Assembly: GCA_030278895.1 (NCBI GenBank)
Contig: JARXKK010000019.1
Coordinates: forward strand, 1 to 36,602
From: Acidobacteriota bacterium
GTDB lineage: Bacteria; Acidobacteriota; Thermoanaerobaculia; UBA5066
DNA length: 36,602 nt
Direction of reading: 5' to 3'
The translations under genes and the position numbers were made by a program. Under the pieces are notes generated by a model. The model searched no databases, was not told the DNA's origin, and was given only the letters and a program-made list of their open reading frames with translations. Positions 1 to 36,602 of this stretch are shown here, in pieces. Numbering within the stretch: position 1 is the stretch's first letter; each line of letters starts with the position of its first letter.

Positions 1-860
1 GCTTCTACCACCCCGCCACGGTCGTGAAAGACATCCAGCGCCACGGCACGCCGGTGCTGCCGATCGACGCTAATTTTTCGGGGTGGGAATGCGGTTTGGA
101 AAGAGAAGAAAGAAAGAAGGATTTCTTAGAAGGTGAAGAGGGGAAATACCGGCGACTCGCGGTGAGGCTTGGCATGCGCTTCATCAAGGGGCTGAAGGAA
201 ACGACGGGGAGGTCGATCGAAGAGGAACGGAAGAAGGGATTCTTCGAAGATACGGCCGACCTGCAGCGCCGGTGTGCGCTGCGGTCCGACGAAATCACTC
301 GTCTCGCCTACGCGGGCGCGCTGACGTCTCTCGGCATCTCCCGCCGCACGGCGCTCTGGCAGGTGGCGGAAGTTTCCCGCCCCATGGGCACTCTCTATGA
401 AACTCTTCCTCTTTCTTCCTCTTCGCAGAATTCTCCCCTCCCCGAAATGTCGGCCATTCAGGAGACGGCCGCCGACTACCAGGCGACGGACCTCACGGCC
501 GGGCCGCACCTCCTCGAACACCTGCGGCCGGCCCTCGCCGCGCGGTCGGTCCTGTCGGCGATGGAGCTGCGCAGCGTTCCCGAGGGCGAACGCGTGAAGG
601 CCGCCGGCGCCGTCATCGTGCGGCAGCGCCCGGGCACCGCGAAGGGCTTCGTCTTCCTGTCGCTCGAGGACGAGAGCGGCATCGTGCAGGCCATCGTGCG
701 CCCCGACCTCTTCAAGGAGCATCGGGCCGTCATCGTGGGGTCGGGAGGCCTCATCGTGGAGGGAAAGCTGCAGAAGGAAGGCGGAAACGTCTCCGTGCGG
801 GCCGAGCGGTTCTGGCCGCTCCCGGCGCTACCGGACTTTCCGAGCCACGATTTCCACTGA
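1..860 (+). CDS. dnaE2: Error-prone DNA polymerase III alpha subunit DnaE2, C-terminal part (5' truncated by window edge)
   Basis: Partial gene, read in the frame that starts at base 3; its 5' end lies outside the window. The first residues, FYHPATVVKDIQRHGTPVLP, match the DnaE2 finger-region signature, and LAVRLGMRFIKGL, ADLQRR and ALWQV follow in the family order. A C-terminal OB-fold (about 110 residues, GFVFLSLEDESGIVQAIVRP) ends in SHDFH, a typical DnaE2 terminus. DnaE2 is the mutagenic C-family polymerase used in damage-induced translesion synthesis, usually with ImuA/ImuB, which are not in view. Oddities: the linker after GWECGLE is lengthened by an AT-rich, Lys/Glu-rich stretch (positions 97-150) holding a copy of the dispersed repeat. 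AT-rich tracts at 230-250 and 400-430 also depart from the GC-rich codon use. Stop TGA at 858-860; the next gene converges 34 bp away. Confidence 0.9.
   Translation, partial: FYHPATVVKDIQRHGTPVLPIDANFSGWECGLEREERKKDFLEGEEGKYRRLAVRLGMRFIKGLKETTGRSIEEERKKGFFEDTADLQRRCALRSDEITRLAYAGALTSLGISRRTALWQVAEVSRPMGTLYETLPLSSSSQNSPLPEMSAIQETAADYQATDLTAGPHLLEHLRPALAARSVLSAMELRSVPEGERVKAAGAVIVRQRPGTAKGFVFLSLEDESGIVQAIVRPDLFKEHRAVIVGSGGLIVEGKLQKEGGNVSVRAERFWPLPALPDFPSHDFH
119..140 (+). repeat. Dispersed repeat copy A (in dnaE2)
   Basis: This 22-base unit has core GGATTTCTTAGAA followed by GGTGAAGAG and is identical to the unit at 12731-12752. It is preceded by a run of A/G only (about 100-118). It is read in frame as DFLEGEE, with the rare codon TTA, inside a variable linker of DnaE2. 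Confidence 0.7.
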
Positions 861-877
861 GGCCTCTTCGGGCTCGG
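840..877. terminator. Possible weak bidirectional hairpin between convergent genes
   Basis: CCGAGCC at 840-846 and GGCTCGG at 871-877 form a perfect 7-bp inverted repeat. It spans the dnaE2 stop and the short gap before the convergent peptidase gene. The loop is long (24 bases) and no T-run follows on either strand, so an intrinsic terminator is only a possibility. Confidence 0.25.
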
Positions 878-894
878 AGCGTCAGATCGCCACG

Positions 895-2865
895 TCAATT
901 CCCCGCGGCGATCCGCACGGCCTCGCGCAGCTTCTCCTCGGCGGTCTTCAGCGCGCGCAGCAGCCGCCCGGTCTCGGCTTCCACCCTGCCGTCGCCGCGG
1001 AGCGCGCGCCTGAGGCCCGGCAGCGTCTCCGTTCCGCAACCGGTCTCGGCGGACGGCCCGAGGAGGAGGTTGCGGCGTGCGAACTCGGTTTCGGCCGGAT
1101 CGAGGAAAGCCGCCATTGCTTCGAGGAGAAAGGGTTCGGTCCTCTGCGCGCTCGCCCGGCGACGCGCCGCGTCGAGCGACTCCCACTGGCGCGCCGCGAG
1201 GCGCAGCCTCACGACCGCCGCGAAGACCTCGCTCCGGCGCGGAAGGCGCGCGAGCCCGAGCTTCGAGAGTTCGTCCGTCAGGAACGTCGCGACCTCCGAG
1301 AGCCGCCACGGCGGCTCGGGCGACTCGGCGAGCACCGACGTCCAGAGCGTGAGGATGCGCGCGAGCGTGGCGCTCATGACATAACCGGGGTCGAGCACCT
1401 TCCCGAGCAGATAGGGATCGTCGTACGCGGAGTGGTATTGCGCGTACGTGCGCCGGCCGAACCCGAGTTGCGCGGACGGCACGCCGCCGAGGCCGAGGAA
1501 GGGCGAGGTGTCCCCGCTAAAGCCGGGAAACTGCACGACGGGGCGCACGGCCAGAAGGAGGTGCCCCGAAACCGGATCGACGACGCGCCGCAGGGTCCCG
1601 TCGAGCGACTCGGTGAGCCCCGGAGAGGCGTCCGCCATGAAATCGAGCGCGCGGACGGACGAGTCGACGTAGAGAAACGCGGAGAGGGGCGCCGCATGCG
1701 CGACAAGACGCTGCTCGACCCAGCGGGTCGAGCCGAGCATGCCGTACTCCTCGCCGTCGAAGAGCGCAAAGACGACGTCGCGCTCCGGCTTCCAGCCCTC
1801 CTTCGCGAGCGCCGAAAGCGCGGCCGCGGTCTCGAGAACGACGGCGGCGCCCGACACAGGATCGACGGCTCCATTCACCCACGCGTCCGTGTGCCCGCCT
1901 ACGACGACGGCCGCGGCGCCTGGCCGCCGTCCCGCGAGAGTCGCCGTGACGTTGAAGAGGATGCGCGCCTCGGTGCGCGAACGCGTGCGGAGCCGCACCG
2001 TTTCACGCGTCGCGCCCAGGCGGTATGGGACCTTCAGCCATCCGGTCCAGTCTTCGGGCGCGGCGGCCCCCTCCACGCGGCCGAGCAGATCCTTCGCGAC
2101 GGTCTCCGACACGGGCAGCGCGGGCAGCACGGGGCGGAGGCGCGGAATTTCGCGGCCTGCCGCGCAGTCCGGATCGCCGGGGCGCAGGAAGTAGCGCAGC
2201 ATCGAGCCGCGCTGCACGGTCCACGGATTGAGGTACGGTCCCGCGGGAAAATCCGGCTTGACGATTCCGAGATCGCGCCGCTCGGGATAGAGGAGCAGCG
2301 CCCTGGCCCCCTCGTCCTCGGCGAGAAGAGACTTCATGGCCCGGCAGACTCCCTGCGAACGCGCGAGGACGATCGACCCCTTCACGGAGACGCCGGCCTG
2401 GCGCAGCCGCTCGTAGTCCTCGCGCGCACCGTGATTCGCGTAGACGACACGCGCGGAAACGTCGCCGTCCGGCGCCCAGGCGAAGTACGGGATCTCGCGT
2501 GGAGCCGCCTCGGAGTACGGGTCGCCGGGGAGCGCGTGCTCCGTGAGGTCGAAGGCGCGCCCGGCCGACCCTTCGACGACGAGGGAGGCCTCGACGGGCT
2601 CCGGCAGGTCGGCGGTGTGCGCGGCGACGGTGGTCTCGAGACCGTACGCGCGGAGCGCCTCGACGGCCGCATGGACCACGGCGCGCTGCGCCGGACTTCC
2701 CGCCCGGTGCGGAACGCGTGCGAGCGTCCCGACGGTCCTCTCGATCCGGCGGGCGTCCACGAGGGACTCGAGGCGGGCGGCGCGGCGCTCGAGCGGATCG
2801 GGACGCCCGCAGGCCGCGAGCGTGCCGAATACGAGAATCGCCGCGGCGCCTGTCCGGCGCCTCAC
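895..2865 (-). CDS. M28-family zinc peptidase, predicted lipoprotein (PSMA/glutamate carboxypeptidase-like)
   Basis: 656 residues. GTG start at 2865 is chosen because GTGA overlaps the stop of the upstream paralogue by four bases and because it opens a short lipoprotein signal ending in LAAC ([20 protein letters not shown]). A PA-like region precedes the M28 core. Metal-site motifs in order: GHTDAW (His about 324), DGEEYG (about 371), YVDSSV (Asp about 400) and YHSAYDD (His about 477), so the two-zinc site looks complete. A helical C-terminal region of about 130 residues follows, as in the transferrin-receptor-like dimerisation domain. Likely an envelope-anchored aminopeptidase or carboxypeptidase; substrate unknown. 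Last gene of the fab operon and a diverged duplicate of the gene before it. Confidence 0.85.
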   Translation of the reverse strand: MRRRTGAAAILVFGTLAACGRPDPLERRAARLESLVDARRIERTVGTLARVPHRAGSPAQRAVVHAAVEALRAYGLETTVAAHTADLPEPVEASLVVEGSAGRAFDLTEHALPGDPYSEAAPREIPYFAWAPDGDVSARVVYANHGAREDYERLRQAGVSVKGSIVLARSQGVCRAMKSLLAEDEGARALLLYPERRDLGIVKPDFPAGPYLNPWTVQRGSMLRYFLRPGDPDCAAGREIPRLRPVLPALPVSETVAKDLLGRVEGAAAPEDWTGWLKVPYRLGATRETVRLRTRSRTEARILFNVTATLAGRRPGAAAVVVGGHTDAWVNGAVDPVSGAAVVLETAAALSALAKEGWKPERDVVFALFDGEEYGMLGSTRWVEQRLVAHAAPLSAFLYVDSSVRALDFMADASPGLTESLDGTLRRVVDPVSGHLLLAVRPVVQFPGFSGDTSPFLGLGGVPSAQLGFGRRTYAQYHSAYDDPYLLGKVLDPGYVMSATLARILTLWTSVLAESPEPPWRLSEVATFLTDELSKLGLARLPRRSEVFAAVVRLRLAARQWESLDAARRRASAQRTEPFLLEAMAAFLDPAETEFARRNLLLGPSAETGCGTETLPGLRRALRGDGRVEAETGRLLRALKTAEEKLREAVRIAAGN

Positions 2866-4973
2866 GGCCGGCGCGTGCCCGCAGGCCCGGGACGCGAGCG
2901 GGGCCGTCCTCCGTCGGCGAGAAAGTTCGCGAGCACGAGCTGCTCGCGCGCGAGAGAGAACGCGACCGCAAGCAAATCGCTCTCGCGCGCGGCGGGCGTC
3001 CGTTCGCCTCGGGTCACGGCCGCCTCCAGCCCGGGAAGTCCCACTGCCCCGCATCCCGTTTCGGGAGACGGTCCCCAGAGCCGGCAGCCGCGGCCGAACG
3101 ACTCTCCCGGCACCCCGAATGCGCCGAGGGCGAGCGAGACGAGGCGGTCGAATCGCCCCGCGTCGTCTCCCGGACCTCGCGACGCGCGCGTCCTGGCGTC
3201 CCAGGCACGCGCCACCGTCTCGAAGCTCTCGGTCTGGCTCGTGAGCGAACGCACCGCCAGAGGAACCCAGCTGATCGACGCAGGATGGCGTGCCTGGATC
3301 TCGCGGATCTCTCGCTTCGAGAAGTCGGAAATCTCCGAGAAGCGCAGGGGGAAGAATCGCGGAGTCGCGAGCACGCCCACGTAAAGGGCCAGGACGCGCG
3401 CGAGGGCCGCCGTGCGGCGGAAACCAGGGTCGCCGAAGCGCTTCAGCCACGTCGTCGTGTCGTAGAGCGTGTGATAGCTGCCGTACCAGCGGCCGAAGCC
3501 GAGCTCCGCGACCGGCGTCGCGCTGAATCCGAGAAAGGGCGCGGCGTCGCTCGAAAAACCGGGGAGGGCGGGCTCGCCCGAGCTCTCCTGAAGCGTCTTC
3601 CCGGAGTCCGGGTCGTTGACGAGCGCGAGCACCTCGGCGAGCGGACCGCGGAGCCCCGGCGTCGTCGACACGTAGAGGTCGTTCGCCCTGACCGCCGAGT
3701 CCACGTTGAGGAACGCGAGGGCGGGAAGGTCGGCGCCCGTCAGGCGCGTCTCGAGCCAGCGCGTCGAGCCCAGCATGCCGAACTCTTCGCCGTCGAAGAA
3801 CGCGAACACGACCGGCCGCGAGGGCGTCCAGCCGCGGTCCGCGAGGGCCGCGAGGACAGTCGCGACCTCGAGCACGGCCGCCGTTCCGGAAGACGGGTCC
3901 ACCGCTCCGTAGACCCAGGCGTCGATGTGACTCGCGAGGACGACCGGCGCGGCCTTCGGATCGGCTCCCGGGATCGTCGCGAGGACGTTGCGCAGCGACG
4001 CGCGCACCGTCTTCCCGTGCACGATCATCCGCGCGCGCGCGGGCCCCGGGCCGAGCGAATATGGCGCGGCGAGCAGGCCTTTCCAGTCGGCCGGAGGCGC
4101 GGGGCCGCCGATCTCCTTGAGGAGAGCCTCGGCGACCTCCTGCGAGATCGCGAGCGCCGGGATCTTCGGCAGCGTGTCTACGCCCGCCGCCTTCGCGCGC
4201 CGCGGGTCGCCCGGACGAAGGAAATACTTGAGGAGCGTCCCGCGGGACGCCGCCCAGCGGTTCGTCGCCGGCCCCTCCGGATAGGGAGCCTTCATGATGC
4301 CCTGATCCCGAGGCTCGATGTAGATCAGGAGGCCGGCGACGCCCGCGCGTTCGGCCGCCAGCGCTTTCATCCCGCGGCAGACACCCTGCGCCTTGACGAT
4401 CGCGATCTTGCCGCGCACGTCGACTCCCGCCTTTCGCAGCGCGGCGAAGTCCGCGGGGCCGCCGAAGCCCGCGTAGACGAGCGGCGCCTCGACGTCCCCG
4501 TCCGGCGCGTACGCGAGAAAGGGCAGTTCCTTCTCCGCCACCGCCGTCGCCGGGTCCTCGGCGAGCGCGCGCTCGTGAAGATCGAGATTTCGGGCCGCCG
4601 GCTTCGTGAGCGCGAGAGAGAGCGTGACGGGCTCCCAGAGCTCGACATCGTGGACGTCGCTCCAGGGCTTGAGCCCGGCCGCCGTCAGGCGCCGCGCGAC
4701 CTCATCCGCGGCCGCGGCGTTCGCCGGCGTGCCCGCTCGGTGCGGGCTTTTCGCGAGAACGTCCAGCGTTTCGCCGATCCGTCCCGGCAACACGAGGCGC
4801 TGGACGTCGGCCGTGAATCGGGAGAGGAAGGGCCGCCTCGCGCGGAGGACGAAAACTCCCGCCGCGAGGATCGCGAGCGTCGCGACGGCGGCCACGACCA
4901 CGAAGACGCGTCGAATCTCGATGTCCTCAGACGAGACGCAGGAGGAGGCTGGCGTTCGTCCCGCCGAACCCAA
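2862..4973 (-). CDS. M28-family zinc peptidase with N-terminal membrane anchor
   Basis: Up to 703 residues. A hydrophobic segment ([20 protein letters not shown], about residues 24-43) with flanking Arg suggests an inner-membrane anchor and a periplasmic catalytic part. M28 metal-site motifs: SHIDAW (His about 348), DGEEFG (about 395), NVDSAV (Asp about 423) and YHTLYD (His about 500). A PA-like region lies before them, giving the PSMA/NAALADase layout. The ATG at 4973 overlaps the fabF end by 47 bp. No ATG lies closer to the anchor, so a GTG just before it is an alternative start. Its stop overlaps the GTG of the next peptidase. The pair looks like a tandem duplication at the end of the fatty-acid operon. 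Function beyond peptidase is inferred only. Confidence 0.82.
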
Positions 4974-6198
4974 AGGAGTTCGAGAGGGCGATCGGGAGCT
5001 TCTTCTCCCGCGCCGTGTTCGGCGTGTAATCGAGGTCGCAGTCGGGATCCGGCGTCTGGTAGTTGATCGTGGGCGGAATCACGCCGTGGCGCATCGCGAG
5101 CGCGAGGACGCCGGCCTCGAAGCCGCCCGCGGCGCCCAGAAGATGTCCGGTCATGGATTTCGTCGAGGAGACGGAGAGCGACTTGACGTGGTCGCCAAAC
5201 ACCCTCTTGATGGCGATCGTCTCGATGCGGTCCCCGTGCGGCGTGGACGTGCCGTGCGCGTTGACGTAAGCGACGTCCTCCGGGTTCACGCCCGCGTCGA
5301 GAAGCGTGTTGCGCATGACGCGGAACGGGCCGTCTCCGTCCTCCGAGGGCGCCGAGATGTGGAACGCGTCGCCCGACATGCCGTAGCCCGCGAGCTCGGC
5401 GTAGATCGCCGCGCCGCGCGCCTTCGCGAAGCCCATGTCCTCGAGCACGAGGATGCCCGCGCCCTCGCCGAGGACGAAGCCGTCACGGTCCTTGTCCCAC
5501 GGCCGCGACGCCGCTTTCGGATCGTCGTTGCGCGTCGAGAGGGCGCGCATCGCCGAAAAGCCTCCAACGGCGAGCGAGGTGATGACCGCTTCCGATCCGC
5601 CCGCGATCATCGCGTCGGCGTCCCCGCGGCGGATGACGTTCGCCGCGTCCCCGATGGCGTGCGCCGAAGTCGCGCAGGCCGTGGCCGTGGCCGAATTCGG
5701 GCCCTTCGCGCCGGTCTGGATCGAGACGAGGCCCGAGCACATGTTGACGATGAGACCCGGAATGAAGAACGGGCTGATGCGCCGCGGCCCCTTCTCGAGA
5801 ACAATGCGATGCGTCTCCTCGATGAGAGGCAGTCCGCCGATTCCCGATCCGATGCACACGCCCACGCGTTCGGCGTTCTCGGGCGTGACGGCGAGGCCCG
5901 AATCGGTCATGGCCTCCTTCGCCGCCGCCACCGCGTAATGGATGAACGTGTCGAACTTCTTGATTTCTTTCTTCTCGAGGAACGCGCCCGGGTCGAAACC
6001 CTTCACCTCGCCGGCGATGCGGCAGACGTAATCCGTTGTGTCGAAGCGCGTGATCATCCCGATGCCGGACACGCCGGCCGTGAGGTTGGCCCAGTTCTCC
6101 TTCGCCGTCAGGCCGACGGGAGAAACGAGGCCGACGCCCGTGACGGCGACGCGGCGCCGGCCGCGGCCGTCGAGAAGGGATGCGGGATTCGCGGACAC
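4927..6198 (-). CDS. fabF: Beta-ketoacyl-ACP synthase II (FabF)
   Basis: 423 residues, the usual KAS II length. Start GTG at 6198, eight codons before the conserved core [15 protein letters not shown]; acpP ends 19 bp upstream. The decarboxylating condensing triad is visible: Cys about 175 in [11 protein letters not shown], His about 315 in [11 protein letters not shown], and His about 352 in [15 protein letters not shown], with the conserved Lys three residues before MTGH. The C-terminal [10 protein letters not shown] loop is intact. It elongates acyl-ACP with malonyl-ACP in the cytoplasm. acpP-fabF adjacency is the classical arrangement. Its 3' end may overlap the next peptidase gene. Confidence 0.97.
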
Positions 6199-6217
6199 GC
6201 GTTCGAGAGAACCCAGG

Positions 6218-6463
6218 TCAGGCGGGCTTGGCGTGCGATTCGATGTAGGAAACCGCGTCCTTGACCCGCTGGATCTTCTCGGCGTCCTCGTCCGGGATCT
6301 CGATGCCGAAGGCCTCCTCGAAGGCCATGACGAGCTCGACCGTGTCGAGGGAGTCCGCGCCGAGGTCGTCCACGAAAGAGGCCTCGGGCTTCACCTCATC
6401 CGCCTGGACGCCGAGCTGCTCCACGATGATGCCCTTGACCTTTTCTGCCACCGAATCTGCCAT
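6218..6463 (-). CDS. acpP: Acyl carrier protein
   Basis: 81 residues, acidic, single domain. The phosphopantetheine attachment Ser lies in [16 protein letters not shown] (about residue 38), and the C-terminal helix motif VKDAVSYIE is typical. ATG at 6463 is preceded by a strong Shine-Dalgarno (GGAGG on the minus strand). It carries growing acyl chains for the Fab enzymes encoded on both sides. It lies 92 bp downstream of fabG, the longest gap inside this operon, so it may have an extra promoter, as acpP often does. Confidence 0.98.
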
Positions 6464-6555
6464 CTCAGGATCCTCCGAAAGTTCTTTCGTCTTTTGTCGT
6501 CTGTGGAGACCGGCATTCTGGGATCTGCCGGGACTCTAATTCAAGTGTGCGGAGT
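6464..6555 (-). promoter_or_regulatory. fabG-acpP spacer with hairpin and possible acpP promoter
   Basis: A 92-bp gap in an otherwise tight operon. An inverted repeat CCGGCA (6510-6515) / TGCCGG (6526-6531) with a 10-base loop could form a hairpin; no T-run follows. On the minus strand TTGAAT (6544-6539) and CAGAAT (6520-6515) are spaced 18 bp, resembling a sigma-70 promoter that would add transcription of acpP-fabF. The ribosome-binding site GGAGG precedes the acpP ATG. All regulatory roles are inferred. Confidence 0.35.
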
Positions 6556-7314
6556 CTATCCGATGTAGAGCCCGCCGCTCACGTTGAGACAGGTGCCCGT
6601 CACGTAGGCGGCCGCGTCGGACGCCAGGTAGACCACCGCCCCCGCCACGTCGTCCGCGGTTCCGAGCCTTCCGAGGACGATCTGGCCCACGAGCGCCTTC
6701 TTCTGCTCTTCGAGGAGGCCGTCCGTCATGGGCGTCTCGACGTACCCCGGCGCGACGGCGTTCACCGTGATTCCCCGCGAGCCGATCTCCCGCGCGAGGG
6801 CCTTCGTGAATCCCACGACGCCCGCCTTGGCGGCCGCGTAATTCGTCTGGCCCGCATTTCCCATGAGCCCGACGACGGACGTGATGTTGACGATGCGGCC
6901 CGGAACCCGCTTCTTCAGCATGACCTTCGCGGCCTCCTGGGCGCACAGGAAGACGCCCGTCAGGTCCGTCGCGATGACCTTGTCCCAGGATTCCTTCGAC
7001 ATGCGCAGGATGAGGCCGTCGTCCGTGATGCCCGCGTTGTTCACGAGGATGTCGAGCTTCCCGTGCTTTTCTACGACGGCCTTGAACGCCGCCGAGACCG
7101 AAGCGGGATCGCCGACGTCGAGGCGGAGGGCCTCGGCCTTCCCGCCCGCCGCCGCGATCGTCCGCGCGACGGTCGCGGCTTTCTCCTCGCCGCGGGCGGC
7201 GACGACGACGTAAGCGCCGGCGGCCCCGAGCGCCTTCGCGATCGACTCCCCGATGCCCTGCGAACCGCCGGTGACGAGCGCGATCTTTCCCTCGAGCGAG
7301 AACGAAACGGCCAT
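6556..7314 (-). CDS. fabG: 3-oxoacyl-ACP reductase FabG
   Basis: 252 residues, a classical short-chain dehydrogenase. The Rossmann NADPH motif TGGSQGIG is near the N-terminus (about residues 15-22) and NNAG occurs at about 90. The catalytic Ser in NITSVVGLMGNAGQTNYAAAKAG is followed by Tyr-x-x-x-Lys (YAAAK). The C-terminal VTGTCLNVSGGLYIG is characteristic of FabG. It reduces beta-ketoacyl-ACP with NADPH. ATG at 7314 is preceded by AAAGGAAT. It lies 13 bp downstream of fabD in the same operon. Confidence 0.96.
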   Translation of the reverse strand: MAVSFSLEGKIALVTGGSQGIGESIAKALGAAGAYVVVAARGEEKAATVARTIAAAGGKAEALRLDVGDPASVSAAFKAVVEKHGKLDILVNNAGITDDGLILRMSKESWDKVIATDLTGVFLCAQEAAKVMLKKRVPGRIVNITSVVGLMGNAGQTNYAAAKAGVVGFTKALAREIGSRGITVNAVAPGYVETPMTDGLLEEQKKALVGQIVLGRLGTADDVAGAVVYLASDAAAYVTGTCLNVSGGLYIG

Positions 7315-7327
7315 CTTCGAATTCCTT

Positions 7328-8260
7328 TCAGCTCGCGAATGCCGCGAGAGCCGCGGCGGTGGACGTGGTCTTCACAGGCCAGTCCTTCGCGATGCGCCTC
7401 GCGAGCCCCGCGAGGACGGTTCCCGGTCCACATTCGAGAGCCGACGGCGCGAGCGCGGCGAGTCGCTGCACGGACTCGACCCAGCGCACGGGAGAGCAGA
7501 CCTGCCGCCGGAGAGATTCGCGCGCGACCTCGGGGTCTGTCGTCTCCATGGCGTCCACGTTCGTCACGACGGGGATCGCGAGCGGCCGGAAGTGCGCCGC
7601 CGCGAGGAACGGGGCGAGCTTTTCCTCCGCGGGCTTCATGAGCGCGCAGTGGAACGGAGCCGACACCGGGAGCGGGAGGACGCGCTTGGCGCCCCGCGCC
7701 TTCAGGATCTCCCCCGCCTTCGCGACGCCCGCGGCGCTGCCCGCGATGACGGTCTGCTCGGGCGAGTTGAAGTTCGCAGCCGAGCAGACCTCGCCCGTCG
7801 CGGCGGCGGCCTCTGCGCACGCGGCGGCAACCGCCTCGGGCGCGAGTCCGATCACGGCCGCCATTGCGCCCTGCCCCGCGGGGACGGCCTCCTGCATGAA
7901 GAGGCCCCGGCGCCTGACGAGGACGACGGCGTCCTCGAGCGTGAGCGCGCCCGCGGCGACGAGAGCGGCGTATTCGCCCAGCGAGTGGCCGGCCGCGACC
8001 GAGGGCGTGACGCCCCGGGCCTTCAGGACCTCGAAGACGGCGACCGCGTGCGTGAGGATGGCCGGCTGCGTGACGGCCGTCTGTTTGAGGTCCTCGTCGC
8101 TGCCGTCGAACGAGACCTTCGAGATCGACAGGCCGAGAGGCGCGAGGGCGGCGTCCGCGCGCTCGTAGACGTGCTTCGCCTCGGGGACGGCGCCGGCGAT
8201 GTCCTTCCCCATCCCCACGAACTGCGAGCCCTGCCCGGGGAAAAGGAACGCAAGGCTCAA
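7328..8260 (-). CDS. fabD: Malonyl-CoA:ACP transacylase FabD
   Basis: 310 residues, normal length. Start is TTG at 8260, four bases after the fabH stop; it directly opens the conserved LAFLFPGQGSQFVGMG. The nucleophile Ser lies in GHSLGEYAALV and the catalytic His in SAPFHCALMKPAEEKL. The conserved VVTNVDA and GPGTVLAGL motifs are present. It moves malonyl from CoA to ACP to feed FabH and FabF. A TTG start with minimal spacing suggests translational coupling to fabH. Confidence 0.96.
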   Translation of the reverse strand: MSLAFLFPGQGSQFVGMGKDIAGAVPEAKHVYERADAALAPLGLSISKVSFDGSDEDLKQTAVTQPAILTHAVAVFEVLKARGVTPSVAAGHSLGEYAALVAAGALTLEDAVVLVRRRGLFMQEAVPAGQGAMAAVIGLAPEAVAAACAEAAAATGEVCSAANFNSPEQTVIAGSAAGVAKAGEILKARGAKRVLPLPVSAPFHCALMKPAEEKLAPFLAAAHFRPLAIPVVTNVDAMETTDPEVARESLRRQVCSPVRWVESVQRLAALAPSALECGPGTVLAGLARRIAKDWPVKTTSTAAALAAFAS

Positions 8261-8264
8261 GACG

Positions 8265-9245
8265 TCACCAGCGGACCAGCGCGGCGCCCCACGTGAGGCC
8301 TCCGCCGAAGGCCGTGATGAGGATGAGGTCGCCGCGCTTCAGGCGGCCCTCACGGGCGTACTCGTCGAGTGCGATCGGAATCGAGGCGGCGCTCGTGTTC
8401 CCGTAGCGTGCGATGTTGTTCACGCAGCGCTCGGGAGGAATCTCCAGCCGCTCGGCCGTCGCCGTGAGAATCCGCTCGTTTGCCTGGTGCGGCAGGAACC
8501 AGTCCACGTCCGCCGTCGTGAAGCCGCTCTCCGCGAGGACTTCCTTGCAGACGTCGACCATCGAACGGATCGCCACCTTGAACGTCTCGCCGCCCTTCAT
8601 CTGGATGTACAGCCCTTTGTCGCGCGACTCGGGGCGGTTCGGCGGGAAACTGGATCCTCCGCCGGGCATCGAAATGAACGTCGACCCCTCCCCGTCAGAG
8701 TGGATCGAGGTGGAGAGGACGCCGTGGTCCGACTTCGTGGCCTTCAGAGCGGTGGCGCCCGCGCCGTCTCCGAAGAGGACGCACGTGCCGCGATCCGTGT
8801 AGTCGGTGAAGCGCGTCAGGAACTCGGCGCCGAGGAGGAGAATGTTCTTCGCTTTTCCCGACTGGATGAGCCCGTCCGCCACGTGCAGCCCGTAGAGCCA
8901 CCCCGAGCAGGCGGCGTTCAGGTCGAAGGCCGCCGCCCGCCTGGCGCCGAGCTTCTGCTGGACGACGGGCGCGGCGCCCGGGATCGGGTGATCGGGGGTG
9001 CACGTCGCGAGGATGATCGTGTCGAGGTCGCCCGGCTCGATCCCGGCCTCGGCGAGCGCCGGGATGGCCGCTCGCACGCAGAAGTCCGACAGGATGTCGT
9101 CCGGCCCCGCCATGCGCCGTTCGCGAATGCCCGTCCGCGAGGTGATCCACTCGTCGGACGTCTCGACCATCTTCGTCAGGTCCGCGTTCGTCAGGACCTT
9201 CTCGGGAACGGCCCGGCCGGTGCCGGCGATCGTGGCGTGAAACAT
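8265..9245 (-). CDS. fabH: Beta-ketoacyl-ACP synthase III FabH
   Basis: 326 residues. ATG at 9245 has a strong upstream GGAGG (minus strand) and gives the canonical N-terminus (IAGTGRAVPEKVLTNADL). An open frame continues far upstream but is antisense-type shadow coding inside plsX. Catalytic triad: Cys 113 in NAACSGWLYGL, His 253 in LPHQANERI and Asn 283 in RYGNTSAASIP. It starts fatty-acid synthesis by condensing acetyl-CoA (or another primer) with malonyl-ACP. Adjacent to plsX and fabD as in many bacteria. Primer specificity (straight or branched) cannot be read from the sequence. Confidence 0.97.
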   Translation of the reverse strand: MFHATIAGTGRAVPEKVLTNADLTKMVETSDEWITSRTGIRERRMAGPDDILSDFCVRAAIPALAEAGIEPGDLDTIILATCTPDHPIPGAAPVVQQKLGARRAAAFDLNAACSGWLYGLHVADGLIQSGKAKNILLLGAEFLTRFTDYTDRGTCVLFGDGAGATALKATKSDHGVLSTSIHSDGEGSTFISMPGGGSSFPPNRPESRDKGLYIQMKGGETFKVAIRSMVDVCKEVLAESGFTTADVDWFLPHQANERILTATAERLEIPPERCVNNIARYGNTSAASIPIALDEYAREGRLKRGDLILITAFGGGLTWGAALVRW

Positions 9246-9277
9246 CGTTCCTCCGTCCGTGCGTGGAAGCGGGGATG

Positions 9278-10288
9278 TTACCGGGAGAGCGGCGGCGGCG
9301 CGAACAGGAGCGCGCGCTCGCGGATTTTCTCGGGAATTCCACGCCGCACGAACTCGTCCGCGGCGCGAATGGCGTTGCGCACGGCCTTCGCGTTCGAGCG
9401 CCCGTGCCCGATGAAGCAGGCTCCGTTCACGCCGAGGAGCGGCGCGCCGCCGTATTCGCTGTAGTCGAGCCGCTTCTTGAAGGAACGAAAGGCGTCCTTC
9501 GAGAGGAGGAACCCCATCGACGCCTGCAGGCTGCGGGTGATCTCCTGCTTGAGCGCCTCTTCCACGAGGTGCGCGAGGCTTTCGGAGACCTTGAGGATGA
9601 CGTTCCCCGTGAAGCCGTCCGTGACGATCACGTCGACGTCGCCGTCGTAGACGTCGCGGCCCTCGACGTTCCCGACGAAACGGAGACCGGACTCCTTCAG
9701 GAGGCGGAACGACTCCTTCACGATGTCCGTTCCCTTGCCCTCCTCCTCGCCGACGGACATGAGGCCGATCTTCGGCTTGTCGATGCCGAGGACCTCCTGC
9801 GCGAAGAAGTGTCCCATGAGCGCGAACTCGCGGTAGTGCTCGGGGCGGCAATTCACGTTCGCCCCGATGTCGAGGAGGACCCGCTTGCGGTCGAGGCCCG
9901 GCAGGACGGTGGCCAGGGCCGGCCGGTCGATGCCCTCGACGACGCCCATGATCATCTTCGCGACGACCATCGCGGCGCCGGTGTGCCCCGCCGTGAACAT
10001 CCCCTTCGCGCGCCCGTCGCGGACGCATTCGGCGGCGATCCGGATGGACGCGCGGCGCTTCTTGCGGATCGGGGTGATGGCGGGCTCGTCGAAGAGGACG
10101 ACTTCGTCCGCCTCGACGACGCCGACGCGGCTCCCCGAGTAGGCGGTCTTGTGGAGCTCGGATTCGATCTCGCGCCGCTTGCCGACGAGCAGCGTGTCGA
10201 GGCCGAAGTCGACGGCCGCCGCGACCGCGCCTTCCACGTTGACGCGGGGGGCGTGGTCACCCCCCATGGCGTCGACGGCGATCGTCAA
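9278..10288 (-). CDS. plsX: Phosphate acyltransferase PlsX
   Basis: 336 residues. TTG start at 10288, one base after the rpmF stop, giving the invariant N-terminus TIAVDAMGGDHAP. Further family motifs are GMFTAGHTGAAM, LLDIGANVNCRP, the FALMGHFFA segment, LMSVGEEEGKG and VIVTDGFTGNVILK. It makes acyl-phosphate from acyl-ACP for phosphatidic acid synthesis by PlsY (not in view). The rpmF-plsX-fabH order is widely conserved and links ribosome and phospholipid synthesis. Confidence 0.96.
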   Translation of the reverse strand: MTIAVDAMGGDHAPRVNVEGAVAAAVDFGLDTLLVGKRREIESELHKTAYSGSRVGVVEADEVVLFDEPAITPIRKKRRASIRIAAECVRDGRAKGMFTAGHTGAAMVVAKMIMGVVEGIDRPALATVLPGLDRKRVLLDIGANVNCRPEHYREFALMGHFFAQEVLGIDKPKIGLMSVGEEEGKGTDIVKESFRLLKESGLRFVGNVEGRDVYDGDVDVIVTDGFTGNVILKVSESLAHLVEEALKQEITRSLQASMGFLLSKDAFRSFKKRLDYSEYGGAPLLGVNGACFIGHGRSNAKAVRNAIRAADEFVRRGIPEKIRERALLFAPPPLSR

Positions 10289-10289
10289 G

Positions 10290-10475
10290 TCAGGCCTTCT
10301 CGGCTCCGCTCATGACTTCGCGGCCCTTGTAATGCCCGCACGACGGACACACCCGATGCGGAAGCTTCTCGGTGCCGCAGTTCGTGCACTTCGACGTCTG
10401 CTTGGGCTTCAGGAAGTCGTGGGCACGGCGCAAGTCGCGGCGCGTCTTGCTGTGGCGATGTTTTGGATTCGGCAT
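10290..10475 (-). CDS. rpmF: 50S ribosomal protein L32
   Basis: 61 residues. The N-terminus MPNPKHRHSKTRRDLRRAH is the L32 signature, followed by a zinc ribbon of four Cys (CTNCGTEKLPHRVCPSCG). The Cys-containing, zinc-binding form is intact. It is a structural protein of the large ribosomal subunit. ATG at 10475 is preceded by GGAG. It sits 57 bp after yceD and 1 bp before plsX, the conserved yceD-rpmF-plsX arrangement. Confidence 0.97.
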   Translation of the reverse strand: MPNPKHRHSKTRRDLRRAHDFLKPKQTSKCTNCGTEKLPHRVCPSCGHYKGREVMSGAEKA

Positions 10476-10532
10476 GGCGATCTCCTGTGACGGTCACACG
10501 CTGCGAGAGCGAGGACGAGAAAGGTCGTGGTG

Positions 10533-11090
10533 TCAGTTCCCGGGGTCGAGAAGGGTTCGAAGCGTTTTCCAGCGCTCGTCCGCCGGAGGGATGCAGGCGC
10601 AAGGTGCGAGATTCCGGTCGGCGCCGCACATCGGACAGAGGCCGCGGCATTCGTCGCGGCAAAGGGCCTTGAGCGGAAGCTCGAGCTGCACCTGCTCCTC
10701 GACGAGAGGGTCGAGGGCGACGACGAGGTCGTCGTAGTACAGAACGTCGAGGTCCGCCGCGGAAAGCTCGAGGCCGTCTTCCGGGTCGCCCCTGACTTTT
10801 TCGCCCTTTTCGTCCTCCCGCGGCTTCGCGTGCGCGGGAGCGAAGCGCCAGTAGGCCTCGCTCGAGCGGCGGAAGGGGACGGGAGCAAGACAGCGCGCGC
10901 AGGCCGTGACGCCGTCGAAAACGACGCGGCCATTCAGGACGAATCCCAGCTCCTGGCGCTCGAGACGGCCGGTGAAGGACACGTGAGAGAGCGACACGAG
11001 TTCGGGACGCGCGAGTACGGCGGCCGGAAAGTCGAACTGATGAGAAAGATCAATCGGCTCGTCAAAAGCCGCTTCGAGGTTCAGATCCAT
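10533..11090 (-). CDS. yceD: YceD/DUF177 family protein (23S rRNA accumulation protein)
   Basis: 185 residues from ATG 11090. Family features: an acidic middle (AADLDVLYYDD), CARCLAPVPF near residue 60, and the C-terminal cluster LCRDECRGLCPMCGADRN, with Cys pairs that may bind zinc. YceD proteins are linked to 23S rRNA accumulation and ribosome biogenesis in proteobacteria and plants and usually precede rpmF, as here. Two in-frame ATGs exist, 11108 and 11090. I chose 11090 because GGAGGAG lies at a good distance upstream of it, while 11108 has no ribosome-binding site. The frame stays open much further upstream but overlaps a divergent gene there. Confidence 0.88.
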   Translation of the reverse strand: MDLNLEAAFDEPIDLSHQFDFPAAVLARPELVSLSHVSFTGRLERQELGFVLNGRVVFDGVTACARCLAPVPFRRSSEAYWRFAPAHAKPREDEKGEKVRGDPEDGLELSAADLDVLYYDDLVVALDPLVEEQVQLELPLKALCRDECRGLCPMCGADRNLAPCACIPPADERWKTLRTLLDPGN

Positions 11091-11097
11091 GAGAAAT

Positions 11098-11122
11098 GGC
11101 TCCTCCATAACGAAGAGGAGCC
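11098..11122 (-). promoter_or_regulatory. Perfect 8-bp hairpin covering the yceD ribosome-binding site
   Basis: GGCTCCTC at 11098-11105 and GAGGAGCC at 11115-11122 form a perfect inverted repeat with a 9-base loop. In the minus-strand transcript the 3' arm is GAGGAGCC, the yceD Shine-Dalgarno, lying 7 bases before ATG 11090. The stem would therefore hide it. The loop holds the alternative in-frame ATG (11108-11106). It may control the first gene of the whole fab operon; that role is inferred. Confidence 0.55.
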
Positions 11123-11126
11123 GCGG

Positions 11127-11134
11127 AATATAAC
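11127..11134. promoter_or_regulatory. Overlapping divergent -10 elements with shared TATA
   Basis: The plus strand reads TATAAC (11129-11134) and the minus strand TATATT (11132-11127) preceded by TG one base upstream (extended -10). The shared TATA lies in the 52-bp gap between the divergent yceD and glycosyltransferase genes. Expected start points are near 11141 (almost at the ATG at 11143) and near 11120 (at the yceD hairpin). No convincing -35 is visible on either side. Confidence 0.45.
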
Positions 11135-11142
11135 ATGGAAGC

Positions 11143-12228
11143 ATGCGCATCGCCGTCGACGCGCGCCCGCTCGAGGAGCGTCCGACCGGCGTCGGCCGAT
11201 ACCTCGACGGGCTGCTCTCCGCCTGGCTGCGTGCCTGGCCATCGGACAGCTTCGTCCTCCTGTCGCCGCGCCCCGTCCACGTGCCCGCGTCCCTGGAGGG
11301 CCGCGTGTCGGTATTTCCCTCCTTCGCGCTTCCCGGCACGATCTGGCTGCAGACCGCCGCCGGCCCGGCGGCGCGCCGCGCCGGAGCCGACGCGTTTCTC
11401 GGGAGCCTCGGCATCCTGCCCCTCGCCAGCGGGCTGCCCGGCGTCGCGACGGTGCACGACCTCACGCCGATCCTGTTTCCCGAATGGCACTCGCTGAAGA
11501 ACCGCCTCGGCTTCCGGCCCTTCATCGGCGCGACTGTCAGGCGCGCGCGGCGGATCGCGGCGGTTTCGGAAGCCACGCGGCGAGACCTCGTGGCCGCATT
11601 CCCGGCCGCGGCCGGGAAGACGCGCGTCGTGCACAACGGCGTCGAGCCCGAGGCGCCCGGCCCCGGGGGCGAGGCGGCAAACGCGGGGCGGCCGTATGTC
11701 CTCTACGTGGGAACGCTCGAGCCGCGCAAGAACGTCGTCCGGCTCGTCGCGGCGATGGAGACGATCTGGGACCGCCGCCCGGAATTTCCCGACCTCGTTC
11801 TCGCGGGCGGGGACGGCTGGGGAATGGGAGGCTTCGCGGAGGAGGTCGCGCGTTCGAGGCACGGGCATCGCGTCACGCTCTCGGGATATCTCGGCGCGGG
11901 CGAGAGGGCGCGCTGGCTACGGGACGCGCGGGTTTTCGCGTACCCAAGCCTTTACGAGGGCTTCGGCCTGCCGCCCCTCGAGGCGATGGCGCAGGGCACG
12001 CCCGTCGTGGGCTCGTCGGCGTCGTCGCTGCCGGAGGTCATGGGCGACGCCGGACTCCTGCCCGACCCCACGAGCGTTCCGGACATCGCTGAGGCCCTCG
12101 AGCGCGCGAACGACGACGAGGCTTTTCGCCGGTGCGCGGCCGTCGAGGGCCCGCGGCGCGCCGCGCGCTTCACGTGGGCGGCGGCAGCCGCGAAGATGCG
12201 GGCCCTGTTCGAGGAGGCCCTCGCGTGA
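11143..12228 (+). CDS. GT4-family glycosyltransferase
   Basis: 361 residues, GT-B fold. The N-terminal acceptor domain opens with MRIAVDARPLEERPTGVGRY and contains TVHDLTPILFP. The C-terminal nucleotide-sugar domain has YVLYVGTLEPRKNV (about 187-200) and the E-x7-E motif EGFGLPPLE, followed by GTPVVGSSASSLPEV. It resembles mannosyl- or rhamnosyltransferases of exopolysaccharide and O-antigen clusters; sugar and acceptor cannot be told. First gene of a four-gene operon. An ATG at 11135 in another frame is not used. No good ribosome-binding site precedes 11143, consistent with a leaderless or very short-leader message. Confidence 0.88.
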   Translation: MRIAVDARPLEERPTGVGRYLDGLLSAWLRAWPSDSFVLLSPRPVHVPASLEGRVSVFPSFALPGTIWLQTAAGPAARRAGADAFLGSLGILPLASGLPGVATVHDLTPILFPEWHSLKNRLGFRPFIGATVRRARRIAAVSEATRRDLVAAFPAAAGKTRVVHNGVEPEAPGPGGEAANAGRPYVLYVGTLEPRKNVVRLVAAMETIWDRRPEFPDLVLAGGDGWGMGGFAEEVARSRHGHRVTLSGYLGAGERARWLRDARVFAYPSLYEGFGLPPLEAMAQGTPVVGSSASSLPEVMGDAGLLPDPTSVPDIAEALERANDDEAFRRCAAVEGPRRAARFTWAAAAAKMRALFEEALA

Positions 12229-13274
12229 CCGAACGCAGGCCCCGGATCCTCGTCGACGCCCGCAAGGCGCGCGACTTCGGGATCGGGACGTACATCCGCG
12301 GACTCCTCGGCGGCCTCGCGGGCCTCGACCGGTACGAGCTCCACGCGCTCGTCCTGCCGGGCGAGGAGGGGTTCCTCCCTTCCGGCGTCACCGCGAGGGT
12401 CTGCGCCGCCCGGCACTATTCGCTCGGCGAGCTCGTGGCCGTGCGCCGGGCGATCGGGGCTCTTCGGCCCGACGTCTTCCACGCGCCGCACTACGTCGTC
12501 CCGTTCTTTCCGCCGCGAGCGACGGTCGTCACGATCCACGACCTCATGCATCTCACGAGGCCCGAGCACGCGGCGAGAGCGAAGCGCGCGTATGCGCGCT
12601 GGATGGTCGGCCGCGCGCTCCGGCTGTCGGCGCGCGTGATCGCGGGGTCGGAGGAGACGAAGAAGGAAATCTTTGCTTTCGGACACGCGCGGGGCGGCAA
12701 GGTTGTCGTGATCGGGTATGGAGTAAGAGGGGATTTCTTAGAAGGTGAAGAGAAGAAGGAAGAAAAGGGCGCTCCCTATCTTCTCTTTCTCGGGAATGAC
12801 AAGCCGCACAAGAACCTCGACGGACTGCTCGCCGCGTGGCCGCGCGTGCGCGCGGCAAATCCCTCACTGTCGCTGGTGCTCGCGGGTGTCTCGGTTGGGC
12901 GCACGTTGCCGGAAGGCGCGACGGCGCTGGGCTGGGTGCCCGACGCCGATCTGCCCGCCCTCGTCGCGGGGGCCAGGATCCTCGTTCAGCCCTCCTTCGC
13001 CGAAGGCTTCGGCCTCCCGGTCATCGAAGCGCAGGCGGCGGGCACGCCCGTCGCGTGCTCGGACATCCCCGCGCTCCGCGCAGCAGCAGGCGAAGCGGCG
13101 GTGTTCTTCGATCCACACAGCGCCGCGTCGATCGCGGACGCTTTGAATATGTTGCTCGGAGACGAAGAGAAGAGGGGATTTCTTAGAAAAAGGGGACGCG
13201 AGCGCGCCGCGGCATTCACGTGGCGGGCCGTGGCGGAGCGCACTGCGGCCGTCTACGAAAGCGTTTGGTTGTGA
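12225..13274 (+). CDS. GT4-family glycosyltransferase
   Basis: 349 residues. GTG at 12225 overlaps the previous stop (GTGA). It begins PRILVDARKARDFGIGTYIR and contains TIHDLMHLTRPEH, then LLFLGNDKPHKNLDGL and the E-x7-E motif EGFGLPVIE. Two stretches are strikingly AT- and purine-rich: the inter-domain linker GVRGDFLEGEEKKEEKG (12720-12770) and LGDEEKRGFLRKRG near the C-terminus (13158-13200). Both carry copies of the dispersed repeat, and both lie where related enzymes are variable. Likely acts with its neighbours in assembling a polyprenyl-linked saccharide at the inner membrane. Confidence 0.87.
   Translation: MTERRPRILVDARKARDFGIGTYIRGLLGGLAGLDRYELHALVLPGEEGFLPSGVTARVCAARHYSLGELVAVRRAIGALRPDVFHAPHYVVPFFPPRATVVTIHDLMHLTRPEHAARAKRAYARWMVGRALRLSARVIAGSEETKKEIFAFGHARGGKVVVIGYGVRGDFLEGEEKKEEKGAPYLLFLGNDKPHKNLDGLLAAWPRVRAANPSLSLVLAGVSVGRTLPEGATALGWVPDADLPALVAGARILVQPSFAEGFGLPVIEAQAAGTPVACSDIPALRAAAGEAAVFFDPHSAASIADALNMLLGDEEKRGFLRKRGRERAAAFTWRAVAERTAAVYESVWL
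12731..12752 (+). repeat. Dispersed repeat copy B (in glycosyltransferase)
   Basis: This 22-base unit is identical to copy A at 119-140, core GGATTTCTTAGAA plus GGTGAAGAG. It is followed by a purine run (12750-12766). Read in frame as DFLEGEE, as in copy A, at the linker between the two GT-B domains. Confidence 0.72.
13176..13188 (+). repeat. Dispersed repeat copy C (in the same glycosyltransferase)
   Basis: The 13-base core GGATTTCTTAGAA is identical to copies A and B, preceded by GACGAAGAGAAGAG and followed by AAAGGGG. It is read as GGA TTT CTT AGA (GFLR), a different frame from copies A and B, with the rare codons CTT and AGA. Confidence 0.65.
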
Positions 13275-14407
13275 GGGTTGCCCTCGTCCACGACTGGCTC
13301 ACCGGGACCCGCGGCGGCGAGAAGGTGCTGCTGGAGCTGGTGCGCATGTTTCCCGGGGCGCCGATCTTCACTCTCTTTCATTTCGCCGGCTCGCAGGCTC
13401 CCGAGATCGAAGCCGCGGAGATCCGGACGACGTTCCTCCAGAAGCTCGTTTCGCCCCGCGCCGACTACCGCAGGCTGCTCCCCCTCTTCTTCGTCGCCGC
13501 CGAGACATGGGACCTGTCGGGCTTCGACCTGGTGATCTCGACCTCGCACTGCGTCGCGAAGAACGCGAAGAAGGCTCCGGGCGCCTTTCATCTCTGCTAC
13601 TGCCACACGCCCGTGCGGTACCTGCACGACCAGTTCGACGACTACTTCCGCGGCCGGCCGGCCCTCGTGACCGCCGCGGCGCGCCTCGCGCGCGGCCCCC
13701 TTCGCGCCTGGGACCGCGCAGCCGTGCCCCGCGTCGATGCCTTTCTCGCGAACTCGGAGAACGTGAGGGCCCGCATCGCTCGCCTCTGGGGACGTGAGGC
13801 GGACGTGGTCTTCCCGCCCGTCGACACCGGTTTCTATACGCCGCTTCCGCCCGGTACGCCTCGGAACGGGCTTCTCGTCGTCTCGGCGCTGGCCCCGTAC
13901 AAGCGGCTCGAGGACGTCATCGACGCCGCGAACTCCCGCCGGCTGCCGCTCACGATCGCGGGGTTCGGGCCGGAGCGGGCGCGCCTCGCCGCCCGGGCCG
14001 GTGAGACGGTGAGATTCCTCGACACTCCCAACGACGACATGCTGCGCGCGTGCTACCGGACCGCCGAGGCCGTCCTGATGCCGGGAGAGGAAGACTTCGG
14101 CATCGTGCCGCTCGAGGCGCAAGCGTGCGGCGCGCCCGTCGTGGCGCTGGGCCGTGGCGGCGCGAGGGAGACGGTCCGGGACGGCGAGACGGGCGTCCTG
14201 TACGACCCGCCGGGTGCGGCGGGCCTTTTGTCGGCACTGGACCGCCTCCGCGGTCTCGCGCTCGATCCCGCCGCTCTCTTCCGGAACGCCGCGCGCTTTT
14301 CGCGCGACGTCTTCAGGGTTCGCTTCATGGCCGCTCTCGAAACGGCGCGTAGCCGCCCCGAAAAACGGCCGGGAGACGCTAGAATCATCGCTCAGGACTC
14401 CGTTTGA
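13271..14407 (+). CDS. Glycosyltransferase, GT4/WbaZ-type (mannosyltransferase-like)
   Basis: 378 residues. GTG at 13271 overlaps the preceding stop by GTGA, and the conserved start is VRVALVHDWLTGTRGGEKVL. Family motifs: DLVISTSHCVAKNAKK, HLCYCHTPVRYLHDQFDDYF (the WbaZ-like signature), FLANSENVRARI, VVSALAPYKRLEDVI and the E-x7-E motif EDFGIVPLE. This subfamily is typical of exopolysaccharide clusters and is often annotated as mannosyltransferase; substrate is inferred. It is translationally coupled to the genes on both sides. Confidence 0.87.
   Translation: MRVALVHDWLTGTRGGEKVLLELVRMFPGAPIFTLFHFAGSQAPEIEAAEIRTTFLQKLVSPRADYRRLLPLFFVAAETWDLSGFDLVISTSHCVAKNAKKAPGAFHLCYCHTPVRYLHDQFDDYFRGRPALVTAAARLARGPLRAWDRAAVPRVDAFLANSENVRARIARLWGREADVVFPPVDTGFYTPLPPGTPRNGLLVVSALAPYKRLEDVIDAANSRRLPLTIAGFGPERARLAARAGETVRFLDTPNDDMLRACYRTAEAVLMPGEEDFGIVPLEAQACGAPVVALGRGGARETVRDGETGVLYDPPGAAGLLSALDRLRGLALDPAALFRNAARFSRDVFRVRFMAALETARSRPEKRPGDARIIAQDSV
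14380..14385 (+). promoter_or_regulatory. Possible internal -10 (TAGAAT) before the sugar-phosphotransferase gene
   Basis: TAGAAT lies 18 bp upstream of the TTG start at 14404, inside the 3' end of the preceding gene. It resembles the TATAAT and TACAAT hexamers before recA and the 31838 gene. No -35 is recognised. Confidence 0.25.
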
Positions 14408-15804
14408 TTCGCCGCCAGACCCGCCGCCTCCAGGCCCTGTTCGTGGCCGCCGACGTCCTCGCGACCGTGCTCGCGCTGGGCGCGGCTTGGCTCATCCGCT
14501 TCGAGTCCGTGTGGCCCACGCCGAAGGGCGCACAGCCTTTCGAAAACTACATCGCGTTCATTCCGATCCTCGTCGTGATCTGGCCGGTCGTCTTCTACTT
14601 CCACCGGCTGTATCAGATCCGGCGCGACCGCTCGACGATCGACGAAGTGCTCGCCGTCATCGTCGCGGCGTCCCTCGGGACGATCCTGCTCGTCGGCCTC
14701 CTCTCCTTCTGGCGAGGCTTCAACTTCACGAGCCGCCAGATGCTCGTCCTCTTCCTTCTCCTCGACATTTTTTTCGTCACGCTCGCGCGCTTCGGGATCC
14801 GCAAGTACCTCGAGACGATGTGGTCCACGGGCGCCGGCGTGCGCCGCACGCTCATCGTGGGCGCCGGGCACACGGGGCGCGCCCTGGCCGACAAACTGCT
14901 CGACCACCCCGCCACGGGGATGAAACCCGTAGGCTTCGCGGACGACGACCCCGCCAAGCGCGCCGGGGGCTACCGCGGTCTCGCCGTCCTCGGCACGACC
15001 TCGGAGGTCACGACGCTCATCCGCGCGCACGTTGTCGACACCGTGTTCCTCGCCCTGCCCGTCGAGGCCCACCGCACGATGCTCACGATCCTCAAGGAGG
15101 TCGGCAACGAGATGGTCGACCTCAGGGTCGTGCCCGACCTCTTCCAGTACGTGACGTTCAAGGCCGGCGTCGAGGACTTCGATGGCCTGCCCGTCATCAA
15201 CCTGACCCAGATGCCGCTCGAGGGCTGGAATTCCCTCGTGAAGCGCACGATGGACGTCGCGCTTTCCGCTTTCGGCCTCGTCGCCATCGCCGTCCTTTTC
15301 CCGGTCATCGCGCTCGCGATCTGGCTCGAGGACCGCGGCCCGATCTTCTACGCGCAGGAGCGCATGGGCCTCGACGGGCGGCTCTTCCGGATGCTGAAGT
15401 TCCGCTCGATGCGCGTGAATGCCGAGGACGACGGCGCGCGCTGGACGGAAGAGAACGACCCGCGCCGCACGCGCGTGGGCGCGTTCCTGCGCAAGACCTC
15501 GCTCGACGAGCTGCCGCAGCTCGTCAACGTCTTCACCGGCGAGATGTCGCTCGTCGGGCCACGGCCGGAGCGCCCGGAGTTCGTGGGAACGTTCCGGGAG
15601 AAGTTCCCGCAGTACATGCTCCGCCACCGCGTGCGCGCCGGCATCACGGGGTGGGCGCAGGTGCACGGCTGGCGCGGCAACACGAGCCTCTCCAAGCGCA
15701 TCGAGTACGACCTGTACTACATCGAAAACTGGTCGGTCGGCCTCGACGTGAAGATCCTCTGGCTCACGGTCAAGTGGGGCTTCACCCACAAGAACGCGTA
15801 CTGA
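14404..15804 (+). CDS. Polyprenyl-phosphate glycose-1-phosphate transferase (WcaJ/CpsE type)
   Basis: 466 residues. TTG at 14404 overlaps the previous stop (TTGA). The N-terminus has several membrane segments (about residues 10-130), then a Rossmann-like CoA-binding fold beginning TLIVGAGHTGRALADKL. The C-terminal bacterial sugar transferase domain (about 275-466) has KRTMDVALSAFGL, MLKFRSM, KTSLDELPQLVNVFTGEMS, LVGPRPERPEF and GITGWAQVHGWRG. It loads a hexose-1-phosphate, commonly glucose, on undecaprenyl phosphate and so starts repeat-unit assembly. The three glycosyltransferases upstream would extend it. No flippase or polymerase gene is in view. It converges on the next gene with a 7-bp gap. 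Confidence 0.93.
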   Translation: MIRRQTRRLQALFVAADVLATVLALGAAWLIRFESVWPTPKGAQPFENYIAFIPILVVIWPVVFYFHRLYQIRRDRSTIDEVLAVIVAASLGTILLVGLLSFWRGFNFTSRQMLVLFLLLDIFFVTLARFGIRKYLETMWSTGAGVRRTLIVGAGHTGRALADKLLDHPATGMKPVGFADDDPAKRAGGYRGLAVLGTTSEVTTLIRAHVVDTVFLALPVEAHRTMLTILKEVGNEMVDLRVVPDLFQYVTFKAGVEDFDGLPVINLTQMPLEGWNSLVKRTMDVALSAFGLVAIAVLFPVIALAIWLEDRGPIFYAQERMGLDGRLFRMLKFRSMRVNAEDDGARWTEENDPRRTRVGAFLRKTSLDELPQLVNVFTGEMSLVGPRPERPEFVGTFREKFPQYMLRHRVRAGITGWAQVHGWRGNTSLSKRIEYDLYYIENWSVGLDVKILWLTVKWGFTHKNAY

Positions 15805-15811
15805 GCCCCTC

Positions 15812-18790
15812 CTAGATCACGAGCGGGCGGCCCGCCTTGAGCCGCATCGCGGCGCCCTCGAGGAGCTCGGCGTGCTCGCGCTCCTCCGCCTCCAGCTCGC
15901 GGTAGAGGCGCCACTCGGGCGACGCCTCGGAGAACTTGCGGCCCGTTTCCAGGAAGAACCGCCCCGCGCGCTTCTCGAGATGGACGGCGAGACGCAGCAG
16001 CGCGACGCCGTCGGCGTTCGCTGAGGGCTCGACCCCCGAGAAGACGGCGAGCTGCGCCGGGGACGGGCCTTGACCCGTCAGATCCGGCGCCTCGAGGTGG
16101 TAGCGGCGCGCCAGGATCTCCATGTGCTCGCGCTCCATCGCTGACAGCCGGGCGAAGAGCGCGACGACCTCCGGGTCGGCGCCGGACTTCTCCATGTCCT
16201 TCGCGCCGTTCGCGTAGAAAAGGACGCCGCCGATCTCGATCTCGTAGGCTTTCCGGACGGCCTCGGCGAGGGCGCCCTCCGGCGCCGCGATCTCCGCGCG
16301 CGTCTCGAACGCGCCGCCGCAGTACGGGCAGAGCCCGTACGGGAACGCGAAGCCCTCGGAGACCTTGTGGCAGGACGTGCACTGGAAGGTGAGCCGTTCG
16401 CCCGCGCAGCAGACGTAGTCCTCGCCCGCTTCGATCGGCCGGCGGCACTTCTTGCAGACGGACTCTTCGGGCACGGCCACGGCAGGAATCTTCGAGTCCT
16501 CGCGGATCACGGGGGGCCACACCCGGTTCGTCAGGTAGGAGTGAATGGCCTTCGCCGCGCGCCGGCCCGCGCCGAGCGCGAGAATGACCGTGGCGCCGCC
16601 CGTGACGATGTCGCCTCCGGCGAAGACGCCGGGAATGTTCGCGGCCTGGGTCGTCTCGTCCACGTTGATGTAGCCCTCGCCGCGCACGGAGAGGCCCGGC
16701 GTCGACCGCGCGATGACGGGGTTCGCGCGCGTGCCGAGCGCATAGATGACGGTGTCGCACTCGAACGTCTCGGTCTCGCCCGGGATCACGACGGGGCGCC
16801 GGCGGCCGGACGCGTCCGGCGGCCCGAGCTCCATCTTCTGGCACACGAGGGCCTTCACGCCGCCCTTGTCGTCCGTGACGATCTCGGAGGGGCTTCTTAG
16901 CCAGTGAAACGTGATGCCCTCTTCCTCGGCGTGGCGGAGCTCCTCGATGCGGGCCGGGGCTTCGGCCTTCGTGCGCCGGTAGACGCAGCGGACGAGCTCG
17001 GCGCCGAGGCGTTTGGACACGCGCAGGCAGTCCATCGCGGTGTTGCCCGCGCCGATGACGACGATCTTCTGTCCGAGCGTCACGGGCGTGTCCTCGTAGG
17101 GGAAGTTGTCGCCTCCCATGAGGTTCACGCGGGTGAGGAACTCGTTCGCGCTGTACACCTGCCCGGCGAATTCGCCCGGGATGCCGAGGAACGCGGGGGC
17201 GCCCGCGCCCGTTCCCACGAAGACGGCGTCGAAGCCCTGCTCCGAGAGGAGCTGCGGGATCGTGAACGTCTTGCCGATGACCTTGTTCGTTTCGAACCGC
17301 ACGCCCATGTCCTCGAGCTGCTTCACTTCGCGGTCGATGATGTTGCGCGGCAGCCGGAAGGACGGGATCCCGTACCGCAGGACGCCGCCGATGATGTGAA
17401 GAGCTTCGAAGACGGTGACGTCCGCGCCATCGCGCGCGAGGTCGCCCGCGCAGGCGAGGCCGGCGGGGCCCGAGCCCACGATCGCGACCCTGCCGATCGG
17501 GGCGTTCGCGGGGCGCGGCGGGGGCGCCGTCACGGGCGCGTGGTCGCCCACGAAGCGTTCGAGCCGGCCGATCGCGACCGAGTCCATCTTCTTCGTCTTC
17601 GTGAGAATGCACAGCGCCTCGCACTGGCTTTCCTGGGGGCACACGCGGCCGCACACGGACGGGAAGTGGTTGTTCTCGCGGATGGCCGCGGCGGCGCCCC
17701 CGAGATCGCGCACGAGGAGGTGCCGGATGAAGCGCGGGATGTCGATCGCGACCGGGCATCCCTGGACGCACGTGGGCCGGAGGCACTGGATGCAGCGCTC
17801 GGCCTCCGTCAGCGCGTCGGCCATCGTGTAGCCGAGGTTCACCTCGAGGAAGTTGTGCGCGCGCTCGTCCGCGTTCCGCTCGGCCATGTGCACCGCGTGC
17901 GGCTGGACGTCCTTCAGCTTCTTGTAATTGCGCTTCTCTTCCTCGAAGAGCTGCTTCTCCATGTTGCAGGTGTGCGCGAAGTCTTCGTTCGCTCGCGTCT
18001 CCTGCGACTTGAAGCGCTGCTGCCGCAGCATGAGCTCATTGAAGTCGATCTTGTGCGCGTCGAAGTCGGGGCCCTCGACGCACGCGAACTTGATCTCGCC
18101 GTCGACGCTGACGCGGCAGGAGCCGCACATGCCGGTGCCGTCGACCATGATCGCGTTCAGGCTCACGGCCGTCGGCACGCCGCGCGGGCGCGTGACCTCG
18201 GTGCAGGCCTTCATCATCGGGAGCGGGCCGATCGCCACGACCTCGTCGACCTTCTCCTTCGAGAGGACGTCCTCGAGCGCGGCCGTCACGAAACCCGGCC
18301 GGCCATACGTGCCGTCGTCGGTGCAGACGATCAGGTCGTCGCAGTACTTCGCGAACCTGTCCTCCCAGAAAACGAGCTCCTTCGTGCGAAAGCCGATGAT
18401 TCCCGTGACGCGGTTCCCGGCCTCCTTGAAGGCCCGGAGCTGAGGAAACACGGGAGCGACGCCGAGGCCGCCGCCCACGAGGACGACGTGGCCGACGTTC
18501 TTCACGTGGCTCGGCATGCCGAGCGGCCCCACGAAGTCGAGGAACGTGTCGCCTTCCTGGTAGGCGGCCATCATTTCCCGCGTCGTCTTGCCGATCGCCT
18601 GGATGACGATCGTCACGGTGCCCCAATCGCGGTCATAGTCCGCCACCGTCAGGGGAATCCGCTCGCCCCCTTCGCGGAGGCGCAGCATGACGAAGTGACC
18701 CGGCTGGGCAGCCCGGGCCACGTCGGGCGCGTAGACGTCCCACAGGAAGGTCGAGTCCGAAAACTGGTGGCGGCGGACGATCTGGTACAT
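15812..18790 (-). CDS. Fused NfnA/SudB-NfnB/SudA oxidoreductase with C-terminal zinc ribbon and rubrerythrin-like domain
   Basis: 992 residues in one frame. Residues 1-280: ferredoxin-NADP+ reductase-like NfnA/SudB unit with FAD/NAD domain (GGGLGVAPVFPQLRAF) and a [2Fe-2S] site, GMCGSCRVSVDGEIKFACVE (Cys about 217-238). Residues 300-760: NfnB/SudA or glutamate-synthase small-subunit-like unit with two [4Fe-4S] motifs (CIQCLRPTCVQGCP about 333, VCGRVCPQESQCEALC about 380), FAD motif VAIVGSGPAGLACAGDLA and NADPH motif VIGAGNTAMDC. Residues 775-830: zinc ribbon with CKKC, CCAG, CTSC and CPYC. Residues 840-985: ferritin-like domain with two ExxH motifs (EREHMEIL, EEREHAELL). Nfn enzymes bifurcate electrons between NADH, ferredoxin and NADPH, while SudAB reduces polysulfide. 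The tail suggests peroxide- or oxygen-linked chemistry. ATG at 18790. Confidence 0.88.
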   Translation of the reverse strand: MYQIVRRHQFSDSTFLWDVYAPDVARAAQPGHFVMLRLREGGERIPLTVADYDRDWGTVTIVIQAIGKTTREMMAAYQEGDTFLDFVGPLGMPSHVKNVGHVVLVGGGLGVAPVFPQLRAFKEAGNRVTGIIGFRTKELVFWEDRFAKYCDDLIVCTDDGTYGRPGFVTAALEDVLSKEKVDEVVAIGPLPMMKACTEVTRPRGVPTAVSLNAIMVDGTGMCGSCRVSVDGEIKFACVEGPDFDAHKIDFNELMLRQQRFKSQETRANEDFAHTCNMEKQLFEEEKRNYKKLKDVQPHAVHMAERNADERAHNFLEVNLGYTMADALTEAERCIQCLRPTCVQGCPVAIDIPRFIRHLLVRDLGGAAAAIRENNHFPSVCGRVCPQESQCEALCILTKTKKMDSVAIGRLERFVGDHAPVTAPPPRPANAPIGRVAIVGSGPAGLACAGDLARDGADVTVFEALHIIGGVLRYGIPSFRLPRNIIDREVKQLEDMGVRFETNKVIGKTFTIPQLLSEQGFDAVFVGTGAGAPAFLGIPGEFAGQVYSANEFLTRVNLMGGDNFPYEDTPVTLGQKIVVIGAGNTAMDCLRVSKRLGAELVRCVYRRTKAEAPARIEELRHAEEEGITFHWLRSPSEIVTDDKGGVKALVCQKMELGPPDASGRRRPVVIPGETETFECDTVIYALGTRANPVIARSTPGLSVRGEGYINVDETTQAANIPGVFAGGDIVTGGATVILALGAGRRAAKAIHSYLTNRVWPPVIREDSKIPAVAVPEESVCKKCRRPIEAGEDYVCCAGERLTFQCTSCHKVSEGFAFPYGLCPYCGGAFETRAEIAAPEGALAEAVRKAYEIEIGGVLFYANGAKDMEKSGADPEVVALFARLSAMEREHMEILARRYHLEAPDLTGQGPSPAQLAVFSGVEPSANADGVALLRLAVHLEKRAGRFFLETGRKFSEASPEWRLYRELEAEEREHAELLEGAAMRLKAGRPLVI

Positions 18791-18854
18791 GGAGACGGAT
18801 TCTCCACGGCCCGCCTGAGGGTGCCTATGGTGCTCTTGCTTCAGGAAAGCGGGG

Positions 18855-19202
18855 CTACTTGGACTTCGGGTCGCCGGGGTTCGTGCCGGCCTTGATCTCG
18901 TCGATGTTCTTCACGCCGTCGCCATCGCTGTCGAGGCCCTCGATCTTCTCGAACGCGTAGGTCTTCTTCTCGGCCTTCGGGTCGACGACGGCCTTCGCCA
19001 GGAGGTCCTTCCCGTAGGCGTTGTTCTCGTGGTCTTCCTTCTTCGGGAGAGGCTTCACGTGGCACGTCGAGCACTTGCCCAGGGAGGCTTTCGCGTCGGG
19101 ATACTTCGCCACGAACGCCTTCTGGTTGTCGAGAGTGGCCAGCATCGTCGTGGCGGCGCAGACCGCGACGAACACCGAGACCGCCATTGTCGTCTTCTTC
19201 AT
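18855..19202 (-). CDS. Small periplasmic c-type cytochrome with calcium-binding-type C-terminus
   Basis: 115 residues. The N-terminal signal peptide (KKTTMAVSVFVAVCAATTMLA) is followed by one haem-binding CxxCH (KCSTCHVKP, about residue 44). The C-terminus DSDGDGVKNIDEIKAGTNPG is a DxDGDG calcium loop of the thrombospondin type 3 kind. This domain pairing occurs in secreted electron-transfer proteins; the partner is unknown. ATG at 19202 has GGAGG upstream (minus strand). It lies 64 bp before the Nfn fusion gene in the same direction, so the two may be co-transcribed, and is divergent from a LuxR-type regulator 59 bp away. Confidence 0.82.
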   Translation of the reverse strand: MKKTTMAVSVFVAVCAATTMLATLDNQKAFVAKYPDAKASLGKCSTCHVKPLPKKEDHENNAYGKDLLAKAVVDPKAEKKTYAFEKIEGLDSDGDGVKNIDEIKAGTNPGDPKSK

Positions 19203-19261
19203 TGTCTATCCTCCAGTTGCGCCCAGCAGAGACCGAGCGCCCGTGAAAGGATATCCCCAAT
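19203..19261. promoter_or_regulatory. Divergent control region between cytochrome and LuxR-type genes
   Basis: This 59-bp gap must carry both promoters. It holds the cytochrome ribosome-binding site GGAGG (minus strand), the regulator's AAAGGA (about 19246-19251), and an 8-bp palindrome GGATATCC at 19249-19256 that could be an operator. No clear -35/-10 pair is visible. Confidence 0.35.
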
Positions 19262-19756
19262 ATGAATCAGGGCGTCGCCACCCCGCTCCCGAGTGTCTCG
19301 GCCGCCCAGGAGCCGCCCGCGCTCGCCACCGACGGGAGAGACCGGATCGTCTACGTCAACCCGGGCGCCGAGCGCATGCTGGCCGTTCGCGAGCGCGACG
19401 TGAACGGGCACGCCCTGACGGAGCTCTTTTCGCACGGCCTGCGGGACCTGATCGTGGGGGCCGCCATTCTGAAGATCCCGGGAGACGGGCCACGCGGCGC
19501 GAGAACGGTTTACATCCTGCGCGGTTTTTCGGCGCTCTCGACGTCCTGCCCGCTGTCCAAGCGCGAGCACGAAATCGTTGCTCTCCTGGCCGACGGTTAC
19601 GCGGCCCTCAACATCGCGGCCCGCCTGAACCTGTCTCATGCGACCGTCCGCAATCACATCCAGAACGCGCTTCGCCGGCTGGAACTTCACAGCCAGGTCG
19701 ATCTCGTCGCGCTCGCGCTGCGCCGCGGATGGGTCGATCGGCAGGAGCCGCGCTAG
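19262..19756 (+). CDS. PAS-LuxR-type transcriptional regulator
   Basis: 164 residues. The N-terminal half resembles a short PAS domain (DGRDRIVYVNPGAERMLAVR, about 23-45). The C-terminal half is a LuxR/FixJ helix-turn-helix (about 95-160): LSKREHEIVALLADGYAALN, IAARLNLSHATVRNHIQNAL. No receiver domain is present, so it probably senses a signal directly through the PAS domain or a ligand. It is divergent from the cytochrome gene and may control it and the Nfn fusion; this is inference from position. ATG at 19262 follows AAAGGA. It converges on the transglutaminase gene with a 19-bp gap. Confidence 0.83.
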   Translation: MNQGVATPLPSVSAAQEPPALATDGRDRIVYVNPGAERMLAVRERDVNGHALTELFSHGLRDLIVGAAILKIPGDGPRGARTVYILRGFSALSTSCPLSKREHEIVALLADGYAALNIAARLNLSHATVRNHIQNALRRLELHSQVDLVALALRRGWVDRQEPR

Positions 19757-19775
19757 ACCGCGTTCCCGGGCCACG

Positions 19776-21884
19776 CTACCGGGACCGGCCCGCCGCGCCA
19801 CGGAACTCGTCGAGCAGCGCCCGCAAGCGGCCCTCTTCTCCCGGCGCGGGTTCGAGGCCTCCGAAGGACTCGCGGACGTAGGCGCGCACGATCGCTTCGG
19901 CGGGCCTCGCCGCGGCCGGGCCGAGAGTCGCGGCCGCGGCGAGGGTCTCGGCAGGAACGGAGGCGGGCGTGAGCGGCGCGCCGAGCCGGTGGAGAGCCTT
20001 CTGGAGGCGGCGGTAGGCCGCCGACGCGGGCGCGAGGCCGCGCGTCTTCCACGAAACGCCGAGCCCGCGGCGCCCAAGAACGATCAGGAAGAGCACGAGG
20101 AGCAGGGCCGCGACGAGCGCCGCCGCGGGCAGGCGACGCAGAAAAGGACTCAGGCCGGCGCCGGCGCGACGGAGGGCGGAAAGGGCGCCGCCGCCCGCCT
20201 CCCGCAGCTTTCGGAGAAGCTCGGCCTGGTCGCCCTGCCCGAAGGACAGGACGAAGCGGTCGTAGAAGAACTCGAGCCCGTCGGTCACCTGGCGAAGACG
20301 CTGCGCGAGCGGGACGGTCTCGAGACCCGGCTGTCCGATCGAGGGCGTCGGGTCGAACGTGACCCAGCCGCGGGCCGGACCGCACCACACCTCGACCCAG
20401 GCGTGGACATTCTGGCCGCGGACGAGAACGTATTTCCCGAAGGCGCCGAGCTCGCCGCCCAGAAAGCCGGTCACGAATCGCGTGGGAACGCCCACCTCCC
20501 GGAGGAGCAGCGCCATTGCCGTGGCGAACGTCTGGCAGTGGCCCTTTCGGCGGTTCAGGACGAAGTCTTCGACGGCGTTCGGGCCGCGCGGCTGGAGGTC
20601 CAGCTCGTACGTCCAGCTCCGGAGCACCGCTTCGATCTCGCGCGCGGCGGCCTCGGGATTCGCCGCGGGTTCGATCCCGCCGAGCTGTGAGAGCGCGAAC
20701 GAGCGCAGCGCCGCCGACCCGGCCGGCGTCCGCGCTTCGGCCACGTCGCCGGGCTCGAGGTCCGCAATCGGGCGGGTCCCGTAGGTCACGGCGTACTGGA
20801 TGGTGCGGTCCGGCTCGAAGGACAGGCGCAGATTGCGGGAGGCATCGCGCTCGACCCAGGCGTGACCGGGGTTGCGAAACGAGGCCTCGGAGAGACGCAG
20901 CGCGTTTCCGAGCAGCGGATAGGGCAGGTAGCGCGTCTGGATCGGGGTGAGGTCGATCGTCATCGCGGTGCCCCCTCCGGCGCCACGCGGCGCGAGAGGA
21001 ACGAGCGCCCCGAAGCCGGAACGGGCGCCGGCCGCTGAACGGTCCGGCGGTTTCTTCCACACCCCGTTCTCCCACCGGGACAGCGCCAGCGTCCGGAGTC
21101 TCAGGACCGCAGCGTCGCCCCCGCCGAGGGCCTCCTCGCTCGTGATCCGGAGGAAGACGCGGTCGCTCTGCTTGAGCGCGCCGAACAAATCCGGGTCCAC
21201 GCTTTCCGAAAAACCCGTCGTGATCTCGCGCCCCGCCTCGGCGCCCCTCACGTAAGGCGCCTTGAGACGGGGAAGGAACAGAAAGAGCGGGATGGCGAGG
21301 AGAACCGTGGACAAGACCGAGGTGACGAGCGGGCCCCTGCCCGGAAGAGAACGCGCCGTGCGGTCGCGGCTCCATTCCTCGGGAGCCCCGGAGAGGTCCC
21401 GCCAGAGGGCCCACTTCACGAGCACGCTCCAGCCCGCGAAGGCCATGAGCAGCACGTAAAGAAGGATCGCGTAATGGAACGACGTCGAGACCGACGCGAC
21501 GAACAGGAGGCCCGAAAGGACGAGCGCCAGCGACAGATCGCGCTCCTTGCGGATGGCCGCGAGCTTGAAGAGCGTCGTGAAGAGGAGAAGGTGGAGCATC
21601 GTCTTCAGGAGCGTCTGACTCCCGAAACGCACGTCGAGGAAGATGATGGGAACGTAGAGAAGTCCGGCGAGATTCAGGACGCGATTCCCGAGGCGCGGCA
21701 CGCTCCCCCGGCGCACGCGCGCCAAGAGCAGCGCGAGGACGCCGAGGTAGGCGAGCAGCACGGCGAGCTCGAGGGCGTTCGCGAAGAAGAGCGGAACCGG
21801 CGCGAGAAACGCGAGACCTCCGAGTGCGAGAAGGCGCTCCTTGAGGAAGGGGATTTCAGCGGCGGCCGGGGGCCCTGTGCTCAT
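19776..21884 (-). CDS. Transglutaminase-like membrane protein (DUF3488 + transglutaminase core)
   Basis: 702 residues. ATG at 21884 overlaps the preceding DUF58 stop (ATGA); an upstream open extension is rejected. The N-terminus has about six membrane segments (residues 15-220), followed by a periplasmic DUF3488 region. The transglutaminase catalytic triad is Cys about 449 (KGHCQTFATAMALLLREVG), His about 493 (NVHAWVEVW) and Asp about 510 (TFDPTPS). A further membrane segment (AALVAALLLVLFLIVLG, about 600) precedes a cytoplasmic tail. The moxR-DUF58-transglutaminase trio is widespread; its role in envelope quality control or proteolysis is poorly known. Confidence 0.92.
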   Translation of the reverse strand: MSTGPPAAAEIPFLKERLLALGGLAFLAPVPLFFANALELAVLLAYLGVLALLLARVRRGSVPRLGNRVLNLAGLLYVPIIFLDVRFGSQTLLKTMLHLLLFTTLFKLAAIRKERDLSLALVLSGLLFVASVSTSFHYAILLYVLLMAFAGWSVLVKWALWRDLSGAPEEWSRDRTARSLPGRGPLVTSVLSTVLLAIPLFLFLPRLKAPYVRGAEAGREITTGFSESVDPDLFGALKQSDRVFLRITSEEALGGGDAAVLRLRTLALSRWENGVWKKPPDRSAAGARSGFGALVPLAPRGAGGGTAMTIDLTPIQTRYLPYPLLGNALRLSEASFRNPGHAWVERDASRNLRLSFEPDRTIQYAVTYGTRPIADLEPGDVAEARTPAGSAALRSFALSQLGGIEPAANPEAAAREIEAVLRSWTYELDLQPRGPNAVEDFVLNRRKGHCQTFATAMALLLREVGVPTRFVTGFLGGELGAFGKYVLVRGQNVHAWVEVWCGPARGWVTFDPTPSIGQPGLETVPLAQRLRQVTDGLEFFYDRFVLSFGQGDQAELLRKLREAGGGALSALRRAGAGLSPFLRRLPAAALVAALLLVLFLIVLGRRGLGVSWKTRGLAPASAAYRRLQKALHRLGAPLTPASVPAETLAAAATLGPAAARPAEAIVRAYVRESFGGLEPAPGEEGRLRALLDEFRGAAGRSR

Positions 21885-22903
21885 GCGGCGCGCTCCGGCC
21901 CGCGGCCCGCCCGGTAAACGGCGACCGCGCCGGGGATGCTCGCGGGCATCCGTCCGGGCTCCTTCGCCGGCTCGACGAGAGCGAGCGCGCGCAGGAGTCC
22001 GCGGCGATGAGCCGGGCCGGAGCCGGGCGGCACGACGAGGTCTCCGAGCAGCAATCCCACGCGGCTTCCCCGCGCGAGGAGCCGCAGGGCGAGGCCCGCG
22101 GCCTCGGAAACCGATTTCTCGAAGGCCTCGTCCCAGGCCGCGCCGGCGCCCTCCGGGCGATACGTGTCGAGCACGACGAGCGCGTCGCGGCCCTCCTCGG
22201 AGGCGCGCTCCTTCACGATGAACTTGCCCTGGCGCGCGGTCTGGGGCCAATGGACGTCGCGCGGGTCGTCGCCGAAGCCCGCCTCGCGCAGGTTGCGGAT
22301 CTCGGCGCCGCGCCCCCGGCGCCGGTCGCGCGGATCGCCGCCCTCCGCTTCGCGCGGGTCGGGCGGCACGTAGGGCACGTTCGCCGGAGCCGGGTAGACG
22401 AGGCGCTCGTCCCCGAGGGGGTGCACCCGGCCTTTTCGGAAAAGCCCGATTGGATAGCCGCTGTAAAGGAGCAGCGATTCGATGGACCGGAGGCCGCGTC
22501 TCGGGAAGACGAGGTCGACGCCGCGTTCGGCGGGCCGTGCCGGATCGAGGCGGCCGAAGAGAATCGGGGCGGCCGCGCTCGAGATCTTCACGAGAAGGGC
22601 GCGGCGCGGCAGACGGCCCCGGTTCGTCAGACGGAGCGTGAACCGCACCGGCACGCCGGCGAAGATCTCCGCGGGGCCGTCCAGCTCGACCGCGACGTTC
22701 TCCACGTTCCGCCGCGAGACGACTCCGGAGACGACGAGCGCGCCGAGGAAAAGCGAGACGAGGACGTAGAGGCCGTTGTTTCCCGTATTCGTCGCGGCGA
22801 CGGCGACGACGAGCGTCATCAGGACGAAGCCGAGTCCGACGTTCGTCACCCGGACCAGGATTCCGGGATGGAGAAGCTTCTGGAGGCGCGCGCCGAAGGC
22901 CAC
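21881..22903 (-). CDS. DUF58 domain protein (von Willebrand A-like), MoxR partner
   Basis: 340 residues from GTG 22903, which starts four bases after the moxR stop. A GTG at 22954 would overlap moxR by 47 bp. Two membrane segments near the N-terminus (VGLGFVLMTLVVAVAAT and GLYVLVSLFLGALVVSGVV) precede an Ig-like region. The DUF58 core has GAEIRNLREAGFGDDPRDVHW, IVKERASEEGRDALVVLDTY. The last carries the DUF58 Asp that corresponds to the start of a degenerate MIDAS loop. It probably works with the MoxR ATPase and the transglutaminase protein encoded on each side. Confidence 0.88.
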   Translation of the reverse strand: MAFGARLQKLLHPGILVRVTNVGLGFVLMTLVVAVAATNTGNNGLYVLVSLFLGALVVSGVVSRRNVENVAVELDGPAEIFAGVPVRFTLRLTNRGRLPRRALLVKISSAAAPILFGRLDPARPAERGVDLVFPRRGLRSIESLLLYSGYPIGLFRKGRVHPLGDERLVYPAPANVPYVPPDPREAEGGDPRDRRRGRGAEIRNLREAGFGDDPRDVHWPQTARQGKFIVKERASEEGRDALVVLDTYRPEGAGAAWDEAFEKSVSEAAGLALRLLARGSRVGLLLGDLVVPPGSGPAHRRGLLRALALVEPAKEPGRMPASIPGAVAVYRAGRGPERAA

Positions 22904-22907
22904 GGGT

Positions 22908-23864
22908 TCAGAGGGGAACGGGCGTCTCGTCGAGGATGCGCTGGATGGCGTCACGCTCGCGGCGGCCGCTGCCCCCGCCGTCCCAGGCGCCCGGATGCGA
23001 GGCGAGGACGCGATGCGCGAGCGTCGGAACGGCGACGCGCTTGACGTCGTCGGGAGTCGCGTAGGGCCGGCCCGAGACGAGGGCGCGCGCCTGAACCGCC
23101 CGGTAGAACCCCTGCGCGCCGCGCGGCGAGACGCCGAGGAGGAGGTCCTTGCCGTTCCGCGTGCGCCCCACGATCGCGAGAACGTAGTCCATGAGCTTGT
23201 CGGCCACGGTCACGCGCTCGGTCGCGGCCTGGGCCGCGCCCAGCTCCTCGAGTGAGAGCGCGGGCGCGAGCGTCGCGAGGATGCGGTCGGCGCCGCCCGA
23301 CACGAGGAGCCGCCTCTCCTCCTCCACCGCGGGATAGCCCAGCGCGATGCGCATGAGGAAGCGGTCGAGCTGCGACTCGGGGAGCGGGTAGGTGCCGAGG
23401 TACTCCACCGGGTTCTGCGTCGCGAGGACGAGGAAGGGCTCGGGCAGCGGCCGTGTGACGCCGTCGGACGAGACCGCGCGCTCGTTCATGGCCTGCAGGA
23501 GCGCCGCCTGCGTCTTCGGGGTCGCCCGGTTGATCTCGTCGGCGAGGAGCACGGGCGTGAATACGGGGCCGGGATGAAATTCGAACTCCTGCGTCCGCAC
23601 GTTGAAGACCGTGAGGCCGAGAATGTCCGACGGGAGCGTGTCCGGCGTGAACTGGATGCGATGGACACCGACGCCGAGCGCCTTCCCGAGCGCGGAGGCG
23701 AGCGTCGTCTTGCCCACGCCCGGCACGTCCTCGATGAGGAGGTGCCCCCGCGCGAGGAGACACACGACCGCGTCCTCGACGGCGGCCGCCGGCCCGCGGT
23801 ACGCGGTCCTGACGGTCGCCACGAGGCGCGCGAGGGACGCGAGGACCGGGGCGGTAGCAGTCAT
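22908..23864 (-). CDS. MoxR-family AAA+ ATPase
   Basis: 318 residues. ATG at 23864 overlaps the manC stop (ATGA). Walker A lies in IEDVPGVGKTTLASALGKAL (about residues 45-60), and QFTPDTLPSDILG is the MoxR signature. Walker B is LLADEINRATPKTQAALLQAM, sensor 1 LATQNPVEYLGTYPLPESQ, and the lid has SPRGAQGFYRA. MoxR proteins are chaperone-like ATPases that assist insertion of cofactors or assembly of DUF58/VWA partners, which fits the gene following it. Confidence 0.94.
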   Translation of the reverse strand: MTATAPVLASLARLVATVRTAYRGPAAAVEDAVVCLLARGHLLIEDVPGVGKTTLASALGKALGVGVHRIQFTPDTLPSDILGLTVFNVRTQEFEFHPGPVFTPVLLADEINRATPKTQAALLQAMNERAVSSDGVTRPLPEPFLVLATQNPVEYLGTYPLPESQLDRFLMRIALGYPAVEEERRLLVSGGADRILATLAPALSLEELGAAQAATERVTVADKLMDYVLAIVGRTRNGKDLLLGVSPRGAQGFYRAVQARALVSGRPYATPDDVKRVAVPTLAHRVLASHPGAWDGGGSGRRERDAIQRILDETPVPL

Positions 23865-24955
23865 CTCTTGAGCCCCTCTTCCACGCTCCGCCGGAGGGCG
23901 TCGGAGGCGCCCCGGCGCATGACGAGAAGTCCCCCCGGGGACTCCACGACCACGACATCCGAAAGGCCGACGACGCGCACGGGACGCGCGAGAGCGAGCA
24001 CGAGGTTGCCGGTGCCGTCGACCGCCTCCGCCGGGCCCTCGAGGACGTTTCCACCGGATGTCCCTCCGCGGAACTCGAACACGGCTTCCCAGGAACCGAG
24101 GTCGCTCCAGCCGCACGCGCTGGGCACGGCTAGCACGCTCGATGCTTTTTCCATCACGGCGACGTCGATCGAAATAGAGGGGGAGGAGGAGAAGATTTCT
24201 TTGAAGGAAGAAAGATTACCGGCCTTGCGAGCCGCATGCGCGCGGCGAGCGACCTCCAGGACTTCGGGGCAGGCTTTTTCCATTTCCTCGAATAGGTAAG
24301 AGATGCGGAACACGAAGATGCCCGCGTTCCACAGAAAGCGGCCCCGCGAGGCAGCAAGAAATTCCTCCGCGCGCGCGAGCGTGGGTTTCTCCACGAAGCG
24401 CACGACCCGCACCGGCGCGAGCGCTTCTCCCCTCTCCCCTTTCAAAGAAATCTTCTCTCTCTTCTCTTCGATTTCCATGTACCCGAACCCCGTCTCGGGC
24501 CGCGTCGGAGGAATTCCGAGCGTGACGAACGCATCCTGCGTCCGCGCCGCCGCCGCCGCCGCGTCGAGCGCGGCGAGGAACGCCGGCTCGTCGCGCACGG
24601 CTTGATCGGACGGCAGCACGGCGAGGACGGCGTCGGGCGAGTCTTCCGAGGCGGCCAGCGCCGCGAGGGCGATCGCCGGCGCGGTGTTTCGGCGCACGGG
24701 CTCGAGAACGAGGCGCGCGCGTGGCACCTCCGGAAGCTCGGTGACGAGAAGAGGCTCGTGCGACGCGCGGCCCGACACGAAGACGTTCCCGGCCCCGGCG
24801 AGGGCGACGGCGCGCCGGTACGTCTCCCGGAGGAGCGACTCTCCGCCGGTCAGGGCAAGGAATGGCTTCGGCCGTTCATCCGTCGAGCGCGGCCACAACC
24901 GGGTGCCGCTGCCGCCGGCGAGGATGAGCGCGCGGAGTCCGGGGGTGCTCGACAT
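23861..24955 (-). CDS. manC: Mannose-1-phosphate guanylyltransferase
   Basis: 364 residues from ATG 24955; an in-frame ATG at 24985 would overlap the preceding gene. The nucleotidyltransferase signature LILAGGSGTRLWPRS and RPKPFLAL sit at the N-terminus. LPSDQAV, PETGFGYMEIEEK, VRFVEKPTL and GRFLWNAGIFVFR follow, and the SISIDVAVMEKA and CGWSDLGSWEA motifs are typical of GMP-forming enzymes. It makes GDP-mannose from GTP and mannose-1-phosphate, perhaps for the 11-15.8 kb polysaccharide genes. The isomerase half of bifunctional ManC is absent. Two variable loops, at 24180-24216 and 24436-24475, are AT-rich and carry inverted copies of the dispersed repeat. Confidence 0.92.
   Translation of the reverse strand: MSSTPGLRALILAGGSGTRLWPRSTDERPKPFLALTGGESLLRETYRRAVALAGAGNVFVSGRASHEPLLVTELPEVPRARLVLEPVRRNTAPAIALAALAASEDSPDAVLAVLPSDQAVRDEPAFLAALDAAAAAARTQDAFVTLGIPPTRPETGFGYMEIEEKREKISLKGERGEALAPVRVVRFVEKPTLARAEEFLAASRGRFLWNAGIFVFRISYLFEEMEKACPEVLEVARRAHAARKAGNLSSFKEIFSSSPSISIDVAVMEKASSVLAVPSACGWSDLGSWEAVFEFRGGTSGGNVLEGPAEAVDGTGNLVLALARPVRVVGLSDVVVVESPGGLLVMRRGASDALRRSVEEGLKR
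24193..24207 (+). repeat. Dispersed repeat copy G (variant, antisense to manC)
   Basis: AGATTTCTTTGAAGG differs from the copy A sequence at the same place by two bases and is embedded in purine-rich DNA (24181-24216). It lies on the strand opposite to manC coding, where the protein reads LSSFKEIFSSS. Confidence 0.5.
24438..24453 (-). repeat. Dispersed repeat copy H (variant, manC coding strand)
   Basis: The minus strand reads AGATTTCTTTGAAAGG, almost identical to copy G and inverted relative to it about 230 bp away. It is flanked by GAGAGAGAAG and GGGAGAGG. It is translated in a third frame (AAG ATT TCT TTG AAA, KISLK). Confidence 0.5.
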
Positions 24956-24974
24956 CCGGGAGATTGTACGGAGG

Positions 24975-26123
24975 TCAGGGATCAACGGTCGTCACGAAGA
25001 CCGGCTTGCCGTCCTCGACCCGCATCATCACGGCGCTCTTCACCGGGTCGCCCGAACCCTCCTTGAAGGTCATCTTGCCGGTGACGCCCTGGAACTCGCG
25101 GATCTTCGACAGGGCCTCCCGGATCGCCTCGCGGTCCGGACGCGACGCGGCCACGAGCGCTTTGGCGAGGAGCTTGAAGGAGTCGTACGTCAGCGCGGCG
25201 ACGTCGTCGGGCGTCTGGCCGTACTTGTTCCTGTAAGGCGTCACGAATCGAGCGACCGCGTCCACGCGCACTTCCGGTGCGTAGTGGTTGCAGAATGTGG
25301 CCCCTTCGACGTCCGCCCCCGCCAGCTTGATCAGCTCCGGGCTGCTCCAGTTGTCGCTGCCGAGGAAGGGCACCTTGATTCCGAGCTTGCGCGCCTGCTT
25401 GATCTGCAGGGGAACCTCGTTGTAATAACTTGGCAGGAAGATGATGTCGGGAGCGGCGGCCGCGATGCGCGCAAACGGAGCGGCAAAATCCTTGTCGCCG
25501 GTCTTGTACGTCTCGAAGGCGACGATCTTGCCGCCCGCCTCCTCGAAGTCCTTCCGGAAAAGCTCGGCCTGGCTGTTCGGCGCCTGTGAGTTCGGGTCGT
25601 AGAGAACGGCTGCCTTCGCCGCGTGAAGGTAGCCCGTCGCAAACCGCGCGAGGACGTGCCCCTCGAAGGCGTCCGTGAAGCAGGCCCGAAAGACCCACTT
25701 CTTCCCCGCCGTCGTCAACGGGTTCGTGGACCAGGGCGTGATCATGGGGACCTTCGCCTCCTCCGCGGCTTCCGCGGCAGGAATCGCGCCCAGGCTCGCG
25801 TTCGGGCCCACGACGGCGAACACCTTGTCTTCCGAAGCGAGGCGCTTCAGAGCCTCGCCGGCCTCCGGCCCGCTCCCCTTGCTGTCTTCCACGACGATCC
25901 GGAGCAGGTGCGCCTTCCCGGCGATCTTCACACCCCCGGCTTCGTTGATCTCGGCGACGGCCATCTCCGCGGCGTTCTTGCACGACGCGCCCACGGCTGG
26001 GATGTCGCCCGTCAGCTCGGCGATCACTCCGACCGTGAGCACGGGAAGTTCCTTCTTGCCGCAGGCGGCGAGAAGAGCGACACCCGAGAGCAGCAGAGAA
26101 AGGAAGGCGAATTGGCGTTTCAT
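24975..26123 (-). CDS. Branched-chain amino-acid-type ABC transporter substrate-binding lipoprotein (LivJ-like)
   Basis: 382 residues. Lipoprotein signal peptide MKRQFAFLSLLLSGVALLAAC with lipobox LAAC, then a type I periplasmic binding fold (Peripla_BP_6). Motifs: VLTVGVIAELTGDIPAVGAS, AEMAVAEINEAGG, VVGPNASLGAIPAAEAAEEA, WVFRACFTDAFEG and SDNWSSPELI. Family members bind branched-chain amino acids, amides, urea or aromatic acids; the ligand here is unknown. No permease or ATPase genes lie nearby, so it is an orphan binding protein sitting between murB and manC. ATG at 26123 has GGAGG upstream (minus strand). Confidence 0.9.
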   Translation of the reverse strand: MKRQFAFLSLLLSGVALLAACGKKELPVLTVGVIAELTGDIPAVGASCKNAAEMAVAEINEAGGVKIAGKAHLLRIVVEDSKGSGPEAGEALKRLASEDKVFAVVGPNASLGAIPAAEAAEEAKVPMITPWSTNPLTTAGKKWVFRACFTDAFEGHVLARFATGYLHAAKAAVLYDPNSQAPNSQAELFRKDFEEAGGKIVAFETYKTGDKDFAAPFARIAAAAPDIIFLPSYYNEVPLQIKQARKLGIKVPFLGSDNWSSPELIKLAGADVEGATFCNHYAPEVRVDAVARFVTPYRNKYGQTPDDVAALTYDSFKLLAKALVAASRPDREAIREALSKIREFQGVTGKMTFKEGSGDPVKSAVMMRVEDGKPVFVTTVDP

Positions 26124-26151
26124 CGGTCATTCCTCCAACGGGCCCGATAGG

Positions 26152-27039
26152 TTATCCGAGAACGCGGATCTCAGGCTCCAATTCGATGCCGAATCTCTCC
26201 TTCACGGCACACTTCATTGCTTCCATCAGGGCGGCGACGTCCGCCGCCGTCGCGCGGCCGGCGTTGACGATCACGTTTGCGTGAACCGGAGAGATCTCGG
26301 CGCCGCCGATGCGTCGGCCCTTCAGCCCGCATTCCTCCAGCAGCTTCCCCGCGAAGAGACCCGGCGGATTCTTGAAGATCGAACCGGCGTTCGGCTGTTT
26401 CGGCAGCGCGTTCCTCCTCCTCGCGGCCACATCCGCCATCCGCGCAGCGATCTCGGCCGGCGCTTTCGGCGCAAGACGAAGGCGTGCCCCGGTCACGATG
26501 TCACCGGTGTCGCACAGCGACGTCCACCGGTAGCCGTGCGCGATTCCGGACGCTTCCGCCGTGCGCCTTTCCCCCGCGCCCGAGACGAGATCGACCGTCA
26601 CGAGAACGTCGAACAGCTCCGAGCCGTAGGATCCCGCGTTGATGCGCACGGCCCCGCCGAGCGAGGACGGAATGCCGGACAGGTTCTCGATGCCGGAGAG
26701 GCCTGCCCTCTGGGCCCTGGCGGCGAGCGACATGAGCGACACGCCTCCGCCCGCGACGACTTCCGGTGGCTCGACCACCGTCGCGAGGAAGTCACCCCCG
26801 AGGGTGAACACGACGCCGGGAAATCCCGCGTCGGGAACGAGGAGATTCGACCCCTTCCCCAGCGCGAGGACAGGCAGCCCGGCTGCGCGCCCCGCGCGGA
26901 GAAGCGCCGCGAGCGCCTCCGCGTCGTGGACTTCCACGAAATACCGGGCCGGCCCGCCGATCCGGAGAGTCGTCCGGCCGGAAAGCGGGATGTTCTCCCT
27001 CACGACCGCCCGCAGGCCGGAGAGGGCTCTCTCGATCAT
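26152..27039 (-). CDS. murB: UDP-N-acetylmuramate dehydrogenase
   Basis: 295 residues. ATG at 27039 overlaps the pgpA stop (ATGA) and gives a normal N-terminus with SGRTTLRIGGPARYFVEV. FAD-binding motifs: LGKGSNLLVPDAGFPGVVF, LSGIPSSLGGAVRINAGSYG. The catalytic Ser is in PNAGSIFKNPPG. ISPVHANVIVNAGRATAADV and a C-terminal Glu (ELEPEIRVLG) complete the family pattern; length fits the short type II MurB. It reduces UDP-GlcNAc-enolpyruvate to UDP-MurNAc with NADPH in the cytoplasm. Other mur genes are not nearby. Confidence 0.95.
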   Translation of the reverse strand: MIERALSGLRAVVRENIPLSGRTTLRIGGPARYFVEVHDAEALAALLRAGRAAGLPVLALGKGSNLLVPDAGFPGVVFTLGGDFLATVVEPPEVVAGGGVSLMSLAARAQRAGLSGIENLSGIPSSLGGAVRINAGSYGSELFDVLVTVDLVSGAGERRTAEASGIAHGYRWTSLCDTGDIVTGARLRLAPKAPAEIAARMADVAARRRNALPKQPNAGSIFKNPPGLFAGKLLEECGLKGRRIGGAEISPVHANVIVNAGRATAADVAALMEAMKCAVKERFGIELEPEIRVLG

Positions 27040-27554
27040 CGCGCCAGGAGGAGCGCGGCGCCCGTGAGCGCTCCCGCGACGGCGCCGGCGAGGACGTCGT
27101 CCATCATCACGCCCCACCCCCCGGGCAGCCGCTCGAGGGCGCCGATCGGGCCTGGCTTCCAGACGTCGAGGATACGAAAAAGGGCGAATGCCCCGAGCAC
27201 GGCGCCGACCCTTACGAGCGTTGCCTCGGGCGGCACGAGCGCATAGACCGGCAGGAGCGCAATGGACTGCCCCGCGACCTCGTCCACCACGACTTCCGGC
27301 GGATCACCGATGCCACGGAGGCGTGCCGTCTCGCCCGCCGCGTGCACGCCGATGAGCGTGACCGCGAGCGCAAACCCGGCGAGGCCCGAGCCCCCCCAGA
27401 TCGTCCCGACGAGGTGGGCGAACGGAATCGCGGCGAGGCTTCCCCAAGTGCCCGGCGCCATCGGCAGCAGCCCGGCCCCGAACCACGTCGCGACGAACGT
27501 CGTCACGCGCGAAGCGGCGAAGACCTCGGGCCAGGGCCTAAGAATTCCTTGCAT
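27036..27554 (-). CDS. pgpA: Phosphatidylglycerophosphatase A
   Basis: 172 residues from ATG 27554; a GTG at 27602 would add 16 residues. I prefer the ATG because family members are near this length. Motifs: ATWFGAGLLPMAPGTWGSLA, PPEVVVDEVAGQ (conserved Asp-Glu) and WGVMMDDVLAG (Asp-Asp near the end). Several hydrophobic segments indicate an inner-membrane enzyme. It dephosphorylates phosphatidylglycerophosphate to phosphatidylglycerol. First gene of the minus-strand pgpA-murB run, divergent from recA. Just inside the gene lies a weak repeat-like string (minus strand GGAATTCTTAGGCC, 27548-27535). Confidence 0.9.
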   Translation of the reverse strand: MQGILRPWPEVFAASRVTTFVATWFGAGLLPMAPGTWGSLAAIPFAHLVGTIWGGSGLAGFALAVTLIGVHAAGETARLRGIGDPPEVVVDEVAGQSIALLPVYALVPPEATLVRVGAVLGAFALFRILDVWKPGPIGALERLPGGWGVMMDDVLAGAVAGALTGAALLLAR

Positions 27555-27630
27555 TTCGGAAATTTCGGGCCTACCTTTCAACCGTTCCTTCCGCGCGGCC
27601 ACGCAATCGTAGGCCGATTCGCCGCAATTC

Positions 27631-27650
27631 GGATTTTCTTAGAAGGGTGA
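27631..27650 (+). repeat. Dispersed repeat copy D (upstream of recA)
   Basis: GGATTTTCTTAGAAGGGTGA differs from copy A by one inserted T and one inserted G. It is intergenic, between pgpA and recA, about 30 bp upstream of the recA TATAAT. It is the clearest copy outside a gene. Confidence 0.6.
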
Positions 27651-27679
27651 CTGGCGCCGGTGAAGCGTGTGTCGGTCCC

Positions 27680-27714
27680 TATAATCCGCACTCTCTCATC
27701 TCTAAGGAGACCAA
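27680..27714 (+). promoter_or_regulatory. recA promoter -10 and ribosome-binding site
   Basis: A perfect TATAAT at 27680-27685 lies 29 bp before the recA ATG, followed by AAGGAGA (27703-27709) as a strong Shine-Dalgarno. No good -35 is seen 17 bp upstream. I do not recognise a LexA box of the Gram-negative or Gram-positive type. Confidence 0.65.
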
Positions 27715-28821
27715 ATGGTCGAAGTGAACAAGGAAAAGCTCAAGGCGCTCGAGCAGGCCGTGGCGCAGATCGACAAGCAGTTCGGGAAAGGTGCTCTCGT
27801 CCGTCTCGGCGACAAGCCGCACGCCGTCATCCAGTCGATTTCGACGGGTTCGATCGGCGTGGACGCCGCACTGGGAATCGGCGGCATCCCGCGCGGCCGC
27901 GTCATCGAGGTCTTCGGACCGGAGTCCTCGGGCAAGACGACCCTGACCCTTCACGTCATCGCCGAGGCGCAGAAGCGCGGCGGCCTCGCGGCCTTCATCG
28001 ATGCCGAGCACGCGATGGACCCCGACTACGCCAGGAAGCTCGGCGTCGACGTGGACAACCTCATGGTCTCCCAGCCCGACTCGGGAGAGCAGGCGCTCGA
28101 GATCGCCGAGGCGCTCGTGCGGTCAGCCGCCATCGACGTCGTCGTCATCGACTCCGTCGCTGCGCTCGTTCCGAAGGCCGAGCTCGAGGGCGAGATGGGC
28201 GACGCGTCGATGGGCCTGCAGGCGCGTCTCATGTCGCAGGCGCTACGCAAACTCACGGCGGTCGTCTCGAAGTCCAACACGACGCTCATCTTCATCAACC
28301 AGATCCGCGAAAAAATCGGCGTCATGTTCGGAAACCCCGAAACGACGACGGGTGGCCGCGCCCTGAAGTTCTATTCGTCGGTCCGCATCGACATCCGGCG
28401 CATCAACGCCATCAAGGACGGCGAGGTCGTCGTCGGAAGCCGCACGAAGGTCAAGATCGTCAAGAACAAGGTCGCTCCTCCCTTTCGAATCGCCGAGTTC
28501 GACATCGCTTACGGCGAAGGCATCTCCAAGACGGGCGAGCTCATCGACATCGGGATCGAGATGAAGATCGTCGAGAAGTCCGGCGCGTGGTTCAGCTACG
28601 GCGACATTCGCCTCGGACAGGGCCGCGAGAATTCCAAGCAGTTCTTCCGCGACAACCCGGACATCGCCGCCGAGATCGAAAGGAAGATCCGGGCAAACCT
28701 CGGCCTTCCGACGGGAGACGTGCTCGGAGCCCCCATTGTCTCTTCTCCCGGAACCGAGCCGGCCGAACCCAGGGCAGAACCGAAACCGGCGAAGAGCGCC
28801 GCTTCGGACAGAAAAAAGTGA
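27715..28821 (+). CDS. recA: Recombinase RecA
   Basis: 368 residues. Walker [20 protein letters not shown] lies at about 68-86, then [20 protein letters not shown]. Walker B is [21 protein letters not shown]1/L2 loop motifs are [13 protein letters not shown] and [20 protein letters not shown], followed by [12 protein letters not shown]. The C-terminal tail is Pro/Glu/Lys-rich. It forms ATP-dependent filaments on single-stranded DNA for strand exchange and stimulates LexA self-cleavage. The start has a strong ribosome-binding site. recX does not follow; the stop overlaps the GTG of an outer-membrane protein gene instead. Confidence 0.99.
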
Positions 28822-31799
28822 TTTCCAGGCTCCTCGCGGCCCTCATGGGGCTGTTTCTCTCGCCGGTGGCGGGCGGGGCGGTTCCTCGCCCCTATGTCGC
28901 GCCCTGGCTCGCGGTCTCATCCAGCGACCCGCGGATTGCCCGCATCGCGGCCCTGCCCGTCGCCGAGCATTCGCCGAACGCGCCGGGGCTGCTCCTGCGG
29001 GTCGACGCGGCCGCGTTGCCGGGAGGTCGCGCGGCAGTGGTCGCGGCGGCGCGCGAGCTCGCCGAGCACGCACACGGCGCGGGCTGGAAGTGGGGGCTGA
29101 AGCTGAGCCTGCCCGACGCTGCCGTGCCCGCGGACGTACGGGCGGCGGAGGCCGCGACGGTGGAGGATCTGTGGCCGGGTCTGGGAGAGATCCTCGGATC
29201 TGCTCGGAATTCCGATCTCATCACAATCGCCTTCGCGGCGCCGGCCGGCGGAGATCTGAAGGCAAGGGCGTATTTGCTTAGAAAGGTGGCTGCGGGGGTC
29301 CGCGCGGCCGCATCCCTGGCGCGCATCGTTTTCACGGCCGCACGGAACGCTCCTGCCGAGCTCGTCGCGCCCGCTGATCTCTCTCTCCTTTCATCAGAAG
29401 AGAATTCGGCCTATCTCGACTTCGTAGGCGTCACCCCTTCCGGTTCGTCAGACCCCGGAGCGATCCGAGCTGCGATCGACTCTTTCGCGTTTGGTAAACC
29501 CGGCCTCGTCGACCTCGGATCTTCCGGCGTTCCGACCCCCGGCGCCCTCCTCGCCGTCGCGGCGCGTTTCGCGCCGGAGAACATCCCGTTCGTCGTCGTG
29601 TCTCCCGCCTGGCCGGCCGCCGAGGACGCGACGCTCGAGCGCTTCGCCCGCGTCGTCGCCGGAGACTTCGGACCGGACACACGCGCGGCGTCGGCGGCCT
29701 CCCCGGACGGGACGCCGCGCGACGCGTATCGCGTCGTGTCGGGCCTCGATCTCGGAGGTGTCGTCCTCCTGCCCGGCACGCAGGACGGCGCGCCCGCGCC
29801 CTCCGGCGCGGTCGTTCTCACGCTCGACGCGACACCGTATGCCTCGGCCGAGATCCTCGAGCTCGCGACGGGAGCCTCGAAGAGGCTCGAGATGCCCGCC
29901 AGTGCCGCTCCGGCGCGGCTCACGCTTTCGCTCGCGAAGGGCCCGCTCGCCCTGCGTCTGACCGCGCGGGAGAAGGCGCCGGCAGAGGCCCCCAAGGCCG
30001 CCGTCGGGGTCGCCGCCGTGCGCGGCATCACGGCCGATGAAATCCTCGCGAGGCACCAGGCCTGGCGCGCGGCCCGCGACGCGCGCTGGAAGACGCTTTC
30101 GGCCACGAACACGCTCTCGATGCGCTTCCGCTTCGCGAACCTCGGCAACACGCTCGACCTCACTCTCGCGGGGCCGTTCTTCTACGAGAAGGGCGGCGGG
30201 TTCGACTGGGCGTGGCACGACGCGTACTTCAACGGGGTGCGCTGGACGGCCCGCAAGCTGCCCGAACTTCCGCTCCTGCAGCCCGAGAAAGTCGCCGACA
30301 TGCCGCTCGCCCTCACGCTCGACGACACCTACCGCTACACGCTCGTCGGCGAAGACGCCGTGCGAGGGATCTCGTGCTGGGCGCTCGACTTCGAGCCGCG
30401 TGTCGCGGCGACGGACAAGCCCGCGTATGCAGGCCGCGTGTGGATCGCCCGTGACGGGTTCGCGGCCGTCCGCGTGCGGACGCGGCAATTGAACCTCACG
30501 GCCGAGCTCCAGGCCGTGGACGAGACGGCCGACTTCACCGACGTGCCCGCGCCCGACGGAGGGCCGCCGCTGCGTCTGCCGACACGCACGACCGGCCAGT
30601 GGATCCTGAAGACCTTCTCGCGCACCACCGTCATCGAGCGCGAAAGCGTGCTCACGGACATCCGGCTCGACGACCCATCGTTCCTCGCGGCGCGCGAGGA
30701 GACCTTTGCGTCCAAGGACACGATGGTGCGCGACACCGAGAAGGGCGTCCGCTACCTCGAGAAGGCGAAGGACGGCACGCGCGTCGTCACGGACGACAGC
30801 AAGCACGGCAGGCTCTTCGGTCTCGGCGGCCTCTTTTACGACGGGTCGTACGACTACCCGCTCCCGCTCCTCGGGATCTACTGGATCGACCTCGACGCGA
30901 GCAAGCGGCACGACCAGTTCCAGGTTCTCTTCGGCGGCGTCCTCCTCGCGGCGTCCTGGAGCCAGCCGCGGCTCCTGGGGTCGCCGGTCGACGTCGGGGT
31001 GGACGTCTTCGGCATCGCGATCCGGGGCACGGACGCGCTCTATGCCTCCGGCGAAGAGGACAAGACGCAGCGCGTGAAGGGCCGGTCCTTCGCGGCTGCA
31101 TTCAAGGCCGGCATCCCCCTCGCGCGCCATCTCAAATTCACGGCGACGGTCACCGAAGCGCACCGCGATTTCGCGGCCGACGACGTCGAAACGTCTCCTG
31201 CGTTCGTGATTCCGTCGAACACCTGGATCACCCGGCTCGAGGGCCAGCTCGTGTGGGACTGGCGAGGCTGGGCGCTCACGGGGCGCGTCGCGTGGAACAA
31301 GAGGTCGCAATGGGACCCGTGGGGCTTCCCGGGAAACCCCGACTACGATCCGGGAAAGAACGCCTTCACGACATGGAGCGGGGAGCTGCAGAAGGACTTC
31401 CACCTGCCGCGCTTCCAGCGCGTGCGCGCGTCGGTCGGCTATCTCGGCTCGGACAACACGGACCGCTTCTCGAAGTACACGTTCGGGTTCTTCGGCGGCA
31501 CGTCGCTCCGCGGCTTCCGTTCGGGCGCCCTGCGCGCCGAGGGAGCCGTCACGTCCAAGGTCGCATACGGTTACGTCATCGGGAGCGTCTTCCGCCTCGA
31601 GGCGATCTACGAGGATGCGCGCGTCAAGGACGCGGCCGCCGGTCTCGACTGGGCCTACTTCAGCGGCGCGGGCCTCTCGGGCGAGTTCGTGGGGCCGTGG
31701 GCGACGCTGGTCAAGATCGACGCCGGGACGCCCGTCGCGGGGCGTAACCGGGGAATGACGGGCTTCGTCATGAGCCTGAACATCCTGAAAATCTTCTGA
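28818..31799 (+). CDS. Large outer-membrane beta-barrel protein with unassigned N-terminal domain
   Basis: 993 residues from GTG 28818, which overlaps the recA stop (GTGA) and opens a signal peptide ([20 protein letters not shown]). Residues 30-400 form a domain I do not recognise, with alternating strands and helices (possibly TIM-barrel-like). Residues 420-640 resemble an outer-membrane lipoprotein-carrier or surface-antigen-like region. From about 660 there are alternating aromatic beta strands, a motif [13 protein letters not shown] (compare the Omp85/BamA RGF loop), and a final LKIF with C-terminal Phe, the barrel-insertion signal. Most likely an Omp85-related or surface-antigen barrel. 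AT-rich tracts at 29265-29290 and 29385-29410 lie in the N-terminal domain, the first with a repeat copy. Confidence 0.7.
29270..29289 (+). repeat. Dispersed repeat copy E (in barrel gene)
   Basis: GTATTTGCTTAGAAAGGTGG matches copy A with a few changes. It is read TAT TTG CTT AGA AAG (YLLRK), the same frame as copy C and unlike copies A and B. CTT and AGA are unusual codons in this gene. Confidence 0.5.
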
Positions 31800-31822
31800 G
31801 CCGCCGGCCGCGCCGCCGCCCG

Positions 31823-31828
31823 TACAAT
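31823..31828 (+). promoter_or_regulatory. -10-like TACAAT just before the 31838 gene
   Basis: TACAAT ends ten bases before the ATG at 31838. There is no Shine-Dalgarno in the interval (CCGTCCGCC), so the message of the 31838-purH unit may be leaderless. No -35 is evident in the GC-rich 31800-31822. Confidence 0.4.
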
Positions 31829-31837
31829 CCGTCCGCC

Positions 31838-32434
31838 ATGAGATGTCGCGCCATCGCCGCCGCCTTCGCACTCGTTCTCCTCTCGCCCGCTGCGCGGGCC
31901 GCCGGCCCCGCGCGCTGGGGCGTCGCGGACGAGGCCCGTATTGCGGCCGAGGCCGCCTCCTGGGCGCCGCCGGATTTCAAGCGTCAGCTCGCGAAGCACA
32001 GCCGCCGGCTCATGCAGGGCGTGAGCGACGCCGCGGCCGCCGACACCGGTACCCGCGACGCCGCGGCGCACCGCGCGGCCGCGGCCCGCGGCGCGCGCGC
32101 GGTCGCCGCCGCCATCCGCCGGCACATGGCCTTCGACGAGGTCGCCTACCAGGCGGGCGCAATCGTTCACGAGCTCGCGCTCGCGTTGCCGCCGCCGCAA
32201 GGCGCGGCCACCGACTTCTCGAAGACGGCCCGCTTCCTCGGCTTTCCGGCGGAACCCTTCGCCGCGCCCGAAACGCTGGCCGCGGCGCCGCTTCCCGCGG
32301 CCACCGCGCGCGAACGCTACGACGCGGCGGTCACGCTCTCGTCACGTCTCCTCGCCTGGATCTGGAAGACCGCCGGGGGCGACGTGTCGTTCGTGAAGAA
32401 GTACCCCGAATCGAAGGGACCCTACGTGCCGTGA
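31838..32434 (+). CDS. Exported protein of unknown function, distant zinc-dependent phospholipase C-like pattern
   Basis: 198 residues. A signal peptide (MRCRAIAAAFALVLLSPAARA) is followed by an Ala-rich helical protein. The opening GPARWGVADEARIAAEAASW, PPDFKRQLAKHSRRLMQGVSDA loosely resembles the N-terminus of bacterial zinc-dependent phospholipase C/S1-P1-like proteins, and further helices have spaced His (RRHMAFDEV, IVHELALAL). The full set of metal ligands is not evident, so catalysis is doubtful. It is coupled to purH by a GTGA overlap, with which it shares no obvious function. The composition (very high Ala) makes homology by eye uncertain. Confidence 0.6.
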   Translation: MRCRAIAAAFALVLLSPAARAAGPARWGVADEARIAAEAASWAPPDFKRQLAKHSRRLMQGVSDAAAADTGTRDAAAHRAAAARGARAVAAAIRRHMAFDEVAYQAGAIVHELALALPPPQGAATDFSKTARFLGFPAEPFAAPETLAAAPLPAATARERYDAAVTLSSRLLAWIWKTAGGDVSFVKKYPESKGPYVP

Positions 32435-33972
32435 CCGCCCGCCTCGCGCTCCTTTCCGTTTCCGACCGGACCGGTCTCGTCGACTTCGCCCGCGCCCTCG
32501 TCGCGCAGGGCTTCGGCCTCCTCTCGACCGGCGGCACCGCCGCGCATCTCGCGGCGTCCGGCCTCTCCGTCACGAAGGTCGAGGACCTCACGGGTTTTCC
32601 GGAAGTCTTCGGCGGCCGCGTGAAGACGCTCCATCCGAAGCTCTTCGGCGGCATCCTGTTCGATCGCTCCGTAGACCGCGACAGGAGCGAGGCGGCCGCG
32701 AACGGAGTCGGACCCATCGACCTCGTCGTCGTTAATCTCTATCCCTTCGAGGACGCTGTGGCCAGGGCGGAGACGACGTTCGCCGAAGCCATCGAGAAGA
32801 TCGACGTCGGCGGGCCGTCTCTGCTGCGCGCGGCGGCGAAAAACCATGCGCACGTCGGCGTCGTCTGCGACCCCGCGGACTATCCCTCCGTGGCGGCCGA
32901 ATTGAAGGCGAATGCAGGGGTTCTGGGCGACGAGACGCGGCGGCGCCTCGCCGCGAAGGTCTTCCGGCGCACGGCGGCGTACGACGCCGCGATCGCCCGA
33001 TGGTTCTCGGCCGAGACGGGCGAGACTTTCCCCGAGCGGCTGTCGCTCTCCTTCGCGCGCGCGGCCTCTCTCCGTTATGGCGAGAACCCTCACCAGAAGG
33101 CGTCCCTTTATGTCGATGCCGCCGCCGCGGCGCCCGCCCTCTCGCGCTACGCGTTCGTTCAGGGGAAGGAGCTCTCGTATAACAACTTCCTCGACGCCGA
33201 CGCCGCCCTCTACACGTCGCGCGTCGTGGGGCCGAGCGCGCTCACGATCGTCAAGCACCGCATTCCCGCGGGGGCCGCGACTGCGCCAGCGATGGTGGAC
33301 GCCTTCGAGGCCGCGTGGGCATCCGATCCGATCGCCGGGTTTGGCGGCGTCGTCGCTTACACCGGAACGCTCGATGCCGAGGCCGCCGCCGCTCTCACGT
33401 CACGCTTCCTCGAGGTGGTCGTCGTTCACGACGTCACGGACGACGCGAAGGCGGTCCTCGCGAAGAAGCCGAACCTCCGCGTGCTGACGGTCGGGAAGGA
33501 AGCCGGCCCGCGCCCGCGCCTCGAGGCGCGCGGCATCGATGGGGGCCTCCTCTTGCAGGAGGGCGATCTCGCTCCGGATGACGCGCCCGACTGGAAGGTC
33601 GTCACGAAGCGCGCCCCGACGGACGGCGAGACGCGCGCGATGCGCTTCGCGAACCTCGTCCTCAGAGGCGTCGTCTCGAACGGGATCGTCGTCGCGGGCG
33701 AGACCGCAACCTACGGTATCGGCGGCGGCCGCACGAGCCGCGTCGACGCCTGCCGCGACGCAGTCGGCAAGGCCGGCGACCGGGCGAAGGGCGCCGTCGC
33801 GGCGTCGGACGCGTTCTTCCCGTTCCCGGATGGCCTCGAGGTGCTCGCCAAGGCGGGCGTCACGGCGGTTGCCCAGCCCGGGGGCTCAGTCAAGGACGCG
33901 GAAGTCGTCGCCGCGGCGGACGCCGCGGGCATTGCGATGGTCTTCACGGGGAAGAGACATTTCAGGCATTGA
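32431..33972 (+). CDS. purH: Bifunctional AICAR formyltransferase / IMP cyclohydrolase PurH
   Basis: 513 residues. GTG at 32431 overlaps the previous stop and opens TARLALLSVSDRTGLVDFAR. IMP cyclohydrolase domain: LSTGGTAAHL, FGGRVKTLHPKLFGGIL, NLYPFEDAV, KIDVGGPSLLRAAAKNH. Transformylase domain: LRYGENPHQKASLY, QGKELSYNNFLDADAA, GGGRTSRVDA, SDAFFPFPDGLEVLAKAGV and the terminal MVFTGKRHFRH. It catalyses the last two steps to IMP. Oddity: the usual KHxNPCG loop reads KHRIPAG, and the usual KSNAI reads VSNGI; the Lys-His pair and the Asn are kept. Confidence 0.95.
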   Translation: MTARLALLSVSDRTGLVDFARALVAQGFGLLSTGGTAAHLAASGLSVTKVEDLTGFPEVFGGRVKTLHPKLFGGILFDRSVDRDRSEAAANGVGPIDLVVVNLYPFEDAVARAETTFAEAIEKIDVGGPSLLRAAAKNHAHVGVVCDPADYPSVAAELKANAGVLGDETRRRLAAKVFRRTAAYDAAIARWFSAETGETFPERLSLSFARAASLRYGENPHQKASLYVDAAAAAPALSRYAFVQGKELSYNNFLDADAALYTSRVVGPSALTIVKHRIPAGAATAPAMVDAFEAAWASDPIAGFGGVVAYTGTLDAEAAAALTSRFLEVVVVHDVTDDAKAVLAKKPNLRVLTVGKEAGPRPRLEARGIDGGLLLQEGDLAPDDAPDWKVVTKRAPTDGETRAMRFANLVLRGVVSNGIVVAGETATYGIGGGRTSRVDACRDAVGKAGDRAKGAVAASDAFFPFPDGLEVLAKAGVTAVAQPGGSVKDAEVVAAADAAGIAMVFTGKRHFRH

Positions 33973-33990
33973 GGAAGAAAGAGAAAGAGA

Positions 33991-34010
33991 AGATTCTTAA
34001 AAAGTGAATA
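33991..34010 (+). repeat. Dispersed repeat copy F (at lolA start)
   Basis: AGATTCTTAAAAAGTGAATA is a diverged copy of the dispersed repeat, preceded by the polypurine tract. Its GTG supplies the lolA start codon at 34004. Confidence 0.4.
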
Positions 34011-34705
34011 CAGACATTCGCAGACACGGCTCTCTCTTTCTCTTTCTAAGCATCTTTTTCTTTTCTCTCTTCTTCTCTTTCGAAGCACGGCCGGCGCAGC
34101 CGGCCGCGACTCCAACTCCTTCCGTTTCAGCGTCGCTCGACGCCCGCGCCCTTCTCGCGAGCATCCGGAAAGCCTATTCGTCCTCTCCCTCGGTCTCCTG
34201 CACGTTCGTCCAGACGTACGCGCCCGCCGGCTTCGCCGAGACCCAGCCCGAGACCGGTCGGCTCATCCTGCAGGCGCCCGACCGCGTGCGATTCGACTAC
34301 GACGGGCCGGAGGGGAAGGTCTTCACGTTCGACGGGAAGGCCGGCCGCCAGTATGTGGCGGCCGACCGGCAGCTCGTCGTGAGGACGTTGAAGCCGGAGG
34401 AACGCGCGCGGCTGCCGCTCGTCTTCCTCGAGTCGACCGACGCGCTCCTCGCGCGCTACACGGCGCACGCCGCCCCCGCGAACACCGGCCTCGTCGAGAT
34501 CACGCTCACGCCGCGCGCGGGCGCCGACCCGAAGTCCGTCACGCTCCTCGCCACGGCGGCGGGCGACGTGAAGAGGCTCATCCTCGTGGACGCGGCCGGC
34601 AACCGCACCGCGTTCACGTTCACGCAGAAGCTGTCCGGGCCGAAGCGTCCGGACCCGGACTTCGCCCTTGCGCCCCCCGCGGGCACGAAGATTCTTTCGG
34701 AGTGA
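34004..34705 (+). CDS. lolA: Outer-membrane lipoprotein carrier protein LolA
   Basis: 233 residues. GTG start at 34004. Very hydrophobic signal peptide (SLFLFLSIFFFSLFFSF) encoded by a pyrimidine-rich tract. The mature LolA-like domain starts ALLASIRKAYSSSPSVSCTF, with PETGRLILQAPDRVRFDYDG, KVFTFDGKAGRQYVAADRQL and RLILVDAAGNRTAFTFTQ. LolA carries lipoproteins through the periplasm to the outer membrane, which would serve the lipoproteins seen here. Weak ribosome-binding site (AAAAAG) with AT-rich flanks; 31 bp after purH. Confidence 0.85.
   Translation: MNTDIRRHGSLFLFLSIFFFSLFFSFEARPAQPAATPTPSVSASLDARALLASIRKAYSSSPSVSCTFVQTYAPAGFAETQPETGRLILQAPDRVRFDYDGPEGKVFTFDGKAGRQYVAADRQLVVRTLKPEERARLPLVFLESTDALLARYTAHAAPANTGLVEITLTPRAGADPKSVTLLATAAGDVKRLILVDAAGNRTAFTFTQKLSGPKRPDPDFALAPPAGTKILSE
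34041..34055 (-). repeat. Dispersed repeat copy I (inverted, in lolA signal-peptide region)
   Basis: The minus strand reads AGATGCTTAGAAAGA, close to copy E (GCTTAGAAAG). It is inverted relative to copy F some 40 bp upstream and continues into a purine run on that strand. Confidence 0.45.
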
Positions 34706-34709
34706 AGCC

Positions 34710-35201
34710 ATGGCAGACCCCACGTTCGACGTCGTCTCCGAAGTCAACCTTCCCGAAGTCGCGAACGCCGTCGCGCAGGCCCAGAAGGAAACCGCGCAGC
34801 GCTACGACCTGAAGGGCAGCGCCGCCGGCATCGAGCAGAAGGACAAGGAGCTCACGCTCACGGCGAACGACGAGTTCGGCCTGAAGGCCGTGACGGACAT
34901 TCTCCAGACCAAGCTCGTGAAGCGCGGCGTGTCCCTGAAGTCCCTCGAGTACGGCACGATCGAGCCCGCGACGAAGGGCACCGTGCGCCAGGTGGTCACG
35001 ATCCGCCAGGGCATCGAGTCCGAGAAGGCGAAGGAGATCGTCAAGGCGATCAAGGACCGCAAGCTGAAGGTCCAGGTCGCGATCCAGGGCGATCAGCTGC
35101 GCGTCTCGGGCAAGAAGAAGGACGACCTGCAGGACGTCATCGCGCTCCTCAGGGGCGCCGACTTCGGCATCCCTCTCCAGTTCACGAATTTCCGCGGTTA
35201 G
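34710..35201 (+). CDS. YajQ-family nucleotide/cyclic-di-GMP-binding protein
   Basis: 163 residues, full length for the family (DUF520). ATG at 34710 follows CGGAG four bases after the lolA stop. Signature: PTFDVVSEVNLPEVANAVAQ, RYDLKGSAAGIE and DILQTKLVKRGVSLKSLEYG. A GTVRQVVTIRQGI, EKAKEIVKAIKD and LRVSGKKKDDLQDVIALLRG series ends in PLQFTNFRG. Members bind nucleotides or tRNA, and some are cyclic-di-GMP effectors acting with LysR-type regulators. Its role here is not known. Confidence 0.95.
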   Translation: MADPTFDVVSEVNLPEVANAVAQAQKETAQRYDLKGSAAGIEQKDKELTLTANDEFGLKAVTDILQTKLVKRGVSLKSLEYGTIEPATKGTVRQVVTIRQGIESEKAKEIVKAIKDRKLKVQVAIQGDQLRVSGKKKDDLQDVIALLRGADFGIPLQFTNFRG

Positions 35202-35251
35202 AGCATCCTGCCTACGCGCCCCGGCGTAAACAGGAGCAGAGGGGCGGTAAG

Positions 35252-36325
35252 ATGCGCCCCACGCCGATGAGCCAGACCTCTCTCAAGGACCGCCTTCTCG
35301 TCGCGACCCTCCCGGCCGGGGAGCGGGAGAACGGGCGCCGGCTCCTGGCGGCCCTCGGCCCGATCGAAGGCAAGCTGAAGCTCGTCGAGACGCGCCTCCA
35401 GGAGCGCACCCGCTCGGGGATTCCGACCATCTCGCTCATCGGCGACTATCTCGTCGAGGGCGGCGGCAAGCGAATCCGGCCCGCGCTCCTCCTCCTCGGA
35501 GCGCACCTCCTCGGCTATGAGGGCGAACGCGACGTGAGCTACGCCGCGATGATCGAGTTCATCCACACGGCGACGCTCGTTCACGACGACATCATCGACG
35601 ACGCCGAGCTACGCCGCGGGCGGGCCAGCGTGAATCGCCGCTGGGGCAACGAGCTGACCGTCCTCTTCGGCGATTTCCTCTATATGAAATCCATGGAGAT
35701 CGCGCTGGAAGAGGGCGATCTGCGCGTCCTGCGCGTCCTGTCGGACGTGACGCTGCGCATGACCGAAGGCGAGATCATCGGCGCGGAGCGGCGCGGACTC
35801 CTCGACCTCACGCTCGAGGGTTACCTCGATATCGTGCGCCGCAAGACCGCGTTGCTGTTCGCGGGCGCCTGCAAGATCCCGTCGTTCCTCGTGACGGAGG
35901 CGTTCGGAGAGTCGCGCGAGATCTGGGGCGACCGGCTCTGGGAATACGGAATGTCGCTCGGGGTCGCCTTTCAGCTCCAGGACGACCTCCTCGACTACAC
36001 GGCGAAGGAAGCCGATCTCGGCAAGCCGGTCCTCTCCGACCTCAAGGAGGGCAAGCTCACGCTGCCCCTCATCCTCTGCCTGCCCCATGCCACGCGCGCC
36101 GAACGCAAGCTCGTGGAAACCGTCGTCGCCGAAGAGGGGTTCGACACCGTGAGGCCCGAACAGATCCTCGACGTCGTTCACCGCCACTCCGCCCTCGAGA
36201 GCGCGCGCGAGATGGTCGAGACGCACGCGGAGAGAGCTCGGGAAATCGCCTCGCGCTTCCCGGAGACAGCGTCCCGGGAAGGCTTCCTCCTGGCCGCCGA
36301 GTACGCCGCTAATCGCCGTAAGTAA
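35252..36325 (+). CDS. Polyprenyl (all-trans) diphosphate synthase
   Basis: 357 residues from ATG 35252, or 352 from ATG 35267. Chain-elongation motifs: GGGKRIRPALLLLGAHLLGY, the first aspartate-rich motif HDDIIDDAELRRGR with following NRRWGN, and the second motif FQLQDDLLDYTAKEADLGKP with SDLKEGKLTLPLILCL. It condenses isopentenyl diphosphate with allylic diphosphates, probably to the octaprenyl/nonaprenyl side chain of quinones or a similar product; chain length is inferred. GAGGGG precedes 35252, while TAAGAT (35248-35253) would suit a leaderless start at 35267. The gene is 50 bp after the YajQ-family gene. Confidence 0.93.
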   Translation: MRPTPMSQTSLKDRLLVATLPAGERENGRRLLAALGPIEGKLKLVETRLQERTRSGIPTISLIGDYLVEGGGKRIRPALLLLGAHLLGYEGERDVSYAAMIEFIHTATLVHDDIIDDAELRRGRASVNRRWGNELTVLFGDFLYMKSMEIALEEGDLRVLRVLSDVTLRMTEGEIIGAERRGLLDLTLEGYLDIVRRKTALLFAGACKIPSFLVTEAFGESREIWGDRLWEYGMSLGVAFQLQDDLLDYTAKEADLGKPVLSDLKEGKLTLPLILCLPHATRAERKLVETVVAEEGFDTVRPEQILDVVHRHSALESAREMVETHAERAREIASRFPETASREGFLLAAEYAANRRK

Positions 36326-36570
36326 TTAACAACAAAAGAGTTAATATTCTTTGAATGATAATAGGGCAGATGCGAAGTCTGCCTAATGCGAGTTGGGCGA
36401 TCACGCTATGTATACGTCGTAGCCGAAATAAGTAAGGCGCCTTACAAGAATCCCCTTCTTTTTTCTGGCTTCCCTCTTGATTTCAGCATTCTGACGTCTT
36501 AAGCTGTCCCCAACATATCGTGGGTCACAGATTCAGCCCCCACAACTTCCGGGAACGGTCAGGAGAGCGA
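36326..36570. other. AT-richer intergenic region
   Basis: This 245-bp region has no supported gene and is clearly AT-richer than the rest. It contains ATTAAC/GTTAAT (36325-36330/36340-36345, 9-base loop), a hairpin GGCAGA/TCTGCC (36365-36370/36378-36383), a 14-bp palindrome at 36432-36445 and a pyrimidine tract (36450-36480). A string TATTCTTTGAATG near 36345 weakly resembles the dispersed repeat. I recognise neither an RNA gene nor a riboswitch. Confidence 0.5.
36432..36445. promoter_or_regulatory. Perfect 14-bp palindrome GTAAGGCGCCTTAC
   Basis: The sequence equals its own reverse complement with no spacer. It sits about 125 bp before the gene starting at 36571 and could be an operator for a dimeric regulator. 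Function is inferred only. Confidence 0.4.
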
Positions 36571-36602
36571 ATGATCGAAAAGCTGTTCCGGTCCTTCCGG
36601 TC
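36571..36602 (+). CDS. Start of an unidentified gene (3' truncated by window edge)
   Basis: ATG at 36571 is preceded by AGGAG at a normal distance (36561-36565). Only ten codons are visible (MIEKLFRSFR), too few to name a product. Confidence 0.45.
   Translation, partial: MIEKLFRSFR

Follow-up and report, generated by a model that had tools for sequence, protein, structure and literature searches.

Gene and domain architecture

The window, a stretch of 36,602 nucleotides from an Acidobacteriota bacterium (GCA_030278895.1, contig JARXKK010000019.1), carries on its minus strand an open reading frame of 992 amino acids (positions 15,812 to 18,790) with an ATG start and no internal stop codon. 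According to the ORF list and profile matches, the whole gene encodes a single chain of the order NfnS, NfnL, eight-cysteine segment and ferritin-like domain. An earlier note on this DNA, made from the letters alone, had described NfnA-like and NfnB-like halves fused in one chain with a tail, and the reading frame, the Pfam domains and the matches to Nfn structures bear this out. Pfam places DHODB_Fe-S_bind at residues 212-248, Fer4_20 at 310-418, Pyr_redox_2 at 434-739 and Rubrerythrin (PF02915) at 843-898, the last with 25.3 bits against a gathering cut-off of 22.8. The chain displays no signs of export and is the sole clear Nfn in the window genome.

The NfnS/NfnA-like half (residues 1-280; 17,951-18,790, minus strand, as for all features of the chain below) comprises the FAD/NAD-binding part and a [2Fe-2S] site. 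It scores 394.8 bits with NF004862 (cut-off 220) and matches NfnS of Pyrococcus furiosus in the sequence search (5jca_S, E 4e-92). The NfnL/NfnB-like half (residues 296-757; 16,520-17,905), with two [4Fe-4S] sites and two dinucleotide folds, matches NfnL of Thermotoga maritima in sequence (4ylf_B, E 4e-151) and structure (TMt 0.89), and reaches 554.6 with TIGR01316 (cut-off 471.75). A linker (residues 758-778; 16,457-16,519) of low model confidence (pLDDT about 41-48 in the full-chain model) leads to the tail, and the gene boundary of the two-gene forms described below falls here. The tail consists of the eight-cysteine segment (residues 779-824), which lies between the NfnL half and the ferritin-like domain, and the four-helix ferritin-like domain itself (residues 838-985; 15,836-16,279), in which PF02915 is matched in 36/36 tails. 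The model of the full chain (pLDDT 77.7, pTM 0.54) matches 4ylf_B and 5jca_S/L. At this pTM, and with the low confidence of the linker, it leaves the placement of the tail relative to Nfn undefined.

Ligands of the Nfn core

The [2Fe-2S] motif D217-x4-C222-x2-C225-x11-C237 (18,080-18,142), with its non-cysteine aspartate, lines up with 5jca_S at all four ligands, and these are present in 71/71 relatives. The [4Fe-4S] ligands C333, C336, C341, C345, C384, C390 and C394 together with E411 (17,558-17,794) are kept, by alignment, in 70-71 of 71. D217 and E411, the two non-cysteine ligands that set the clusters of bifurcating Nfn apart, are invariant in all 71 rows. E411 aligns with E126 of P. furiosus NfnL, a cluster-binding glutamate without which the two branches become uncoupled (PMC9503767). 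By its ligand inventory the Nfn half is thus a bifurcating Nfn, with the corresponding activity predicted. The small subunit of glutamate synthase, GltD, was ruled out as the closest relative: the nearest solved relatives are Nfn (46-53% identity in the structural match, versus 34-36% for glutamate synthase small subunits), and Nfn structures outrank GltD in both the sequence and the fold comparison.

The cysteine-rich, ferritin-like tail

The tail was searched by itself in 84,980 species, each represented by a single genome. This yielded 175 places, of which the best 80 were taken and, together with the window, gave 81 loci. The four cysteine pairs that the earlier note had listed are all there (CKKC 779/782, CC 794/795, CTSC 804/807, CPYC 821/824), as are its two ExxH motifs (EREH 886-889 and EREH 970-973). 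The pairs form two quartets. C779/C782 with C794/C795 (16,406-16,456) likely bind zinc, and the second quartet, [FW]xCxxC-x13-CPxC (804, 807, 821, 824; 16,313-16,387), is rubredoxin-like. Putative diiron ligands are E852 on helix 1 (16,235-16,237), E886-x2-H889 on helix 2 (16,124-16,135), E939 on helix 3 (15,974-15,976) and E970-x2-H973 on helix 4 (15,872-15,883). All eight cysteines and these six residues are identical in 81/81 loci (best 80 of 175 places plus the window), which puts the tail motifs far beyond chance.

The model of the tail (pLDDT 84.7) has a ferritin-like fold, with ferritins giving the best E-values (0.002-0.008) and the COG1633 protein 2oh3 being covered best in the fold search (TMt 0.74). 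Its four helices carry the complete E, ExxH, E, ExxH set, from which we predict a diiron site, and each of the six ligands aligns with the same residue in 2fzf, a ferritin-like protein of P. furiosus. Among other profiles, Ferritin_2 matches 35/36 tails and COQ7 weakly matches 16/36 (best E 1.6e-4).

True rubrerythrins carry a further glutamate on helix 3 (ExxE). In the tail, its place at position 942 is taken by alanine in 81/81 cases (best 80 of 175 plus the window), while the separate rubrerythrin of the window genome has GETYE. The earlier reading of a rubrerythrin-like domain therefore stands as far as PF02915 and the E/ExxH ligands go, but with ExxA in place of ExxE the tail falls outside the true rubrerythrins. 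It would be premature to credit such a domain with the peroxidase chemistry of rubrerythrin, so that sensing, docking or oxygenase roles have to be weighed as well, and either O2 or H2O2 may be the preferred substrate. Where the same note proposed a zinc ribbon there are two cysteine quartets, the second of which looks at least as much like rubredoxin as like a zinc ribbon. Its match to the rubredoxin domain of Desulfovibrio vulgaris rubrerythrin (1ryt/1b71; WRCxxC...EG...CPxC) is weak, at E 0.005, and a HypA zinc site scores equally. The segment lies N-terminal to the helical bundle, in the same order as in reverse rubrerythrin.

Fused and two-gene forms

Among the 81 loci (best 80 of 175 places plus the window), NfnS, NfnL and the tail form one chain in 41, the tail is a gene of its own, mostly of about 211 amino acids, in 36, and truncated or frameshifted single chains make up the remaining four. 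In the two-gene loci, which are mostly proteobacterial, the tail gene starts directly behind a fused NfnSL gene. The two genes overlap by 4 bp in 25 of the 35 measurable cases. One locus, L063, breaks off without reaching the gene that precedes the tail. Wherever upstream sequence exists in this set (best 80 of 175 plus the window), the tail occurs with Nfn. Since the search was made with the tail sequence by itself, this steady association is a finding and not a product of the search design.

An assembly error, which the earlier note had named as grounds for discarding the fusion, was rejected. The same chain recurs in 41 loci (best 80 of 175 plus the window), including the finished chromosome of Anaeromyxobacter oryzae and isolate genomes, and the fusion is therefore genuine. 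In a rapidly built tree of the NfnSL portion, a branch with support 100 separates all tail-bearing rows from the tailless Nfn homologues, and the two-gene forms nest among the fused forms. Fission from the fused to the two-gene form is thus the likely direction, though not proven given the distant outgroup. In one locus from the same genus as the window genome (L112, G002:C144), about 120 bp are missing from the [4Fe-4S] region and a further, frameshifting stretch of about 194 bp from the ferritin domain. The gene may be a pseudogene and dispensable there, or the deletions may be an assembly fault. In a Rhodoferax MAG (L096:5998-8124) the separate tail and an AMP-binding enzyme form one protein of 708 amino acids.

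Genomic neighbourhood

Neighbouring genes were called from open reading frames with codon scoring. A small same-direction cytochrome gene upstream, pointed out in the earlier note, does exist 64 bp from the Nfn chain (18,855-19,202, minus strand; cytochrome-like product of 115 amino acids, one CSTCH, monohaem; ORF list and profile search), but the linkage is not conserved. None of the other fetched loci carries a relative of the gene, and a same-strand CxxCH frame lies upstream in only 1 of 66 other loci. Its N-terminus reads as a signal peptide by eye, no predictor having been used, and the product is probably exported. Since it is not conserved and probably exported, whereas the Nfn chain is without export signs, we rejected the cytochrome as a partner; its position looks incidental and it is probably outside the system. 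Beyond it lie the gene for a small regulator of the PAS-LuxR type (19,262-19,756), which is oriented divergently to that of the cytochrome, and a TgpA-type transglutaminase protein with DUF4129 (19,776-21,884; longer frame 19,776-22,250).

The neighbourhood of the two-gene form is more regular. Pyruvate:ferredoxin oxidoreductase (PFOR) is encoded directly downstream of the tail gene in 25/36 two-gene loci, the PFOR of L080 scoring 1738.8 bits with TIGR02176. It is followed by a dihydroorotate-dehydrogenase-like protein and often by a small 4Fe-4S ferredoxin; a ferredoxin gene lies behind the tail gene in about 15 loci. These PFOR loci belong mostly to one betaproteobacterial clade and thus represent few independent events. 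Next to the fused forms there is no PFOR, and the fused acidobacterial form displays no conserved neighbours except a WcaJ-type sugar-transferase gene near it in close relatives. Contig 12 of the window genome (L125:193-4834, G000:C12) holds a single-chain PFOR followed by the dihydroorotate-dehydrogenase-like protein, the same pair as behind the betaproteobacterial tail gene. Of 25 tail-bearing genomes sampled, 20 have a match to TIGR02176 above the cut-off; within the class, PFOR occurs in 11/11 tail-bearing versus 28/50 other genomes, a weak co-occurrence because 10 of the 11 are one family. The window genome, a 3.47-Mb draft, additionally carries four haem-copper oxidase genes and the separate rubrerythrin mentioned above. 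No substrate-linked neighbours common to the loci were found in the neighbourhood comparison.

Two further arrangements were seen at single loci or pairs of loci. In L073 (11,617-12,394) and L075 (11,908-12,637) a second NfnS-like gene lies downstream of the PFOR operon (58-59% identity), which perhaps places a tailed and an untailed Nfn in one operon. In Thiocystis violacea (L103:7154-9083) the tailed Nfn is followed by both subunits of an electron-transfer flavoprotein.

Relation to known systems

A search for the exact domain order, proposed in the earlier note, recovered it as the existing NCBIfam family NF009413 (PRK12775), which matches the chain end to end (residues 1-989 on model positions 1-1003 of 1006), so that the architecture is not new to databases. 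The window protein scores 1570.7, below the curated cut-off of 1895 (an Anaeromyxobacter relative reaches 2100), but groups in the same clade by the tree, and is thus a divergent relative and not a formal member. The family title, "trifunctional 2-polyprenylphenol hydroxylase/glutamate synthase subunit beta/ferritin domain-containing protein", is misleading and omits Nfn. In the literature searched, the family name and PRK12775 led to no description of the architecture, PRK12775 appearing only in one paper, on Agrobacterium phages. What is new here is the constant pairing of tail and Nfn, including the two-gene form with PFOR behind it, and the invariance of the ligands.

With NfnAB/NfnSL of T. 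maritima (4YLF) and P. furiosus (5JCA) the window chain shares both halves, the cofactor ligands and the site-differentiating Asp and Glu, but its halves are fused and it has the eight-cysteine and ferritin-like tail. Fused Nfn as such is known as patterns B-D (PMC6405883), and pattern B is a single chain in the same A-then-B order. None of the four patterns of that review has a tail, and rubrerythrin and ferritin go unmentioned there, as they do in a survey of bifurcation (PMC6085437). In reverse rubrerythrins of Clostridioides difficile and Clostridium acetobutylicum a rubredoxin-like segment precedes the diiron bundle, an order that the tail would share if its weak rubredoxin match holds; the tail differs by its extra cysteine quartet, its missing ExxE and its attachment to a putative reductase. 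The closest solved relatives of the bundle are COG1633 ferritin-like proteins (2OH3, 2FZF). 2FZF shares the E, ExxH, E, ExxH ligands and the alanine at the ExxE position, but both proteins stand alone, without the Nfn or the cysteine segment of the window chain. Two systems in which a redox core is coupled to a peroxide outlet of the rubrerythrin type are comparable to the window chain with its putative outlet: Rub-Bfu, a predicted bifurcating core coupled to rubrerythrin (PMC9304861), and the hydrogenase-rubrerythrin chimera CperHydR of Clostridium perfringens, which reduces H2O2 (PMC11926857). Rub-Bfu is also ferredoxin- and NADH-linked, but the cores of the two are of the HydABC type (Bfu) or a hydrogenase, unrelated to Nfn.

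Proposed function and alternatives

Starting from the architecture, the ligand inventory and the linkage of tail to Nfn observed in fused and two-gene forms, we infer the metals of the tail, the electron route and the substrate. We posit, at even odds (about 0.5), that the chain is an NADH/ferredoxin/NADP oxidoreductase of the NfnSL type to which an outlet for electrons to H2O2 or O2 is permanently joined. Electrons from NADPH, or from reduced ferredoxin plus NADH, would enter at the flavins and iron-sulfur clusters of Nfn, move on to an Fe(Cys)4 site of rubredoxin type in the tail, and end at a ferritin-type diiron centre where H2O2 (or O2) would be reduced to water. Such an outlet would keep the oxygen-sensitive, ferredoxin-linked route of PFOR and Nfn running in facultative or oxygen-exposed cells. 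Precedents include fused flavodiiron-rubredoxin-reductase oxidases (PMC6033852, PMC9364112) and reverse rubrerythrins, which reduce both H2O2 and O2, with turnover typically about 1-10 per second (PMC7482061).

In favour of the outlet are the complete Nfn core with its Asp ligand and E411, the invariant tail ligands with their rubredoxin-like quartet (81/81), the occurrence of the tail only with Nfn, in 41 single chains and 36 two-gene loci (both counts from the best 80 of 175 plus the window), and the PFOR behind the tail gene together with the PFOR pair and haem-copper oxidase genes of the window genome. The missing ExxE, the undefined tail position and the weak rubredoxin match count against it, as do the internal deletions in G002 and the energetic cost of spending low-potential electrons on peroxide.

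The lack of the extra glutamate of peroxidase rubrerythrins would also suit a tail that acts as a sensor or brake, its diiron and cysteine sites responding to O2, peroxide or iron and switching Nfn/PFOR without turnover. Four of the eight tail cysteines have no obvious redox role and the tail is tightly linked to Nfn; yet six diiron ligands and a rubredoxin-like site, all fully conserved, are more than a simple sensor needs, and the known relatives of this layout are enzymes. We consider a sensor unlikely. Slightly less likely still is a docking or wiring module, in which the cysteine sites and the bundle bind PFOR or ferredoxin and feed Nfn, the diiron site being secondary or structural. PFOR in 25 loci and the ferredoxin gene in about 15 speak for such a role, but PFOR is not next to the fused forms and the invariant E/ExxH ligands would be superfluous in a pure docking module.

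Less probable again is a reading in which Nfn serves as reductase for a diiron oxygenase or oxidase whose substrate is an organic compound or iron itself (ferroxidase). The COQ7 and Ferritin_2 matches, the ferritins returned by the fold search and the AMP-binding fusion of L096 are in its favour, whereas the loci share no substrate-linked neighbours and the rubredoxin-like segment is typical of rubrerythrins that reduce peroxide or O2. The NF009413 title taken literally, as a polyprenylphenol hydroxylase with a glutamate synthase beta subunit, finds backing in the TIGR01316 cut-off being reached, but is hardly credible in view of the higher identity to Nfn and the Nfn-type ligands.

Implications

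More tentatively than the outlet itself, and as less likely than not, we propose from the sequences a "Rub-Nfn" class: Nfn enzymes capable of bifurcation by their ligands, with a hard-wired diiron outlet to peroxide or oxygen, fused or in two genes, that would occur across Acidobacteriota, Myxococcota and Pseudomonadota and let facultative aerobes run PFOR/ferredoxin metabolism with oxygen present. If true, this would give Rub-Bfu, itself a prediction, a counterpart built on Nfn, and the reading as a tailed Nfn would replace the misleading database name of NF009413. Nfn is viewed as belonging to anaerobes, and surveys name a single aerobe with Nfn (PMC6085437, PMC6405883). The diiron outlet would, if true, account for the persistence of low-potential ferredoxin metabolism in organisms that respire oxygen.
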